Origin: Pseudoalteromonas lipolytica
GTDB lineage: Bacteria; Pseudomonadota; Gammaproteobacteria; Enterobacterales; Alteromonadaceae
NCBI RefSeq assembly: GCF_001306915.1
Contig: NZ_LJTC01000004.1
Coordinates: 258,608-322,607 of the forward strand
Reading direction: 5' to 3'
DNA length: 64,000 nt
Shown: in pieces, positions 1 through 64,000 of the stretch
How the letters are laid out: the number at the start of each line of letters is the position of its first letter
Position numbering within the stretch: position 1 is the stretch's first letter
Notes under the pieces: generated by a model
The model's database searches: none
Seen by the model: the letters and a program-made list of their open reading frames with translations, nothing else
Told to the model about the DNA's origin: nothing
Made by a program: the position numbers and the translations under genes

Positions 1-450
1 CACTGTGTTATTCATTTACACACAAAAGAAACCATTGCCGTTGCAACGCAAGAAAAAGGCCTATTGCCACTTAGCCAATACTCAATGTTCTCATTGCCAT
101 CATTGTCTTATCATGGCTACGAAGGGTTAGCGGTAAACAGTGATGAGAAAAAGCGTCTACAAGATGATTTAGGCACCACTAATCACATGTTATTGGTTAA
201 TCACGGTGGCTTAACTGTTGGCCCAACGGTGGGGGATGCCTTTATGCGCTTTTATGATTTGCAGCGCGCCTGTGAAATTCAATTGGCTATTCAAGCCAGT
301 GGTCAAACGGCAATCCCGGTACCACAACCTATTATCGATAATATTTATAATCAAGCGAATGTCGTGCATAGCGGCAGCACCGGTGGTCAGTTAGCTTGGC
401 CAGCCATGTTGCGTAAAGCTTATCGTCTTGATCCTAGTTTTGCTCAGTAA
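1..450 (+). CDS. Class II aldolase/adducin-family protein, 3' part
   Basis: This is the C-terminal part of a gene whose start lies before the window; the frame is open from base 1. The family consists of zinc-dependent enzymes that cleave or epimerise sugar phosphates and sugar acids. A His-Leu-His pair near the first residues and a later NHGGLTVG stretch match the three zinc histidines of the family. The stop is 9 bases before the next gene, an enolase-superfamily acid-sugar dehydratase that has a good ribosome-binding site, so the two are probably one operon. The natural inference is that the aldolase splits the 2-keto-3-deoxy acid made by the dehydratase. The exact substrate cannot be read from the sequence. 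Confidence 0.8.
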   Translation, partial: HCVIHLHTKETIAVATQEKGLLPLSQYSMFSLPSLSYHGYEGLAVNSDEKKRLQDDLGTTNHMLLVNHGGLTVGPTVGDAFMRFYDLQRACEIQLAIQASGQTAIPVPQPIIDNIYNQANVVHSGSTGGQLAWPAMLRKAYRLDPSFAQ

Positions 451-459
451 GGAGTAACC

Positions 460-1635
460 ATGAAAGTTAATCGCGTCGAAGTGTTCGATATTCATTGTCC
501 AGACAGACCTGCTTGGACACCTGTTTTTGTGCGTATTCACACCGATGAAGGTATTAGCGGTGTGGGTGAAGCGGGTCTGGCTTATGATTTAGGTCATAGT
601 GCAGCTGCGGCAATGATCAAAGAAATGGCTGATGCCTTTTTAATTGGTCATGACCCATTTCAAACAGAAAAACTGTGGTCACGAATGCTGCGCGAAAGCT
701 TTTGGGGTTTAGGTGGCGGTCCTGTTGTGTATGCAGCAATGAGCGCCATTGATACTGCACTTTGGGATATTAAAGGTAAAGCATTAGGCTTGCCTGTTTA
801 CCAACTATTAGGTGGTAAAGTTAACGATAAGCTACGTACTTATGCATCACAATTACAGTTTGACTGGGACAGCGAATTTAAAGCGCTTGTTCACCCAGAA
901 GAATACGCAGAAGCAGCGCTTAAGGCGATGGCTGAAGGGTATGATGCGGTAAAAGTTGACCCAATCCAGTACGATAAAAACGGCAATACTTATTACGATC
1001 GCACTAACATTATTTCTCGTGCAGAAATGAAATTATATCGTGCGCGTATGCAGGCTATTCGTGAAGCAGTCGGTGACGAAGTTGACATTATTTTTGAGTG
1101 TCACAGTTTACCAGGCGCAACATCAGCAATTCAAATTGGTGAAATTGCTGAAGAGTTCGATTGTATGTATTACGAAGAGCCTGTGAATTACTTAAATCAT
1201 TCATTACACGCAAAAGTTGCTGACAAAGTAGCGGTGCCAATTGCAGGTGGTGAACGTTTGTATAACCGCTGGGGGGTGCGTCCATACTTAGAAGATCAAA
1301 GTATTGATGTGCTACAGCCAGACTTAGGCTTGTGTGGTGGTTTCACTGAAACTAAGAAAGTGTGTGATTATGCTGATATCTTTGATGTGCGTATTCAAGC
1401 TCACGTGTGTGGCGGCCCTGTAGCAACTGCAGCTTCGTTACACTTAGAAACTGCGATTCCTAACTTCTTAATTCACGAACATCACACCTACGCGATTAAG
1501 AAATGGAACCGTGAATTGTGTATTCAAGATCCACAACCTAAAAATGGTTTCTTCCAAGTATCAGAAGAGCCAGGTATCGGTATTGAATTAAATGATGAAG
1601 TCGTTATGCGCTCACAACGTGTTGAGATTAAGTAA
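460..1635 (+). CDS. Enolase-superfamily acid-sugar dehydratase (mandelate racemase subgroup)
   Basis: The 391-residue protein has the N-terminal capping domain and (beta/alpha)7 barrel of the mandelate racemase/muconate lactonizing group. The metal ligands are visible as Glu213 (FEC), Glu239/240 (YYEEP) and Glu265 (GGER). Lys165 sits at the position of the second-strand base. Asp288 (QPD) and His315 (AHVCGG) are 27 residues apart, the same spacing as the Asp270-His297 dyad of mandelate racemase, which points to abstraction of the proton next to a carboxylate. The overall form resembles acid-sugar dehydratases (galactonate, mannonate or fuconate type). An AAGGAG site precedes the ATG. The class II aldolase directly upstream supports a sugar-acid catabolic role; the substrate is unknown. 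Confidence 0.85.
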   Translation: MKVNRVEVFDIHCPDRPAWTPVFVRIHTDEGISGVGEAGLAYDLGHSAAAAMIKEMADAFLIGHDPFQTEKLWSRMLRESFWGLGGGPVVYAAMSAIDTALWDIKGKALGLPVYQLLGGKVNDKLRTYASQLQFDWDSEFKALVHPEEYAEAALKAMAEGYDAVKVDPIQYDKNGNTYYDRTNIISRAEMKLYRARMQAIREAVGDEVDIIFECHSLPGATSAIQIGEIAEEFDCMYYEEPVNYLNHSLHAKVADKVAVPIAGGERLYNRWGVRPYLEDQSIDVLQPDLGLCGGFTETKKVCDYADIFDVRIQAHVCGGPVATAASLHLETAIPNFLIHEHHTYAIKKWNRELCIQDPQPKNGFFQVSEEPGIGIELNDEVVMRSQRVEIK

Positions 1636-1654
1636 TATTCACCAACATATTATA

Positions 1655-1680
1655 AAAAAAAGCCCGCAAGGGCTTTTTTT
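1655..1680. terminator. Bidirectional rho-independent terminator
   Basis: An A-rich arm, GCCC, a GCAA tetraloop, GGGC and a run of seven T form a hairpin just after the dehydratase gene. The A and T runs flank both sides, so it can also serve the convergent lipoprotein gene on the minus strand. Confidence 0.85.
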
Positions 1681-1702
1681 ATATCTACTTTTTAGCTTTG
1701 AA

Positions 1703-2077
1703 TTAATCAACTGGTTTGCATTTCACCAAAGGAAGAGGCTCGGTCGCTTTACTATCTAAATGGCGCACAAAGCATATTTGGTTTTTAATAAGTAGCTCAA
1801 AGCGTTCTGGCATTGACAGTTGCTTGCCCATTATAAGGTTACCTTGCCCATCCATTACATTCATACTGTCAGTGACAAGCACACTGGTATTCATAAAAGC
1901 ATCATCAGCAACAGCAATTGGCTTGCTGTGCATCAACCTTGCGATGCCTTGCGCTATTAGTTCACTTTGCGGCTCAGTAAGCCGTGCATGTTGCAATTTA
2001 GGTGTAGGCTCTTGGCTTTGAGCACTACAGCCTAGTAAGGTCAAAAGCATTAATAAGCTAGCTAATTGAACTCTCAT
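1703..2077 (-). CDS. Small predicted lipoprotein of unknown function
   Basis: The protein has 124 residues with a typical lipoprotein signal: a short basic start, a leucine-rich stretch and the lipobox LLGC, so it should be lipid-anchored and exported. The mature part holds two cysteines (ICFVRHL and VKCKP) that could form a disulfide. An AGGAG ribosome-binding site lies 5 bases before the ATG. It follows the S41 peptidase gene by 9 bases on the same strand, so the two are likely cotranscribed. I do not recognise the family. Confidence 0.7.
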   Translation of the reverse strand: MRVQLASLLMLLTLLGCSAQSQEPTPKLQHARLTEPQSELIAQGIARLMHSKPIAVADDAFMNTSVLVTDSMNVMDGQGNLIMGKQLSMPERFELLIKNQICFVRHLDSKATEPLPLVKCKPVD

Positions 2078-2086
2078 GATTCGCTC

Positions 2087-3634
2087 CTATTGCTTCAATA
2101 TTTTACTTTGTTGAAGCAAGGTTGAAGTTCGTATATCACGTACTTGCGGCGTATCGTTATAAGTAGCAGGTGCAAAGCCTTGCTCACTGACTGTTGAAGT
2201 AGCTACTGGACAGCGTCCATTCTCTCGATAGCTAAGTGCAGCACTGAGCATTGCTTCATTTTCATCGCCTAGTTGGTGAGTGAAATCATCAGCAATTGCA
2301 CAGCCTGGGATTTTTACAGGTTGAAATTCACTATCGTTGCTGTTTTGTGGTGAGAAACCATCAGCATACTCACCAAACCCTTTATTATTGACGCCAGTAA
2401 ATTGAATACTGAAGTATGTGGTATCGCAATTATCAGTTGGATAAAAACCATAGGGTTTACCGCAAGTTGTTTCGCCTATTTGAATTACTTCTATATTAGC
2501 GCCCCTAAGGCCATTGATCACAGCTTCACTTGCTGAGCAGGTACTGTCTGTTGTCAGCACAAAGACTCGCTCTAAATTTAGAGAAGGTAACGAAGTACCA
2601 GGCGTAATCGCAGGATTGTCTGCAAAACCTAAAAACTCATTAGTAAACTGAACAGGCTCTAAGCGCTCCCCAGTAATAGGGTTAAAAGTTGGGTGTTGAT
2701 CATTAAAAATAGTCTGTTCAAATATTTTGCCACTGGTATTACTCTCGCCTGCCACCATATAAGCAACCTGACTTGCCATTTGAAGGAATCCGCCTGGGTT
2801 GTAACGCATATCAATAATTAAATCTTTAACATTACTTGCTGCTAAGCTGTTAAATGCGTCGTACAGAGGTTTTTCTGCAACTGCATTATGGCGATTAAAC
2901 TGGAAATAACCCACTTCACCATCCGCAAATGTTTTAACGTTACTAACCGCTTGGCCAGTAATAGTTTGTGCAGTCATGCTCACTTCACGAATTTCACTGG
3001 TATTTATATCTCGAAATACAAATGAAGTAACTTTGCCGGACTCAGATGGAAATAGGCCTGCATTCAATATATCAACCTCTGCTTGGGTCGTTGCATTTAC
3101 AAAGTCGACACCATCCACTTCGATTACTTCTAATCCTCTGCCAAGATTCAAGTTTGATGCAGGAGAGTTTGGCTCAGTATAGGAAATAATGCCTTGGCGG
3201 GGGGCGCCCGCACTTATCAATCTAAGTTTGAAACCATAACCAAAAGATTGCCCTGATTGGCTTTGAGCTTGCCATTCAGCTGTGGGTAAACTACTGTGGA
3301 AATTATCTTTTTTAGCACCTGAATCTGTAGTGTTTTCAGTTTTTAATAAAGCGAAATAATTTAATACCCCTTCAGTTAGCGCAGGGTCTCGATCAACTAT
3401 TTCGTCATACCACAGATAAGTTTCATGACTCCAAGCTCGTAACCAATGCTTCTCATTGAGTGCTTGGCATTGTTGATCAAATTTGCTTGATGGCTCAAAT
3501 ACACCTTGAGTCCAAGTGATGTCTTCACTAGCAATTACGTCTGAATCTGAACTGCCGGAACCACCGCAACCAACTAAAATCAGCGAGCAAATAAAGGTAC
3601 TACTTGCCATAGGTTTTTTTAAAGCATTAAACAT
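2087..3634 (-). CDS. S41-family peptidase lipoprotein (C-terminal-processing type)
   Basis: The 515-residue protein starts with a lipoprotein signal ending in LVGC (Cys23) followed by a Gly/Ser/Asp-rich linker. A PDZ-like region (about residues 130-195) precedes the S41 catalytic fold, recognised by LIIDMRYNPGG (about 272-282) and by the serine motif TDSTCSASE (about 362-370) that carries the nucleophile. A later ETTCGKPYG stretch also fits the family. S41 enzymes trim C-termini of periplasmic proteins; the lipid anchor places this one at the envelope. Several cysteines outside the active site suggest disulfides. It precedes a small lipoprotein gene by 9 bases. The physiological substrate is unknown. 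Confidence 0.85.
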   Translation of the reverse strand: MFNALKKPMASSTFICSLILVGCGGSGSSDSDVIASEDITWTQGVFEPSSKFDQQCQALNEKHWLRAWSHETYLWYDEIVDRDPALTEGVLNYFALLKTENTTDSGAKKDNFHSSLPTAEWQAQSQSGQSFGYGFKLRLISAGAPRQGIISYTEPNSPASNLNLGRGLEVIEVDGVDFVNATTQAEVDILNAGLFPSESGKVTSFVFRDINTSEIREVSMTAQTITGQAVSNVKTFADGEVGYFQFNRHNAVAEKPLYDAFNSLAASNVKDLIIDMRYNPGGFLQMASQVAYMVAGESNTSGKIFEQTIFNDQHPTFNPITGERLEPVQFTNEFLGFADNPAITPGTSLPSLNLERVFVLTTDSTCSASEAVINGLRGANIEVIQIGETTCGKPYGFYPTDNCDTTYFSIQFTGVNNKGFGEYADGFSPQNSNDSEFQPVKIPGCAIADDFTHQLGDENEAMLSAALSYRENGRCPVATSTVSEQGFAPATYNDTPQVRDIRTSTLLQQSKILKQ

Positions 3635-3680
3635 AAAACAGAGTTCCAGATAAATTAACTTATTTGAATATAGCTAGTTT

Positions 3681-4523
3681 TTAAGCAATTAGATAGATTT
3701 CGCAGGCGTTTTTATAGCTAAGTTGATGCCATAAACTCGGCAGCGAGCACAGTGAGTGATAGTGTTGCCAGCAGTTTTCGTAACTGGTATTTATTTGGCA
3801 TACAGGAAAGTTACTGGCAAACATAACGCGATGCTCACCAAAGTACTTAACTAAATTATTAACCAGCCATAGGTGTTTGTTTGTGGCAATTTGTGTGAAC
3901 TCCAACCCTGAGAACTTTATCGCGATATTATCGCAGCGGCTGAGTTTAATGATTGCTTCAAGCCATCTTTGCTCATCACTAATAAAGCCTAAATGATTAA
4001 TCACCACTCGTAGTGATGGTAGTGCTGTGCAATACTTAATAAGCTGCTCAGTTATCTGTATGTTTTCAATTTCAAACTGTGCTTCAAAGTGTAAGTTTTC
4101 GGCTGCGAGAAAGGCTAGATTATCTAGGCAGTGGGGAGTTAATAAGCGCCTAGCTTCATCACCTTCTGTTATATCGCGAATACCAACTAAAGATGGATGT
4201 TCTAACTTATTGAGTGACGCTTCAAATTGCTTGGGAGATACGTCAATCGGGCTGTAGCTGATTGCGCGATACGGAATGTCGTCTAAATGCGTTGCAAGCC
4301 AATTGAGCTCATTAATTGGTGCTTGATTATCAAAGCCAGCTTCAATATGCACCAAGGCTTCTAGTTGAAATGGACAAGCAGCTTTAAGTTCAGAAGCGAC
4401 AATTTGCTTTTTAATTTTATCTAGATTTGGCCAAGCGGGGGGATTACTACCTTGTAGCCAAGTGTATTGACCCTCAGTGAGGTTAAAAAAGTGCACATGA
4501 GGGTCAATAATTTTGTCGCTCAT
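3681..4523 (-). CDS. COG3618-type amidohydrolase (probable sugar lactonase)
   Basis: The 280-residue protein is a TIM-barrel amidohydrolase of the COG3618 group, which includes L-fuconolactonase and L-rhamnonolactonase. It opens with DPHVHFF, the metal HxH pair (His9, His11), and has INHLGF later. The strand-8 motif reads ASNFPV, with Asn where many relatives have Asp; I believe this variant is common within the group. Its start overlaps the stop of the SDR gene by 4 bases (ATGA), showing translational coupling. An SDR plus lactonase pair would oxidise an aldose to a lactone and open it to the acid, fitting the dehydratase and aldolase at the window start. The sugar is not known. Confidence 0.75.
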   Translation of the reverse strand: MSDKIIDPHVHFFNLTEGQYTWLQGSNPPAWPNLDKIKKQIVASELKAACPFQLEALVHIEAGFDNQAPINELNWLATHLDDIPYRAISYSPIDVSPKQFEASLNKLEHPSLVGIRDITEGDEARRLLTPHCLDNLAFLAAENLHFEAQFEIENIQITEQLIKYCTALPSLRVVINHLGFISDEQRWLEAIIKLSRCDNIAIKFSGLEFTQIATNKHLWLVNNLVKYFGEHRVMFASNFPVCQINTSYENCWQHYHSLCSLPSLWHQLSYKNACEIYLIA

Positions 4524-5245
4524 TGCGTGGTGTATCCACCATCAATACTTTGTAAGCTGCCAGTGATAAAGCTCGCTTCTGGGCTTATTAAAAAATTAAC
4601 CAAAGCAGCAATTTCTTCGGGTTGCCCTAAACGGCCTAACGGCTGCAGCGCGGCTTCTTCAGCAACAATCTCTGCTTTATCTGCACCACTGCGCTGACAG
4701 TAGGCATCAATCGCATTATGAAACAGTGGTGTTTCTATCGTACCCGGACAAACCGCATTAGCACGAATGTTAAACGCGGCATAATCCAGTGCAGTCGTTT
4801 TTGCCATTGAAGCCAGTGCATGCTTGGTCAGGTTATAAGCAAACGAGTTTGGTTTGCCGATAATTGCCTGATCAGAGGCAACCACTACAATACTGCCTCC
4901 TTGCTGACTTTTCATGCTAGGTAATACAGCTTGAATTGCGGCATAGGCACCTTTCACATTGAGCGCAAATAGGGCATCAAACGTTGCTTCGTCGGTATTT
5001 TCAATGTTGGCACTTAAATGACGACCCGCATTAGAAATTAAAGCATCGACACGACCCTCTTCTGCAACAATATCGGCGATAGTCGACTTCACTTGCTGAG
5101 TATTACTGACATCACAGTGGCGATAATTGCCCTCTGATGGGGTAATATCTAAGTTATAAACTGTGTAGGCTTCACGTTCTAAACGCTCGACTATCGCTTT
5201 GCCAATACCTTTACTGCCACCGGTGACAATTGCAACGTTTGTCAT
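4520..5245 (-). CDS. Short-chain dehydrogenase/reductase (SDR)
   Basis: This 241-residue classical SDR shows the nucleotide-binding motif TGGSKGIGKA near residues 8-17, the NAG motif (LISNAGR), a serine in VVVASDQA, and the catalytic YNLTK. The C-terminus ITGSLQSIDGGYT is typical of the glucose dehydrogenase/3-oxoacyl-ACP reductase-like group. It is coupled to the downstream amidohydrolase through a 4-base overlap and follows slyD by 9 bases. With the lactonase next door, oxidation of an aldose to a lactone is the most likely role, but sequence alone does not fix the substrate. Confidence 0.8.
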   Translation of the reverse strand: MTNVAIVTGGSKGIGKAIVERLEREAYTVYNLDITPSEGNYRHCDVSNTQQVKSTIADIVAEEGRVDALISNAGRHLSANIENTDEATFDALFALNVKGAYAAIQAVLPSMKSQQGGSIVVVASDQAIIGKPNSFAYNLTKHALASMAKTTALDYAAFNIRANAVCPGTIETPLFHNAIDAYCQRSGADKAEIVAEEAALQPLGRLGQPEEIAALVNFLISPEASFITGSLQSIDGGYTTQ

Positions 5246-5254
5246 TATTTACCC

Positions 5255-5743
5255 TTAGTGGCTGTGGCCACAACCGCCTTCACCGTGCACGTGGCCGTGA
5301 GATAATTCTTCAGCTGTCGCTTGGCGAACATTAATTACTTCAACGTCAAATGTCAGCGTTTTACCTGCAAATGGATGGTTTAAGTCACAATCTGCATTGA
5401 AACGACCTACTTTAACGATAGTTACTTGGTGACGACCTTGATTTGAATGAACGATAGCAGTCATACCTGGCTTCCACACTTTTGTGTTGCCTTGTAAGTG
5501 CTTAAGTGGAATACGTTGAATTAGGTTATCAACGCGTTCGCCGTAAGATTCGCTAGGCTCAAGTGTTACGCTAAAATTATCGCCAGCCGCTTTACCTTCA
5601 AGGGCTTTCTCAAGACCAGGAAGCATGCCTTCAGTACCATGGATATATGAAAGTGGCTCGCCATCTTTACTTGATTCGATTTGCTCGCCTGCTTCACTAA
5701 GTGTGTAGTGAAACTCAACTGCTGCGTCTTTACTGATCTGCAT
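5255..5743 (-). CDS. slyD: FKBP-type peptidyl-prolyl isomerase SlyD
   Basis: The 162-residue protein matches SlyD: an FKBP fold starting MQISKDAAVEFHYTL, an inserted chaperone flap (about residues 70-120), and a metal-binding His/Cys-rich tail (HGHVHGEGG followed by CGHSH). SlyD catalyses proline isomerisation, acts as a cytoplasmic chaperone and delivers nickel. The tail is shorter than in E. coli. The gene lies 9 bases upstream of the SDR gene on the same strand, an unusual partnership that suggests read-through into the sugar genes. Confidence 0.95.
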   Translation of the reverse strand: MQISKDAAVEFHYTLSEAGEQIESSKDGEPLSYIHGTEGMLPGLEKALEGKAAGDNFSVTLEPSESYGERVDNLIQRIPLKHLQGNTKVWKPGMTAIVHSNQGRHQVTIVKVGRFNADCDLNHPFAGKTLTFDVEVINVRQATAEELSHGHVHGEGGCGHSH

Positions 5744-5806
5744 GTTATTTCTCTTTAGAATTTAAATATAGGCACTGATTTTACGCTAACCACAAGTGCT
5801 GAGCAA

Positions 5807-7303
5807 TCAAGGCTTTTTCAATGAGCTTTCAATCCCTGACAGCATGGTTTCACTTGCTGGCACTTGTGGTTCAGTTGGCTTAGCTTGAGGTAAGTGCAAT
5901 GTTAAAATAGTACCGGGTTTTAAAATGCTGGTAGCGCTGAGCTTATTCCACGTTGCGACGTCTTTATGAGGCACGTCGTATAGCTGACTAATACTCCAAA
6001 TTGAGTCTCCAGGTTTAACCTGATAGTCGATAGCGATTGTAGAAATGACTTCTTCATGTTGCTCAAGGTAGGGACTGATATTGTAATCAACCAATAATGA
6101 TTCCGGCATGGTTTGTGGTTGTGATAAGCGCAATTGTTCACCTACCTTAATCAAATTTGTTGTTTTATCGTTGAGAGTTTTTAGATCTTTTACAGACATT
6201 TTAAAACGCCTTGAAATACTGTAAAGGGTATCGTCTTTTTGTACTGTGTATTCTCCAGCAAAATTGTTGCGAAACAGTTTGCTTTGTAACAGCGTACGGC
6301 GCTCTATTGGCAGAAGTAAAGTATGTGGGCCATTCGGGGAACTTTGGTTTTTTAAATACCCTGGATTTAATTTATGGAGCTGATTATGGCCGATGCCAGA
6401 TAAATTAGCGATCACTGAAAAATCAAATTGTTGGCCTACATCAAACTCTGTGGTGAGTGCTTTATTCGCTAATTTCGGGCGTTTTAAACCTTTTTCTGGG
6501 TGCTTTAGTAAATAGCTAAGCGCCAAAAGTTTAGGAATATATTCAGCGGTTTCTTTTGGTAACGATAACGACCAATAATCAGTTTTCTTGCCAAGCTTTT
6601 TATTTTTTTCGATCGCTTTTTTAACGCGTCCTTCACCACTGTTATAGGCGGCAAGGGCATGCAGCCAATCACCATCAAAGCGTTTATGTAAGTAACTTAA
6701 ATAAGCTAATGCGGCATCGGTTGAAGCAAGTATGTCTTGGCGGCCGTCATACCATTGGTCGCTTTGCACACCAAAATGATAGGCTGTCGCGCCGACTAGC
6801 TGCCAAACACCTACCGCTTGCTCTGATGATCGTATTGTTGGTCTAAAATCACTTTCAACAAAGGGTAATAAGGCCAATTCCATCGGTAGCTTTTGTTGTT
6901 CGATACGTGTGACGATATGATACAAATAAGGTGCCGCACGTTTATTTACTTTAATTAGGTAATTGGGTTGTTTTAAATACCATTTTACTCGTGCAGATGT
7001 ATGTTTATTGGTTTGAAATACCAGCGTTAAATTGTTGGCGATATGCTGCCACAGATCTTTCGCGCGAGGCTTTGCTAGTGGAATATTATTGACTGCTATG
7101 GGCGCAGCAATAGGGCGAGGTTCGACAGCCGTTGAATCGACAAACTCACTAGGTGCTTGTCGGGTTGTTAAATCGGGCTCGTAATGGCTAAAAATCTCCG
7201 GCCTTGCCCGTTGCTGTTCTGTTTCTTGCTGAGTTAGTTGGCATCCTTGTAAGCCAATAAACAAGCTCAGCAAAAGTAAATATTTCAAACTTACTTGAGC
7301 CAT
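5807..7303 (-). CDS. mltD: Membrane-bound lytic murein transglycosylase D with LysM repeats
   Basis: The 498-residue lipoprotein (lipobox IGLQGC, Cys21) has an SLT transglycosylase domain at about residues 120-250 with catalytic Glu150 in LLPFVESDF and the motif AYNSGEG at 219-225. Two LysM peptidoglycan-binding repeats follow (about 350-395 and 425-475, each opening with a VQKDDTLYSI- or VKPGDSIWSI-like stretch). MltD cleaves the beta-1,4 glycosidic bond of murein and forms 1,6-anhydromuramic ends. It should sit on the inner face of the outer membrane. An AAAGGA site precedes the ATG. The gene is preceded by an MBL-fold hydrolase gene on the same strand. Confidence 0.93.
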   Translation of the reverse strand: MAQVSLKYLLLLSLFIGLQGCQLTQQETEQQRARPEIFSHYEPDLTTRQAPSEFVDSTAVEPRPIAAPIAVNNIPLAKPRAKDLWQHIANNLTLVFQTNKHTSARVKWYLKQPNYLIKVNKRAAPYLYHIVTRIEQQKLPMELALLPFVESDFRPTIRSSEQAVGVWQLVGATAYHFGVQSDQWYDGRQDILASTDAALAYLSYLHKRFDGDWLHALAAYNSGEGRVKKAIEKNKKLGKKTDYWSLSLPKETAEYIPKLLALSYLLKHPEKGLKRPKLANKALTTEFDVGQQFDFSVIANLSGIGHNQLHKLNPGYLKNQSSPNGPHTLLLPIERRTLLQSKLFRNNFAGEYTVQKDDTLYSISRRFKMSVKDLKTLNDKTTNLIKVGEQLRLSQPQTMPESLLVDYNISPYLEQHEEVISTIAIDYQVKPGDSIWSISQLYDVPHKDVATWNKLSATSILKPGTILTLHLPQAKPTEPQVPASETMLSGIESSLKKP

Positions 7304-7331
7304 ATAATAAAATCCTTTTACTATTTTAGCC

Positions 7332-8318
7332 CTATTTTGACAACTTGCCCTGTTTAAGTCCAGCTTCTAAAAACATAGAAAACGCTCTTTCACCCACTTC
7401 ATCTAGCTGGTATTGCTGTTTTATCTCAGTAGGAAAAAGCGGAATTAATTCACTAACGGGCTTATCTGGTGAGGAGTTTGTCATCTCTTGAATGGTTTTT
7501 AAAAACCTTAAAGGGAGTGCAAGTCCAGCAGGTGTCAGTGGCTTACCGTGACCCGGTAAAATAGTTGTCAGTGTGGTATTTTTTTGAATATCTTGCAGCG
7601 CACTTATCCAGCTAGAAAACGAGCCATGTCCTGGGTAGGGTAAGCTGTCGACTATATCGCCACCCAATAGCACGCGACCTTGATCGGCACTAAGGGTCAG
7701 ATCACCCTTAGTATGCGCTTGGTAGGGTGTAATAACGATGGGGTAGTTACCAAGGTCTAGCTGTGTTGATTCAGTTATGTTAATAGCTGGTGGGTTCAGG
7801 GTGAGCTCTCGCCAGCGAAATAAGCGTTTTTTAGCAAGTTCTAGTTTGTCGCGCCAAACTGCTTGCTGATCTTCAGGTTGATTGGCAAGGCGTTGATAGC
7901 TCAGTTCTATGCTTTTTTCATAACCATCTAATTTATCAGTCAATGCTTGCTGCATTGCAACAAACTCAGTCGCTACTTGCTGATGTACGATGAGCTTAGC
8001 TTCAGGGAACTCAGCCTGTAAAACGGCCAAGCCTAGTAGATGATCATCATGATAATGACTCGCCACCAAATAACATAATGGTGTTTTTAAGCGTTTTTTT
8101 AGCTGCTCTGCGAGCTTTTCTACTTCAGCAAAGTTACCACTGGCATCAAACATTAAGGCACATTCTTTACCCTCTATCAGCACTTGATTCGAATCGTAAA
8201 AACGCAGCTTATTTTGTTGTTGTAGAAATTGGATTTCGGGAGTGATGCTATGCCAGCTAACGCTTGCTTTGGCGCTATAGCTTACGAAAAGACAGATTAA
8301 AAAAGCACAAAATCGCAT
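7332..8318 (-). CDS. Exported MBL-fold metallo-hydrolase
   Basis: The 328-residue protein has an N-terminal signal peptide (hydrophobic start, cleavage likely after SAKA) and the metallo-beta-lactamase zinc signature HxHxDH at residues 88-93. Further ligands appear in QAHTKGD, GGDIVD and PGHGKPL. A helical insertion of about 50 residues lies between the first and second halves. The fold covers hydrolases of many substrates. Nothing here shows that it is a resistance enzyme, and the substrate is unknown. It sits between zapA and mltD on the same strand, separated from zapA by a terminator. Confidence 0.8.
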   Translation of the reverse strand: MRFCAFLICLFVSYSAKASVSWHSITPEIQFLQQQNKLRFYDSNQVLIEGKECALMFDASGNFAEVEKLAEQLKKRLKTPLCYLVASHYHDDHLLGLAVLQAEFPEAKLIVHQQVATEFVAMQQALTDKLDGYEKSIELSYQRLANQPEDQQAVWRDKLELAKKRLFRWRELTLNPPAINITESTQLDLGNYPIVITPYQAHTKGDLTLSADQGRVLLGGDIVDSLPYPGHGSFSSWISALQDIQKNTTLTTILPGHGKPLTPAGLALPLRFLKTIQEMTNSSPDKPVSELIPLFPTEIKQQYQLDEVGERAFSMFLEAGLKQGKLSK

Positions 8319-8360
8319 GGTGTTTCGCTCGAATAGGTGTCAGTGCTGTTGATTGTAAAC

Positions 8361-8386
8361 AAAAAAAGCGCCAGATGCGCTTTTTT
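8361..8386. terminator. Rho-independent terminator after zapA
   Basis: GCGC-CAGAT-GCGC flanked by A6 and T6 gives a short, symmetrical hairpin immediately past the zapA stop codon on the minus strand. Confidence 0.7.
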
Positions 8387-8674
8387 CTAAATACTAAGGT
8401 GTTGGCTGAGCTTATCTATTAAGCTGTCATGTTGTTGCTCTTGTTCAGCTTGTTGCGATTTTACTTCAAGCAATTCATGACTTAGATGCAATGCTGCCAT
8501 CAGCAACGCTTTTTGGTCATTGCGAACCGATGAGCGTTGTTTCATTTGCTCCACTAAGTCATTCAAATTTTGTGCAGCAGCAACTAGGGCATGCTCTTGC
8601 CCAGGAGGGCAAGAAAACTCATGTTCTTTACCTAGTAGCTCTACGGTGACCCGCTGACTTTGTGGGCTGCTCAT
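8387..8674 (-). CDS. zapA: Cell division protein ZapA
   Basis: The 95-residue protein has the ZapA pattern: an N-terminal beta region (VTVELLGKEHEFSCP), a helix with LVAAAQNLNDLVEQMKQ, the conserved segment ALLMAALHLSHELL, and a long C-terminal coiled coil rich in Gln and Glu. ZapA binds and bundles FtsZ filaments at the division site. Its start overlaps the stop of the coiled-coil gene upstream by one base. In many gammaproteobacteria the 6S RNA gene and fau follow zapA; here a terminator and an MBL hydrolase do. Confidence 0.92.
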   Translation of the reverse strand: MSSPQSQRVTVELLGKEHEFSCPPGQEHALVAAAQNLNDLVEQMKQRSSVRNDQKALLMAALHLSHELLEVKSQQAEQEQQHDSLIDKLSQHLSI

Positions 8675-8940
8675 TAGCTAGCCTGTTGAACGCTTTGTAA
8701 TTTCTCAAGCAGTCCAGTCAATGTGCTGCTTGTATCTTTTTGTTTCTCTTCGTTTTCGAGTACTTCTAGTTGCAGAGTTTCGTTCTCATCTAAAAGCTTA
8801 GCGGTTTGTTCTTGTAAGCTTTTAACTTCACTTTCAAGTTCGCTGTTGCGAAGGATTAATTTGTCGATCAGTTGTTCGAGTTGGGAAAGAGTTTCGTTAT
8901 TCATAAATGCGCTCATAAAACTGTGATTATTGTCATGCAA
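8674..8940 (-). CDS. Short coiled-coil protein next to zapA (TIGR02449-like)
   Basis: The product is almost entirely a heptad coiled coil (LSQLEQLIDKLILRNSELESEV onward), as in the small TIGR02449 family found directly upstream of zapA in many gammaproteobacteria. A role in division together with ZapA is inferred from this constant neighbourhood. The start is uncertain: the listed one gives 88 residues, but the in-frame ATG codons at residues 9 and 13 would give about the family's usual length, and none of the three has a strong Shine-Dalgarno. Confidence 0.7.
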   Translation of the reverse strand: MHDNNHSFMSAFMNNETLSQLEQLIDKLILRNSELESEVKSLQEQTAKLLDENETLQLEVLENEEKQKDTSSTLTGLLEKLQSVQQAS

Positions 8941-9144
8941 ATGTAAAGGAAAGTGTCTAGATATGCCAGCATTTACGGCCGTTTTAGGGGATTTTTATTT
9001 ATTATTAAGGTGTAATTCAGCGTAGCGGCTTTTTTATTCATTTATGATTCACCAAAGCGCCAGATGCTAGGATCATTTTCTGTTTATCATGTACAATATG
9101 GCTATTCATTTTTAATGCAGTTTTGCATTTGGCGATTTATAAAT

Positions 9145-9984
9145 ATGCTTAGTTATCGACACTCCTTTCATGCAGGTAACCCTGCTGATGTGCTAAAACA
9201 TCTTGTTCTAGCTGAAGTTCTTAAGTACCAAACAATTAAAGACAAACCACTTGATTATGTGGACACCCACTCAGGTGCTGGCTTTTTTGAACTTGCAGGC
9301 AGTGATGCACAAAAAACACAAGAGTATTTAGATGGGATTGCTAAGCTTTGGCAGCACAACAGTGAGCATGATGCACTTAATGAGTATATTGAGCTGATTA
9401 AATCATTTAATTCAAATGGTAATTTAGATTTTTACCCAGGTTCGCCAAAAATTGCAGAGCACTTTTTACGTCGCCAAGATAACGGTTGGTTCTTTGAGTT
9501 GCATCCACGTGACTTACAGTTACTGCAAGACAACATGAAAGGTAAGCGTTCTATTCGCGTACGTGGTGAAAACGGCTTTCAAGGCTTAATTGGTTTATTA
9601 CCACCAGCATCACGTCGAGCTTGCGTGCTTATTGACCCTCCTTACGAAATAAAAAACGATTACGATACGGTCGTTAATACTCTTGTTAAGGCGCATAAAC
9701 GCTTTGCTACGGGGACGTACATGATTTGGTATCCGGTTGTAGACCGTGAACGAATTGACAGAATGGAGGCGGGTTTAATCGCATCGGGTATGCGTAACAT
9801 TCAGCTTTTCGAGCTTGCAACAGAGGCCGATACCGACGTTCATGGTATGACTGCATCGGGTATGATAGTGATCAACCCGCCATGGAAATTAAAGCAAACG
9901 ATGGATGCTGTATTACCAGAACTTGTTTCCATACTAAGCGATAGCAGTGGTTTTTATCGCAGTGAACAATTAGTTGAAGAGTAA
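9145..9984 (+). CDS. rlmJ: 23S rRNA (adenine(2030)-N6)-methyltransferase RlmJ
   Basis: The 279-residue enzyme starts with MLSYRHSFHAGNPADVLKH, nearly identical to the known RlmJ start, so the ATG at 9145 was chosen over an upstream in-frame ATG. The catalytic IDPPYE (the DPPY motif of N6-adenine methyltransferases) and the SAM-binding YVDTHSGAGFF are present. RlmJ methylates A2030 of 23S rRNA before the subunit is fully assembled. It is a single gene, divergent from the zapA pair and closed by a strong terminator. Confidence 0.95.
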   Translation: MLSYRHSFHAGNPADVLKHLVLAEVLKYQTIKDKPLDYVDTHSGAGFFELAGSDAQKTQEYLDGIAKLWQHNSEHDALNEYIELIKSFNSNGNLDFYPGSPKIAEHFLRRQDNGWFFELHPRDLQLLQDNMKGKRSIRVRGENGFQGLIGLLPPASRRACVLIDPPYEIKNDYDTVVNTLVKAHKRFATGTYMIWYPVVDRERIDRMEAGLIASGMRNIQLFELATEADTDVHGMTASGMIVINPPWKLKQTMDAVLPELVSILSDSSGFYRSEQLVEE

Positions 9985-9999
9985 TATCTTCAATACAAA

Positions 10000-10023
10000 A
10001 ACGCCCAGCAATTGCTGGGCGTT
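10000..10023. terminator. Palindromic bidirectional terminator
   Basis: A perfect 24-base palindrome (AACGCCCAGCAA and its reverse complement) sits between the convergent rlmJ and the META lipoprotein gene, with A- and T-rich flanks. Confidence 0.85.
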
Positions 10024-10039
10024 GTTAATTTAACTGTTG

Positions 10040-10849
10040 TTAATTCATATAAGTCGCTGCGAAGGTCGCAAGTGGCTCATCACTATCATCTAACAAGGTT
10101 AACTGCTCACCATTGATTGAGTACTTAGCCGTGGCTGCAAGTGCTGCCGACATGGCCGCTTCAATATCCATTTGTGATACACACATTTTTTTGGTGCTTG
10201 CTAATGGCTTGAATGTGAGCGCCTGCTCATTAACCTCGTAACTGCCTGAGAAGTTATTACAACCTAAGTGACCATTGGTTGAACCATCGTCTTTAAACTG
10301 TACGAAAGGTTCTTTATTTTCAACGGTGATAGCCTCACCGCTGATGGTAACTGCTTTCCAATAGGTATTGGTCAAAGTCACGTCTGGCTTTTTCGCTGAT
10401 ACTTTAGTCACCGTTACCTTGTACAGATCGCCAGCGGCATCTTCGGCAAATGGATTATTGTGAGTGGTGCTGATGTAAAGTAATTTACCTTGATTCTCAA
10501 TGCGTGCACTTACACTGTAGCGGTGACGGTCAGCAATTTTGCTTTCGTCATATTCAAGTGCTACATCATATGGTGGTGCACCATCTAATTGAATTTCTTG
10601 TTCGCTAATTACTTCAGCCTTGACATCCATTTTAGAAACATCAGCGAGCTGTACTTTTAATACTGAACCCGGAGGTAGCATACTACGATCTAAATAGGTG
10701 ATTTGAGTATTCAGGGTTTTCATTGATGATTGCTCAGCTTGTGGTGCACTAGAGTCTTCACCACAGGCTGTTAAAACCAAGCTGCTCCCTAAAATCATTA
10801 AACTGCATAGAGAAGCGCGTTTGAAAGATGAAAAGGTATCCGAAGCCAT
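10040..10849 (-). CDS. Lipoprotein with YbaY-like and META (DUF306) domains
   Basis: The 269-residue protein has a lipoprotein signal (LVLTAC). A YbaY/YscW-like beta domain follows (about residues 45-150; ITYLDRSMLPPGSVLKVQL and the IENQGKLLYIST region). The C-terminal META domain (about 160-265) shows the typical GHLGCNNFSGSYE and KMC motifs, with a likely cysteine pair. META proteins such as HslJ are linked to envelope stress and antibiotic tolerance. The molecular activity of either domain is not established. An AAGGA site precedes the ATG. It appears to be monocistronic. Confidence 0.82.
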   Translation of the reverse strand: MASDTFSSFKRASLCSLMILGSSLVLTACGEDSSAPQAEQSSMKTLNTQITYLDRSMLPPGSVLKVQLADVSKMDVKAEVISEQEIQLDGAPPYDVALEYDESKIADRHRYSVSARIENQGKLLYISTTHNNPFAEDAAGDLYKVTVTKVSAKKPDVTLTNTYWKAVTISGEAITVENKEPFVQFKDDGSTNGHLGCNNFSGSYEVNEQALTFKPLASTKKMCVSQMDIEAAMSAALAATAKYSINGEQLTLLDDSDEPLATFAATYMN

Positions 10850-10935
10850 GATTATTTTCCTTGCGTTTAGGGTTATGCATCATATTTAATTGCCTAGCAT
10901 AAAGTTCGCTGTCTTAATCATAGCTTAATTAACAA

Positions 10936-10958
10936 AAAATGGGCACTAAGCCCATTTT
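10936..10958 (-). terminator. Rho-independent terminator after the phnA-like gene
   Basis: AAAATGGGC, a 5-base loop and GCCCATTTT form the hairpin; read on the minus strand it ends in a run of T, 48 bases past the PhnA-like stop codon. Confidence 0.75.
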
Positions 10959-11005
10959 CGTAATAACGAATCGCTTTAAGAACATAAAGCGCATAAGAAT
11001 AAACG

Positions 11006-11572
11006 TTATTTTTTCACGTATTTGGTAAGAATAACAATACGTTGACCATCAACACGGCCTTCAATGTGTTCTGGGTTGCTCGTTAAGCCAATGTTTCTTA
11101 CTGCTGTGCCACGCTTAGCAACAAGGCTGCTGCCTTTCACATCAAGATCTTTAATAAGTGTCACTGTATCACCCGCCTGCAGCACAACACCATTACTGTC
11201 GATGTGTTTAATGTCGTCATCTTCAGCTAGCGCTGTTTGCGCCCATTTTAATGTGTCTTCTTCAAGATAAATCATATCGAGTGCATCTTGTGCCCAGCCG
11301 TTATCAGTAGCTAAGCGTTTCAGCATGCGGTAAGCGACAACTTGTACCGCTGGAGTTTGACTCCACATACTGTCATTCAAACAGTGCCAATGGTTTGCAG
11401 TTAAATCAGCATTGTTTTCGATTTGATCTTTACAAGTTTGGCAGACATAAATGCATTTATCAGAATGAGCCTCTGTAACAGGCGGCACTTCGTATACAGA
11501 TAGGTTATCTGTAGCGGCACAAAGTTCACATTGGTTATTACTGCGTTCGATTAGGGCTTGTTCAATGCTCAT
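11006..11572 (-). CDS. PhnA/YjdM-like zinc-ribbon protein
   Basis: The 188-residue protein has an N-terminal zinc ribbon (QCELCAA near residue 15, then CIYVCQTCKD) and the conserved C-terminal PhnA domain (GDTVTLIKDLDVKGSSLVAKRGTAVRNIGL). Despite the name, PhnA/YjdM members are not needed for phosphonate cleavage and their role is unclear. The length fits the longer family form. The upstream leader carries a CCTCCT stretch rather than a Shine-Dalgarno next to the ATG; only a weak AGAG precedes it. It has its own terminator. Confidence 0.85.
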   Translation of the reverse strand: MSIEQALIERSNNQCELCAATDNLSVYEVPPVTEAHSDKCIYVCQTCKDQIENNADLTANHWHCLNDSMWSQTPAVQVVAYRMLKRLATDNGWAQDALDMIYLEEDTLKWAQTALAEDDDIKHIDSNGVVLQAGDTVTLIKDLDVKGSSLVAKRGTAVRNIGLTSNPEHIEGRVDGQRIVILTKYVKK

Positions 11573-11655
11573 AGGAGGCTCTTTTAAGTTTACAAGGTAA
11601 GAAAAACAGCGCGCATTATAGCAAAAGAGGGACTGAAGCGGAATATCCCTAGTTA

Positions 11656-12417
11656 TTATAGGGGTATAGTTTTTGTGTATTTATTGATTATGGCATCTAA
11701 GCTGCCAGAATTTTTAAGTTCTTTGATTGCTGCATTTATTTTTGGTAACAATGATTGATGTTCACTGCGCAGGCGAATTTTTAGGTTGCCTAGCGAGTGT
11801 AATGCGCCAAAACTGATATCAGCATCAAATTGCTCAGCCCAATATAATGCTGGCAGTTTATCTATTATGACGACCTCAATTCGGTGTATTTTTAGTGCCT
11901 GAATGAGTTGTTGTTCAGAGTGAAAATCAACCCGTTTAAAGCGGTTATCGTCATAATAGTAATAGCCTAAAACAGTCCCTACGGGTTGATTACGAATACT
12001 GTTGAGTTGCTGCCATTGAGCCACCGAGCTTTTTAAACTCACGAGATACTCCTCAACTGCAAACAGGGTGTCTGAGTAACTAAATTGTCGGTTTTGTTTT
12101 TCTGTCTGGCTCAGCCACTCGGGGCTTATGACATCAAAATCAATATTCCCTTGGTGAAGGTATTTAACGGTTCGTTTTGCAGGAAGCTCGACATGCTTTA
12201 CTTGAACATCAGCAAGCTGCATAACTTGCTTGATCAGTTCGGGGAGGATCCCTGGATTGCTTTTGTCATCAATATAATAAGGATAGTAGTTCCCAGAGCC
12301 GGTTACATTATATTTCAGTACAGGCTGCTGCTCAGCCAAAACTGCTTGAGTAAGAAAAAGTAACAGTAAGAAAATCGAGTTAGAGAAGCGCAATGGTCTG
12401 ATTGAATTCGTTTTCAT
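11656..12417 (-). CDS. Periplasmic solute-binding-like protein (SBP_bac_3 type), orphan
   Basis: The ATG at 12417 was preferred because it places a normal signal peptide at the N-terminus (MKTNSIRPLRFSNSIFLLLL, cleavage after VLA) and has AGG upstream; this gives 253 residues. The mature part resembles family 3 amino-acid-type binding proteins: YNVTGSGNYYPYY at the start, GILPELIKQVMQLA, and a C-terminal LKNSGSLDAIINKY. No permease or ATPase gene lies beside it, so transport is doubtful. Orphan members of this fold in marine gammaproteobacteria may act as periplasmic sensors. It is divergent from an EAL/HDOD gene. Confidence 0.7.
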   Translation of the reverse strand: MKTNSIRPLRFSNSIFLLLLFLTQAVLAEQQPVLKYNVTGSGNYYPYYIDDKSNPGILPELIKQVMQLADVQVKHVELPAKRTVKYLHQGNIDFDVISPEWLSQTEKQNRQFSYSDTLFAVEEYLVSLKSSVAQWQQLNSIRNQPVGTVLGYYYYDDNRFKRVDFHSEQQLIQALKIHRIEVVIIDKLPALYWAEQFDADISFGALHSLGNLKIRLRSEHQSLLPKINAAIKELKNSGSLDAIINKYTKTIPL

Positions 12418-12521
12418 GTACCTAGTTTGGTTGGGTTTTTGTTTTTTAGCAAGGCAAACATCTTTCACTATACTTATAACAATAGTAATGTGGAGTTAGC
12501 CACATTTAAGTGAGAAGTTGA

Positions 12522-13799
12522 ATGTCAGAATTAAGTATGGAAGGTAATAAAAGTCAGAGCATGACTCAGTATATAGCCCGGCAGCCAATATTTAATGCTG
12601 ATAGAAGTTTATATGCTTACGAATTATTGTATAGAGAATCGAGCGATAATGTATTTCCGGTAGGAACGAGTGATGGCCAAGCAACGGGGCGGCTGTTTTT
12701 TAACGCGTTAATGTTGATGGGACTCGAGAAGCTAACAGGTTTTCAACCTGCGTTTATCAATCTATCGACTGACGCTATTTTGGATGACTTTCCTAAGCTG
12801 TTGCAGCCACGCAGTGCGGTTATCGAAATAGTGGAGCGGGCTACTAGCATTCCAAAAGTAGTGAACCGCGTTAAACAATTAAAACAAGAAGGCTATTTGT
12901 TCGCGCTTGATGATTATGATGGCACAGAGAAATGGCAAGATATTTTGCCTTTGATGGATTTTATTAAGCTTGAAGTTACGCAGCCGATTATCAAAACCAA
13001 CATGATGATCAAAAAGCTTAAACGTAGCTTTCCAAAAACCAATATCATAGTGGAGCGCATTGAAAATTATGAGGACTTTCAACAACTAAAATCAGCAGGT
13101 TGCGACCTGTTTCAGGGCTACTTTTTTGCCAAGCCGGAGCTTTTGAGTTTTGGTAATGTTGAACCATCAAAAATTGCTGTGCTTGAATTACTTAACTGTA
13201 CTGCGCAAACAGATTTAAATTTTGATGCAATTCAACAGCGTGTTGCTAAAGATATTGGCCTTACTGCACGCATTTTAAAATTAGTTAATGCGCGTATAAG
13301 TAATAGCCGGCAAACAATTCGTTCGATTTCACAAGCGGTTATTTACCTTGGTGAAGATGCGATTAGACAATTTGTGCGGGTATTAGCGCTAAGCGAATTA
13401 GGCAATGACAAACCGCAAGAGCTGACCAAACTTGGTTTAACAAGAGCTAAATTTATTGCTTTGATGCTTGAACCCGGAGGTAAAGACCTAGCTGAACAAG
13501 GTTATTTAGTCGGCTTACTCTCTGTTTTAGACGCTATTTTAGATATGGAGCTTAATATCATTGCCAAAGAGTTTTCATTGGGTAGTGAGCTTTCGAGTGC
13601 ACTGTTAAACTTTAATGGAATGCAAGGTGCGAGCTTACAACTTGTTAAGGCGATGGAAGAAGAAGAGTGGCAAACTGCTCATGAGCTACTAATGATGATC
13701 CGCCCTGCGTCAAAGATGGATGTGGTTTTTCAAGCTATGTATGATGCCCGCGCATACGCAGATGAAGTATTCGCAAGCTTATCATCGGTTACAGACTAA
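12522..13799 (+). CDS. EAL-HDOD two-domain signalling protein
   Basis: The 425-residue protein joins an N-terminal EAL-like domain (about residues 15-205) to an HDOD domain (about 210-400). The EAL part is degenerate: YELLYR replaces the EAL core, LDDY replaces DDFG and ERIEN replaces AEGVE, so c-di-GMP hydrolysis is unlikely. Family members of this architecture (YuxH/CdgJ type) control motility and biofilm by binding rather than cleaving. The HDOD part has ISQAVIYLGEDAIRQFVRVLAL but no HD pair. It is divergent from the orphan binding protein and 54 bases before the PqiA-like gene. Confidence 0.88.
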   Translation: MSELSMEGNKSQSMTQYIARQPIFNADRSLYAYELLYRESSDNVFPVGTSDGQATGRLFFNALMLMGLEKLTGFQPAFINLSTDAILDDFPKLLQPRSAVIEIVERATSIPKVVNRVKQLKQEGYLFALDDYDGTEKWQDILPLMDFIKLEVTQPIIKTNMMIKKLKRSFPKTNIIVERIENYEDFQQLKSAGCDLFQGYFFAKPELLSFGNVEPSKIAVLELLNCTAQTDLNFDAIQQRVAKDIGLTARILKLVNARISNSRQTIRSISQAVIYLGEDAIRQFVRVLALSELGNDKPQELTKLGLTRAKFIALMLEPGGKDLAEQGYLVGLLSVLDAILDMELNIIAKEFSLGSELSSALLNFNGMQGASLQLVKAMEEEEWQTAHELLMMIRPASKMDVVFQAMYDARAYADEVFASLSSVTD

Positions 13800-13853
13800 G
13801 AGCGCAGAGTTCGTTATGATGCAGACTCTGAGTATTAAAAAGGTTTGTAACTA

Positions 13854-14468
13854 ATGCGTGTTGTTTTTCCTATACTGGCTATTTTAATTGCCTTAGTGTT
13901 ACTTATTCCCGGTGTAACCCAGCCAGTGCTCACCCTTGAAGGAAAAATTGATAAATCTAAGCTTGCCAAAACAGGTATTGAAATGATTGCCGATGAAGGC
14001 GATCGCAATACCCGTAGCGTGTTAATGATGGCATCAAGCATGCTGGGGCTTGATAAGCTTGAAGGAGAAATCGATGCCTACAAAAAAACACGCAGCATTT
14101 GGGGCACCGTGAATGAGCTTGCTAATAACAAAAACTACCTTGTTGCCGCGCTTGTAGCAGTGTTCTCAATTGTCATTCCCACCTTAAAACTCCTGATGCA
14201 ATTGCTTTATTGTTTCTTACCAGTGAATAGGTTTAAGTATTTGCTCGGTCAACTCATACAAGGCCTAAGTAAATGGAGCATGGTCGATGTGTTTGTGATT
14301 GCATTGATCGTGTCTTATTTAGCAGGTAATGCCGATGGGCAAATGGGCGAGTTGATAAAAATGCATGCTGAATTGGGTGATGGATTTTGGTATTTTACAG
14401 GTTATTGCTTGTTTGCTATTGCTGCCAGCTGTAGCATAAAAATAGATAAACCCTTGTCGAGTTCGTAA
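13854..14468 (+). CDS. PqiA-like inner-membrane protein
   Basis: The 204-residue protein has about four hydrophobic segments: one at the N-terminus (VFPILAILIALVLLIPG), one near NYLVAALVAVFSIVIPTLKLL, one in the SKWSMVDVFVIALIVSYL motif typical of paraquat-inducible protein A, and one at the C-terminus. A periplasmic loop of about 70 residues follows the first segment. PqiA proteins are linked to lipid transport and membrane stress. This is a single PqiA domain without the second domain or PqiB partner of E. coli, so its partners are unknown. The region matching the PqiA motif is the main evidence. Confidence 0.7.
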   Translation: MRVVFPILAILIALVLLIPGVTQPVLTLEGKIDKSKLAKTGIEMIADEGDRNTRSVLMMASSMLGLDKLEGEIDAYKKTRSIWGTVNELANNKNYLVAALVAVFSIVIPTLKLLMQLLYCFLPVNRFKYLLGQLIQGLSKWSMVDVFVIALIVSYLAGNADGQMGELIKMHAELGDGFWYFTGYCLFAIAASCSIKIDKPLSSS

Positions 14469-14505
14469 ATTTCGGGCTACAATTTGGGCACTTAATTTTT
14501 AAGGT

Positions 14506-14865
14506 ATGATGATGACGCGACTTTCAAGCTACTTATTGATAGCTATGATGCTGCTCACTTTTGTGGGTCAGTCAGTTGCGTCTGTTGCTATGGTATGTGA
14601 TATGCCACATGCCAGCATGCAAATGGATCATCATGCTAATATGAATGCTGACAGCGACATGAGTGATATGGATTGTTGCCATGAAGACGTAATGGATAAC
14701 AGCGATTGTGCGTGTCCGTTCAATGCCTGTACAGCTCACTCACTCCTGCCGTTAAATGATTTAGTTGTTAAATCAATTAAGCAATCAGAAAAAGTCACCA
14801 TGTTAGGCGCCAGCCAGCTTAGTTTTCACGTCAGTTCTTTATATCGTCCACCTATTACTGCTTAA
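14506..14865 (+). CDS. Exported His/Met/Cys-rich small protein before the Cus efflux genes
   Basis: The 119-residue protein starts with three ATG codons; the third (14512) has the best spacing from AAGG. A signal peptide (to about VASVAM) is followed by a segment packed with metal ligands: CDMPHASMQMDHHANMN, then DMSDMDCCHEDVMD and CACPFNAC. Methionine, histidine and cysteine clusters of this kind bind Cu(I)/Ag(I) in periplasmic copper proteins. The position directly before cusCBA-type genes supports a copper sensing, buffering or delivery role. I recognise no named family; similar small proteins are often annotated only as hypothetical. Confidence 0.7.
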   Translation: MMMTRLSSYLLIAMMLLTFVGQSVASVAMVCDMPHASMQMDHHANMNADSDMSDMDCCHEDVMDNSDCACPFNACTAHSLLPLNDLVVKSIKQSEKVTMLGASQLSFHVSSLYRPPITA

Positions 14866-14969
14866 GCAGGATAGGTCTGTCTAAAATTCAGTAAAACGCT
14901 GAAATACACCTCATTCTGCACCCAAAATCTATTGTTTTTTAACCATTTTTAAGATTTTTGGAGCATGTG

Positions 14970-16292
14970 ATGATTCACAGCAAATTGATTAAGGCGCTTT
15001 CTCTAGGCGCAGTATTGATAACCTCAAGTTTAGTGAAAGCAGAGCCATTGGCGCTCAATCAGGTGATTGATTATGCATTGACTCACGAGCCTTGGTTACA
15101 GGCAAATAAATACCAGCAACAGGCGATAGAAGCGCAAAGCATTGCGGCCGGTACCTTGCCGGATCCAGTGTTAACCGTTGGACTCATGAACTTACCAACC
15201 GATGGCTTTGCCTTTGATCAAGAAGGTATGACGCAATTCAAAGTGGGCTTGTCACAACAATTTAGCCGAGGTGATAGCCTTGCCCTACAGCAGCAAGCAT
15301 TAAAACAATCGGCTGAGCAATATCCTTGGCTTAGAGCAGACCGCCAAGCACAGGTTAAAGCCATTGTTAGTGAAGCATGGCTAAATGCCTATCGCGCGCA
15401 AAAAAGCATTCAACTGATCAACCAAGATAAAGCCTTATTTAATCAACTTATTGATATTACAGAAGCTAGCTATGCCAATACACTTGGCGCGACTCGCCAG
15501 CAGGATATTATTCGCGCTCAGCTAGAGCTGACTCGGCTTGAAGATAAGCTGGTGATGTTAGAGCAACAGTTTGATAGTGCCAAAAAGCGACTAGCACAAT
15601 GGCTACCTATTGAAATGCTAAACGGTGCAGTGAGCGATGAAAACACCAAGGTGACCGCAGTTATGGCTTATCAAGAGCTTGCACCATCTGGGGTGACTGA
15701 AGTGCTGATGAGCCACCCGGCTATTATCGCTATTGATCATGCTATGCGTGCTAAAAATACTCAAGTGCAAGTGGCGAAAGAAGCGTATAAGCCGCAATTT
15801 GGTATGAACCTTGGTTATGGCTATCGTGATGATACCCCGATGGGTGACTCTCGCGCTGACTTATTCTCTATTGGGGTGAGTGTTGATTTACCGCTGTTTA
15901 CTGATAACCGTCAAGATCAACAAGTCAATGCGGCAATAGCTAATGCCGAGGCGGTAAAAACCAACAAGCTTATTACCCTGCAAAAACTGCAAGGTCAGTA
16001 TTTTAAAGAGCTTAGCCAATTAAGCCGACTTGCTCAACGCAAAGCGCTGTATCAACAGCAGCTATTACCGCAAATGGCAGAGCAAGCGGAGGCGACGTTA
16101 AATGCTTACACCAATGATGATGGTGACTTTTCAGAAGTGATGCGTGCTCGCATTAGCGAACTTAACGCGAAAATTGATGCATTAAACATCGAAATTGATA
16201 AACAAATAACCCTCGCTCGCCTTAATTATTACGCAGCAGCAAAAGATAACCAAATAAATGCAGCACAAAGCCAAGGAGCTAGCAATGAATAA
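14970..16292 (+). CDS. CusC-like TolC-family outer-membrane channel
   Basis: The 440-residue protein begins at the ATG with GGAG six bases upstream, followed by a signal peptide cleaved after VKA. It has the two TolC repeats of long helices (LALNQVIDYAL at the start and ALEIDKQITLARLNYYAA near the end). There is no lipobox, unlike E. coli CusC, so it is not lipid-anchored. It forms the outer-membrane duct of the tripartite pump encoded with the adaptor and RND pump. It overlaps the adaptor gene by 8 bases. Confidence 0.88.
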   Translation: MIHSKLIKALSLGAVLITSSLVKAEPLALNQVIDYALTHEPWLQANKYQQQAIEAQSIAAGTLPDPVLTVGLMNLPTDGFAFDQEGMTQFKVGLSQQFSRGDSLALQQQALKQSAEQYPWLRADRQAQVKAIVSEAWLNAYRAQKSIQLINQDKALFNQLIDITEASYANTLGATRQQDIIRAQLELTRLEDKLVMLEQQFDSAKKRLAQWLPIEMLNGAVSDENTKVTAVMAYQELAPSGVTEVLMSHPAIIAIDHAMRAKNTQVQVAKEAYKPQFGMNLGYGYRDDTPMGDSRADLFSIGVSVDLPLFTDNRQDQQVNAAIANAEAVKTNKLITLQKLQGQYFKELSQLSRLAQRKALYQQQLLPQMAEQAEATLNAYTNDDGDFSEVMRARISELNAKIDALNIEIDKQITLARLNYYAAAKDNQINAAQSQGASNE

Positions 16293-17742
16293 CACAGTGA
16301 AATTAGTTATCGCTTTGGCGGTAGGTGCAGCATTGGCAACGGCTGTAAATAAATTGGCTGAGCCAGATCATGGAGCTATGCCAAGCGCTGAGAAAAAGCC
16401 GCTATATTGGGTGGCGCCTATGGACAGCAATTACCGCCGTGATGAACCGGGGTTATCACCAATGGGTATGGAATTAGTGCCCGTTTATGAAGAGCAAAGT
16501 AGCGCTGAAGACAGCCCGGGTACTGTGAGGATCTCACCTGCAGTCGTTAATAACTTAGGGGTAAGAACAGCGCCTGTAAGGTTTAAATCATTACAAACGA
16601 CCGTTGATACGGTTGGTTATGTGCAATACGACCAAGACCAACTCGTGCATATTCACCCTCGTGTCGAAGGTTGGATAGAAACCTTATATGTAAAAGCCGC
16701 TGGTGACCAAGTGAAGCAAGGCGAGCCACTTTATACCTTGTATTCTCCACAGCTAGTGAATGCGCAAGAAGAGCTACTGCTTGCCCTAAAACGTAACAAT
16801 GCAGTGCTTATACGTGCGGCAAAAGCACGCTTGGCCTCACTGAATGTTTCTGACGATTTTATTGCGCGATTAGAGCAAAGCCAAAAGGTCAGACAAAACA
16901 TTACCTTTTATGCCAAGCAAAGTGGCGTATTGGATGAGCTAAATATCCGCGAAGGCTTCTTTGTGAAACCGGGCACAACCATGATGAGTATTGCTCACCT
17001 AGAAGAAGTGTGGGTTGAGGCTGAAGTTTTTGAGCGTCAAGCAGGGCTTATTCATAAAGGCTTGCCTGTTACCATGAACTTAGATTACTTACCGGGTAAA
17101 CGCTGGCAAGGCAAGGTCGATTATATTTATCCAACCCTTGATGAGAAAAACCGCACCCTTCGCGTGCGTTTACGCTTTGCTAACCAAGATGGCTTATTAA
17201 AACCGAATATGTTTGCTGAAGTGAGCATTACTACTAAGCCAACTGAGCCGCAATTAGTGATAGCCAAAGAAGCGGTGATCCGCACAGGTAGCCAAGACCG
17301 TGTCGTGATTGATTTAGGTGAAGGGCGCTTTAAGTCAGTGGCTGTGACGCTAGGCCGTAGTGATAATCATGATGTCGAAATTTTATCAGGCTTACTGAAA
17401 GACGATAACGTTGTGGTTTCAGCGCAGTTCTTAATAGATTCAGAATCAAGTAAGAGTTCTGACTTTATGCGTATGCAAGAACCGGATAGTGACAGCGCAA
17501 TGGTGAATGGCGTGATCAACAGCATTGATCGCGAAGCCCGTACTGCCGTGATCAGTCGTGAGGCCATCCCTAAGTGGGGGCGCGGGGCTGCAACTATGGA
17601 GTTTCACTTTTCGCCGCGCATCGATATGTCTAGTTTACAAAGCGATGATGAAGTGCATTTTACCTTTAAATTGGTGGAAGGTGAGTTTGTGATTTTTGAC
17701 ATCATGACCATGAGCCACCCTATGCAAGGAGAAATGCAATGA
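16285..17742 (+). CDS. cusB: CusB-like periplasmic adaptor with fused CusF-like domain
   Basis: The 485-residue adaptor has an N-terminal anchor, a heavy-metal-binding segment ([16 protein letters not shown] then [11 protein letters not shown]), barrel-sandwich, helical hairpin and beta-barrel parts, and a C-terminal CusF-like OB domain (about residues 410-480). The start was set at MNNTVKL, which has AAGGAG upstream. It links the inner-membrane pump to the channel and hands Cu(I)/Ag(I) to CusA. In the CusF-like part, an ungapped comparison with E. coli CusF as I recall it shows the His, Trp and first Met ligands replaced (by Ser/Arg, Arg and Ala), with only the last Met kept. Its stop overlaps the pump start. 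Confidence 0.88.
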
Positions 17743-20700
17743 TAGCTGCCGTGATCCGTTGGTCAGTCGGTAATCGCTTCTTTGTATTACTGCTGTCTTT
17801 AATGTTGGCAGGTTTTGGGATGTTTTCTTTAAAGAATACCCCAGTTGATGCCTTGCCTGACTTATCTGATATACAGGTTATTGTAAAAACATCTTACCCA
17901 GGACAAGCGCCACAAGTGGTGCAAGACCAAGTAACGTTTCCTATCACTACAGCCATGTTGTCGGTGCCGGGTGCTGAAACGGTAAGGGGCTTTTCGTTTT
18001 TTGGTGACTCTTATGTATACGTTATTTTTAATGAAGACACCGACCTTTACTGGGCCCGTAGTCGAGTACAAGAGTATTTGAGTCAAGTAAGTGCTCGCTT
18101 ACCGGATTCAGCGAGGCCTGAACTTGGCCCTGATGCAACAGGGGTAGGCTGGATTTACTTGTATGCGCTGGTGGATAAAACTGGTAAGCACGATATTAGC
18201 CAGCTACGAAGCTTGCAAGATTGGTTTTTAAAGTTTGAGCTGCAAACGGTGCCGGGCGTATCAGAAGTAGCGTCTGTTGGCGGTATGGTTAAGCAGTATC
18301 AGGTGAATGTCGACCCAGATAAATTGCGTGCTTATGGTATTCCGCTAAGTTTAATTCAAACAGCAATTAAGCAAGGTAACCAAGAGCGTGGTGCCTCAGT
18401 GGTAGAAATGGCTGAAGCTGAATACATGGTATCAAGCACAGGTTACATCAAAAGTGTCGCAGATTTAGAAGCCATTCCGTTGGGTACGAATGCCAATGGC
18501 ACGCCACTGCAATTACGTGATGTGGCTGATATAAAACTTGGGCCGCAAATGCGCCGTGGTATTGCCGAACTAAACGGCGAGGGTGAAGTAACCGGTGGGG
18601 TGGTAGTGATGCGCTTTGGAGAAAATGCCGAAGCAACCATCAAACTAGTAAAAGAAAAACTAGAGTCGCTCAAAAAAGGCCTGCCTGAGGGAGTTGAAAT
18701 CATCCCTGTGTACGACCGCTCAAACCTTATTACCCAAGCGCTTGATAACTTAAGCTCAAAGTTAATTGAAGAATTAATCGTGGTGGCCTTAGTATGTGTG
18801 GTGTTTTTATTCCATATACGTTCATCGATCGTAGCCATTATCACGTTGCCAATGGGCATTTTAACGGCTTTTGTGGTGATGTATTGGCAAGGTATAAACG
18901 CCAATATCATGTCGCTTGGCGGGATAGCGATTGCTATTGGTGCAATGACCGATGGTGCTATCGTGATGATAGAAAATATGCATAAGCATATGGAGAAAAC
19001 CCCACTGACCGACGAGAATCGCTGGCAAGTGGTGATGGACTCAGCCGCAGAAGTCGGGCCCGCGTTATTCTTTAGTTTATTGATTATCACTGTCAGCTTT
19101 ATGCCGGTGTTTATTCTTGAAGCACAAGAAGGACGCATGTTCTCGCCACTGGCTTACACAAAGACTTATGCGATGGCAGCTTCGGCTGGTTTAGCGATTA
19201 CACTGGTGCCAGTATTAATGGGCTACTTTATTCGCGGTAAGGTTATTTCGGAGCAGAAAAACCCTGTAAACCGCTTATTGGTGGCAGCCTATAAACCCTT
19301 GTTAAATGCTGTATTAAAAGCGCCGAAAACAACACTGGTACTGGCATTAGTGTTGGCTGCTATCGGCTTTTACCCGGTTAATAAAATTGGTAGTGAGTTT
19401 ATTCCTCCCCTTGATGAGGGCGACTTAATGTACATGCCAACGACTTACCCGGGTATTTCAATAGGTAAGGCCCGTGAAATCTTACAGCGGACCGATAAGC
19501 TAATTGCCAGTGTGCCAGAGGTTGCGTCGGTATTTGGTAAGGTAGGTCGTGCAGACACTGCCACAGATCCTGCGCCGCTTACCATGATCGAAACCTTTAT
19601 TCAGTTAAAGCCAAAGTCACAGTGGCGCGAGGGTATGACAACCGAGAAACTGAAAAAAGAGCTCGATAATCTGGTTAAGTTCCCGGGGCTTACTAATGCG
19701 TGGGTTATGCCAATTAAAACGCGAATCGACATGCTTGCCACTGGTATTAAAACGCCTGTGGGGATCAAAGTAGCAGGGCCAAAGCTGAGTGAAATTCAAA
19801 AAATCGGTGAGCAAATTGAAGTCATCCTAAAAGATTTACCGGGCACAGCGTCGGTTTACTCAGAGCGTGTTGCCGGTGGTCGCTACATCAAAGTTGATAT
19901 CAACCGTGAAAAAGCAGCACGGTACGGTTTGAACATTGCTGATGTGCAACAGGTAGTTGCCACCGCTATCGGTGGTATGAATGTGACCGAAACGGTTGAA
20001 GGGCAAGAGCGTTACCCAGTTAACTTGCGCTACCCGCAAGATTATCGCGACTCGCCAGAAGAGCTTAAGTTGTTACCGATAGTGACACCAAACGGACAGC
20101 GTATCGCATTGGCTGATGTTGCCCATGTCTTTATCGAAGATGGCCCGCCGGGTATTAAAAGTGAAAATGCACGTATTAATGGCTGGAGCTTAATCGACAT
20201 TGAAGGCAGTGATATCGGCAGTTATGTTGAGCGTGCGCAACAAGCGCTGCATGAGCAACTCGAGCTACCTGCTGGTTACTCAATTACGTGGGCGGGGCAA
20301 TATGAATACATGGAGCGCGCAAAAGCTAAACTCAGTTATGTATTGCCACTTACCTTGGCAATTATTGTGGTGCTGTTATACCTCAATTTTAGAAGCTTTA
20401 TTGAGGTGGCAATGATCATGCTGACCTTACCGCTTGCGATGATAGGCGGTATTTGGCTGATGTACCTTGAAGGCTTTAACTTCTCGGTTGCTGTTGGGGT
20501 TGGTTTTATTGCCCTAGCTGGGGTTGCTGTGGAAATTGGCGTGATCATGCTGGTTTATCTCAACCAAGCGTATCAAGATACCAAAGCGCAATCAGCACAG
20601 TTCACGGTTACAGAGCTGCGCCAAGCAATCATCAATGGTGCGGGCCTTCGGGTTAGGCCAGTGATGATGACAGTTGCCACTATTATCATAGGGTTACTGC

Positions 20701-20843
20701 CGGTGCTTTATGGCACTGGAACGGGCAGTGAGGTGATGAGCAGAATAGCCGCCCCTATGGTCGGTGGGATGCTCAGTGCCATAGTTTTAACACTACTTGT
20801 GCTACCTGCGCTTTACTTTATATGGCGTAAACGCCACCTATAA
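17739..20843 (+). CDS. cusA: CusA-like heavy-metal RND efflux pump
   Basis: The 1034-residue protein has the length and 12-helix pattern of the CusA/CzcA RND family. The proton-relay Asp is in [13 protein letters not shown] (TM4). The three methionines that bind Cu(I)/Ag(I) in CusA appear to be conserved: in [12 protein letters not shown], in [12 protein letters not shown] and in [12 protein letters not shown], which supports monovalent copper/silver rather than zinc/cobalt export. The gene begins in a 4-base ATGA overlap with cusB. The pump takes metal from periplasm and membrane to the outside through the CusC-like channel. Confidence 0.93.
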
Positions 20844-20856
20844 ATTTTACAGCCAG

Positions 20857-20905
20857 TGTGTAACTTGTACGCTTTTACTGGCTGCAAGTTACACATTTTA
20901 TTTTT
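20857..20905 (+). terminator. Terminator after cusA with overlapping alternative helix
   Basis: TGTGTAACTTG (20857-20867) and CAAGTTACACA (20885-20895) are perfectly complementary over 11 bases and are followed by TTTTATTTTT, a normal terminator. A second perfect pair, AGCCAGT (20851-20857) and ACTGGCT (20877-20883), interlocks with it, so the two helices form either alternatives or a pseudoknot. Confidence 0.75.
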
Positions 20906-20985
20906 AACTTATTGATAATTGGTTTGTTTATTGCTGGTGTGATTTATGCAAAGTCATATTAAATTGATTTTAATAAGGAATGCAC

Positions 20986-21441
20986 ATGCAAGTTAAAACA
21001 ATACAACAAGTTTATGATTGGACCGTGTTATTTCATACTCAAATGGCAGCCAATTTCCACAGTGTTAAAGACTTACTGGACGAGCATAATCAAATGCTGG
21101 TGGATTATTACCTGCAATATGAGAAGAAACTGGCAGAAGATCTCGTTGGCTTTAAAGCCATTACAGAAATAAACACGCTTGATACCTATTGCTATGAGTA
21201 TTTTTCTGAAAACCCAGAGCTAATTACTTTTAACGATATCAGCACAAATCAGCAAATTGATGAAAAGGCGATTCAGGTTTACTTAACCACGCAACACCAA
21301 AAAGTCATCGACTTATACGAGTACTTGGTGTCGCGAGCAGATACAAAGCAAAGCAAAGAAAAGCTCGAACGTTTACTTGAGCTTGAACATCAAGGCCTTA
21401 AGCAAATGATGCAAAGCTCTAACCGTCATATGGATATGTAA
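20986..21441 (+). CDS. Small all-helical protein of unknown function
   Basis: The 151-residue product starts at the ATG six bases after AAGGA (an ATG two codons earlier touches the Shine-Dalgarno). It is acidic, lacks a signal peptide and membrane segments, and is predicted to be mostly helical. His and Glu residues are spread in helical positions (WTVLFHTQMAANFHSVKDLL; LLELEHQGLKQMM; a His/Met C-terminus RHMDM), reminiscent of ferritin-like four-helix bundles, but I cannot place it in a family. It follows the copper pump genes but is separated by a terminator and a promoter-sized gap. Confidence 0.55.
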   Translation: MQVKTIQQVYDWTVLFHTQMAANFHSVKDLLDEHNQMLVDYYLQYEKKLAEDLVGFKAITEINTLDTYCYEYFSENPELITFNDISTNQQIDEKAIQVYLTTQHQKVIDLYEYLVSRADTKQSKEKLERLLELEHQGLKQMMQSSNRHMDM

Positions 21442-21462
21442 TCGATTAATCTATTAATCAGC

Positions 21463-22950
21463 TTAATGAAAATCGAGTAAGAAGCCGACTTTTTTAAGGT
21501 ATTTTTGCTCTTGCTGTAAGTCAGCTAAAAGCAAGGTATGTTCTTTAAGCCACTTATTGTGAAACTTTAAGAACATACTATTTTGCTTGGCTGTTACCTC
21601 AAGTTTAAAACCTTGATCGGTAATACGCTTTTGATTTAGCAGTACTGCTAAGCGCAAAATCACAATAAGTTGCAATATTTCATAATGCTGCATGGTATGC
21701 AGTGTAGGAAACTCTTCTAAGCGGATCTTTTTCCGATAAAAACGGATCATGCAACTAAGCAAGGTTTGTTGTTGCTGCGTAAAGCCAGGTAATTGGCTAT
21801 TCGCCACGATATACGCGCTGTGCTTATGTATCCCTGATGAATTAACCCCTAAGCCAATTTCATGCAGCTGCGCAGCCCAATCCAATAAATTTATGTGATC
21901 TGAGTCGGTCAAATGCCATGTCTCTCTTACTTGTTCAAACAGCCACTTTGCAGTTGTCGAGACACGATTAGCATGCTCTTTATCTATGGCGTTACGTTCA
22001 GATAAATTCTCTATGGTATTTGTGCGAATATCCTTATGGGCGAGCTTTTGCTGCATTTCATGAAGCAGGCCTTCACGCAGTGAAAAATCGCTGTACTGCA
22101 TCGCTTCGATTTTAAACAGCCTAAATACCGCAATTAAAATAGCTAAACCGCCACAAATACTCACTTGCCGCTCAGGCGTAAGACCTTCAATTTGCAGCGC
22201 TTGTATTTGTTTAGCTGCAATAAACTGGGTTTTTAGTTCTAATAGCCGCTCTAAAGTAATTAGCTCTTGCTCTGCATCATTGGCATTGATCATGGCAAGG
22301 ATAGATTTAATTGTGCCTGATGTTCCCACCACAGATTGCCAGCCAGCCGATAAGTAATTGGCAAAAATTACTTCGAGTTCTTGTTCTGCGCGAACTTCTG
22401 CTTTAGCGAAGCGCTTAGCAGTGATTTGTCCATCTGCAAAATACTGCTTGGTATAGCTAACACAGCCCATGTTGCGACTAGCAAGTAACTTGTGCTTAAA
22501 GTGTTTACCAATGATGAGTTCAGTACTGCCGCCACCGATATCAATAACTAAGCGGTTTTCATCGTGATGAATATAATGGGCAACACCTTGGTAAATTAAA
22601 CGTGCTTCTTCTTGCCCTGATATAACTTCAATCGGGTAAGGAAACACCTTACTTGCTTGCGTTAAGAACGAATGAATATTTTTCGCGCGGCGTAATGTGT
22701 AAGTTGCCGCCACTTTGACATTCTCTAAGGGGAAGTCCTGCAAGGTAGTAGCAAACTGCTTAAGAATCGCCAGCGCGCGCTCTATAGCTTCTTGGCTTAA
22801 GTGATTTTTATCATCTAAACCATCAGCTAAATAAACGCGCTGCTTTTCTTTGTGTAAGATTTGCAAAGAGCCATCGACCTCTCTTGCCACCACTAAATGA
22901 AAACTGTTTGAGCCTAAATCAACGGCAGCAATTGAGGGATAATCATTCAT
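21463..22950 (-). CDS. ppx: Exopolyphosphatase (Ppx/GppA family)
   Basis: The 495-residue protein begins MNDYPSIAAVDLGSNSFHL, the first phosphate-binding loop of the ASKHA fold, which fixes the start; upstream in-frame codons lie inside ppk1. Further motifs are VIDIGGGSTELI and VVGTSGTIKSI, and a C-terminal HD-like helical domain contains LHEIGLGVN. Ppx removes terminal phosphates from polyphosphate; the related GppA hydrolyses pppGpp. The 8-base overlap with ppk1 (ATGAATGA) is the classical ppk-ppx operon, giving synthesis and breakdown of polyphosphate together. Confidence 0.93.
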   Translation of the reverse strand: MNDYPSIAAVDLGSNSFHLVVAREVDGSLQILHKEKQRVYLADGLDDKNHLSQEAIERALAILKQFATTLQDFPLENVKVAATYTLRRAKNIHSFLTQASKVFPYPIEVISGQEEARLIYQGVAHYIHHDENRLVIDIGGGSTELIIGKHFKHKLLASRNMGCVSYTKQYFADGQITAKRFAKAEVRAEQELEVIFANYLSAGWQSVVGTSGTIKSILAMINANDAEQELITLERLLELKTQFIAAKQIQALQIEGLTPERQVSICGGLAILIAVFRLFKIEAMQYSDFSLREGLLHEMQQKLAHKDIRTNTIENLSERNAIDKEHANRVSTTAKWLFEQVRETWHLTDSDHINLLDWAAQLHEIGLGVNSSGIHKHSAYIVANSQLPGFTQQQQTLLSCMIRFYRKKIRLEEFPTLHTMQHYEILQLIVILRLAVLLNQKRITDQGFKLEVTAKQNSMFLKFHNKWLKEHTLLLADLQQEQKYLKKVGFLLDFH

Positions 22951-25024
22951 TATTATAGTTACTTTCCCATTTCTTAAGGTGGTCATAAATGGCAATTTGC
23001 GAGCGAATTTTTTTACGATTGCCACGGCGCACATAGCTGTTTTTTTGTTCGCTATCGATTATGCGCGCTTTTGATCTATCTTTAAACTGTAGCTCAAGAA
23101 TATCAATAATAAGCTGTTTTAATTTTTCATCATAAATCGGTGCGGCTACTTCAACGCGGTGATCAAGATTTCGGGTCATCCAATCCGCTGATGAAATATA
23201 CACTTTTTCTTCGCCATTATTATGAAACACCATCACCCGAGGGTGCTCTAAAAAGCGGTCAACAATACTAATAATACGAATGTTATCGTTCACGGCAGAG
23301 GGCACTAATGAACACATGCCACGCACAATAATGCGAATTTTCACGCCGCGTCTTGCGGCAAAATAGAGGTGATCAACCAGCTCTTTATCAACAAGATTGT
23401 TTATTTTTAGCGTAATTTTGCCAGCCTTACCATGCTCTATATTGGTTATTTCAGCATCAATTAGCGACATAATAGTTTGTCGTGCGTTGACTGGTGATAG
23501 CATCAAGTGATCAAACTGAAATGGTTTATAGCTACTTTCGATGAATCTAAAAACGCTATCGCACTCTTCGCTAATACCTTCATGTCTGGTAAATAAACTA
23601 AAGTCAGTATAAATTTTGGCAGTTTTCTCATGGAAGTTACCCGTGCCTATATGGGCATATTTCACTATGTTGTTCTTTTCTTTACGGTGAATAACGCATA
23701 ACTTACTGTGCACTTTCAATGCAGGAATACCAAAAATTACTTTAACACCAGCATTACTCAGAGTTTTTGCCCATTCAATATTGTTTTGTTCATCAAAGCG
23801 GGCTTTCAGCTCAACCATAACGGTGACGTGTTTGCCATTTTTTGCCGCATTAATTAGCGTAGAAACAAGGCGAGATTGACTCGCAACGCGATAAATATTG
23901 ACCTTAATCTGAGTTACATCTGGGTCAAAAGCAGCTTGGCGCACAAACTCAAGTAAATGATTAAAGGTGTGATAAGGGTAATACAGTAAAACATCTTGCT
24001 CAGAGATGGCATCAAACACACTTGAGTGATTGTTAAAAGCCGTGCTTTGTAATGCAGGCAGTGGTTTGTTTTCTAAATACTGACGACCAACATTCGGAAA
24101 CGCAATAAAATCGCGGAAATTACGGTAACGACCGCCGGGGATCAATGCATCATGTTGACTAATATTAAGGCGCTTTTTCATCACTTTAAGCATTTCAGCT
24201 GGCATGCTCTCGTCATAAACAAGGCGTACAGGCTCAGCAGAAATACGTTGTTTTAGGCCTTTTGACATTTTATCAAGCAAGCCTTCTTCTAGCTCATCAT
24301 CCAAATTGTACTCGGCATCACGGGTGAGTTTGATGGCGTAGCATTGAATATCATCAAAGCTAAAAAAGCTGCTAAACACATCGCGAATAAAGTAGGCGAT
24401 GATGTCATCTAGCATCACTATGGTTTTGTGACGGCGTGTTTTCTCTGGTGGCAAAATAACAAAGCGAGATACGCGGTCAGTGGGCACTTCCATCATGGCA
24501 TAATGACTTTTTTGATTGGTCATCTCGACGAACAAATAGGTCATGGTGTCGTTGATTTGATCTGAGTAGTCTTTCTTTTCAGAGAGTAAAATCGGCAATA
24601 TGTGTTGTAGCACATTGTCGTGGAAGAATTTTTTCAGCCAACTCAAATGAAATTCAGACAACTCTTCTGGTTGTTCAACATGAATATTATGCTCGTTTAA
24701 GTCATTTAAAATATCTTTATGAATTTGGTTAAACTTTTTACCAAGCTGGAGCACTTTACTTTGGATCTGATGAAGTAATATTTCGTCTTCTTCAAAGTTC
24801 GCATCAGGAATTTTATTAAGTAATATGCGGCGCTTTACATCGGCAACACGGACACGGAAAAACTCATCCATGTTGTTTGAGTAAATACCTAAAAAGCGCA
24901 TGCGCTCAATAATTGGGTTCGATTTATCTTTGGCTTCTTGCAGCACGCGTTCATTAAAAGACAGCCAACTTAGCTCTTTGGCAAAGTAATTAACGGCTTG
25001 AGAAGAAGAATGTGATGCGTTCAT
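22943..25024 (-). CDS. ppk1: Polyphosphate kinase 1
   Basis: The 693-residue protein has the PPK1 layout: N domain (YFAKELSWLSFNERVLQEA), head domain, and two phospholipase-D-like C domains. The active-site histidines are visible in KVHSKLCVIHR and YAHIGTGNFHEKTA. It transfers the gamma phosphate of ATP to polyphosphate chains. The ATG at 25024 was chosen over an upstream TTG because GGA lies 7 bases before it. It is the first gene of the ppk1-ppx operon and has candidate PhoB boxes upstream. Confidence 0.95.
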   Translation of the reverse strand: MNASHSSSQAVNYFAKELSWLSFNERVLQEAKDKSNPIIERMRFLGIYSNNMDEFFRVRVADVKRRILLNKIPDANFEEDEILLHQIQSKVLQLGKKFNQIHKDILNDLNEHNIHVEQPEELSEFHLSWLKKFFHDNVLQHILPILLSEKKDYSDQINDTMTYLFVEMTNQKSHYAMMEVPTDRVSRFVILPPEKTRRHKTIVMLDDIIAYFIRDVFSSFFSFDDIQCYAIKLTRDAEYNLDDELEEGLLDKMSKGLKQRISAEPVRLVYDESMPAEMLKVMKKRLNISQHDALIPGGRYRNFRDFIAFPNVGRQYLENKPLPALQSTAFNNHSSVFDAISEQDVLLYYPYHTFNHLLEFVRQAAFDPDVTQIKVNIYRVASQSRLVSTLINAAKNGKHVTVMVELKARFDEQNNIEWAKTLSNAGVKVIFGIPALKVHSKLCVIHRKEKNNIVKYAHIGTGNFHEKTAKIYTDFSLFTRHEGISEECDSVFRFIESSYKPFQFDHLMLSPVNARQTIMSLIDAEITNIEHGKAGKITLKINNLVDKELVDHLYFAARRGVKIRIIVRGMCSLVPSAVNDNIRIISIVDRFLEHPRVMVFHNNGEEKVYISSADWMTRNLDHRVEVAAPIYDEKLKQLIIDILELQFKDRSKARIIDSEQKNSYVRRGNRKKIRSQIAIYDHLKKWESNYNNE

Positions 25025-25053
25025 CTGGTTTTCCAACGTTTATAGCTAGTTAG

Positions 25054-25087
25054 AATGTAGAGGATGCAGATGACACAAGTATGACAA
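25054..25087 (-). promoter_or_regulatory. Candidate PhoB box and -10 of ppk1-ppx
   Basis: On the minus strand TTGTCAT, four bases (ACTT) and GTGTCAT (25087-25070) match the PhoB direct repeat (CTGTCAT at 11-base spacing). Exactly 10 bases downstream is TACATT (25059-25054), a possible -10. PhoB boxes replace the -35 at this distance. A second weaker pair, GTGTCAC-AAAA-CTGACAC (25107-25090), lies immediately upstream. Confidence 0.65.
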
Positions 25088-25111
25088 GCGTGTCAGTTTT
25101 GTGACACGCTT
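25086..25111. repeat. Perfect 10-base inverted repeat upstream of ppk1
   Basis: AAGCGTGTCA, six bases (GTTTTG) and TGACACGCTT. It lies after the GcvR-like gene on the minus strand but has no T-run, and it overlaps the upstream PhoB-like repeats, so its role may be as a hairpin end of the preceding transcript, an operator, or both. Confidence 0.7.
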
Positions 25112-25144
25112 AATCTAACTTTAGTTGTAGAAGTGGTACTTGGT

Positions 25145-25651
25145 TTAAGCATCCTCAATATCAACAATTAGGTCTGTGGTAATAGACTCAAGTGCGTTGA
25201 TCACTTCGTCTTTGTTCATGCCTATTGGCAAAGCAACGGTGGCAACAGCACTAAAAATTGGCACGCCCCAGTTAGGTGCACTTTGTTGTTTTGAATTTAG
25301 GTGAGTGATATTCGCCCCTTTGTGACGAATAACGCTGGCTAGCTCTTGTACAATGCCTGGTCTGTCGTTACCAGTAATCACGAAGTTAATTTCCTCAGAC
25401 GGAACATCAGGCAAGGTATCAGTTCCACGTTCAATTCGAACTTCAAGATAAGGTAAGCTGTGAAGAGCATCTTGTAATTCTTGCAAATGTTCTTCGGGTA
25501 CTGCGGCTTCGATAATTCCGGCAAAATGACCTGCAAGGTGGCTCAAATTACTTGTCAGCCAGTTACCATGATGGTTTAAAATTGTGGCAGAAATATCTTC
25601 AACTAGGCCGGGTTTGTCTGGCCCTAAAATAGTAATTACTAACTGCTTCAT
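25145..25651 (-). CDS. GcvR-like double-ACT-domain protein
   Basis: The 168-residue protein consists of two ACT domains, each opening with the ligand-loop pattern (ILGPDKPGLVEDIS and ITGNDRPGIVQELAS). This is the structure of GcvR, the glycine cleavage system repressor that acts by binding GcvA. Amino-acid binding at the ACT interface is expected. No glycine cleavage genes are nearby, so the partner is not evident. It is transcribed toward ppk1, with a 120-base gap that holds candidate PhoB boxes. Confidence 0.85.
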   Translation of the reverse strand: MKQLVITILGPDKPGLVEDISATILNHHGNWLTSNLSHLAGHFAGIIEAAVPEEHLQELQDALHSLPYLEVRIERGTDTLPDVPSEEINFVITGNDRPGIVQELASVIRHKGANITHLNSKQQSAPNWGVPIFSAVATVALPIGMNKDEVINALESITTDLIVDIEDA

Positions 25652-25998
25652 ACTTAAATCTCTATAAAAAAGCCTCAGAAAAATGCAATAAAAGGGAGGA
25701 GGCGTTGGTTAAAAATGATTCTTATTGTTGAAAAAATAAGTCTCATTGAGTATTGATGCTGTTTTAATGTTTGTCCAATTTTTTCACTGTAGTTATAAAA
25801 AATTAGTTATAACAATTTGTTAGCTTGATTGTGGTACTGTAATAAAAGTGCTCCACAATGACTTATTTTGGTCATTCTTTAACTTTAAAATACGTCCCTG
25901 AAATACTCGCTTTATTACACTGAATTATGACGTTTGTAACATTACTGTCATCTTGGTGAAATATAATTCGCGCAACGTTAAGTTTTAAGGGTGTTTTG
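25652..25998. other. Divergent control region between gcvR-like and pstC
   Basis: This 347-base AT-rich gap holds the minus-strand leader of the GcvR-like gene and, in its last 65 bases, the candidate PhoB-controlled promoter of pstC. No open reading frame or RNA gene was recognised, and there is no pstS gene. Confidence 0.7.
25934..25967 (+). promoter_or_regulatory. Candidate PhoB box and -10 of the pst operon
   Basis: TTGTAAC (25934-25940), ATTA, and CTGTCAT (25945-25951) give the 11-base direct repeat of a PhoB box; the second unit is a perfect match. TATAAT follows at 25962-25967 after exactly 10 bases, the arrangement of PhoB-activated promoters without a -35. Confidence 0.75.
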
Positions 25999-28233
25999 AT
26001 GACTTCCAATCCGAATAAACCTACCTTTCATACGGATAGAAGCCGTCTATTTAAAGACAGGTTTGCCAAGTGGGGTATTTCCGCGGGTGGCGTAATGGTG
26101 CTTGTAGCACTGCTACTCATATTCTTTTACCTTCTTTATGTTGTTCAACCTATTTTTGAATCAGCAAAAGTAGAAACACGTAATAGTGTAAAACTACAAA
26201 ATGCGTCAGAAGTTGTTGGCCTTGGCATTGAAGAGCAAACAGAAGTTGCCTTTTTACTCGGTGAAAAAGGTAATGTGGACTTTTACAATGTTGAAAAAGA
26301 GCAATTTGGTAAAAAGATCACCACTCTTAATACAGAATTACCAAGCGATGTAAGCAGCTTTGCAAGCTCTGCACCGTTTCAGGGGCAATACGCATACGGC
26401 CTAGAGAATGGCTCTGTTGTTGTGGTTGCGCCAAAATTCTTAGTGACATTCCCGAACAACCAACGCCAATTAACACCGCGTTTAGATTACCCGTTGGGTG
26501 ATATGGCGCTTGAGGTTGACGATCAAGGTGCGGCAATCACTAAATTTGCATTTAGCCACTACGAAGATAAAACAGCTGTTGTTGCTTTAACCGCTGACAA
26601 GCGCGTTTTATTTAGCAGCTTTGTGGGTGAAGAAAACATGTTCACCGGCGAAGTAGAGTGGGTTGTTGAGCGTACTGAGCTTGATATCGAAGGTCGTGTT
26701 GATGAGCTATTAATTTCACCTGATACAACACGTACATTCGTGCGTTCAGCAAATCAAATTTACGTATATGATACCCGTTACCCTTCTGAAGTTGAGCAAA
26801 TCCAACTGCTTGCAGCGAATGAAGAAAACGCGAACCTAGTTTCAACTCAGCTATTAGCGGGTGCCAACTCACTGATGCTTGCTAACGATAATGGCGAAGT
26901 ATCACAGTGGTTTGAAGTAAACACTGAAAATGGCCGTGAGTTCCAAAAGATTCGTGCATTTGAAACCAGCAAGCAATCGAAACTAAATATTTTTACTGAG
27001 TTCTATCGTCGTACCTTCTTCACAGCGGGTGCTAACGGTGAGCTTGGTATTTATTACACAACCAGTGATGCAAAACTATGGCAAGGTAAAGTAAACGAAG
27101 GTCCAATTCAAAACTTTGCTATTTCACCACGTTCAAATGCGGCACTGATTCTTGCTGATGACGCGTTAAAAGTGATTGAAATCCATAACGAGCACCCAGA
27201 AGTAACCTGGTCTGCGTTGTGGCAAGAAGTGTGGTACGAAGGCTATCCAGAGCCGGGTTATATCTGGCAGTCAACGTCTGCGAGTGATGACTTTGAATCT
27301 AAGTTCTCGTTAGTGCCAATTTCATTCGGTACGATTAAAGCTGCAATGTACGCAATGTTATTTGCGGTACCCATTGCGCTTTCAGCGGCAATTTACACGG
27401 CGTACTTTATGTCGAGTGAATTACGTAAAGTGGTTAAGCCGACTGTAGAAATTATGGAAGCATTACCAACGGTAATCTTAGGTTTCTTAGCAGGTCTTTG
27501 GTTAGCACCATTAATTGAAGAACATTTACCAGCGATTGTCGGATTATTGGTGTTGCTGCCAATTGGTATCTTATTAACTGCATTCGGCTGGAACAAACTA
27601 CCGGCGTCAATTCGTCACCGTATTCCTGAAGGTTCGCATTCAATTTTACTTGTCCCAGTGGTTATCTTTATTGGCTGGTTATCGTTTGCGATGAGTAACT
27701 CAATTGAGCTTTGGATGTTTGACGGTAATGTGCGTCAGTACCTAACCAATGAATTAGGTATGACATTCGACCAACGTAACTCACTAGTTGTTGGTATTGC
27801 GATGGGCTTTGCTGTTATCCCAACTATCTTCTCAATTGCGGAAGATGCGGTATTCAGTGTTCCTAAGCACTTATCAAACGGTTCATTAGCACTTGGTGCA
27901 ACGCAATGGCAAACATTGGTTCGCGTAGTACTACTAACAGCAAGCCCGGGTATCTTCTCAGCAGTAATGATGGGCCTAGGTCGTGCGGTAGGTGAAACAA
28001 TGATTGTACTAATGGCAACAGGTAATACACCTATTATGGACTGGAGTATCTTCCAGGGTATGAGAACACTTGCAGCGAATATCGCGGTAGAAATGCCAGA
28101 GTCTGAGGTAGGTAGCTCGCATTATCGCATCCTATTCTTAGCAGCATTTGTATTATTCATATTCACATTCGTTTTCAACACAGTGGCTGAGTTTGTTCGT
28201 CAGCAACTGCGTGAAAAATACAGTTCAATGTAG
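25999..28233 (+). CDS. pstC: Phosphate ABC transporter permease PstC, long form
   Basis: The protein has 744 residues, against about 320 in E. coli. After a first membrane helix (about residues 30-52) comes a large periplasmic insert of roughly 370 residues with repeating beta-strand character, then the usual five-helix permease half with the EEA-like loop (LALGATQWQTLVRVVLLTASPGI). It forms the phosphate channel with PstA. The ATG with AAGGG upstream was taken instead of the TTG one codon earlier. The long form is known from other gammaproteobacteria including Pseudomonas. It is the first gene of pstCAB-phoU, with no pstS in front. Confidence 0.93.
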   Translation: MTSNPNKPTFHTDRSRLFKDRFAKWGISAGGVMVLVALLLIFFYLLYVVQPIFESAKVETRNSVKLQNASEVVGLGIEEQTEVAFLLGEKGNVDFYNVEKEQFGKKITTLNTELPSDVSSFASSAPFQGQYAYGLENGSVVVVAPKFLVTFPNNQRQLTPRLDYPLGDMALEVDDQGAAITKFAFSHYEDKTAVVALTADKRVLFSSFVGEENMFTGEVEWVVERTELDIEGRVDELLISPDTTRTFVRSANQIYVYDTRYPSEVEQIQLLAANEENANLVSTQLLAGANSLMLANDNGEVSQWFEVNTENGREFQKIRAFETSKQSKLNIFTEFYRRTFFTAGANGELGIYYTTSDAKLWQGKVNEGPIQNFAISPRSNAALILADDALKVIEIHNEHPEVTWSALWQEVWYEGYPEPGYIWQSTSASDDFESKFSLVPISFGTIKAAMYAMLFAVPIALSAAIYTAYFMSSELRKVVKPTVEIMEALPTVILGFLAGLWLAPLIEEHLPAIVGLLVLLPIGILLTAFGWNKLPASIRHRIPEGSHSILLVPVVIFIGWLSFAMSNSIELWMFDGNVRQYLTNELGMTFDQRNSLVVGIAMGFAVIPTIFSIAEDAVFSVPKHLSNGSLALGATQWQTLVRVVLLTASPGIFSAVMMGLGRAVGETMIVLMATGNTPIMDWSIFQGMRTLAANIAVEMPESEVGSSHYRILFLAAFVLFIFTFVFNTVAEFVRQQLREKYSSM

Positions 28234-28248
28234 GTGGAGAGACACGAC

Positions 28249-29898
28249 ATGGTAAAGCAGTGGTTTAAGTCTGGTTCTCCTTGGATTTGGATGACCGGCG
28301 GTGCGGTAAGCATCAGTTTAATCTCGGTTCTTGGCTTACTAGCCATGATTGCTTGGAAAGGTTTAAGCTTTTTCTGGCCATCAGAAGTAGTGCAATTTGA
28401 GCTGCAAGGCTCTGTTGCAAAACAAACAGTGATCGGTGAAATTTATGACCGTGAACTAGTTGCAAAATCACGTATTGAGGCGACGGGCGTTGATTTATCT
28501 CATTACGACAAAGAGCAGCTAGAGCGCTTACTGATTAAAACCGGTAACCGTGAGTATGTTGATCTCGATTTCCGTTGGGTACTAGAGACAGACATTACAT
28601 CGCGTACTGCGCCAGCAGAGCTTGCAGTATTCGAACGTAGCAAAAACGGTAACTTTTACGGTTATGTTGAGCAGGTTATTAAAGACGGTGAAGTTATCAC
28701 AGATAACAAAATCGATGTGCTTTATGATCTTGTAGAGCGTGCTGTTGACCTAAATGACCAAGCGTTAGACTTACAAAATGGTGATATTGGTCATATTAAC
28801 TATGAACTTGAGCGTTTACGCTTAAAAGAAAAAGCATACCAGCTTGATAACGAACTAACCGATGAGCGTGTTGCTGAGCTTGCACAAACTCGTGCTGAGT
28901 TACGTGCTGAATACACAGTGTTAGAAAAGCAGTTATTTGCACTTCGTAAAGAAGCAAAGCGTGACCAAGTAACTGTGAGAGACATGCGCGGTGAAGTGGT
29001 TACTTTACCTCTGTATCAAGTTCTTGATGTGTGGTTCCCTAATGACATGGGCTTCTTTGCTAAGCTTGGTCACTATTTTGTACAACTTGGTAAGTTTGTA
29101 GCGGATGACCCACGTGAAGCAAACACTGAAGGTGGTGTATTCCCGGCAATTTTCGGTACTGTATTCATGGTATTACTAATGGCAGTGATTGTGACGCCAT
29201 TTGGTGTGGTTGCAGCGATTTACTTGCATGAATACGCAGCAAAAAATGCCGTGACTAAGATGATCCGTATCGCGGTAATCAACCTTGCGGGTGTACCTTC
29301 GATTGTATACGGTGTATTTGGTCTAGGTTTCTTTGTATACATGCTCGGTGGCAGCATTGACCAATTATTCTACCCTGAGTCGTCGCCAAGCCCAGTATTT
29401 GGTACGCCAGGTGTGATTTGGTCTGCATTAACGCTCGCAATTTTAACGCTGCCTGTTGTTATTGTTTCGACAGAAGAAGGTTTATCACGTATACCAAGTA
29501 CGGTTCGTCATGGTTCATTAGCACTTGGCGCAACAAAAGCAGAAACGCTATGGCGCATCATCATTCCGATGGCAAGCCCTGCGATTATGACAGGTTTAAT
29601 CCTAGCGGTTGCACGTGCAGCCGGTGAAGTAGCACCACTAATGCTTGTTGGTGTTGTTAAGATGGCACCAACACTGCCTCTTGACGGTAACTTCCCATAC
29701 ATACATTTAGATAGAAAATTTATGCACTTAGGTTTCCATATTTACGATGTTGGTTTCCAAAGCCCTAACGTAGAAGCGGCTCGTCCGCTGGTATATGCCA
29801 CGGCATTCTTACTGGTATCAGTAATTATCGCCCTGAATATCACCGCGATTGGTATTCGTAACCACTTACGCGAAAAGTTTAGAGCTCTTGAGCATTAA
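28249..29898 (+). CDS. pstA: Phosphate ABC transporter permease PstA, long form
   Basis: The 549-residue protein has an N-terminal helix, then about 230 residues outside the membrane, including a charged coiled coil (LERLRLKEKAYQLDNELTDE onward). The permease core follows (GVVAAIYLHEYA; LALGATKAETLWRIIIPMASPAIM). The ATG at 28249 follows AGGTGGAGA by 8 bases and lies 15 bases after the PstC stop. PstA pairs with PstC as the membrane channel. Both enlarged partners suggest that their periplasmic parts interact. Confidence 0.93.
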   Translation: MVKQWFKSGSPWIWMTGGAVSISLISVLGLLAMIAWKGLSFFWPSEVVQFELQGSVAKQTVIGEIYDRELVAKSRIEATGVDLSHYDKEQLERLLIKTGNREYVDLDFRWVLETDITSRTAPAELAVFERSKNGNFYGYVEQVIKDGEVITDNKIDVLYDLVERAVDLNDQALDLQNGDIGHINYELERLRLKEKAYQLDNELTDERVAELAQTRAELRAEYTVLEKQLFALRKEAKRDQVTVRDMRGEVVTLPLYQVLDVWFPNDMGFFAKLGHYFVQLGKFVADDPREANTEGGVFPAIFGTVFMVLLMAVIVTPFGVVAAIYLHEYAAKNAVTKMIRIAVINLAGVPSIVYGVFGLGFFVYMLGGSIDQLFYPESSPSPVFGTPGVIWSALTLAILTLPVVIVSTEEGLSRIPSTVRHGSLALGATKAETLWRIIIPMASPAIMTGLILAVARAAGEVAPLMLVGVVKMAPTLPLDGNFPYIHLDRKFMHLGFHIYDVGFQSPNVEAARPLVYATAFLLVSVIIALNITAIGIRNHLREKFRALEH

Positions 29899-29924
29899 TA
29901 CAGAATTTTTATAGGTAGACAGAG

Positions 29925-30752
29925 ATGATTACAGTTGCACCACAAGTAAACCAAGCGAAAAGCGCGGCAAAGCTAGATTTAGATAACCTAACTGCAGAGC
30001 AAACAGCGTTAGAGATTAAAAACTTAGATCTATACTACGGTGATAAACAAGCGCTTAGCGGCGTAAATATGAACATCCCGAAAGGTCAGGTAACAGCATT
30101 TATCGGTCCATCGGGTTGTGGTAAATCAACACTTTTACGTTGTATCAACCGTATGAACGACCTTGTTGATAGCTGTCGTATTGATGGTGAGATCTTACTA
30201 CATGGTCACAATATCTATGATAAGAATGTAGATGTTGCTGCACTACGAAGAAATGTCGGGATGGTATTCCAACGTCCTAATCCATTTCCAAAATCAATCT
30301 ACGAAAATGTCGTTTATGGCCTACGCTTACAAGGTATTAAAGAAAAGCGTAAACTAGACGAAGTGGTTGAACAATCTTTACGTGGCGCGGCGTTATGGGA
30401 TGAAGTTAAAGACCGTTTACACGATAGTGCATTTGGCCTATCGGGTGGTCAGCAACAGCGTCTTGTAATTGCTCGCTCAATTGCTATCGAGCCTGAAGTA
30501 CTACTTCTGGATGAGCCTACATCGGCACTAGATCCAATTTCTACTTTAGTTATCGAAGAGCTAATTAACGACTTAAAGAATAAGTTTACCGTGGTAATCG
30601 TTACTCACAACATGCAACAGGCTGCTCGTGTATCAGACCAAACTGCGTTTATGTACATGGGTGAGTTGATTGAGTATTCAGATACCAATACGTTATTTAC
30701 AACACCAAGCAAGAAGAAAACAGAAGACTACATTACAGGCCGTTACGGTTAG
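29925..30752 (+). CDS. pstB: Phosphate ABC transporter ATPase PstB
   Basis: The 275-residue ATPase has Walker [10 protein letters not shown], the Q-loop VFQRPNPFP, the signature LSGGQQQR, Walker [12 protein letters not shown] and the H-loop [17 protein letters not shown] is diagnostic for PstB. It energises high-affinity phosphate uptake on the cytoplasmic side and, with PhoU, signals phosphate status to PhoR. It is 26 bases downstream of pstA and 47 bases before phoU. Confidence 0.97.
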
Positions 30753-30799
30753 TTAATAAAGTTACTTGGTACCGTAAACGAAATTTATAGAGGTAGACA

Positions 30800-31501
30800 A
30801 TGGAACATAATATCAATAAACACATTTCGGGCCGCTTTAATGAAGAGCTTGAAAATGTGCGTAACCATGTATTAAACATGGGTGGTTTAGTTGAACAACA
30901 ATTAAACAGTGCACTGGATGCTGTTAGCAATGGTGATGCAGATCTTGCACAGAAAGTTCGTGAAAACGACTATAAAGTAAATGCAATGGAAGTGAATATT
31001 GACGAAGAATGTACACGCATTATTGCTCGTCGTCAGCCGGCAGCGAGTGACTTACGTCTTGTCATTGCCATTGCAAAAACAATTGCCGATTTAGAGCGTA
31101 TTGGTGATGAAGCTGAGCGTATTGCTAAAGTTGCGCTAGACTCATTCACTAAAGATCAGCAAGACTTACTGGTAAACATTGAAAACATGGGTCGCCAAGT
31201 ATCGAAAATGCTTCATGATGTACTTGATGCATTTGCACGTATGGATGTGCAATGTGCGTTTGAAGTACATAAAGAAGACGCTAAAGTTGATCGTGAATAC
31301 GAAGCAATTACCCGTCAAATTATGACATATATGATGGAAGATCCACGCTCAATCCCGAAAATTATGGATTTAGTGTGGTCAGTACGTTCATTAGAGCGTA
31401 TTGGCGATCGCTGCCAAAATATTGCTGAATACATCATCTATTTTGTTAACGGTAAAGATATTCGTCATACATCTCAAGCAGATATAGAAAAGTCGCTGTA
31501 A
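30800..31501 (+). CDS. phoU: Phosphate signalling protein PhoU
   Basis: The 233-residue all-helical protein contains two PhoU repeats with metal-binding E/DxxxD patterns (IAKTIADLERIGDEAERIAK and VWSVRSLERIGDRCQNIAEY). PhoU connects the Pst transporter to the PhoR kinase and turns off the Pho response when phosphate is plentiful. It ends the pst operon, which is closed by a hairpin. Confidence 0.96.
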   Translation: MEHNINKHISGRFNEELENVRNHVLNMGGLVEQQLNSALDAVSNGDADLAQKVRENDYKVNAMEVNIDEECTRIIARRQPAASDLRLVIAIAKTIADLERIGDEAERIAKVALDSFTKDQQDLLVNIENMGRQVSKMLHDVLDAFARMDVQCAFEVHKEDAKVDREYEAITRQIMTYMMEDPRSIPKIMDLVWSVRSLERIGDRCQNIAEYIIYFVNGKDIRHTSQADIEKSL

Positions 31502-31530
31502 TTAAGCCGCTACTTTTCATTATTAAATCG

Positions 31531-31556
31531 AGCGGCCCTAGGGCCGCTTTGTGTTT
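31531..31556 (+). terminator. Terminator after phoU
   Basis: AGCGGCCC-TA-GGGCCGCT followed by a T-rich stretch with two G interruptions, 30 bases after the phoU stop. Confidence 0.75.
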
Positions 31557-31651
31557 TATTGCTGATGTAAGGCAGAAAAAGCGTTCACAATCGAACACAA
31601 TGCTGTAAAATTCGCAGCTGCCAAAGCATACTAATTTATAAAGGGTCAGTT

Positions 31652-32329
31652 ATGCCTACAAATGCATTTTTAGGGGTTTTTGCTAAATCACCTATTAAGC
31701 CTATGGAAGATCACATTAAGAAAGTACATCAAGCAAGTAAAGCATTGATCCCTTTCTTTAATCACGTGTTTAAAGAAGAATGGCAAGAAGCGGAAGAAAT
31801 CCGTTTAAACATTCGTAATTTAGAGCGTGAAGCTGATGAAATGAAACGTAACATCCGCCTTCAACTACCTCGTGGCTTATTTATGCCAGTTGAGCGTACC
31901 GATTTGCTAGAGCTTGTTACTCAACAAGACAAAATTGCTAACAAAGCAAAAGATATCGCAGGTCGTGTAGTTGGTCGTGAGATGATCATACCTACCGAAA
32001 TCCAAACAGATTTCCTTGCTTATGTAACTCGTTGTGTTGATGCGACTAAACAAGCGTCAAAAGCAATCAATGAGCTAGATGAGCTGCTTGAAACGGGCTT
32101 CAAAGGTCGCGAAGTGACTTTAGTTGAAAAAATGCTCGTTGAATTGGACGCTATTGAACAAGACACGGATGACATGCAGATCAAAATTCGCCGTCAATTG
32201 CGCGCCATCGAAAATGAACTTAACCCAGTCGACGTGATGTTCTTATACAAGATCATTGAGTGGGTGGGCGAGCTTGCAGATATTGCAGAGCGCGTAGGTT
32301 CTCGTCTTGAGCTGATGTTAGCTCGTTAA
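31652..32329 (+). CDS. PhoU-like protein paired with Pit (TIGR00153/DUF47 family)
   Basis: The 225-residue helical protein belongs to the TIGR00153/DUF47 group (PIKPMEDHIKKVHQA, NLEREADEMKRNIRLQLP, IIEWVGELADIAERVGSRLELM). These PhoU relatives are encoded directly before low-affinity Pit phosphate transporters and are thought to regulate them. AAAGGG precedes the ATG. It lies 43 bases before the transporter gene and is presumably cotranscribed. No PhoB box was seen in front. Confidence 0.9.
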   Translation: MPTNAFLGVFAKSPIKPMEDHIKKVHQASKALIPFFNHVFKEEWQEAEEIRLNIRNLEREADEMKRNIRLQLPRGLFMPVERTDLLELVTQQDKIANKAKDIAGRVVGREMIIPTEIQTDFLAYVTRCVDATKQASKAINELDELLETGFKGREVTLVEKMLVELDAIEQDTDDMQIKIRRQLRAIENELNPVDVMFLYKIIEWVGELADIAERVGSRLELMLAR

Positions 32330-32372
32330 TTAAAAATCAGTTCAAACACGAAAAAAATTAAAGGTTCACACA

Positions 32373-33641
32373 ATGGATATCATTGCAAATTACGGCACGT
32401 TATTGGTTTTAACTGCCGCCGCAGTCGGTTTCTTTATGGCTTATGGTATTGGTGCAAATGACGTTGCCAATGCAATGGGTACATCAGTAGGCTCAAAAGC
32501 ACTTACAATTAAACAAGCAATCATCATCGCGATGGTGTTTGAATTCGCTGGCGCATACCTTGCCGGTGGTGAGGTTACATCTACAATCCGTAAAGGGATT
32601 ATCGATGCCACGCCATTTATGGACATACCTGAGTTAATGATACTCGGTATGATTGCCGCGTTATTCGCTGCAGGTAGCTGGTTATTAATTGCCTCTTTCT
32701 TAGGCTGGCCAGTATCTACGACTCACTCAATCATTGGTGCCATCATTGGTTTCGCATTGGTTGCAGTAGGTAGTGAAGCAATCCAATGGAACAAGGTAAT
32801 GGGTATCGTAGGTAGCTGGATTGTTACCCCTGCTATCTCTGGTTTTATTGCTTATTTGATTTTCATGAGTGCGCAAAAGCTAATTTTTGACACTGATGCA
32901 CCACTTAAAAATGCTAAGCGTTACGTGCCTATCTATATGGGTCTAGCGGGCTTCATCATGTCACTTGTAACAATCAAGAAAGGCTTGAAGCATATCGGTA
33001 TTAACTTAGGTGCTGTTGAAGGTTATGCGCTTTCTATCGCGATTGCTGTTGTAGTTGCTATCATCGGTAAGATTGCGATTGCTCGCCTTAAAATCGATCC
33101 TAAAGCTGATAAGAAAATGCAGTTCAACAACGTTGAGAAAGTGTTCGCAGTACTTATGGTACTAACAGCATGTTGTATGGCATTCGCACACGGTTCAAAC
33201 GACGTTGCTAACGCGATTGGTCCATTAGCTGCTGTTGTAAACATTGTTGAGCACAACGGTGAAATCGCTAAGAAAGCGGCTATCGCATGGTGGATTTTAC
33301 CACTAGGTGGTTTAGGTATTGTTGCTGGTCTTGCTATCTTAGGTAAGAAAGTAATTAAAACAATCGGTGAAGGTATCACACACTTAACACCAAGCCGTGG
33401 TTTTGCTGCTGAACTTGCTGCTGCTTCAACAGTTGTTATCGCATCAGGTACTGGTTTACCTATTTCTACTACGCAAACACTTGTAGGTGCGGTACTAGGT
33501 GTTGGTATGGCACGCGGTATTGCGGCTCTTAACATGGGTGTTGTAAGAAACATTGTAGTTTCTTGGGTAATTACATTGCCAGTTGGCGCAGCCCTTGCTA
33601 TTGTTATTTTCTATGTACTGAGAACTGCCTTCGGGGTATAA
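32373..33641 (+). CDS. Low-affinity inorganic phosphate transporter (Pit family)
   Basis: The 422-residue membrane protein carries both PiT signatures, GANDVANAMG near residue 27 and GSNDVANAIGP in the second half, in the inverted-repeat topology of about ten helices. GWPVSTTHSIIGAIIG and GLPISTTQTLVGAVLG are the repeated substrate-site loops. It moves neutral metal-phosphate with protons, or phosphate with sodium in marine forms; the ion cannot be told here. It complements the high-affinity Pst system just upstream. Confidence 0.93.
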   Translation: MDIIANYGTLLVLTAAAVGFFMAYGIGANDVANAMGTSVGSKALTIKQAIIIAMVFEFAGAYLAGGEVTSTIRKGIIDATPFMDIPELMILGMIAALFAAGSWLLIASFLGWPVSTTHSIIGAIIGFALVAVGSEAIQWNKVMGIVGSWIVTPAISGFIAYLIFMSAQKLIFDTDAPLKNAKRYVPIYMGLAGFIMSLVTIKKGLKHIGINLGAVEGYALSIAIAVVVAIIGKIAIARLKIDPKADKKMQFNNVEKVFAVLMVLTACCMAFAHGSNDVANAIGPLAAVVNIVEHNGEIAKKAAIAWWILPLGGLGIVAGLAILGKKVIKTIGEGITHLTPSRGFAAELAAASTVVIASGTGLPISTTQTLVGAVLGVGMARGIAALNMGVVRNIVVSWVITLPVGAALAIVIFYVLRTAFGV

Positions 33642-33667
33642 AAAGTACTAAAAGACTTTTAGCTTGA

Positions 33668-33705
33668 AAAGATCTCAATGCCTTAGGTATTGGGGTCTTT
33701 TTATT
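33668..33705 (+). terminator. Terminator after the Pit gene
   Basis: A 15-pair stem with three G-U pairs (AAAGATCTCAATGCC, TTA loop, GGTATTGGGGTCTTT) runs into a T tract just before the oxyR leader. Confidence 0.8.
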
Positions 33706-33717
33706 TGCAGGTAGAGA

Positions 33718-34635
33718 ATGAATAACTTACCAAGTATTAAACAACTACAGTATTTATTAGCAGTCCACCAACATCAACACTTTGGCCGCGCAGCAAGCGC
33801 TTGTTTTATCGGTCAATCAACCTTAAGTAGTGCAATTCAAAACTTAGAAGAAACCTTAGGTTGCCAACTTATAGAGCGTGAAAACCGCAGCTTAATGTTT
33901 ACCGCAATTGGTGAAGAGGTTGTCGAAAAAGCACGTAAGATTATTGACGACACCCTTAGCCTTAAAGAGCTGACAAAGAGTTTTTTAACGCCTTTGAGTG
34001 GCACTCTCACGCTTGGTGTGATCCCGACGATTGCCAGCTTTATTGCTGCACCTTTATATCATTTCTGCAAACAGACCTTTACCGAGTTAGAGCTAGTGCT
34101 AGTTGAAGACACCAGTGACAAACTGCTCGACAAACTTGAACATGGGCAAATTGATATGGCATTGCTGGCTTTACCGTATGACACTGAAAAGTTTCATACA
34201 CAAGTACTTGCTAAAGACCACTTCAGTCTAGTGCATCATAAAGATTATACTCCAGCAGATGGTGTGGAAGATTTTAATCTTTTACCGGATGCGAGTGTGT
34301 TCTTACTAGAACGTGAGCACTGCATGACTGGCCATGCACTAAGTGCTTGCCATTTGAATCGCTCAAGTTGTATTAACCCATTTGAAGCGGCAAGCTTACA
34401 TACGCTATTAAGTATGGTTGAACACCAGCTTGGTGTTACTTTTTTACCACAAATGGCTATCAATGCGGGCATTTTAGATAAAAAAGAGATGGTCGCAACA
34501 CCATCGCAAAATGATGCATACCGAGATATTGGTATCGTGTGGCGTAAAACCACGGGCCGGATCAGAGACTTTAGGCTATTTAGCCAGCAGCTAGAGCTGT
34601 TTCTCAATAAGCAATGTAGCTTAGACGGTCAATGA
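33718..34635 (+). CDS. oxyR: LysR-family peroxide regulator OxyR
   Basis: The 305-residue LysR protein has the N-terminal winged helix (IKQLQYLLAVHQHQHFGRAA, SSAIQNLEETLG). In the effector domain EREHCMTGHALSACHL has two cysteines separated by eight residues, the same spacing as Cys199 and Cys208 of E. coli OxyR, whose disulfide switches the protein on with peroxide. It activates catalase and peroxiredoxin genes elsewhere; none lie in this window. Confidence 0.92.
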   Translation: MNNLPSIKQLQYLLAVHQHQHFGRAASACFIGQSTLSSAIQNLEETLGCQLIERENRSLMFTAIGEEVVEKARKIIDDTLSLKELTKSFLTPLSGTLTLGVIPTIASFIAAPLYHFCKQTFTELELVLVEDTSDKLLDKLEHGQIDMALLALPYDTEKFHTQVLAKDHFSLVHHKDYTPADGVEDFNLLPDASVFLLEREHCMTGHALSACHLNRSSCINPFEAASLHTLLSMVEHQLGVTFLPQMAINAGILDKKEMVATPSQNDAYRDIGIVWRKTTGRIRDFRLFSQQLELFLNKQCSLDGQ

Positions 34636-34637
34636 AC

Positions 34638-34672
34638 AAAAAACCCCAAATAAAAAATATTTGGGGTTTTTT
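34638..34672. terminator. Terminator after oxyR
   Basis: AAAAAACCCCAAATA and TATTTGGGGTTTTTT form a 15-pair stem with A and T runs, directly after the oxyR stop. Confidence 0.88.
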
Positions 34673-34756
34673 ATAATTTAAGCAAACTATTTTTTTCCTT
34701 CCCTCGACTAACATAATAACAAAACCATTAAAGGCAGATCAGATGACGAGGCTAGC

Positions 34757-35299
34757 GTGTTTTTTCAATCACTTGAGACACTAATTGCTAAAGCGCAACA
34801 GGGTAATAAACGGGCGTGGTTGAAATTAGTCAAGCAGCACGAAACACAGGTATATAACTATTGCCTAAGGATGTTAAGTCACCCTGATGATGCAATGGAT
34901 TTAATGCAAGAAGTGTTTATTTCTGTTTATAAAAGCTTACCGAGCTTTCGTGGTGAATCGAGTTTCAATACTTGGCTCTATCAAATTGTGCATAGGCGTA
35001 GTGTTGAATATTACCGCCGCCGTAAGCTGCATCAAGGTTTAGACGATATACCAGAAGAAAGCTGCGAGCATAGTGAGTTAGAAACCAATCAACTGCAATC
35101 TGAGCAGCATCATGAACTCAAAGCAATGATGAACAATTTACCCTGGGAGCAACGCTTGGTGGTGGAGTTAAAGTTTTTTCAGCACTGTACATTTGAAGAA
35201 ATAGCTGAGCAATTGGGTATTTCAACCAATACAGCTAAATCAAGACTATACAGTGCGCTTGGTAAGTTAAAAGTGCATTTGGAGGCCGTAGATGGCTAA
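34757..35299 (+). CDS. ECF-type RNA polymerase sigma factor
   Basis: The 180-residue factor has sigma region 2 (HPDDAMDLMQEVFISVYKSLPSF, then FNTWLYQIVHRRSVEYYRRRK) and region 4 (LPWEQRLVVELKFFQHCTFEEIAEQLGISTNTAKSRLYSALGKLK). It starts with GTG, five bases after GAGG; an ATG 14 bases upstream is out of frame. Its 3' end overlaps the membrane-protein gene by 8 bases, the usual way to couple an ECF factor to its anti-sigma. No GGAACTT-type autoregulated promoter was seen upstream. The inducing signal is unknown. Confidence 0.92.
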   Translation: MFFQSLETLIAKAQQGNKRAWLKLVKQHETQVYNYCLRMLSHPDDAMDLMQEVFISVYKSLPSFRGESSFNTWLYQIVHRRSVEYYRRRKLHQGLDDIPEESCEHSELETNQLQSEQHHELKAMMNNLPWEQRLVVELKFFQHCTFEEIAEQLGISTNTAKSRLYSALGKLKVHLEAVDG

Positions 35300-35891
35300 T
35301 TTAGATTCATTATTTACCGCATGGTTAGAGGGTGAAAGCCTAACTGATGAGCAAATTGCGTTGCTACAAGCCAATGCTGAGTATGCATCAATGATGAACA
35401 ATGCAATGCAGTGGCAACAACAAAGTCAACATTATGAAACGGTACCCGTACCAAATTGGGATCGAGAGTCTACGATGCCCAAAGTACAAAAACAAAGTCT
35501 GTTTTTTGGTGCTGGGGTGTGGGCAGTGGCTGCGTCAATAGTATTTTGCGCGTGGGTTTTTGTTAGTAATCCGCAGCAAGGAAACCAGCAGTTACTAGAG
35601 CAAGTGGCTAAGCAAACTAATTTATTAGAGTCACAACAAAAGCAAATTGATCAGTTACAAAATATCATTACTGCGCAAAACGAAGTGCAGCAACAGCAGA
35701 TGTACCAACTGGCCAAAGAAGCGATTAAAACCGGGCGAGTAGAGCGCCAAGAAGATATTGCCAGCGTGCTGGCTTATATCAAAACACAGCGTGCCCAAGA
35801 CCAAGCATACTTACGTATGCAGTTAAATGATTTAGCAGAGCAAGTGGAAGGCGGACCATTGCCAACCGTTGCCAACAATTTGGAGTATTAA
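35292..35891 (+). CDS. Probable transmembrane anti-sigma factor
   Basis: The 199-residue protein has an N-terminal cytoplasmic part (LFTAWLEGESLTDEQIALL and a helical tail, about residues 1-70), one membrane helix (about 73-95, GAGVWAVAASIVFCAWVFV) and a periplasmic Gln-rich coiled coil (about 105-190). The gene overlaps the ECF sigma gene. The topology and gene coupling suggest an anti-sigma factor that holds the sigma at the membrane, but the zinc HxxxCxxC motif of the ZAS class is absent. The call therefore rests on context and topology. Confidence 0.65.
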   Translation: MANLDSLFTAWLEGESLTDEQIALLQANAEYASMMNNAMQWQQQSQHYETVPVPNWDRESTMPKVQKQSLFFGAGVWAVAASIVFCAWVFVSNPQQGNQQLLEQVAKQTNLLESQQKQIDQLQNIITAQNEVQQQQMYQLAKEAIKTGRVERQEDIASVLAYIKTQRAQDQAYLRMQLNDLAEQVEGGPLPTVANNLEY

Positions 35892-35892
35892 G

Positions 35893-36801
35893 ATGTCAAA
35901 ATACAAATCAACTACGGCTGCATTATTGCTTTGCGCAGCAGTAAGTGTGCAAGCACAAGCAAATGATGAATTGGATAAAATTCAGCGTGAAGTCGGGATT
36001 ATGGAAAAGATTCTCTCAGCGGCGTTAAAACAAGATACTGATAACAAGGTAAGGAATGTCTCTTCGAGTTATTTGCAGCATCAAGGCGTGGTGTTTAGCT
36101 TTGATGTACGAGGCAGTTCACGCTGGTCTACAGTATTTGCCTCTGTGCCCGATGCGCCGTTGCCACCCATGCCTGATATTGATTTTGAAGAACTCACTGA
36201 AATAGAAGTACTAGGCGAGCATGTGCAAGTGATCAGCGATGCGGTGGTAGTGAAAACGCAAGAAGCCTACCAACAAGCTATGGAAGTGATGCGCGAAAGT
36301 GCAGAGCGAGTACGTGAAGTGGCTGAGCAAGAGCGCGATGTAAGCCGTGAAATTCGTGATCTTGAACGTGAAAAGCGCGACCTTGAATTTGATCGTCGTC
36401 ACGATAAGGATGCCAAAGAGCAAGAGCTCGAAAAACGTAAACAAGCATTACAAGCATCGATTAAAGAGCTTGAAAAGCAACAGCTAAAGTTATCACAAAA
36501 GCAGCAGCAAATGCGCAAAGAGTTAGCTGAGAAAAAACAAGCCCGCGTAAAAGAGCAAAAGCAACAGCTAGCAGCCCTAGCACAGCAAGTAGATAAAAGC
36601 TTATCTCTGACTCTATGTGATTATGGTAGCGGTTTAAGAAGCCTGCCTAACGATGAACATGTGAGCTTTATCATCCGTGGTGTTAGCGAAGGTAAAACTG
36701 AAAAAGTAAAAGTGTTTAAAAAGTCTGACATTAAAAAGTGTGTGGTTGGCGATATAAAAGCCGCGCAATTACTCGAAAAAGCATCAACTTATAGTTTTTA
36801 A
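35893..36801 (+). CDS. Exported coiled-coil protein of the sigma/anti-sigma cluster
   Basis: The 302-residue product begins at the ATG seven bases after GGAG and one base past the anti-sigma stop. A signal peptide ends near VQAQA. The middle (about residues 130-240) is a very charged long coiled coil (DLEREKRDLEFDRRHDKDAK and following Gln/Lys/Glu heptads); the C-terminal 65 residues look globular with two cysteines. It is probably the periplasmic partner or output of the sigma system. I recognise no family. Confidence 0.6.
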   Translation: MSKYKSTTAALLLCAAVSVQAQANDELDKIQREVGIMEKILSAALKQDTDNKVRNVSSSYLQHQGVVFSFDVRGSSRWSTVFASVPDAPLPPMPDIDFEELTEIEVLGEHVQVISDAVVVKTQEAYQQAMEVMRESAERVREVAEQERDVSREIRDLEREKRDLEFDRRHDKDAKEQELEKRKQALQASIKELEKQQLKLSQKQQQMRKELAEKKQARVKEQKQQLAALAQQVDKSLSLTLCDYGSGLRSLPNDEHVSFIIRGVSEGKTEKVKVFKKSDIKKCVVGDIKAAQLLEKASTYSF

Positions 36802-36814
36802 AGTCTCCCAACTA

Positions 36815-36842
36815 AAAAAGCAGCCTAAAGTGGCTGCTTTTC
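36815..36842. terminator. Bidirectional terminator
   Basis: AAAAAGCAGCC, TAAAGT and GGCTGCTTTTT form an 11-pair stem between the coiled-coil gene and the convergent small membrane protein gene, overlapping the latter's stop codon. Confidence 0.85.
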
Positions 36843-37031
36843 ATTCATTGAAAATGGTTTTAAGTCGGGTAAAAACAACAAGTAAACCCACACGACTAAG
36901 TTAAAGTAAGGTACTAAACCTAACCCTGTAAAGGTTTTTACCGGATACCCTTTTAAGCTCGCATTACGGTAACATTGATACGCTATCCCTAGATTTACAA
37001 TCAGCAACAAAACGATTAGTTGTGTCATCAC
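36825..37031 (-). CDS. Small two-helix membrane protein
   Basis: The 68-residue product has one hydrophobic segment at the N-terminus (LIVLLLIVNLGIAYQCY) and a second (LGLVPYFNLVVWVYLLFLP), so it should be an inner-membrane hairpin. The two starting ATG codons follow a GAGAAAAG stretch. It is a single gene closed by a shared terminator. The family is not recognised, and small size limits confidence that it is expressed. Confidence 0.5.
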   Translation of the reverse strand: MMTQLIVLLLIVNLGIAYQCYRNASLKGYPVKTFTGLGLVPYFNLVVWVYLLFLPDLKPFSMNEKQPL

Positions 37032-37261
37032 TTTTCTCCATTATACCGCCAATACATGGACTTAACGATGTTAAGTTATGCTTAGTATGTTTAATATAAT
37101 AAGTAATGTCATGTTTATTATAGATAATCACCATAAAAACACGACATTTAACCTTGCTGTGGATTTAAGTATAGATGAGTATTGTCAGTATGGAAGCAAA
37201 ATTTCTTAGAAAAAATGTTTAAAAATGTATCAAGCTTTGCTCTAAATAGGCTAGATAATTG

Positions 37262-39772
37262 TTAGTTAAACAGATTATTTTCAGATATTTTTTTAAGTTC
37301 AGCCGTTATTTTTTCAACAGGCATCGGGCGAGCAATGAAGTAACCTTGCCCATAATCTACGCCGATATCTTTTAGCGCTAAAAATATCTCTTGATTTTCA
37401 ACATATTCAGCAACAGAGCGTTTATCAAGGGAACGGCTAATATCATTAATTGCTTTTACCAGCGCTAAATCGATTGGGTCGTTCAGCATGTCGCGAACAA
37501 ATGAACCATCAATTTTTACATGTTGAGCCGGTAATTGTTTAAGGTAGTTGAAGGTACTAAAGCCTGTACCAAAGTCATCAATTGAGAAGTGACACCCTAA
37601 GCCGTTCAAACGCTCGATCATGGCACGGGTTGCAACCAGGTTATTAATACTCGCAGACTCTGTGATCTCAAAAATGATACGTGTTGGTTCAACAGCATAT
37701 TCTTTTAAGCTCGACTCAATATGAGGCAGTAAGCGTTCATCTAAAAACGACTGTGCTGATAAGTTAATTGCTATTTGATTGAGCTCCGGGTACTCGGCAA
37801 CACTCTTAATTGCATTACGAATAACACATTGATCCATTAAAAATGTATCGTTTAGAAGTTCAAGAGCTGGGATAAATTGATTTGGGTAAACAATTTCATC
37901 GTTTAATTTTAAGCGTAATAGCGCTTCAAAATAGGCAACATGGCCGCGCTTAAAGTCCCAAATAGGCTGATAGTGAAGCTCGATAGCATCGTGCTGTAAT
38001 GCCTGACGAATACTGTGCCCCCACTCTAAACCCGCTTGTAAGCTATTGTGGCTGGAGTCTTCTTTAGAGTAGCAATGAACGAGGTTACGTCCTAAGCTTT
38101 TTGCTACATAAAGAGCGATATCAGCTTGTTTTAAGCATTCACTTGGATCGTTATTTTGCTCAGTGATTTGTGTTAAACCAATTGAACAGCTAATTGAGTA
38201 CTCTTGGCCTTCTGAATGAAAACGGTGTTTTTCAATCGCCATGCAAATGCTTTCTGCAACCAAGTGTGCATCGAGTAGGTTCGTATTTTTTAAGATCACG
38301 GCGAATTCATCACCACCGATGCGGCACACCAAGTGCTCATCACTGATATTCGCTGTAAATAACTGAGCAACTTCTTTTAGAACGATGTCGCCTTGTTGGT
38401 GACCTTTACTGTCGTTGATGATTTTAAAGTGATCTAAGTCGATATAAATCAGGGCATGCTCTGTATCGTTACTGGTGTACTTGGCTTTACAAATACGTTG
38501 TAATTGTTGGTCAAAGTAATAACGGTTATGCAGCTCTGTGAGCGTATCGTGCAAGGCTAAATGACGAAGTTGTAGCTCTGCCTGTTTACGCTCATGAATG
38601 TTATCGATAGTGGCGGTAATAGTCGCTGAGTTTTGGCTATTTTTTATTAGTTGTAAGCGACATTCAACCCAAATGGCATTACCATTTTTATGTTTTAGCT
38701 GGATCTCTACCTGTTGCTGTTGCTCACCACCAAGCAAAATACGCTGAATGGTATCTTGTAGCTTTGTTTTGCACTCAGGTAAGCAAAAGTCTGTTAGTGA
38801 CTTTGCTAAACTAGATTTAATGCCATAGCCCGTTAAATGCTCCCAAGCAGGGTTAATAAAGCGAATATTACCCTCTTGGTTAAACTCAAGTACCACCGTA
38901 TTTAGGTGTAATAAAATACGTTGGTGGGCAGAAAACAGCTCTTTATAACGGCTTTGACTTTGGCTTAGTTGTTCTACTTTTTGTGCAAACTCTGCGTAGC
39001 TCACCATGAAATCTTCACGACGAGCAGCGTGGTCACACACTTTGCTTAATAACGAGTGATCGTAAGGGGCGCGAATAAAATCAGTAACGCCAGAAAGTAA
39101 CAACTGCTCCGCGTAATCTGCATCATTGTTATCAATGATGGTTACAATCGCTTGTTTTGGGTTGTGTTGTAATATTTCGCTAATTAACCCAGCTGCGGTA
39201 TCAGAATGAGACTCGGTGGCGTCAATCAATACAATGGCAAATTTTTGTTGTAAAAAAGTAGCTAGCGTCGCTTTTGTAGACGTGGTGTGAGTAATAGCAA
39301 AACTGAGTTTAAGCTGCTCGCTAATATCTTTTGCTTTGCGACTATCGGTTTCAAGTAGCAATAAATTAAGGCGACTACTTTTCTCAAGATGGGTTGATAA
39401 CACGTTGGCTAACATTTGCGGCAGCATATCTTGGCGTTCAAATGGCAATACGGCATCAATGCCATAGCTGCGAGCCGTGGTTTCGGCTATACGTTCACAA
39501 TAAATTGGTGGAGTAAGTAAAATAGGTGTGTTTTTTGGTGTTTTTAATAACCCTGAACGGATCATGCGCGAAAAACGCCAACCATCAATCTTACCAACCT
39601 CAAGACCGGTAATGATAATATCCACTGGGTGGCTTTTAAGAATTTTTAGCGCATCTTGAGAGTCACTGGCTTCGATAAACGTGAAGACATTAAGTTTGTT
39701 TAATGTGGTCTTAATTGTTTCACGCTCAGCAACGCTTGCGTTTAAAATTAGCAGTTTCAACTGCTTTGCCAT
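37262..39772 (-). CDS. REC-REC-PAS-GGDEF-EAL c-di-GMP signalling protein
   Basis: The 836-residue protein has two receiver-like domains (about residues 1-120 and 135-255), a PAS/PAC sensor (about 280-400), a GGDEF domain with intact RIGGDEF and an EAL domain with YFEALLRL, INLSAQS, FEITES, DDFGTGFSTFNYL and KIDGSF. The GGDEF inhibitory RxxD site is absent. The EAL catalytic residues look present, so both synthesis and breakdown are possible. In the first receiver the phosphoacceptor Asp is Gly (ITGLEVGKIDGW) and the acidic pair is NA, so it cannot be phosphorylated in the usual way. The gene stands alone, divergent from queA. Confidence 0.92.
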   Translation of the reverse strand: MAKQLKLLILNASVAERETIKTTLNKLNVFTFIEASDSQDALKILKSHPVDIIITGLEVGKIDGWRFSRMIRSGLLKTPKNTPILLTPPIYCERIAETTARSYGIDAVLPFERQDMLPQMLANVLSTHLEKSSRLNLLLLETDSRKAKDISEQLKLSFAITHTTSTKATLATFLQQKFAIVLIDATESHSDTAAGLISEILQHNPKQAIVTIIDNNDADYAEQLLLSGVTDFIRAPYDHSLLSKVCDHAARREDFMVSYAEFAQKVEQLSQSQSRYKELFSAHQRILLHLNTVVLEFNQEGNIRFINPAWEHLTGYGIKSSLAKSLTDFCLPECKTKLQDTIQRILLGGEQQQQVEIQLKHKNGNAIWVECRLQLIKNSQNSATITATIDNIHERKQAELQLRHLALHDTLTELHNRYYFDQQLQRICKAKYTSNDTEHALIYIDLDHFKIINDSKGHQQGDIVLKEVAQLFTANISDEHLVCRIGGDEFAVILKNTNLLDAHLVAESICMAIEKHRFHSEGQEYSISCSIGLTQITEQNNDPSECLKQADIALYVAKSLGRNLVHCYSKEDSSHNSLQAGLEWGHSIRQALQHDAIELHYQPIWDFKRGHVAYFEALLRLKLNDEIVYPNQFIPALELLNDTFLMDQCVIRNAIKSVAEYPELNQIAINLSAQSFLDERLLPHIESSLKEYAVEPTRIIFEITESASINNLVATRAMIERLNGLGCHFSIDDFGTGFSTFNYLKQLPAQHVKIDGSFVRDMLNDPIDLALVKAINDISRSLDKRSVAEYVENQEIFLALKDIGVDYGQGYFIARPMPVEKITAELKKISENNLFN

Positions 39773-39986
39773 GGCGCTACTACCTCTTACCTAACCCATG
39801 TTTATTGAATAGGCTAGAATAATGACATTTTGCCTAATCTACAAGCAAACTTTACCTAAAAGCGGTTAATAAGCACTTAAGTGTGTAAACCTGTAAACGG
39901 CCATTCACTTGGCCTAGGGCTTTGCTTGAGGTAGTAGGCGTATCAGAGTAAACTTGGCGCGTTTTTATTAATGAGAGATATGCTCT

Positions 39987-41018
39987 ATGCGCGTAGCTGA
40001 TTTTAGCTTTGACCTTCCTGATGAATTAATTGCTCGTTTTCCGAAAGCAGATCGAACTAGCAGTCGTTTACTGACGCTTGATGGCCCATCAGGGCAAGTT
40101 GAGCATAAAGTATTTAGTGATATTTTATCGCTCGTTAATGAAAATGACTTATTAGTTTTTAATAACACCAAAGTGATCCCTGCTCGCATGTTTGGGCAAA
40201 AAGAATCAGGCGGTAAGCTTGAGGTGTTAGTAGAGCGTGTACTTGACGAACACCGTGTGCTTGCGCATGTACGAGCTAGTAAATCGCCAAAACCAGGCTC
40301 AAAAATCATTCTAGAAGGTAAAGCAGAAGCAACCATGGTTGCGCGTCATGGCGAGCTTTTTGAGCTTGAATTTGCCAAAGACGAAAATGTACTCGATATC
40401 CTAAACGACATCGGTCATATGCCATTACCACCTTATATTGACCGCCCTGATAATGAGTCAGATCGTGAGCGTTATCAAACTGTTTATGGTGAAAAGCCAG
40501 GTGCCGTAGCCGCGCCAACAGCTGGCCTGCATTTTGATGATAAATTAATGGCAGCCTTAAAAGACAAGGGCATTAACATGGCCTTTGTGACCTTGCACGT
40601 GGGCGCTGGTACATTCCAGCCTGTGCGCGTTGACTCAGTTGATGAGCATGTTATGCACTCAGAGTACATCGAAGTACCAGATGAAGTGGTTAAAGCGGTA
40701 GCCGAAACGAAAGCAAAAGGTGGTCGTGTAATCGCTGTAGGGACTACATCAGTCCGCTCATTAGAGTCAGCAGCTAAAGTGCACGGCGGCAAACTAGATA
40801 CTTACTTTGGCGATACCGATATCTTTATTTATCCGGGTTATCAGTTCAATGTGGTTGATGCCATGGTGACAAACTTCCATTTACCTGAATCAACCTTAAT
40901 CATGTTAGTAAGTGCCTTTGCAGGTCAAGAGAACATAATGGGTGCTTACCATACGGCTATTGAGCAGAAGTATCGCTTCTTTAGTTATGGTGATGCGATG
41001 TTCTTAACGCGCAAATAA
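39987..41018 (+). CDS. queA: S-adenosylmethionine:tRNA ribosyltransferase-isomerase QueA
   Basis: The 343-residue enzyme begins [19 protein letters not shown] and contains AAPTAGLHF and [14 protein letters not shown], signatures of QueA. It transfers and isomerises the ribose of SAM onto preQ1 in tRNA to make epoxyqueuosine, the step after Tgt. It heads the conserved queA-tgt-yajC-secD-secF block, although a terminator separates it from tgt. Confidence 0.97.
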
Positions 41019-41022
41019 CGTT

Positions 41023-41052
41023 AAAAAGCCCAGTTTTTGAACTGGGCTTTTT
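41023..41052. terminator. Terminator between queA and tgt
   Basis: AAAAAGCCCAGTT, a 4-base loop and AACTGGGCTTTTT form a 13-pair stem with flanking A and T runs. Confidence 0.88.
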
Positions 41053-41084
41053 ATTTTCGAATTTAGCTCAATTAATAGTAATAA

Positions 41085-42284
<1,200 letters not shown>

Positions 42285-42313
42285 ATTTTTAGAAAAATTA
42301 AAGAGGAAGTGAA

Positions 42314-42652
42314 ATGAGTTTATTCATCTCAAACGCCCACGCAAGTGCGGCAGGTGCAGCACCAGCAGGTGGTGGCATGGAAATGCTAATCATGTTGGGT
42401 ATTTTCGGTCTGGTATTTTATTTCTTAATCTACCGTCCACAAGCTAAGCGTGTAAAAGAGCATAAAGCCCTAATGAGCGCAATGGCGAAAGGCGACGAAG
42501 TACTAACGCAAGGTGGTTTAGTAGGTAAGATTGCTAAAATCGCTGATGACAAAGACTTCATCGTGATTTCATTAAACGACCAAGCAGAAGTAACAGTACA
42601 AAAATCAGCTGTTTCTGCAGTATTGCCAAAAGGCACTATGAAGTCGCTATAA
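42314..42652 (+). CDS. yajC: Preprotein translocase subunit YajC
   Basis: The 112-residue protein has one membrane helix ([23 protein letters not shown], the YajC hallmark) followed by a small cytoplasmic domain ([17 protein letters not shown]). It joins SecDF in the accessory complex of the SecYEG translocon. AGAGGAAG precedes the ATG. It is 22 bases before secD. Confidence 0.97.
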
Positions 42653-42674
42653 CAATAAAAATAAGGACTCACAC

Positions 42675-44534
42675 GTGTTAAACAAGTTTCCATTATGGAA
42701 GTATTTACTTGTTCTTGTAGTGTTAGTCGTTGGTATTTTATATGCCTCTCCAAATTTGTATGGCCGAGATCCGGCCATACAAGTATCGGGCACTAAAGGT
42801 ACTGATGCTGACCTCAGCGTACTCGATAAAGTAAATGCGACTCTCAAAGAACATAACGTTACTGTTAAATCAAGCAAACTTGAAGACGGACAAATCCTCG
42901 TTCGTTTTAAGAATGTTGAAGATCAACTAAAAGCGCAAGATCTACTGCGTGATTCCCTTAGTGAAGATTATATCTCTGCAATCAATATGGCGCCTGCTCA
43001 ACCAGAGTGGTTAAAGTCATTGGGTGGTAACCCAATGAAACTAGGCCTAGATTTAAGCGGTGGTGTTCACTTTACTATGGAAATCGACATGGCGACGGCG
43101 GTTGATACTCAGCTTGAGCAAATGGAACAAGATTTCAAAAGTGACTTACGTGAAGAAAAACTGCGTTATCGCACCATTCGCCGTGTAGCGAACAGCGAGC
43201 GATTACGTGTTGAAATGCGTAACGAAGAAGATAAAAGCGCAGCAGAGCGTTTCTTATCAACTCGTTACCCATTAAACGTTTACGTTGATGATAGCAGCAG
43301 CGACAATGCTTTTTACGTGAGCATGAGCGAGCAAAAGCTAAAAGAAATTCGTGACTACGCTATCAAGCAAAACGAAACAATTATCCGTAACCGTATTAAC
43401 CAAATCGGTGTTGCAGAGCCTAACGTACAGCGCCAAGGTGCTGAGCGTATCATCGTGCAACTTCCGGGTGTACAAGATACAGCGCGTGCTAAAGAGATTC
43501 TTGGTGCAACAGCAACTCTAGAGTTCCGTGAAGTTGACGAAAACGCAGATGCAAGTGCAGCCCTGCAAGGCCGTTTACCGCCTGGTACAGAAATGATCAT
43601 GGCGCGTGAAGGTTACCCAGTGGTTCTTAAGCAGCGCATCATTCTTGAAGGTAGCCACATCACTGGCGCGCAATCAGGTATGGATGAGTATCAACGTCCA
43701 CAAGTTAGTATTACGCTAGATAGCAAAGGTGGCGCAAAAATGAATGCGTTCACTAAGCGTGCTATCGGTAAACGCATGGCTACAGTATTTATCGAATACA
43801 AGCCATCAGGTAAAACAGATGAAAACGGTAAAGCACTTCCGCCAATTAAAGTTGAAGAAGTGATTAACGTGGCGACCATTCAAGCGCGTCTTGACCGTTC
43901 ATTCCGTATTACAGGTATCGATAACCCAGCTGAAGCACACAACCTTAGCCTATTACTTCGTGCTGGTGCACTGGTTGCGCCAATTCAAATCGTTGAAGAA
44001 CGTACGGTAGGTCCAAGCCTAGGTCAAGAGAACATCGAAGCGGGTATGACTGCCGTTGTGCTTGGTTTCGTGTTTGTACTGGTATTTATGCTTGTTTACT
44101 ACAAAGGTTTCGGCATGGTGGCGAATATCGCTCTGGGTGCCAACCTAGTATTAATTGTTGGTGTGATGTCGCTTATTCCGGGTGCTGCGTTAACGTTACC
44201 GGGTATTGCTGGTATCGTATTAACCGTAGGTATGGCGGTTGATGCCAATGTACTTATCTTCGAACGTATTCGTGAAGAACTTGCTGATGGCCGTAGTCCA
44301 CAACAAGCCGTTCATTTTGGTTACGACAGCGCGTTTAGCACCATTTTAGATGCTAACATCACAACGCTTATCGCAGCAGTGATTCTATTTGCAGTGGGTA
44401 CAGGTCCTATTGCTGGTTTCGCAGTAACGCTAGCGATTGGTATTATCACCTCTATGTTTACAGCCATTGTTGGTACCCGTGCGGTAATCAACTTGTTCAT
44501 TGGCGGTAAGCGTATTGATAAGTTGTCGATTTAG
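42675..44534 (+). CDS. secD: Protein translocase subunit SecD
   Basis: The 619-residue protein uses a GTG start preceded by AAGGAC. It has an N-terminal helix ([23 protein letters not shown]), the large periplasmic P1 region with [10 protein letters not shown], and the C-terminal RND-like five-helix bundle with [18 protein letters not shown]. It pulls translocating chains into the periplasm with proton-motive force together with SecF. It is separated from secF by 8 bases. Confidence 0.97.
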
Positions 44535-44542
44535 GAGTCAGC

Positions 44543-45490
44543 ATGCAAATTTTAAAACTCGGTGGTAAAACACTCCCGTTTATGAAGTTAAGAAAGTTTG
44601 CCATGACATTATCAACTTTGTTGATTTTGGCTTCTTTCGTGTCGTTTTTTACTAAAGGCTTAAATTTTGGTCTCGACTTCACTGGCGGTACCGCTGTTGA
44701 GGTAGGCTTTACACAAGCACCTGATCTTAAAGAAGTACGTGATGCAATCACTGAAAGTGGCTTTGAAGATTTCTCAGTGCAACTGTTTGGCTCAAGTAAA
44801 GAAATTCTAGTGCGTCTTGCTCCGCAAGGTGCTGGCGTAAAAGCAGAAGTAATTGGCAACCAAATCATTACGGCATTACAAAAAGTTGAGTCGACAGTAG
44901 AAATGCGTCGTATCGAATTTGTTGGCCCAAGTGTTGGTGAAGATCTAAAAGAGCAGGGTGGCCTTGCCATGTTAACTGCGCTTATCTGTATCTTGATTTA
45001 CGTGGCGTTTCGTTTTGAATGGCGTTTTGCGGTAGGTGCTGTATCAGCACTATTACACGACGTTATCATCACACTAGGCTTATTCTCTGTACTTGGCCTA
45101 GAGTTTGACTTAACGATTCTTGCGGCGATTTTGGCGGTAATAGGTTACTCACTCAACGATACCATCGTTGTATCTGACCGTATCCGTGAAAACTTCCGTA
45201 AAGTGCGCATTGATGACACGATTGAAATTATCGATATTTCATTAACGCAAACGTTAAACCGTACCCTAGTAACATCAATCACCACTATCCTAGTATTGAT
45301 TGCGTTATTTGGCTGGGGTGGTCAAACGATCCACGGTTTCGCAACCGCATTACTATTTGGTGTGTTCATCGGTACTTATTCATCTGTTTATGTTGCTTCA
45401 GCTGTAGCAATTGCAATGGGTGTAAGTAAAGAAGACTTAATTCCTGAAGTAATTGAAAAAGAAGGCGCGGATCTCGATCCTATGCCTTAA
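44543..45490 (+). CDS. secF: Protein translocase subunit SecF
   Basis: The 315-residue membrane protein shows GLNFGLDFTGGTAVEVGF in the periplasmic loop and ILAVIGYSLNDTIVVSDRIREN in TM4, the conserved SecF motif. It partners SecD. A TTAGGAGT site lies 8 bases upstream, and the operon ends in a strong terminator. Confidence 0.97.
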   Translation: MQILKLGGKTLPFMKLRKFAMTLSTLLILASFVSFFTKGLNFGLDFTGGTAVEVGFTQAPDLKEVRDAITESGFEDFSVQLFGSSKEILVRLAPQGAGVKAEVIGNQIITALQKVESTVEMRRIEFVGPSVGEDLKEQGGLAMLTALICILIYVAFRFEWRFAVGAVSALLHDVIITLGLFSVLGLEFDLTILAAILAVIGYSLNDTIVVSDRIRENFRKVRIDDTIEIIDISLTQTLNRTLVTSITTILVLIALFGWGGQTIHGFATALLFGVFIGTYSSVYVASAVAIAMGVSKEDLIPEVIEKEGADLDPMP

Positions 45491-45506
45491 TCAGTGATAC
45501 AAAAAG

Positions 45507-45530
45507 AAACCGCCCTAGGGCGGTTTTTTT
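45507..45530. terminator. Terminator after secF
   Basis: AAACCGCCC-TA-GGGCGGTTT followed by further T residues, 17 bases after the secF stop and facing the convergent polyol dehydrogenase gene. Confidence 0.9.
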
Positions 45531-45555
45531 ATTTTTAAACTTACTCTGCCTGATA

Positions 45556-47052
45556 CTACTTGGCCTTATAACTACTTAACACCGCCTCCATAATCTGCTC
45601 AATTGCCACTCCCGCATAGAGTTGGCTGATGTAATATTTATATTCATTACAAAATGACTCGTTCTCAATAATTGAGCCGAAAATGCTCGGTTGCTCAAGA
45701 AAAGCAAGTGGTGAAATGCGTGATGCATGAGCAGCCTGCTGTAATGTTTCAGCCATATCATCGATAACCTCTAAAGGCTGACCTTGTTGAGATGAATGCG
45801 TGTCGCTGTATAAGCACCAAGCTGCAATTACTAAATTAGCAATCGCACCATTCTCACCAATTTTAAGGTTCTCTACTATCGTAGGTACTAAAAAGGTGGA
45901 GACTTTACTTGCGCTTTGAGAGCAAATTCGTGCAAGGCTATCCTTGATGTTAGGGTTTGCAAATCGAGCTATCAGTGTTCGCTTATAATCACTTAGATCA
46001 ATACCAGGTACGTCATCTAAAATCGGTGTTACTTCGTTATCCATGAAGTTGCTTACCACTGTAGCAAATAAGGGATCTGAAATTGTTTGCTCTATGGTTT
46101 GATAGCCACGCAAAGATCCGAGTATTCCCATAACAGTATGGCTTGCATTTAATAAGCGAATTTTCATGGTTTCATAAGGCGTTACATCATTGACTATTTG
46201 CGCACCTACTTTCTCCCAAGCTGGGCGTTGTTGACAAAATTTATCCTCGATGACCCATTGGTGAAAAGGCTCACACGTGACAGGCCATGAATCAATCACT
46301 CCCAGCTGTTCTGCTAGAGCCATATCTTTATCTGTGGTTGCAGGCGTAATACGGTCGACCATTGCATTAGGAAAGCTAACTTGATTTGCGACCCAATCAG
46401 CAAGCTCTGAGTCATATGAACTAATGTAAGTAACTAACATTTTTCGTATGACATCACCGTTGTGTTGAACATTATCACAAGACTGAACTGTAAACGGTTT
46501 TTGACCACTCTTTCTGCGGCGATCTAAAGCAGCAGCAAGGTAGCCAAAAATCAGCTTTGGCTTGTTTGGGTTTGCTAAGTCATGTTGTATATCGGGGTTT
46601 GAAAAATCGAACTCGCCGGTTGATGGATCATAGTTATAACCCCCTTCGGTTATTGTTAATGAAACAATCTGGGTTTCCTCAGCGGCCATTTTATTTATAA
46701 CAGCTTCTGGATCATCTGGCGCTAAGAGAAAATCGGTTAAACAGCCAATTATTTGCGTATCAGTTTTGCCATTTGGGTGCTTTACCAATAGGGAGTACAG
46801 ATAATCTTGTGCTTCTAAAGATTGCTTTATAGCCCGATCAGCCTCGCGTAAGCCTATACCGCAAATGCCCCAACTTAGATCGCCAGTATGGTTGATGTAG
46901 TTATCAGTATAGAAAGCTTGATGAGAGCGGTGAAACCCGCCCACACCAACATGGACAATCCCAGCTTTTAGTGATTGTCGGTTATAACGCGGCACTGATA
47001 TAGATGTAGGAAAAGAGCCCAGTGTTGAGTTATTTAAAGAAAGTGCGCTCAT
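45556..47052 (-). CDS. Mannitol 2-dehydrogenase-type polyol dehydrogenase
   Basis: The 498-residue enzyme belongs to the long-chain polyol dehydrogenase family (mannitol 2-dehydrogenase, arabinitol 4-dehydrogenase, fructuronate reductase). The N-terminal Rossmann motif is VHVGVGGFHRSHQAFY; the catalytic Lys with its Asn and His is in KIRLLNASH. TEGGYNY and CDNVQHNG are further family motifs. The length near 500 fits mannitol 2-dehydrogenase best, which oxidises mannitol to fructose with NAD. It lies 17 bases after an NCS1 permease gene on the same strand, indicating an uptake and oxidation operon. The polyol itself is inferred. Confidence 0.88.
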   Translation of the reverse strand: MSALSLNNSTLGSFPTSISVPRYNRQSLKAGIVHVGVGGFHRSHQAFYTDNYINHTGDLSWGICGIGLREADRAIKQSLEAQDYLYSLLVKHPNGKTDTQIIGCLTDFLLAPDDPEAVINKMAAEETQIVSLTITEGGYNYDPSTGEFDFSNPDIQHDLANPNKPKLIFGYLAAALDRRRKSGQKPFTVQSCDNVQHNGDVIRKMLVTYISSYDSELADWVANQVSFPNAMVDRITPATTDKDMALAEQLGVIDSWPVTCEPFHQWVIEDKFCQQRPAWEKVGAQIVNDVTPYETMKIRLLNASHTVMGILGSLRGYQTIEQTISDPLFATVVSNFMDNEVTPILDDVPGIDLSDYKRTLIARFANPNIKDSLARICSQSASKVSTFLVPTIVENLKIGENGAIANLVIAAWCLYSDTHSSQQGQPLEVIDDMAETLQQAAHASRISPLAFLEQPSIFGSIIENESFCNEYKYYISQLYAGVAIEQIMEAVLSSYKAK

Positions 47053-47069
47053 GTTTTGCCCCCGAGCAG

Positions 47070-48782
47070 TTAAACGGCTGAAAATTGTTTTTTACGCTGC
47101 ATAGCCCAATACGCACTCGCGAAGTAAATGATGGTACAAGCGAATCCACTATTGAAAAATAACGTTCTATTATGTTCATAGGAAGCAACATCTGGTGAGT
47201 TGAACATGGCATTTGCTGCTAGCACCACAGTAACACCTAGACTTAACCAAGCAACCGCAGTGAGTACTTTGGTTAACAGGCGCTGATCAAGAATAAATAC
47301 TGGCTCATTGGCTGCTTGTTCGGCGTGAAATCTTTCTACTTTTTTATCAAAATTAGCTAGCTCTGCTTCTTCTTCAGGATACTTCTGCGCAGCGCCATTG
47401 CGTTTTGCTAATAAAATATATACGACAATACTGAATACCCAAGTTGGTAAGAAAAGGTAGTAGAATGGGATTATATTGATCGCGTTTAGTGTAAATCCGA
47501 ACACTAGGCCAAGTGCCCACGCAATAACAGCCGCAGAGCTATGCTCAAGCTTTTTGTAGGTGACCCAATAACGAGTTAGACCTATCTTTGGAAATAAAAA
47601 ATGTTCAGCAAAAACGATAGCGCCAACAGGTACGACTAAAAGTCCTGCGTATGTAAGAAGTGGCAGTAGCTTAGTAAATACAAATGGAAAGCAAGCAATT
47701 AAAACAGTAACAATGCCCACTAAAAATGTCGTTCTGGTACGCGAAAGGTTACTAAATATAGCTTGTGCAGCAAGACCAGCTCGGTATAAGTTTGCATTTG
47801 CTGTAGTCCAACCTGCAACAATAACAATAACTAACCCAGATAACCCAAGTGCATGGAACGCAACATCGCCAGGATCTAGCTCAGTAATCGACTTTTTCAC
47901 CAAAACTGCTGTACCCGCACCCATAATGCCTGCAGAGATCCAAGCGATATAGTGACCAAATAACATACCGGCTGATGTGCATAAGCCATAGCTTTTTTTC
48001 TTCGCGTAACGCAGCAGAGCCATGTCTATTAAACCAAAGTGAGTGATGGTGTTTGCTGCCCAAGAGAAACCAATGACTTCTAATAGCCCTATGCCTGGCT
48101 CACCATTGGCATCTAACCCAGTCCATACAGAGACACTGCCAATGTGCATGAAGTCTCCCCAACTCGAGACAGAGGTTTCACCAATGACCGAATTGGCAAG
48201 TTCAGGCATGAGTACTAATGGACCGCTGATGAACATAACAAATAACCACGGAGCACAAATACCTGAGAATTGCGATACAGCGTTAAAACCATACATAGCA
48301 ACCAATACAACGATAATGCCTACGGCAAGAACGACCATGACAAACCATGCGTTTGTTGGATACCAATTTAATTGCGCGGGAATATCAAGTGCAAAGCGAA
48401 CAGCCGTTGCAGAAACGGTGATCATAGCAGCAGAAATAACCGTAAAGATTATGACGTTCGCCCAGTTATATAACCGGGTCATTGAGTTTCCTGCTATTTT
48501 TTGAAGGTAAGTATATAGACTCAGGCGTGTTTCAACAGCAATTGGGGTGGTGATTAGTGTCCAGCTTAGCACGGCGAGAATATTACCAATTAGCAAGCCA
48601 AGCAGAATATCCGTCATGGTTGCGCCAAGTGCGACAAAGGTTGCGCCAAATACAAATTCAGTAGCAGCAACATGCTCTCCTGCGTATAAACCTAAAAAAT
48701 GTCTCCATCCTTTGAGCTTATGTTTTGCAATAGGTAATTGCTCTTCTTCTATATGGTTTAGGTCTTTATGATTAGTATTCAT
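47070..48782 (-). CDS. NCS1-family permease (cytosine/purine/hydantoin-like), probable polyol transporter
   Basis: The 570-residue protein has about 12 membrane helices and NCS1-like features: GLYAGEHVAATEFVFGATFVALG at the start, IGNILAVLSW, and GWTTANANLYRAGLAAQ in TM8. It also has a charged cytoplasmic loop near residue 465 (KYPEEEAELANFDKKVERFHAEQ) before two final helices. NCS1 carriers usually move nucleobases and related compounds with protons or sodium. Here the neighbours are a polyol dehydrogenase, a carbohydrate porin and a SorC regulator, with no nucleobase gene, so a polyol substrate is plausible. Confidence 0.8.
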   Translation of the reverse strand: MNTNHKDLNHIEEEQLPIAKHKLKGWRHFLGLYAGEHVAATEFVFGATFVALGATMTDILLGLLIGNILAVLSWTLITTPIAVETRLSLYTYLQKIAGNSMTRLYNWANVIIFTVISAAMITVSATAVRFALDIPAQLNWYPTNAWFVMVVLAVGIIVVLVAMYGFNAVSQFSGICAPWLFVMFISGPLVLMPELANSVIGETSVSSWGDFMHIGSVSVWTGLDANGEPGIGLLEVIGFSWAANTITHFGLIDMALLRYAKKKSYGLCTSAGMLFGHYIAWISAGIMGAGTAVLVKKSITELDPGDVAFHALGLSGLVIVIVAGWTTANANLYRAGLAAQAIFSNLSRTRTTFLVGIVTVLIACFPFVFTKLLPLLTYAGLLVVPVGAIVFAEHFLFPKIGLTRYWVTYKKLEHSSAAVIAWALGLVFGFTLNAINIIPFYYLFLPTWVFSIVVYILLAKRNGAAQKYPEEEAELANFDKKVERFHAEQAANEPVFILDQRLLTKVLTAVAWLSLGVTVVLAANAMFNSPDVASYEHNRTLFFNSGFACTIIYFASAYWAMQRKKQFSAV

Positions 48783-49018
48783 AAGTAACGATCCCAGTAC
48801 TTTTTAGGCATGCTGATTTGTAAGCAAATAGCTTAACTGCATCTTTATTTGTGTGTTCATTGTTTAACACTAAAACTTTTTATTAGATAAATAGAAAATT
48901 TCAAAAATCAACACGCCCATGATTGTTGTCATTGAGTATTTACATAAAGTAAATCTTCCTGTTTGGGCAAATGGGTTGCACGTGGGCATAATCCTATTTT
49001 GATTGCTGTTTGTCAATG

Positions 49019-49057
49019 TTAATGAATCAGTCTATTTAACCGGCTGATTGTCATTAA
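49019..49057. promoter_or_regulatory. Imperfect inverted repeat, candidate operator
   Basis: TTAATGAATCAG (49019-49030) is matched by CTGATTGTCATTAA (49044-49057), complementary except for a 2-base bulge, around a 13-base centre. The size suits a tetrameric SorC-type repressor, but binding is inferred only from position. Confidence 0.45.
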
Positions 49058-49220
49058 TAAGTCGAAGTAATTGCTCTTGTTCTGGAATTAAAGCTTCATT
49101 AAATCAATCTTGATAAAGTTGTTATTTTTTAGTTGGTTATGCTGGTTTTTGATTTTTCATGAAATGGTGTTCATATGAAAGAGGATTAGTTTTATCCATT
49201 TTAATTTCTCTTTCACAGAT

Positions 49221-49240
49221 TCTAATTTCTTTTAATTAGA
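49221..49240. promoter_or_regulatory. Short inverted repeat upstream of the porin promoter
   Basis: TCTAATT and AATTAGA flank six bases (TCTTTT), about 23 bases before the TTGACA element. It could be an operator half or chance in AT-rich DNA. Confidence 0.3.
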
Positions 49241-49363
49241 ATTTGAGCTCTATTTTTTGATGTTGACAAATATATTCTGTGTTAGGAATATGCTCATGTT
49301 TATGTCATTTGCTCTTTCTTGGGCGTTGAATACTAAGATGTTGATCAGCTAGGGCAAATTAAA

Positions 49364-50728
49364 ATGGAGAACACGCATATGAACACAAATCAACAACCAA
49401 AGTTTTGTCGTACATGGAAAGGGGAAAGTGAACGCTATTTAAACGTCGCTCGGCTTAAATCTATCGCAGCCATTATGTTGCTGTATTCTCAGTCAGGTTA
49501 TGCAGATGAAAGTTTTGATGTTCACAGCCATCTAAGTGGCGGTTGGTTAGGGGCAAGAGATAAGCTAGCAGAGCAAGGTGTGGATGTTCGCTTAGGCTAC
49601 TTCAGTCAAACAGCTCACAACTTAAAAGGGGGAGAAAGTACAGAAACGGCTTATGCCGATCAGTTTTTTGCCGGTGGCTACTTTAATTTAGAAAAATTGC
49701 TTAATTGGTCGGGTGCCGAATTTAAGGTGGAGCTTACCAACCGTAATGGCGAGCTTATTAATGAAAAAGCAAACCTGCCAGTTTTGCTGCAGTCGCAACA
49801 AATTTATGGTCGTGGCAATGTAACGCGTTTAACTCAATTCTCTCTAACTCAGCATTTATTTGAAGATCAACTTAGCATTAAAGTGGGTCGAATTTACCCA
49901 AGTGCTGATTTTTTTGCCATGAGTTGTGCCTTTCAGCACCTAACATTTTGCAGTGGTGGCTCATCCAATTATTTGAGTAGTAGTTGGTATGGTGACCCCC
50001 TTAGTGCACTAGGCGTGCAACTAACATACAAAGTCACTGATAATTTGCTTTTTAAACTAGGCAGTTATGATGCAAACCCTGCAACCATGTCATTAAATCA
50101 AGGGTTAAAATTAACAACATCAGGAGAGGTTAACGGCACGACCTTGGTAGGTGAGTTGGAATATAAACGCCAATACAAGAATGGGTTAGATGGAGATTAT
50201 CGATTTGGCGTTGTCCGCAGCAGTTTAGATAAAACTAAACTAGTCAATAATGCGGGTTACCCTGCTGGCACGACAAGTGATATGGCCGCTATAGAAGATA
50301 CTGATAATGCATTTTATTTTAATATTGAACAACAGCTAACTCGAAATAGTTCTGGAGGTGGCTTACGTATCTTTGCGAGTATGATTCACGCAGATCAAAG
50401 TGTCAGCGCTATAGGCGAAGTTTTGGCTTTTGGCGGATATATTGATGCACCTTTAGTTAGTAGACCACACGACCGTATTGGTTTTGCTGTGGGCCGAAAC
50501 AGTGTCAGTAATGAGCTTAGTGACGCTCAGCGCTTTTATAATACGAATTTTTCAGATGATGAAGTACTCGTAAGGGATCATGAGTACCCGATTGAGTTAA
50601 ATTATAACTATGTTGTTACCCCAGCAATACAGTTAATGCCTAGTATTCAGTATATCATCGACCCTAATGGTGATAATGATGCTGAGAATGCAATGATTGC
50701 AGGTTTGCAGCTAAGTTTAAATTTTTAG
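49364..50728 (+). CDS. OprB-family carbohydrate-selective porin
   Basis: The 454-residue protein is an outer-membrane beta-barrel of the OprB type: GGWLGARDKLAEQGVDVRLGYF at the mature start, regular alternating beta strands, and a final aromatic residue (LQLSLNF). The hydrophobic signal core is unusually late (about residues 30-47), so the true start may be the ATG five codons on, which has GGAG upstream. OprB porins pass glucose and polyols through the outer membrane, as in mannitol loci of pseudomonads. It is divergent from the permease and upstream of the SorC regulator. Confidence 0.85.
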   Translation: MENTHMNTNQQPKFCRTWKGESERYLNVARLKSIAAIMLLYSQSGYADESFDVHSHLSGGWLGARDKLAEQGVDVRLGYFSQTAHNLKGGESTETAYADQFFAGGYFNLEKLLNWSGAEFKVELTNRNGELINEKANLPVLLQSQQIYGRGNVTRLTQFSLTQHLFEDQLSIKVGRIYPSADFFAMSCAFQHLTFCSGGSSNYLSSSWYGDPLSALGVQLTYKVTDNLLFKLGSYDANPATMSLNQGLKLTTSGEVNGTTLVGELEYKRQYKNGLDGDYRFGVVRSSLDKTKLVNNAGYPAGTTSDMAAIEDTDNAFYFNIEQQLTRNSSGGGLRIFASMIHADQSVSAIGEVLAFGGYIDAPLVSRPHDRIGFAVGRNSVSNELSDAQRFYNTNFSDDEVLVRDHEYPIELNYNYVVTPAIQLMPSIQYIIDPNGDNDAENAMIAGLQLSLNF

Positions 50729-50823
50729 TTAAAGCTTAAACCGACGTTATTTGGCAGCGAGTGCACGACTTTTGTTGTGCCGCTGAGAAGGGCTTGCGGT
50801 TATTGTCTCTTTGTGAAATACAT

Positions 50824-50865
50824 AGGCACCTCACTAATATTTAACAAAATTTAGTAAGGTGTCTT
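50824..50865 (+). terminator. Probable terminator hairpin after the porin gene
   Basis: AGGCACCTCACTAA pairs with TTAGTAAGGTGTCT through 12 Watson-Crick pairs, one G-U and one mismatch, around a 13-base loop. The T-run after it is short, so termination may be partial. Confidence 0.5.
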
Positions 50866-50984
50866 GTTAGTTTAGAGTGTGAACCCTAAAATTGTTATTC
50901 ATGACAGATTATGTATAAAATAGCCGCTGAATAGCTGATTTTTCTAATCATTTACCTCATTTATTGTTCAAACAGGCGTATAAA

Positions 50985-51941
50985 ATGGCTTCAATTCCTA
51001 GCAATGATAATCAAAAATTAGAGGAAGCAGCGAGGGCTGGCTGGCTCTACTATGTTGCTGGTAAAACACAAGATGAAATAGCTAAGCAACTTAATACGTC
51101 TCGCCAATCTGCGCAAAGGCTTGTTGCTTTAGCAGTATCTCAAGGGTTAATAAAAGTACGATTAGAACATCCAATTCGACGCTGTATGGAGCTTGCTGAT
51201 GCGCTACAAAATCGATACGGTTTGCTTAGTTGTGAAGTGGTGCCTAGCGAGAGTAACGATATTAATTCTACCATTGGTTTGGCTCAAGCGGGTGCCGCAG
51301 AAATTGAAAGACAACTAAAGCAGCGCCATGCAAAAATCATTGCGTTTGGTACTGGAAGAGTGTTGCGCGCATGCGCAGAAGAGCTACCTACGATGCAATG
51401 CCCACACCATCGTATTGTATCTTTAGTTGGAAATATTGCTCAGGATGGCTCAGCAAGTCGCTATGAAGTAGCTATTCATGTTGCAGAAAGGGTTGGTGCG
51501 CAACATTTCCCTATGCCAGTTCCAGTTATAGCAGAATCTGAAGCTGATAAAGCAGATTGGCAGCAATTAACGCATGTTAAAAATGTACATCAACTGGCAT
51601 CACAAGCGGATGTTTCATTTGTTGGTGTTGGAGATTTAGGAATAAATTCTCCCCTTCATTTAGACGGCTTTGTTACTCGGCATGAACTAGCTGCGCTTGA
51701 CGCTATTGGTGCAACAGGTGAAGTAATTAGCTGGATTTTCGATAGTGAAGGTCATCTCGTCGAATCAGAAATAAATAATCGCGTGACGAGTGCGGTACTT
51801 TCTCCATCAAATGATAAACGTGTTATTGGGATTGCTGCGGGTGACAGTAAAGTGCCAGCCATTGCAGGAGCGATCGAATCAGGAATGATCAATAGTCTCA
51901 TTACAAATGAACTAACAGCAGAAGCACTGTTGCTGAGGTAA
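50985..51941 (+). CDS. SorC/DeoR-type sugar-binding transcriptional regulator
   Basis: The 318-residue protein has an N-terminal helix-turn-helix (GKTQDEIAKQLNTSRQSAQRLVALAVSQGLIKV) and a SorC-type phosphosugar-binding domain (IAFGTGRVLRACAEELP, FVGVGDLG, VIGIAAGDSKVPAIAGAI). The ATG at 50985 was preferred to a TTG seven codons upstream. SorC regulators sense a sugar phosphate or polyol derivative and control nearby uptake and dehydrogenase genes, so it most likely governs the permease-dehydrogenase operon and the porin. Confidence 0.88.
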   Translation: MASIPSNDNQKLEEAARAGWLYYVAGKTQDEIAKQLNTSRQSAQRLVALAVSQGLIKVRLEHPIRRCMELADALQNRYGLLSCEVVPSESNDINSTIGLAQAGAAEIERQLKQRHAKIIAFGTGRVLRACAEELPTMQCPHHRIVSLVGNIAQDGSASRYEVAIHVAERVGAQHFPMPVPVIAESEADKADWQQLTHVKNVHQLASQADVSFVGVGDLGINSPLHLDGFVTRHELAALDAIGATGEVISWIFDSEGHLVESEINNRVTSAVLSPSNDKRVIGIAAGDSKVPAIAGAIESGMINSLITNELTAEALLLR

Positions 51942-52040
51942 GTCTTGGTATGACTAAACTGACTAAATTGGTAACAAGTGACAGTTTTACAGCTGTTTAT
52001 GATTTTTAAAAACGAGTCTAACTATACTCTCGGAGACATT

Positions 52041-52589
52041 ATGAAACACCTGATGTTTAGCGTGTTTATACTTTTAATGCTCAGTGCTTGTGAAGATAAG
52101 CCAGAGCCAAAACAGACAGAAGTACAGCAAACACCTGAGGTAACACTTCAGCAGCAGTTCGACAGCTACCAAGGTTTAGCTTGGCAAGTTGTAGAGGCAC
52201 TACAAAACCAATCAGCTGCTCAGCAATTACAAGACCTGACGTTCAAGTTAATTACTTCATCAACAGGTTTGTTTTTAAACCTAAAAGCACAATTGCCAGA
52301 GTGTGAGGCAAGTTTGCATGCGCTGGCAGACGCAACAGAGTTTCAACAACAAAGTGATGACGCAGATGCATTGCAGAATGAAATGACAATTAATGTAGAG
52401 CCAGAACTACCTGAGTTTGCTGCACCAAGCTGTTATCATGCACAAAAGTTATTACTTAATCCACTTGCAGTTTATAAATTAGCGCAACAAGCTGATTTAG
52501 CTACGAGTGATTACCAAAATGCTAAATTAAAAATGACTGATAGTTTTGCCCGCATTAAGCAACTTGAGCTCATCACCGCTATTGAGTAG
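52041..52589 (+). CDS. Predicted lipoprotein of unknown function
   Basis: The ATG at 52041 follows GGAG and gives 182 residues with a clear lipoprotein signal (MKHLMFSVFILLMLSAC). The mature part is acidic, Gln-rich and mostly helical, with two cysteines (LPECEAS and PSCYHAQK) that may pair. The family is not recognised. It lies before the EAL-CBS-GGDEF gene, separated by a candidate PhoB-type promoter. Confidence 0.65.
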   Translation: MKHLMFSVFILLMLSACEDKPEPKQTEVQQTPEVTLQQQFDSYQGLAWQVVEALQNQSAAQQLQDLTFKLITSSTGLFLNLKAQLPECEASLHALADATEFQQQSDDADALQNEMTINVEPELPEFAAPSCYHAQKLLLNPLAVYKLAQQADLATSDYQNAKLKMTDSFARIKQLELITAIE

Positions 52590-52607
52590 TCTGCACTCGT
52601 CATAGCC

Positions 52608-52641
52608 TTGCCATAAAATTGTCATACAAGGTTGATAATTT
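52608..52641 (+). promoter_or_regulatory. Candidate PhoB box before the EAL-CBS-GGDEF gene
   Basis: TTGCCAT (52608-52614), AAAA and TTGTCAT (52619-52625) match the PhoB direct repeat at 11-base spacing, and the AAAA spacer fits the consensus. TAATTT begins 10 bases later and GATAAT 8 bases later, either a possible -10. A transcript from here would support the GTG start at 52677. Confidence 0.5.
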
Positions 52642-52676
52642 ACCCACCTATTTGTATTACTAACGCTAGGTGTAAG

Positions 52677-54467
52677 GTGAACGCACAACTACAGCAGATC
52701 TTAGATAACAGTGCAATTGAGACCTTGTTTCAACCTATCTTTGATATTTCTAATCAACATATTTTGGGCTATGAGGCATTAAGCCGCGGCCCAAAAGGGT
52801 CTGAATTAGAAATGCCGAGTGCATTATTCAGCGCAGCAATTGCTTGCCATAAGATCTCTGAATTGGAGCTACTTTGCCGCAGTAGAGCAATTGAGAACTT
52901 TGTGAAACTCAATTTACAAGGCAAGTTATTCTTAAATGTAAGCCCTAAAACCTTACTCGACCCTTGCCATCCTAAAGGTGAAACATTACACCTAGTTGAA
53001 CACTTTGGCCTTGCAACTAACCGGGTAGTAATTGAAGTTACAGAGCAAGAAAAAGTCGATGATGGCTTTTTATTGTTAAAAACCATTGCTCATTATCGTG
53101 AGTTAGGTTTTTCGATTGCCATTGATGACTTAGGGGCTGGCTATTCGGGCTTAAAGCAGTGGTCTGAGCTATGCCCTGAGTTTGTAAAAATAGACCGCTA
53201 CTTTATCGACCACTGCGATCAGAGTGTGGTTAAAAAAGAGTTTTTAAAGTCAATTATAGAGCTTGCAAAAGCCACCAATACGCAAGTTATCGCAGAAGGC
53301 ATAGAACGGGCAGAGGAGCTTCGTTTACTCGAAAGCTTAGGTGTGCAACATGCACAAGGCTTTTTACTTGAAAGGCCGAGCTTACAGCCAAGTTACGAAA
53401 TAAATATTCACTGCTTAAAGCACTTAGAGTCATCAGATAATAGCAATACTTTTGAGCAGTCTATGGCGATTGGTTGGTTGGCGGTCGAGCACGCCAGCAT
53501 AGAAGCAACAACCCGCTGTAAAGATGCCCACAGTATCTTTGAGCAAGATAAAACGCTAACTAGTCTTGCCGTATTAGAGCACAATATTCCTGTTGGTTTA
53601 TTACACCGAGATCAACTCACTGAAGTGTTTGCTGCTCCCTATGGCCATGCACTTTATGATAAGCAGCCAGTTACTTCTTTAATGGATAAACAGCCGTTAA
53701 TCGTTGACGAAAACGAGTTACTCGATACGGTGAGTCAGCAAATTACCGAGTTTGAGTTTGATATTCGACGCCATATTGTGATCACTCGAAATGGTGAATA
53801 CTTAGGTTTGGCGCCATTGCGTAATATCTTAAAACACATTACCGAAGAAAAAATCCGCCATGCACAACATGCCAACCCGCTGACTATGCTGCCGGGTAAT
53901 GTCGCGATTAACGAAGCAATTGAGCTGAGACTTCGTAATAACTATCCGTTCTCACTCGCATACGTTGATTTAAACCACTTCAAACAATTCAATGACCTGT
54001 ACGGTTATGCCAGTGGTGACAGCGTTATAAAATTACTTGCTGAAGTCATCGTCGAGGCCTGTAGTACTAGCAAAGGGTTTGTCGGGCACATTGGCGGTGA
54101 TGACTTTATGGTGGTGTTTGATAAAAATGATGCAGAGCAAGTTTGCCATAACATTATTAGTAAGTTTGAGCTGCAGTCTCGGGCCTTTTTCACACCAGAA
54201 CATATTGAGCAAGGGGGTTATTGGGCAAGCAATCGAGAAGGTAAAAAGCAGTTTGTGCCACTGCTTACATTATCAATCGGTTTAGTTAAGCCTGATTTAG
54301 AGCTATGTATTAACAGCCACCAAGTCGCAGCGCTGGCAACTGATGCGAAAAAAGAGGCCAAACGTTATCAGAGTAGCCACTTGTTTGTATGTAAACGTAG
54401 CCGGCCAGCCCCCGCAGTGGTACGTTTAAGCAGCCATAAAGATGAAGCGATATCTGCCCGCTCATGA
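52677..54467 (+). CDS. EAL-CBS-GGDEF c-di-GMP protein
   Basis: The 596-residue protein (GTG start, AGG six bases upstream) has an N-terminal EAL domain (about residues 1-240) with YEALSRG, LNVSP, EVTEQ, DDLGAGYSG, KIDRYF and AEGIE, so phosphodiesterase activity is likely. A pair of CBS-like segments (about 260-400) follows, then a C-terminal GGDEF domain with the variant HIGGDDF, whose cyclase activity is uncertain but possible. CBS pairs often bind adenine nucleotides, which would link c-di-GMP to energy state. The EAL-first order is less usual. A candidate PhoB box lies upstream. Confidence 0.88.
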   Translation: MNAQLQQILDNSAIETLFQPIFDISNQHILGYEALSRGPKGSELEMPSALFSAAIACHKISELELLCRSRAIENFVKLNLQGKLFLNVSPKTLLDPCHPKGETLHLVEHFGLATNRVVIEVTEQEKVDDGFLLLKTIAHYRELGFSIAIDDLGAGYSGLKQWSELCPEFVKIDRYFIDHCDQSVVKKEFLKSIIELAKATNTQVIAEGIERAEELRLLESLGVQHAQGFLLERPSLQPSYEINIHCLKHLESSDNSNTFEQSMAIGWLAVEHASIEATTRCKDAHSIFEQDKTLTSLAVLEHNIPVGLLHRDQLTEVFAAPYGHALYDKQPVTSLMDKQPLIVDENELLDTVSQQITEFEFDIRRHIVITRNGEYLGLAPLRNILKHITEEKIRHAQHANPLTMLPGNVAINEAIELRLRNNYPFSLAYVDLNHFKQFNDLYGYASGDSVIKLLAEVIVEACSTSKGFVGHIGGDDFMVVFDKNDAEQVCHNIISKFELQSRAFFTPEHIEQGGYWASNREGKKQFVPLLTLSIGLVKPDLELCINSHQVAALATDAKKEAKRYQSSHLFVCKRSRPAPAVVRLSSHKDEAISARS

Positions 54468-54550
54468 AGAAATTTTAAGTTTGCTTAATTTTACTTGTGT
54501 CCCTGTTTAACTGGGTGTAGCTTAAAAAAAACACAATAAACAAAATAACA

Positions 54551-55381
54551 ATGAAGCGACTATGTAGTGCAATCCTAGTATTGCTAAGCCTAGGATACAG
54601 CCTTACCACAGAAGCTAAAAATGTGGTCAATTTAGCGATTGAACAACGCCCACTTTATAAACGCGATTATTACCTTCATGAATTGCTGGCAGCGGCTTTA
54701 CGCGCCAGTAATTATCAAGCAGAAATCAACGAAGTTCTGGTTCACCCTCATCAACAGCGCACTTTGCTGATGCTCGATGAAAAGCAGGCCGATGTGTTTT
54801 GGAGTATGACAAGCCCCGAGCGAGAACACCTTGCAATAGCAGTCAAAGTATCTCTGTTTAAAGGCTACATTGGTAAACGCGCATTACTCACTAAACGAGC
54901 GTTTCTACCGCGTTTTAAAGATGTAAAAACGAAACAAGATTTAGCGCAGTTTAGTGCCATTCAAGGCCATGATTGGCCTGATACAAAAATCCTTGCGCAA
55001 AACGGCTTAACAGTCAGGCCACTGGCAAATTATCAAGCGATGTTTAACTTAGTGATTAGAGGGCGAGTAGATTATTTTCCACGTTCGTTTATTGAAGTCA
55101 TGTCTGAAATTGAACAAATCAAAAGTGACGAGCTGGTTATAGTGCCTAACCTTTATATTAGTTATCCAACAGCATTTTACTTTTTTGTCAGTAACCACAA
55201 GCCTGAACTAGCTGAGGTATTATTAAAAGGGCTCAACACGATGAAAAGCTCGGGCGAATTTGAGCAATTATTTGCCAGTTACTTTGCTGAAGACTTAGCT
55301 AAGTTGCCATTTAAAGAAGGTGAAGTCATAGAGATAAAACTCGACAACGATTATTTTCAGCCACAAAAAAAGGAGCCTTAG
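54551..55381 (+). CDS. Periplasmic solute-binding-like protein, orphan
   Basis: The 276-residue product has a signal peptide (cleaved near TEAKN) and the loose pattern of family 3 binding proteins, including KQADVFWSMTSPERE in the first lobe and LNTMKSSGEFEQLFASYF at the end. No permease or ATPase gene is nearby. The ATG lacks a Shine-Dalgarno. It lies 83 bases after the EAL-CBS-GGDEF gene, the second orphan of this type in the window next to an EAL gene. A sensory role in the periplasm is one possibility. Confidence 0.6.
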   Translation: MKRLCSAILVLLSLGYSLTTEAKNVVNLAIEQRPLYKRDYYLHELLAAALRASNYQAEINEVLVHPHQQRTLLMLDEKQADVFWSMTSPEREHLAIAVKVSLFKGYIGKRALLTKRAFLPRFKDVKTKQDLAQFSAIQGHDWPDTKILAQNGLTVRPLANYQAMFNLVIRGRVDYFPRSFIEVMSEIEQIKSDELVIVPNLYISYPTAFYFFVSNHKPELAEVLLKGLNTMKSSGEFEQLFASYFAEDLAKLPFKEGEVIEIKLDNDYFQPQKKEP

Positions 55382-55391
55382 CTCCTTTTTT
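55366..55391. terminator. Bidirectional terminator
   Basis: AAAAAAGGAGC-CTTA-GCTCCTTTTTT overlaps the stop codon of the binding-protein gene and also lies past suhB on the minus strand. Confidence 0.88.
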
Positions 55392-55414
55392 GCATTTTTA
55401 CATTACAACCGCTA

Positions 55415-56218
55415 TTAGCGAAGTAGTGACTCAGTTAACACTGGGCGAATTTCACGAATGATCGCTTGAGTTAACTTAGGTGCACCACAAATGATGTTGC
55501 CGCTTTGGTTATAGTTAATACCACCTGCGAAATCAACAACCATACCGCCAGCTTCTTTAACTAAAAGCTCGCCTGCTGCTGTGTCCCATGGCTTAAGGCC
55601 AATTTCAAAGAAACCATCAACACGACCCGCTGCAACATAAGCCATATCTAATGCAGCAGAACCTGCACGGCGGATATCAGCAGTGTGCACGAAAAGTGCT
55701 TTAAACGCTTCAGAGTATGCGTCTAAGTGGTGCTTTTGTTTGAATGGGAAACCAGTTGCGAGTACAGAACCAGCTAATTCGTTAGTTTTAGTTACGCGTA
55801 AACGCTTGCTGTTAAGCTGTGCGCCTTGACCACGAGAAGCAGTGAATAATTCACCACGGATAGGGTCATAGATAACAGCTTGGTCTAAACGACCTTTAAC
55901 TTTAAGTGCAATAGATACTGCGAAATGAGGGATACCCTTGATGAAGTTAGTAGTGCCATCAAGTGGGTCTACAATCCATTGGTAATCTGCATCTTTACCT
56001 TTATGTTCACCAAGCTCTTCACCTACGATAGTGTGATCAGGGTAAGATTTTAAAATGGTATCACGAATTGCGGCTTCAGCTTCTTTGTCGATGTTAGTCA
56101 CTAAGTCGTTAGTGCCTTTTTGTTGTACATCAACTTTTGATAAGTCTTCACTTGCGCGAAGTAAAATTTTGCCTGCGTTACGCGCAGCGCGAACCGCAAT
56201 GTTTAACATTGGATGCAT
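55415..56218 (-). CDS. suhB: Inositol-1-monophosphatase SuhB
   Basis: The 267-residue protein has the metal-binding motifs of the family: GEELGEH, WIVDPLDGTTNFI and KPWDTAAGELL. It removes phosphate from inositol phosphates and, in E. coli, helps rRNA transcription complexes with Nus factors. MHPMLNIAVRAARNAG is the typical start, with AAAGG upstream. Its divergent pairing with trmJ and iscR is conserved in gammaproteobacteria; here a cassette sits between them. Confidence 0.96.
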   Translation of the reverse strand: MHPMLNIAVRAARNAGKILLRASEDLSKVDVQQKGTNDLVTNIDKEAEAAIRDTILKSYPDHTIVGEELGEHKGKDADYQWIVDPLDGTTNFIKGIPHFAVSIALKVKGRLDQAVIYDPIRGELFTASRGQGAQLNSKRLRVTKTNELAGSVLATGFPFKQKHHLDAYSEAFKALFVHTADIRRAGSAALDMAYVAAGRVDGFFEIGLKPWDTAAGELLVKEAGGMVVDFAGGINYNQSGNIICGAPKLTQAIIREIRPVLTESLLR

Positions 56219-56374
56219 AGCATTACCTTTGGGTTGTAAAAGAACGAATATATTTAAGCCGGCGTATTCTAGCGATTTCTAGCGTAAAGTAAACAATAAA
56301 CTCGAATAAATTAGTTTGTTTTTTATACAGTTCTGATTTTGTTATTGATTTAATTTCAGAAGAAGGGGTTAGTG

Positions 56375-56470
56375 GTCAGCCGTCAGCCGTCAGCCGTCAG
56401 CCGTCAGCCGTCAGCCGTCAGCCGTCAGCCGTCAGCCGTCAGCCGTCAGCCGTCAGCCGTCAGCCGTCAG
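56375..56470. repeat. Tandem heptamer array GTCAGCC, 13 copies plus 5 bases
   Basis: Thirteen exact copies of a 7-base unit, without a single substitution, followed by GTCAG. On the other strand the unit is GGCTGAC, which shares the core GCTGA with the array at 56871. It lies upstream of the four-helix-bundle gene and ends before its promoter. Confidence 0.97.
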
Positions 56471-56478
56471 TTTGAAAT

Positions 56479-56507
56479 TTGCATTCTGAAAAATTCGTGC
56501 CTATATA
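56479..56507 (+). promoter_or_regulatory. Candidate promoter of the four-helix-bundle gene
   Basis: TTGCAT (56479-56484), 17 bases, then TATATA (56502-56507), with AAAGGA seven bases before the ATG. It lies just inside the upstream repeat array, so the cassette would carry its own promoter. Confidence 0.45.
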
Positions 56508-56535
56508 AAGTTTTTATACTTAAAAGGATGCAAGT

Positions 56536-56883
56536 ATGAATTTTGAGAAATTAGAGGTATGGAAGCGATCAGCAAGATTAAGTGCTGAAATCTACAAAGA
56601 AACGACAGATCTAAATGATTTTGGTTTTCGCAATCAACTCACACGTTCTGGTTTATCAATACCGAGTAACATCGCAGAAGGTATGGTGAGAATCAGCAAA
56701 AAAGAACGGGTGCGTTTTTTAGATATATCAAGATCGTCCATAGCAGAAACACGAACGCAAATTTATATCGGAATTGAGATTAAATATATTGATGCTGCCA
56801 TAGGTAGAGCTTGGGTGAGTGAAACGGAAGAGCTATCAAAAATGTTGACATCTCTTATGCATAAGATCGAAGCTGATAGCTGA
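56536..56883 (+). CDS. Four-helix-bundle protein (S23/IVP family) in a repeat-flanked cassette
   Basis: The 115-residue protein has the signature of the S23 family first known from 23S rRNA intervening sequences: MNFEKLEVWKRSARLSAEIY, FGFRNQLTRSGLSIPSNIAEG and RFLDISRSSIAETRTQI. The known fold is a four-helix bundle that forms a basic ring-shaped pentamer; a relative, Avd, serves diversity-generating retroelements. No reverse transcriptase or rRNA gene is near. The last three residues and the stop codon are encoded by the first units of the downstream array. AAAGGA precedes the ATG. The function of chromosomal copies is unknown. Confidence 0.9.
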   Translation: MNFEKLEVWKRSARLSAEIYKETTDLNDFGFRNQLTRSGLSIPSNIAEGMVRISKKERVRFLDISRSSIAETRTQIYIGIEIKYIDAAIGRAWVSETEELSKMLTSLMHKIEADS

Positions 56884-56965
56884 TAGCTGATAGCTGATAG
56901 CTGATAGCTGATAGCTGATAGCTGATAGCTGATAGCTGATAGCTGATAGCTGATAGCTGATAGCT
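56871..56965. repeat. Tandem heptamer array AGCTGAT, 13 copies plus 4 bases
   Basis: Thirteen exact copies followed by AGCT, beginning inside the last codons of the four-helix-bundle gene. The unit differs from the reverse complement of the upstream unit (GGCTGAC) by two transitions only. The array ends one base before the extended -10 of trmJ. Confidence 0.97.
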
Positions 56966-56966
56966 A

Positions 56967-56975
56967 TGTTATAAT
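56967..56975 (+). promoter_or_regulatory. Extended -10 promoter of trmJ
   Basis: TGTTATAAT is an extended -10 (TGn plus a perfect TATAAT) 36 bases before trmJ. Any -35 would fall within the heptamer array, which has no good match. Confidence 0.7.
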
Positions 56976-57011
56976 CCCCGCAATTTTTGACTTTCAGTAA
57001 GTAACAACGCA

Positions 57012-57734
57012 ATGACACTTGATGATATTCGTATCGTATTAGTTAACACATCACATTCTGGTAATATTGGCTCAGCGGCACGTGCTATGAAAACGATGGG
57101 CTTATCAAATTTATATCTTGTTGATCCTGCTTGTGAAATTGACAGTCATGCGAGTGCGCTTGCAGCCGGTGCAACAGATGTTTTAGGTAAAACAGTGGTT
57201 GTTGATACACTGGCAGATGCGATTGCTGATTGTGGCTTAACAATTGGTACCAGCGCACGCTCACGTACTTTATCTTGGCCTATGGTTGAGCCGCGTGAAT
57301 GTGGTGAAAAATTAGTGGCTGAGGCTGAACAGGGTCCTGTTGCACTCGTGTTTGGTCGTGAAAATAGTGGTTTAACGAACGAAGAACTACAACAATGTAA
57401 CTACCACGTATGTATTCCTGCAAACCCTGAATACAGCTCACTAAATCTAGCAATGGCCGTGCAAACGCTGTGTTATGAAACACGTATGGCGTATTTAAAC
57501 AAACAGCCAAAAGCACAAGAAGAAGACGAAGCAACCTATCCAAATGCAAAGCAAACTGAGCTGTTCTACGAGCACTTAGAGCAAACGCTAAACGACACAG
57601 GTTTTATCATCAAGCAACACCCTGGCATGGTGATGACTAAACTACGTCGCTTATTTAACCGCGCACGTCCAGAAGAAGCTGAGATGAACATTTTACGCGG
57701 TATTCTTACCTCTATTAATAAGTCTATTAAATAA
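57012..57734 (+). CDS. trmJ: tRNA (cytidine/uridine-32-2'-O)-methyltransferase TrmJ
   Basis: The 240-residue SPOUT enzyme has [25 protein letters not shown] at the start and the knot motifs [15 protein letters not shown] and [17 protein letters not shown]. It methylates the ribose of position 32 in several tRNAs using SAM. The ATG has only a weak TAAG upstream. It precedes iscR, as in other gammaproteobacteria, but is separated by a control region with IscR-like sites. Confidence 0.96.
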
Positions 57735-57752
57735 TCACAGGTTATAAGTATA

Positions 57753-57777
57753 ATACTTGACTAAATTACTCAGGTAA
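57753..57777 (+). promoter_or_regulatory. IscR type 1-like site 1
   Basis: ATACTTGACTAAATTACTCAGG and the following TAA match the 25-base type 1 consensus (ATASYYGACTRWWWYAGTCRRSTAT, from memory) at 23 positions. Confidence 0.7.
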
Positions 57778-57791
57778 TTACAATGTACCCA

Positions 57792-57816
57792 GTACTTGAC
57801 TGTTTTTGTCAAGTAT
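57792..57816 (+). promoter_or_regulatory. IscR type 1-like site 2
   Basis: GTACTTGACTGTTTTTGTCAAGTAT matches the consensus at about 23 of 25 positions and is the most symmetrical of the three (ATACTTGAC reverse-complements GTCAAGTAT). Confidence 0.7.
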
Positions 57817-57858
57817 TCGGTTTTATCAATGGCAAGTATCAATTTTTATCAAGTGATA

Positions 57859-57890
57859 ATACTTGACTATTTTGGTCTGGTAATTAAAAT
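57859..57890 (+). promoter_or_regulatory. iscR promoter with overlapping IscR type 1-like site 3
   Basis: ATACTTGACTATTTTGGTCT onward (57859-57883) matches about 22 of 25 consensus positions. Inside it TTGACT (57863-57868) is a good -35, with TAAAAT (57885-57890) 16 bases downstream as the -10. IscR bound here would block RNA polymerase, the classical autorepression by holo-IscR. Confidence 0.75.
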
Positions 57891-57926
57891 TTGCACACCT
57901 TAGCGTGCAGTAACATCGGGGGCTCC

Positions 57927-58418
57927 ATGAAGTTAACATCAAAAGGCAGATACGCAGTAACCGCCATGTTGGATGTTGCACTACATACAAATGTGGGTGC
58001 AGTGCCTCTTGCCGATATTTCTGAACGCCAAGAGATTTCGTTATCTTACCTTGAACAACTATTCGCCCGTTTACGTAAAAACGGCCTTGTGACCTCTGTG
58101 CGTGGCCCAGGTGGCGGATATTTACTAGGTCGAGAAGCGAACGAAATTTCTGTCGGCGATGTGATTAACGCCGTTGATGAGTCTGTTGATGCAACACGTT
58201 GCCACAATGCAACGGGTGGCTGCCAAAGCGGCATGCGTTGTTTGACTCATACCTTATGGTCGGACTTAAGCGCACGTATCGAAGAGTTTTTAAATAGTAT
58301 TACCCTTGCTGAATTGGTGGAAAAGTCAGATGTGAAAGAAGTCGCATCGCGCCAAGATAACAGCATCAACAATGCAATTAAGCAACTGGAAAACATTCAA
58401 GTAAGCTGTCAACTGTAG
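57927..58418 (+). CDS. iscR: Iron-sulfur cluster regulator IscR
   Basis: The 163-residue Rrf2-family regulator begins [19 protein letters not shown], which fixes the start. The winged helix includes [23 protein letters not shown]. The three cluster cysteines and the histidine lie in [18 protein letters not shown]. With its [2Fe-2S] cluster IscR represses the isc operon; without it, it controls other genes. It is followed by iscS with 22 bases between. Confidence 0.97.
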
Positions 58419-58440
58419 CTTGACGAAAGCGGAGAGAGAA

Positions 58441-59658
58441 ATGAAGTTACCGATTTATTTAGATTACGCAGCAACCACGCCTGTTGATGAACGTGTGGCA
58501 AAAGAAATGATGCAATGCCTGACTATGGACGGTAATTTTGGTAACCCTGCATCACGCTCACACCGTTTTGGTTGGCAAGCAGAAGAAGCCGTTGATCAAG
58601 CACGTACAGACATTGCTGATCTGATCAACGCTGACCCACGTGAAATTGTTTTCACTTCAGGTGCTACAGAATCAAACAACCTAGCAATTAAAGGCGCTGC
58701 GCAGTTCTATAAAAAGAAAGGCAAGCACGTTATCACGGTTAAAACAGAGCACAAAGCAGTGCTTGATACGTGTCGTGAACTAGAGCGTCAAGGTTTCGAA
58801 GTAACCTATATGGACGTTGAAGAAAACGGTTTACTTGACCTTAAAAAGCTTGAAGCTGCAATGCGTGACGACACAGTACTTGTGAGCGTAATGCACGTAA
58901 ATAACGAGCTAGGTGTTATCCAAGATATCGCGACAATCGGCGAAATGTGCCGTGAGCGCAAAATTATGTTCCACGTAGATGCTGCACAAAGCGCAGGTAA
59001 AGTACTTATCGACGTGCAACAGTTAAAAGTAGATTTCATGTCGTTTTCTGGCCACAAAGTATATGGCCCGAAAGGTGTCGGCGCACTTTATGTTCGTCGT
59101 AAGCCACGTGCACGTTTAGAAGCGCAAATGCACGGTGGTGGTCATGAGCGTGGTATGCGTTCAGGCACACTAGCTACTCACCAATTAGTTGGTATGGGTG
59201 CGGCATTTAGAATCGCTAAAGAAGATTTCGAAAAAGACCATGCACACATCAGCGCACTTCGTAAGCGCCTGATCGATGGCATCATGGCTGATATGGACGA
59301 AGTTTACTTCAATGGTGAACCAAGTCACTCAGTTCCAGGTATTGTAAATATCAGCTTCAACTTTGTTGAAGGTGAGTCGTTATTAATGGCTGTTAAAGAC
59401 ATTGCTGTTTCATCAGGTTCTGCCTGTACCTCAGCAAGCTTAGAGCCTTCTTATGTACTACGTGCATTAGGCCGTAATGACGAGTTGGCACACAGCTCAA
59501 TTCGTTTCAGCATTGGCCGCTTTACGACTGAAGAAGAGATTGATTACACCGTTGAACTAATCAAAAACTCGATCGGCCGTTTACGTGAGATGTCTCCTCT
59601 ATGGGAAATGCATCAAGAAGGTATTGATTTAGATTCAGTTGAGTGGGCGCATCACTAA
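58441..59658 (+). CDS. iscS: Cysteine desulfurase IscS
   Basis: The 405-residue PLP enzyme starts [19 protein letters not shown] (GGAG upstream). The PLP lysine is in [11 protein letters not shown] and the mobile catalytic cysteine in [17 protein letters not shown]. It takes sulfur from cysteine and passes it as persulfide to IscU and to tRNA-thiolation proteins. The C-terminus WAHH is the IscU-binding end. It lies 40 bases before iscU. Confidence 0.98.
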
Positions 59659-59698
59659 TCAGTGATCGCCGCCGCTAGCAGGTAGTGAGGATAGTATT

Positions 59699-60082
59699 AT
59701 GGCTTATAGTGATAAAGTAATCGATCATGTTGAAAATCCACGCAACGTGGGTGCTTTAGACAAAAATGATCCGTCAGTTGCAACAGGTATGGTGGGTGCA
59801 CCAGCATGTGGTGACGTAATGAAATTGCAAATCAAAGTATCACCAGAAGGTGTAATTGAAGATGCAAAATTCAAAACATATGGTTGTGGTAGCGCAATTG
59901 CTTCTTCTTCACTTGTAACTGAGTGGGTAAAAGGCAAAACATTAGATGAAGCTGCAACAATCAAAAACACTGATATCAGTGCTGAGCTTGAATTACCGCC
60001 AGTGAAAATTCACTGTTCAATTTTAGCAGAAGACGCGATTCAAGCAGCAATTGCTGACTACAAAAGCAAACAAGCGAAGTAA
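59699..60082 (+). CDS. iscU: Iron-sulfur cluster scaffold IscU
   Basis: The 127-residue protein has the three scaffold cysteines in [16 protein letters not shown] and KIHCSILA, the conserved Asp beside the first, and the LPPVK motif recognised by HscA. It assembles [2Fe-2S] clusters with sulfur from IscS. It lies 11 bases before iscA. Confidence 0.98.
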
Positions 60083-60093
60083 GAGATAAATTC

Positions 60094-60417
60094 ATGGCAG
60101 TGACATTGACAGATGCGGCAGCAAACCGCGTAGAATCATTTTTAGCAAATCGCGGCAAAGGCATTGGCCTACGCGTTGGCATTAAAACGACGGGCTGTTC
60201 AGGTCTTGCTTATGTTCTTGAATTTGTTGATGAGTTAGCAGACGGCGACGAAATTTTTGAAAGCCGTGGTGTGAAAGTGATCGTTGATGCCAAAAGCTTA
60301 GTCTATATTGATGGTACTGAGCTTGATTACACCAAAGAAGGTTTGAACGAAGGGTTTAAGTTTAACAACCCGAACCAAGCCGATGAGTGTGGTTGCGGCG
60401 AAAGCTTCACCGTTTAA
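60094..60417 (+). CDS. iscA: Iron-sulfur carrier protein IscA
   Basis: The 107-residue A-type carrier has its three cysteines in TTGCSGLAY and in the C-terminal CGCGESF. It carries clusters from IscU to [4Fe-4S] targets. A hairpin follows before hscB, which may lower expression of the chaperone part of the operon. Confidence 0.97.
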
Positions 60418-60440
60418 GCTTATAAAACTTTCTTTGCTTG

Positions 60441-60470
60441 AAGCCCTGCCTATGTAGGGCTTTGTTCTTT
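60441..60470 (+). terminator. Weak intra-operon hairpin between iscA and hscB
   Basis: AAGCCCT, an 8-base loop and AGGGCTT are followed by an interrupted T-run (TGTTCTTT). It looks like an attenuator or partial terminator rather than an operon end, since hscB follows closely. Confidence 0.5.
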
Positions 60471-60495
60471 CCTGTTTACCGAGTTGGATTATGTA

Positions 60496-61023
60496 ATGCG
60501 TTACTTTGAGTTATTTGCAATTCCAGTAGATTACAACATTGATTTAGCGACTATTAATAAACACTACCTTGAGCTGCAACGCGCAGTTCACCCTGATCGC
60601 CACGCAAGCTCTAGCAGCCGTGACAAATTACTTGCTGTGCAAAATGCAGCAGAAATCAATGATGCATTACAAACTTTAAAACACCCGGTAAAACGTGCTG
60701 AGTACATGCTAAGCGAGCTTGGTGTTGATATTCGCGCCGAGCAACAAACATTACAAGACCCGCTATTCTTAATGCAGCAAATGGAGCTGCGTGAAGAATT
60801 AGAAGAACTTGAAAATGCCGCAGATCCTGATGCAGCAATTGCCCAGTTTGAAGCGCAAATTAAACAACTCGATAAGCAATACAGCAGCGAATTAGCCGCT
60901 CAGCTAGCAAGTAATGATGAGCAACAATGGCAAGCTGCCGCTGACAATATTCGTAAATTGAAGTTTGTTTATAAGTTACGCGATGAACTAGAGCGTATTG
61001 AAGACAGTTTATTTGATGATTAA
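60496..61023 (+). CDS. hscB: Iron-sulfur co-chaperone HscB
   Basis: The 175-residue J-protein starts MRYFELFAIPVDYNIDL; the J domain includes the catalytic HPDRH (about residues 32-36), and the C-terminal three-helix domain binds IscU. It stimulates the HscA ATPase to release clusters from IscU. The ATG was chosen over an upstream TTG. It lies 47 bases before hscA. Confidence 0.96.
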   Translation: MRYFELFAIPVDYNIDLATINKHYLELQRAVHPDRHASSSSRDKLLAVQNAAEINDALQTLKHPVKRAEYMLSELGVDIRAEQQTLQDPLFLMQQMELREELEELENAADPDAAIAQFEAQIKQLDKQYSSELAAQLASNDEQQWQAAADNIRKLKFVYKLRDELERIEDSLFDD

Positions 61024-61070
61024 TCGTTAGTTGTTACACAACAGCTATTTAAGAGTTTAAAAAGAGCATT

Positions 61071-62933
61071 ATGGCATTATTGCAAATTGCTGAGCCGGGG
61101 CAGAGCGCGGCACCACATGAGCACAAATTAGCAGTCGGTATTGACCTTGGTACAACTAACTCGTTAGTTGCAACAGTGCAAAGCGGCGAAGCGCGCACAC
61201 TGACTGATTTAGCAGGCAATGCGATGCTACCATCGGTTGTTCAATACCAAGCAGATAGCATTGTGGTTGGTGAGCGAGCGGCTGCAGCCGCTACTCAAGA
61301 CCCTGCAAACACATTAATCTCGGTTAAGCGTTTTTTAGGTAAAACTCAGGCTGAAATCGAAAAAAGCTATGGTCAACTACCGTACGAATTTTGTGAGCAT
61401 GATGGCTCATTAGCAATCAGCACAGTTGCAGGTGCAATTAGCCCTGTTACTGCATCGAGTGAAATTTTAAAAGCATTAAAACTGCGCGCAGAAGACAGCT
61501 TTGCAGGTCAAGACATCTTAGGCGCGGTTATTACAGTGCCAGCTTATTTTGATGATGCTCAGCGTCAAAGCACTAAAGATGCCGCCGAGCTTGCTGGTAT
61601 TAAGGTATTACGTTTATTAAACGAGCCAACGGCTGCGGCTGTTGCTTATGGCCTTGATTCAGGCCAAGAAGGCATTATCGCCGTATACGATTTAGGTGGC
61701 GGTACCTTCGATATTTCTATTTTACGTTTACACCAAGGTGTATTCGAAGTGCTTGCGACTGGCGGTGACTCAAGCCTTGGTGGTGACGATTTTGACTCGC
61801 TATTAGTTGAATACTTTAAAAAACAAACGGGTGTGAGCGAGCTTTCTGCATCGGTATTGCGTTTATTCATCAATAAAGCAAAAGCGTGCAAAGAAGCACT
61901 AAGCCAATACCAAACTGTGAATGTAGGTTTAGAGTTTGACGGGCAAAGCCACAAAGTTGAAGTAACCCGCGAAACGTTTGATGAGCTTGCTCTTAGCCTT
62001 GTGAAGAAAACGCTACGTTCTTGCCGTCGTGCGGTTAAAGATGCGGGTATCGAGAACGAAGAAGTACTACAAGTTGTAATGGTTGGCGGCTCGACTCGTA
62101 TGCCAATTGTACGCTCTCAAGTTGCTGCATTTTTTGATAAAGAGCCACTGACTTCTATCGACCCAGATCGCGTAGTTGCACTCGGTGCAGCACTGCAAGC
62201 AGATGTATTGGTTGGCAATAAGCCAGATTCAGACATGTTGCTATTAGACGTATTGCCACTGTCGCTAGGTCTTGAAACCATGGGTGGCTTGGTTGAAAAA
62301 ATTATTCCACGTAACACCACGATCCCTGTTGCACGTGCACAAGAGTTTACTACTTTCAAAGATGGTCAAACTGCTATGTCACTGCATGTATTACAAGGTG
62401 AGCGTGAGCTAGTTGACGATTGTCGTTCATTGGCTAAGTTCAGCTTAAAAGGTATTCCGGCCATGGCAGCCGGTGCTGCGCATATTCGCGTAACCTTTAA
62501 AGTAGATGCTGATGGCCTATTAAGTGTATCGGCAATGGAAAAATCAACGGGTGTGCAAGCTGAAATTCAGGTCAAACCATCGTTTGGTTTATCGGACGAC
62601 CAAGTTGCAAACATGCTTAAAGAGTCAATGACTAACGCTAAAGACGACATGCAAGCGCGTATGCTTAAAGAGCAGCAAGTTGAAGCGTTACGTGTTGTTG
62701 AAGCACTTGAAGCATCACTGGCAACCGACAGTGCATTACTTGACGAACAAGAATTAGGTGCGTTAAAAGCAGAAATTGCTAAACTTGTTGCCGTACGCGA
62801 AAGTGCAACAACACCTGCAGAAATTAAAGCAGCGATTGAAGCTGTAGACAATGCAAGTAGCGAATTTGCTGCTCGCAGAATGGATGCATCAATCAAAAAA
62901 GCGCTGCAAGGGCAGTCAGTAGACGAAGTTTAA
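61071..62933 (+). CDS. hscA: Hsp70-type chaperone HscA
   Basis: The 620-residue Hsp70 has the nucleotide-binding motifs [28 protein letters not shown] and [11 protein letters not shown], a peptide-binding domain for the LPPVK loop of IscU, and a short C-terminal lid. It lacks the long DnaK tail. It uses ATP to move clusters from IscU to acceptors, with HscB. It is 11 bases before fdx. Confidence 0.97.
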
Positions 62934-62944
62934 CGAGGTAAGGT

Positions 62945-63283
62945 ATGCCACAAATTATTTTTCTTCCACACGAAGAGTTATGCCCAGAAGGCGCTGCTAT
63001 TGAAGCTCCTACAGGTGAAACTGTATTAGATGTTGCACTAAAAAATGGTATTAGCATTCCACATGCTTGTGAAAAATCATGTGCATGTACAACATGCCAC
63101 TTAATCATTCGTGAAGGCTTTGACTCTTTAGATGAGAGCGATGAGCTTGAAGACGATATGCTAGATAAAGCATGGGGTCTTGAGCCTGAGTCACGCCTTG
63201 GTTGCCAAGCGGTGATCAAAGATGAAGATTTAGTGGTTGAAATTCCAAAGTATAATCTCAATATCGTTAATGAAGAGCATTAA
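62945..63283 (+). CDS. fdx: Isc-type [2Fe-2S] ferredoxin
   Basis: The 112-residue adrenodoxin-type ferredoxin has its four cluster cysteines in ACEKSCACTTCHL and RLGCQAVI. It supplies electrons for cluster assembly on IscU. An AGGTAAGGT site precedes the ATG. It ends the operon; an iscX gene, which often follows, is absent, and a strong terminator comes next. Confidence 0.97.
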   Translation: MPQIIFLPHEELCPEGAAIEAPTGETVLDVALKNGISIPHACEKSCACTTCHLIIREGFDSLDESDELEDDMLDKAWGLEPESRLGCQAVIKDEDLVVEIPKYNLNIVNEEH

Positions 63284-63305
63284 TTTTTAACGGCTTTGAT
63301 TTCGT

Positions 63306-63349
63306 AAAAACCGCTGTAGTTGCTTGGTCTCTACAGCGGTTTTTTGTTT
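63306..63349 (+). terminator. Terminator of the isc operon
   Basis: AAAAACCGCTGTAG and CTACAGCGGTTTTT form a 14-pair stem around an 11-base loop, followed by TGTTTT. Confidence 0.9.
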
Positions 63350-63353
63350 TTAG

Positions 63354-63367
63354 AGCTGATAGCTGAT
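63354..63367. repeat. Two isolated AGCTGAT units
   Basis: Two exact tandem copies of the heptamer found 13 times at 56871 lie between the isc terminator and the Shine-Dalgarno of the dehydrogenase gene. Confidence 0.85.
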
Positions 63368-63379
63368 TTTGGAGGTTCT

Positions 63380-64000
63380 ATGTCTGATTTGGTTTTTTCT
63401 GATTCGTTTATCGACGGTGACTTTTACTCTACGAGCCAGCGTTTTAGTGTAGATAACCCCGCAACCGCAGAGGTGATTACTCAGGTCTCTGATATTGATG
63501 AAGCTGGGGTTGAGCAGGCTTTAAAAAGTGCTGACGAGGCATTTAGTAAGCTAAAGCAAACAACTGCAACCGAACGTAGTGAAACGCTGCGCCGTTGGTA
63601 TGAGTTGGTTATTGAGCACAAGCAACAGCTTGCTGAGTTAATGACTAAAGAGCAGGGTAAGCCTTTAAAAGAAGCCTTGGGCGAAGTGGAATACGGTGCA
63701 GGCTTTATTAAATGGTTTAGTGAAGAGGCAAAGCGTAGTTACGGCGACACAATTCCTGCTACTGATAGCAAACATCGTTTAACAACGATCAAGCAGCCCA
63801 TTGGTGTGGTGGCTGGTATTACCCCTTGGAATTTCCCGATTGCCATGATCACCCGTAAAGTGGCACCAGCTTATGCCGCGGGTTGTAGTTTTGTAATTAA
63901 ACCTTCGGAACATACGCCATTATGCGCTATTGCCTTAGCCTACCTTGCTGATAAAGCAGGGTTTGTAAAAGGTGCGCTGAACGTAGTGGTCTCTGAAAAC
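63380..64000 (+). CDS. gabD: NAD(P)-dependent succinate-semialdehyde dehydrogenase, 5' part
   Basis: The gene starts at an ATG after GGAGG and runs off the window end; 207 residues are visible. They show the N-terminal aldehyde dehydrogenase fold: FIDGDFYST, the MTKEQGKPLKEALGEVEYGAGFIKW-type segment and GITPWNFPIAMITRKVAPAYAAG, followed by VIKPSEHTPL with the cofactor-binding Lys. The motif set matches GabD, which oxidises succinate semialdehyde to succinate in GABA breakdown. Catalytic Glu and Cys lie beyond the window, so related aldehydes remain possible. Confidence 0.88.
   Translation, partial: MSDLVFSDSFIDGDFYSTSQRFSVDNPATAEVITQVSDIDEAGVEQALKSADEAFSKLKQTTATERSETLRRWYELVIEHKQQLAELMTKEQGKPLKEALGEVEYGAGFIKWFSEEAKRSYGDTIPATDSKHRLTTIKQPIGVVAGITPWNFPIAMITRKVAPAYAAGCSFVIKPSEHTPLCAIALAYLADKAGFVKGALNVVVSEN

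Follow-up and report, generated by a model that had tools for sequence, protein, structure and literature searches.

A permease of NCS1-like fold linked to mannitol-type dehydrogenases in Pseudoalteromonas and its likely place in a hexitol cassette

What does a permease resembling the nucleobase carriers of the NCS1 family transport when its gene stands in front of one coding for a mannitol-type dehydrogenase? This question is raised by a locus of the marine bacterium Pseudoalteromonas lipolytica lying in the 64 kb stretch of DNA that was analysed as a whole (the window), and which an earlier note had described as a polyol locus using an NCS1 permease. The genes that it named, coding for the dehydrogenase (MDH), the permease, an OprB porin and a SorC regulator, are present and placed as it said, and the MDH, OprB and SorC assignments are confirmed by Pfam. 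Genomes are designated below by G and a number (G000 is the window's assembly, G001 and G025 are two close ones) and individual loci by L and a number. The locus contains the following features:

45503 to 45530, both strands: hairpin resembling a terminator, between the secF and MDH genes, a consensus match only, such matches being here not above shuffles
45556 to 47052, minus strand: MDH, mannitol 2-dehydrogenase-type polyol dehydrogenase of 498 aa, gene 2 of the permease operon (PF01232 and PF08125)
47070 to 48782, minus strand: permease of NCS1-like (LeuT) fold, 570 aa, predicted Na+-coupled polyol carrier (structure model, fold and profile comparison)
48964 to 49016, minus strand: promoter and candidate SorC operator of the permease-MDH operon, TTGACA-N17-GATTATGCCCA-N13-TGCCCA
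49263 to 49315, plus strand: promoter and candidate SorC operator of oprB, TTGACA-N17-GAATATGCTCA-N13-TGCTCT
49364 to 50728, plus strand: OprB-type carbohydrate porin for outer-membrane entry (PF04966, 242.6 bits)
50964 to 51941, plus strand: SorC/DeoR-type sugar-responsive regulator (PF04198, 205.8 bits), with a TTG start in the list of open reading frames

In the window's reading frames the permease gene precedes the MDH gene by 17 bp on the minus strand, the OprB and SorC genes diverge from this pair on the plus strand, and SecD/SecF genes (names read from sequence) adjoin the locus on the left. MDH matches PF01232 with 178.7 bits and PF08125 with 151 bits, far above cut-off, as are the OprB and SorC matches; the N-terminal helix-turn-helix of SorC (residues 27-66) matches the Pfam family MarR_2 with 27 bits, right at the cut-off. 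SorC is 81% identical to the SorC of the polyol cluster L035. Among solved structures, MDH is closest to 1lj8, a mannitol dehydrogenase (470.7 bits). Asn191, Asp230, Lys295, Asn300, His303, Arg373 and Lys381 of 1lj8, which we take to be catalytic or substrate-binding in mannitol dehydrogenase, are all identical in MDH in an alignment with hand-counted positions. All NCBIfam matches of MDH stay below their cut-offs, so these scores do not separate mannitol from sorbitol or arabitol as its substrate.

Family and fold of the permease

Searches against Pfam returned no relevant match for the permease, alone or across 21 relatives. The NCS1 model PF02133 (Transp_cyt_pur) did not match the permease at E<=10, a search in which HMMER filters discard most matches above about 0.1, nor any of the 21 family members at E<=1, nor any place in the window's genome. 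PF00474 (SSF) likewise gave no match to the permease at E<=10, with most matches above about 0.1 again discarded by the filters. The sole NCBIfam match was to the NCS1 model CytX, whose cut-off of 309.85 bits is far above the 25.4 bits obtained; three of the 21 relatives showed a sub-cut-off match to the same model. Sequence searches of solved structures gave nothing for the permease (E<=0.001) or for its 21-member profile (E<=1), and no relative of the permease was found in viral contigs.

A scan of species genomes yielded at least 589 pattern matches, at least 542 of them confirmed by tblastn as permease relatives, and the best 80 were kept. Fifty-two of these 80, together with the permeases of the window, L016, L017 and L027, form the set of 56 chosen sequences used for the profile and for the structure model (mean pLDDT 90.7). 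The two NCS1 carriers CodB (7qoa) and Mhp1 (2jln, 4d1a) top both fold-match lists of this model, with Z 27.3 over 391 residues (rmsd 3.4) and Z 24.7 over 415 residues (rmsd 3.6), respectively; the next group consists of carriers of the SSS type (Z 19.9). Comparison of profiles by hhalign gave 99.5% over 400 columns against CodB and 20 PF02133 proteins, versus 0.3% against 20 SSS proteins. SSS carriers are known to transport sugars with Na+, and vSGLT (3dh4, Z 18.1) and SiaT (5nva, Z 18.8) have a LeuT-like core as the permease does. This family was considered as the true affiliation of the permease and rejected on the profile comparison and the lack of a PF00474 match, its fold scores being lower as well.

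The permease resembles CodB and Mhp1 in fold, in profile and in the Na2 threonines of TM8, but is only 17% and 13% identical to them over the structural alignments, has no PF02133 match and has lost the stacking Trp and the TM8 Asn; it is also longer than CodB (570 against 419 aa), with about 100 extra residues, mostly helical, after the CodB-like part. PMC9379551 describes the roles of the CodB residues (Trp108 in base stacking, Phe204, Thr278/Thr279 of the Na2 site, Asn280) and presents the TM3 base-stacking residue as predominantly Trp across the NCS1 family. Thr278/Thr279 correspond in the hhalign mapping to Thr326/Thr327 of the permease, which are conserved in 56/56 sequences. The position of Trp108, a Trp in 19 of the 21 proteins of the NCS1 set, is occupied in the 56 permeases by Ile (39), Leu (15), Phe (1) or Met (1) and never by Trp, and that of Asn280, an Asn in 18 of the same 21, is Ala or Ser in every permease. 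At the TM6 aromatic (CodB Phe204) the alignment is gapped, and an invariant Trp241 of the permease lies nearby. As the Na2 threonines are kept while the equivalents of Trp108 and Asn280 are lost, the permease probably operates in the manner of a Na+-coupled NCS1 carrier while missing features by which nucleobases are read.

The permease is a member of a separate, large, Pfam-less branch of the NCS1 fold. The NCS1 label of the earlier note holds as a distant relation by fold and hhalign; strict membership of the family fails, Pfam being silent and CytX far below its cut-off.

Distribution, neighbours and phylogeny

Among 108 genomes of the same genus, the permease (at least 64% identity) and MDH (at least 54%) are found in the same 28, a co-occurrence with a Fisher p of 1.6e-26 when kinship is ignored, and they are adjacent in all 28, with gaps of 21-130 bp. 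Seven other genomes of the genus have only distant matches to the MDH family (at most 39% identity) and no permease. G030 and G106 carry further, more distant permeases (46% identity) with no adjacent MDH, the one in G030 adjoining rhamnose genes. MDH lies within 1.5 kb of the permease in 52 of the best 80 of at least 542 relatives, versus none of 40 control loci with like flanks, of which 20 were ordinary NCS1 and 20 SSS. Within the same best 80 of at least 542, MDH-linked permeases occur in Pseudomonadota, Bacteroidota, Planctomycetota, Verrucomicrobiota and Kiritimatiellota. In five plasmid records, four from Pseudoalteromonas and one from Catenovulum, the permease is annotated as 'hypothetical protein'.

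A tree of 92 rows was built from the window, 79 of the 80 kept loci, nine more of the 21-member family set and three of the 21 NCS1 proteins. L083, whose contig ends with the gene, was left out. Some rows are near-copies of one another, L065 and L017q even being identical, and the branches of L033 and L034 are long. The window's clade comprises 64 rows (SH-aLRT 97), of which 55 have MDH as neighbour, seven a sorbitol-type binding protein (including L086, which has MDH nearby too) and two neither, namely L093 and L094, the contig of the latter starting 152 bp before the gene.

The sister branch of 25 rows includes all five labelled rhamnose-linked members. Three of the rhamnose-linked sisters are plasmid-borne, in Alteromonas sp. 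76-1, in Catenovulum and in a Pseudoalteromonas from cheese rind, and are accompanied by genes for rhamnose isomerase and aldolase. Sister permeases in such rhamnose isomerase/aldolase clusters are L027:8622-10427, L030:12001-13713, L031:2472-4181 and L032:11986-13701; judging from these surroundings they are probably rhamnose carriers, and the plasmid records of L030-L032 annotate them as 'nucleoside transporter'. Other rhamnose permeases are named in PMC3870299, and the words 'nucleoside', 'permease' and 'symporter' do not occur in PMC6431674. A conserved cluster was also noticed in planctomycete relatives (L100, L101, L102, L104, L114), where genes read from sequence as rhamnose-isomerase-like and alcohol-dehydrogenase-like are accompanied by a third family.

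That the permease could be an ordinary nucleobase or vitamin NCS1 carrier, lying beside a polyol gene by chance, is what its nearest folds, its profile and its weak CytX match might suggest. This explanation is very improbable in view of the invariable co-occurrence and adjacency with MDH in 28 genomes, the conserved operator described below, the 0/56 counts for both the stacking Trp and the Asn280 equivalent, and the rhamnose genes beside members of the sister branch.

In seven loci of the window's clade a binding-protein gene lies directly upstream of the permease gene:

L085: 8586-9905
L086: 8616-9938
L087: 8522-9847
L088: 8552-9922
L089: 2255-3649
L091 and L092: 8556-9971

These seven proteins are 47-65% identical to the substrate-binding protein (SBP) of L035, which matches the sorbitol-binding protein 4rya with 690.8 bits; the SBP of L087, the one compared with solved structures, matches 4rya with 624.2 bits. 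ABC membrane genes like those of L035 were found near L086 only, within flanks that are short on one side in L085 and L089. From this gene order, the SBP-linked permeases may be binding-protein-dependent carriers of NCS1-like fold. It is conceivable, though we regard it as rather doubtful, that a large branch of the NCS1 fold, lacking a model in the Pfam version searched, has shifted from nucleobases to sugars, giving a hexitol clade (MDH- or SBP-linked) and a rhamnose-linked sister, and that the carriers in part of the hexitol clade each work with their own sorbitol/mannitol-binding protein.

Operator, kinases and the likely substrate

An alignment of four relatives revealed a conserved promoter with paired repeats in the permease-OprB gap. 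The pattern TTGACA-N17-GRWTATGCYCA-N13-TGCYCW has two matches in the 64 kb window versus 0.00 expected from 100 shuffles; as it was drawn from these two sites, fair tests of it lie outside the window. G000, G001 and G025 each contain exactly two copies of the operator core, always at the permease-OprB gap, and a reversed control pattern has no match in these genomes. The core was found in 24 of the 108 genus genomes: 23 belong to the 28 that have the permease, and one to the 80 that lack it. Each of the 23 has a site ahead of the permease gene or of the genes that lead up to it; five permease genomes (G032, G021, G022, G019, G106) yielded no core. The lone genome with the core and no permease, G117, has near it no gene matching the reference set. 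Across relatives, promoter and operator were present in 31 of 194 loci, several of which overlap or share genomes. In G025 the site on the oprB side overlaps with the start given for that reading frame (L016:9573), which was probably set too early. A further, relaxed match, at 15314-15338 of the window, has no promoter part and was set aside. SorC is the presumed binder of the paired TGCYCA repeats, since its gene is co-located with them.

Fourteen genomes with the arrangement HAD-permease-MDH-PfkB have a second operator site on another contig, and this site precedes a porin-SBP-ABC operon in 6/6 cases fetched out of the 14. Two of these sites were read further, and ABC membrane genes, an ATPase gene and a SorC gene follow. 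The SBPs of those operons are 71-73% identical to that of L035, whose cluster brings together SorC, HAD, a second MDH, ABC, SBP and OprB genes, with permease, MDH and PfkB genes divergently. By its gene content the window locus looks like a reduced form of the L035 cluster.

The polyol might enter by such an ABC system, with the permease as a co-regulated carrier that imports or exports something related, such as fructose or another ketose. The operator in front of polyol-type ABC operons and the presence of both systems side by side in L035 would fit this, and where that operator also governs a polyol-type ABC importer, a need for the permease to carry the same substrate is not obvious. We consider it unlikely. 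The exact core stands only before the permease and OprB in G000, G001 and G025, so the search for the core found no ABC importer under that operator there, and the permease directly follows a binding-protein gene in seven loci, including L087 with its structure-compared SBP.

The fate of the oxidised product was approached through the kinases. A PfkB kinase gene lies within 2.5 kb in 26 of the 52 MDH-bearing permease loci from the best 80 relatives, and none was found within that distance in the other 26. The one tested, from L028, has a fructokinase as best match in both the PDB and NCBIfam, below the NCBIfam cut-off. No such gene is present at the window locus, and to that extent the absence of a fructokinase noted earlier stands; elsewhere in the genome, G000:C13:111706-112638 encodes a PfkB protein of 317 aa whose best solved matches are fructokinases (281 bits to 3ljs) and which reaches 233 bits with the NCBIfam fructokinase model, against a cut-off of 450. 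This gene adjoins one read from sequence as N-acylglucosamine-2-epimerase-like. A fructokinase-like PfkB is found in G000 and G025, and none of this type in G001, a single contig that may lack a second replicon. Two other kinases were set aside as fructokinases, the ROK kinase of L121 for its nag-type neighbours (names read from sequence) and the PfkB of L130, which is more likely KdgK because its neighbours read as a KDPG aldolase and an MFS carrier. An HAD phosphatase (L028:7924-8598), placed before the permease in loci of the HAD-permease-MDH-PfkB type, accompanies many cassettes; its best NCBIfam match, below cut-off, is 6-phosphogluconate phosphatase.

The absence of a PTS is borne out, with no match to the EIIC model PF02378 in the window's genome and the two close ones. 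As for an ABC transporter, none is found among the five locus proteins run through Pfam, and relatives do have a polyol-type one under the same operator. The argument that the earlier note built on missing transporter and fructokinase genes is therefore weak, with that shared operator and with PfkB near half of the MDH loci.

FGGY_N has one match in each of the same three genomes. The one of the window's genome (L137:1492-3144) is a ribulokinase (724.5 bits, above cut-off), xylulokinase scoring far below; it lies beside a transaldolase-like gene (read from sequence), and the 3.4 kb locus contains no further arabinose gene.

The cassette could also serve D-arabitol, which MDH would convert to D-xylulose for a pentulose kinase and the pentose phosphate pathway. 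The second-best NCBIfam match of MDH is to the D-arabinitol 4-dehydrogenase model NF043014 (356 bits, cut-off 600), and both the ribulokinase with its transaldolase-like neighbour and the lack of a fructokinase at the locus could be read in this sense. Arabitol is nevertheless disfavoured, because no PTS EIIC was found in the three genomes and the only FGGY_N match of G000 is a ribulokinase. The PfkB kinases near MDH-linked permeases, the mannitol dehydrogenase as best solved relative of MDH and the fructokinase-like gene elsewhere in the genome also speak against it, and we hold it to be quite unlikely.

The locus is best explained as a cassette for the uptake and oxidation of a hexitol, most likely mannitol, and we regard this as likely. 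The polyol would cross the outer membrane by way of OprB, the permease, with its NCS1-like fold, would probably bring it inward with Na+, MDH would oxidise it to a ketose (fructose in the case of mannitol) and a kinase encoded elsewhere in the genome would phosphorylate the ketose. SorC would repress the two divergent promoters by binding pairs of TGCYCA repeats that overlap the -10 boxes, and would probably release the DNA upon binding the polyol or a product. The polyol link of the permease is strong and draws good support from the co-occurrence with MDH, the order of the genes, the tree and the shared operator; polyol transport itself, its coupling to Na+, its direction and fructose as the product are what we infer. 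The suggestion that some NCS1 members carry polyols is partly supported, in its link to polyols, and understates the case in its family part, the carriers being a separate, Pfam-less branch of the NCS1 fold without the stacking Trp.

Relation to known systems and significance

Brown algae contain mannitol as one of their major sugar alcohols. In some Bacteroidota, operons for mannitol 2-dehydrogenase and fructokinase are reportedly preceded by 'a predicted mannitol permease' (work on Zobellia attributed to Groisillier et al., 2015). These operons share the permease-MDH-PfkB order with L070, L073, L075, L078 and L084; Zobellia itself relies on an ABC system. For Shewanella frigidimarina, PMC2996990 presents a pathway predicted in 2010 with mtlR-II, mtlP, mtlZ-II and mtlX, and states that the strain did not grow on mannitol despite it, which counts against the mannitol reading of the window's similarly composed cassette. 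As described there, this pathway counts five genes including the regulator, the permease and mtlZ; the Shewanella loci L063 and L064 have the order HAD-SorC-permease-MDH-PfkB, and the window variant differs from the pathway in having OprB and neither kinase nor HAD. By analogy with these loci it is plausible that mtlP of S. frigidimarina is a member of the window's permease family. The prediction of a mannitol-permease role is itself probably not new, since mtlP and the Bacteroidota permease precede it. A search of open-licence papers, through titles and abstract openings, found none on NCS1-type polyol or rhamnose carriers among the papers listed, and that literature showed neither the placing of the family in an NCS1 fold lacking a Pfam model nor the sister branch linked to sugars nor the operator.

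With at least 542 tblastn-confirmed relatives in one scan of species genomes, the family is large, and since records name its members 'hypothetical protein' or 'nucleoside transporter', a probable sugar-uptake family has gone unseen or misnamed. With the shared candidate operator the regulon can be tested directly, and the permease allows one to ask how an NCS1 pocket gets rebuilt for sugars. TRAP and TTT systems are binding-protein-dependent secondary transporters; if the tentative proposal above holds true, the SBP-linked permeases would be a new kind besides these two.
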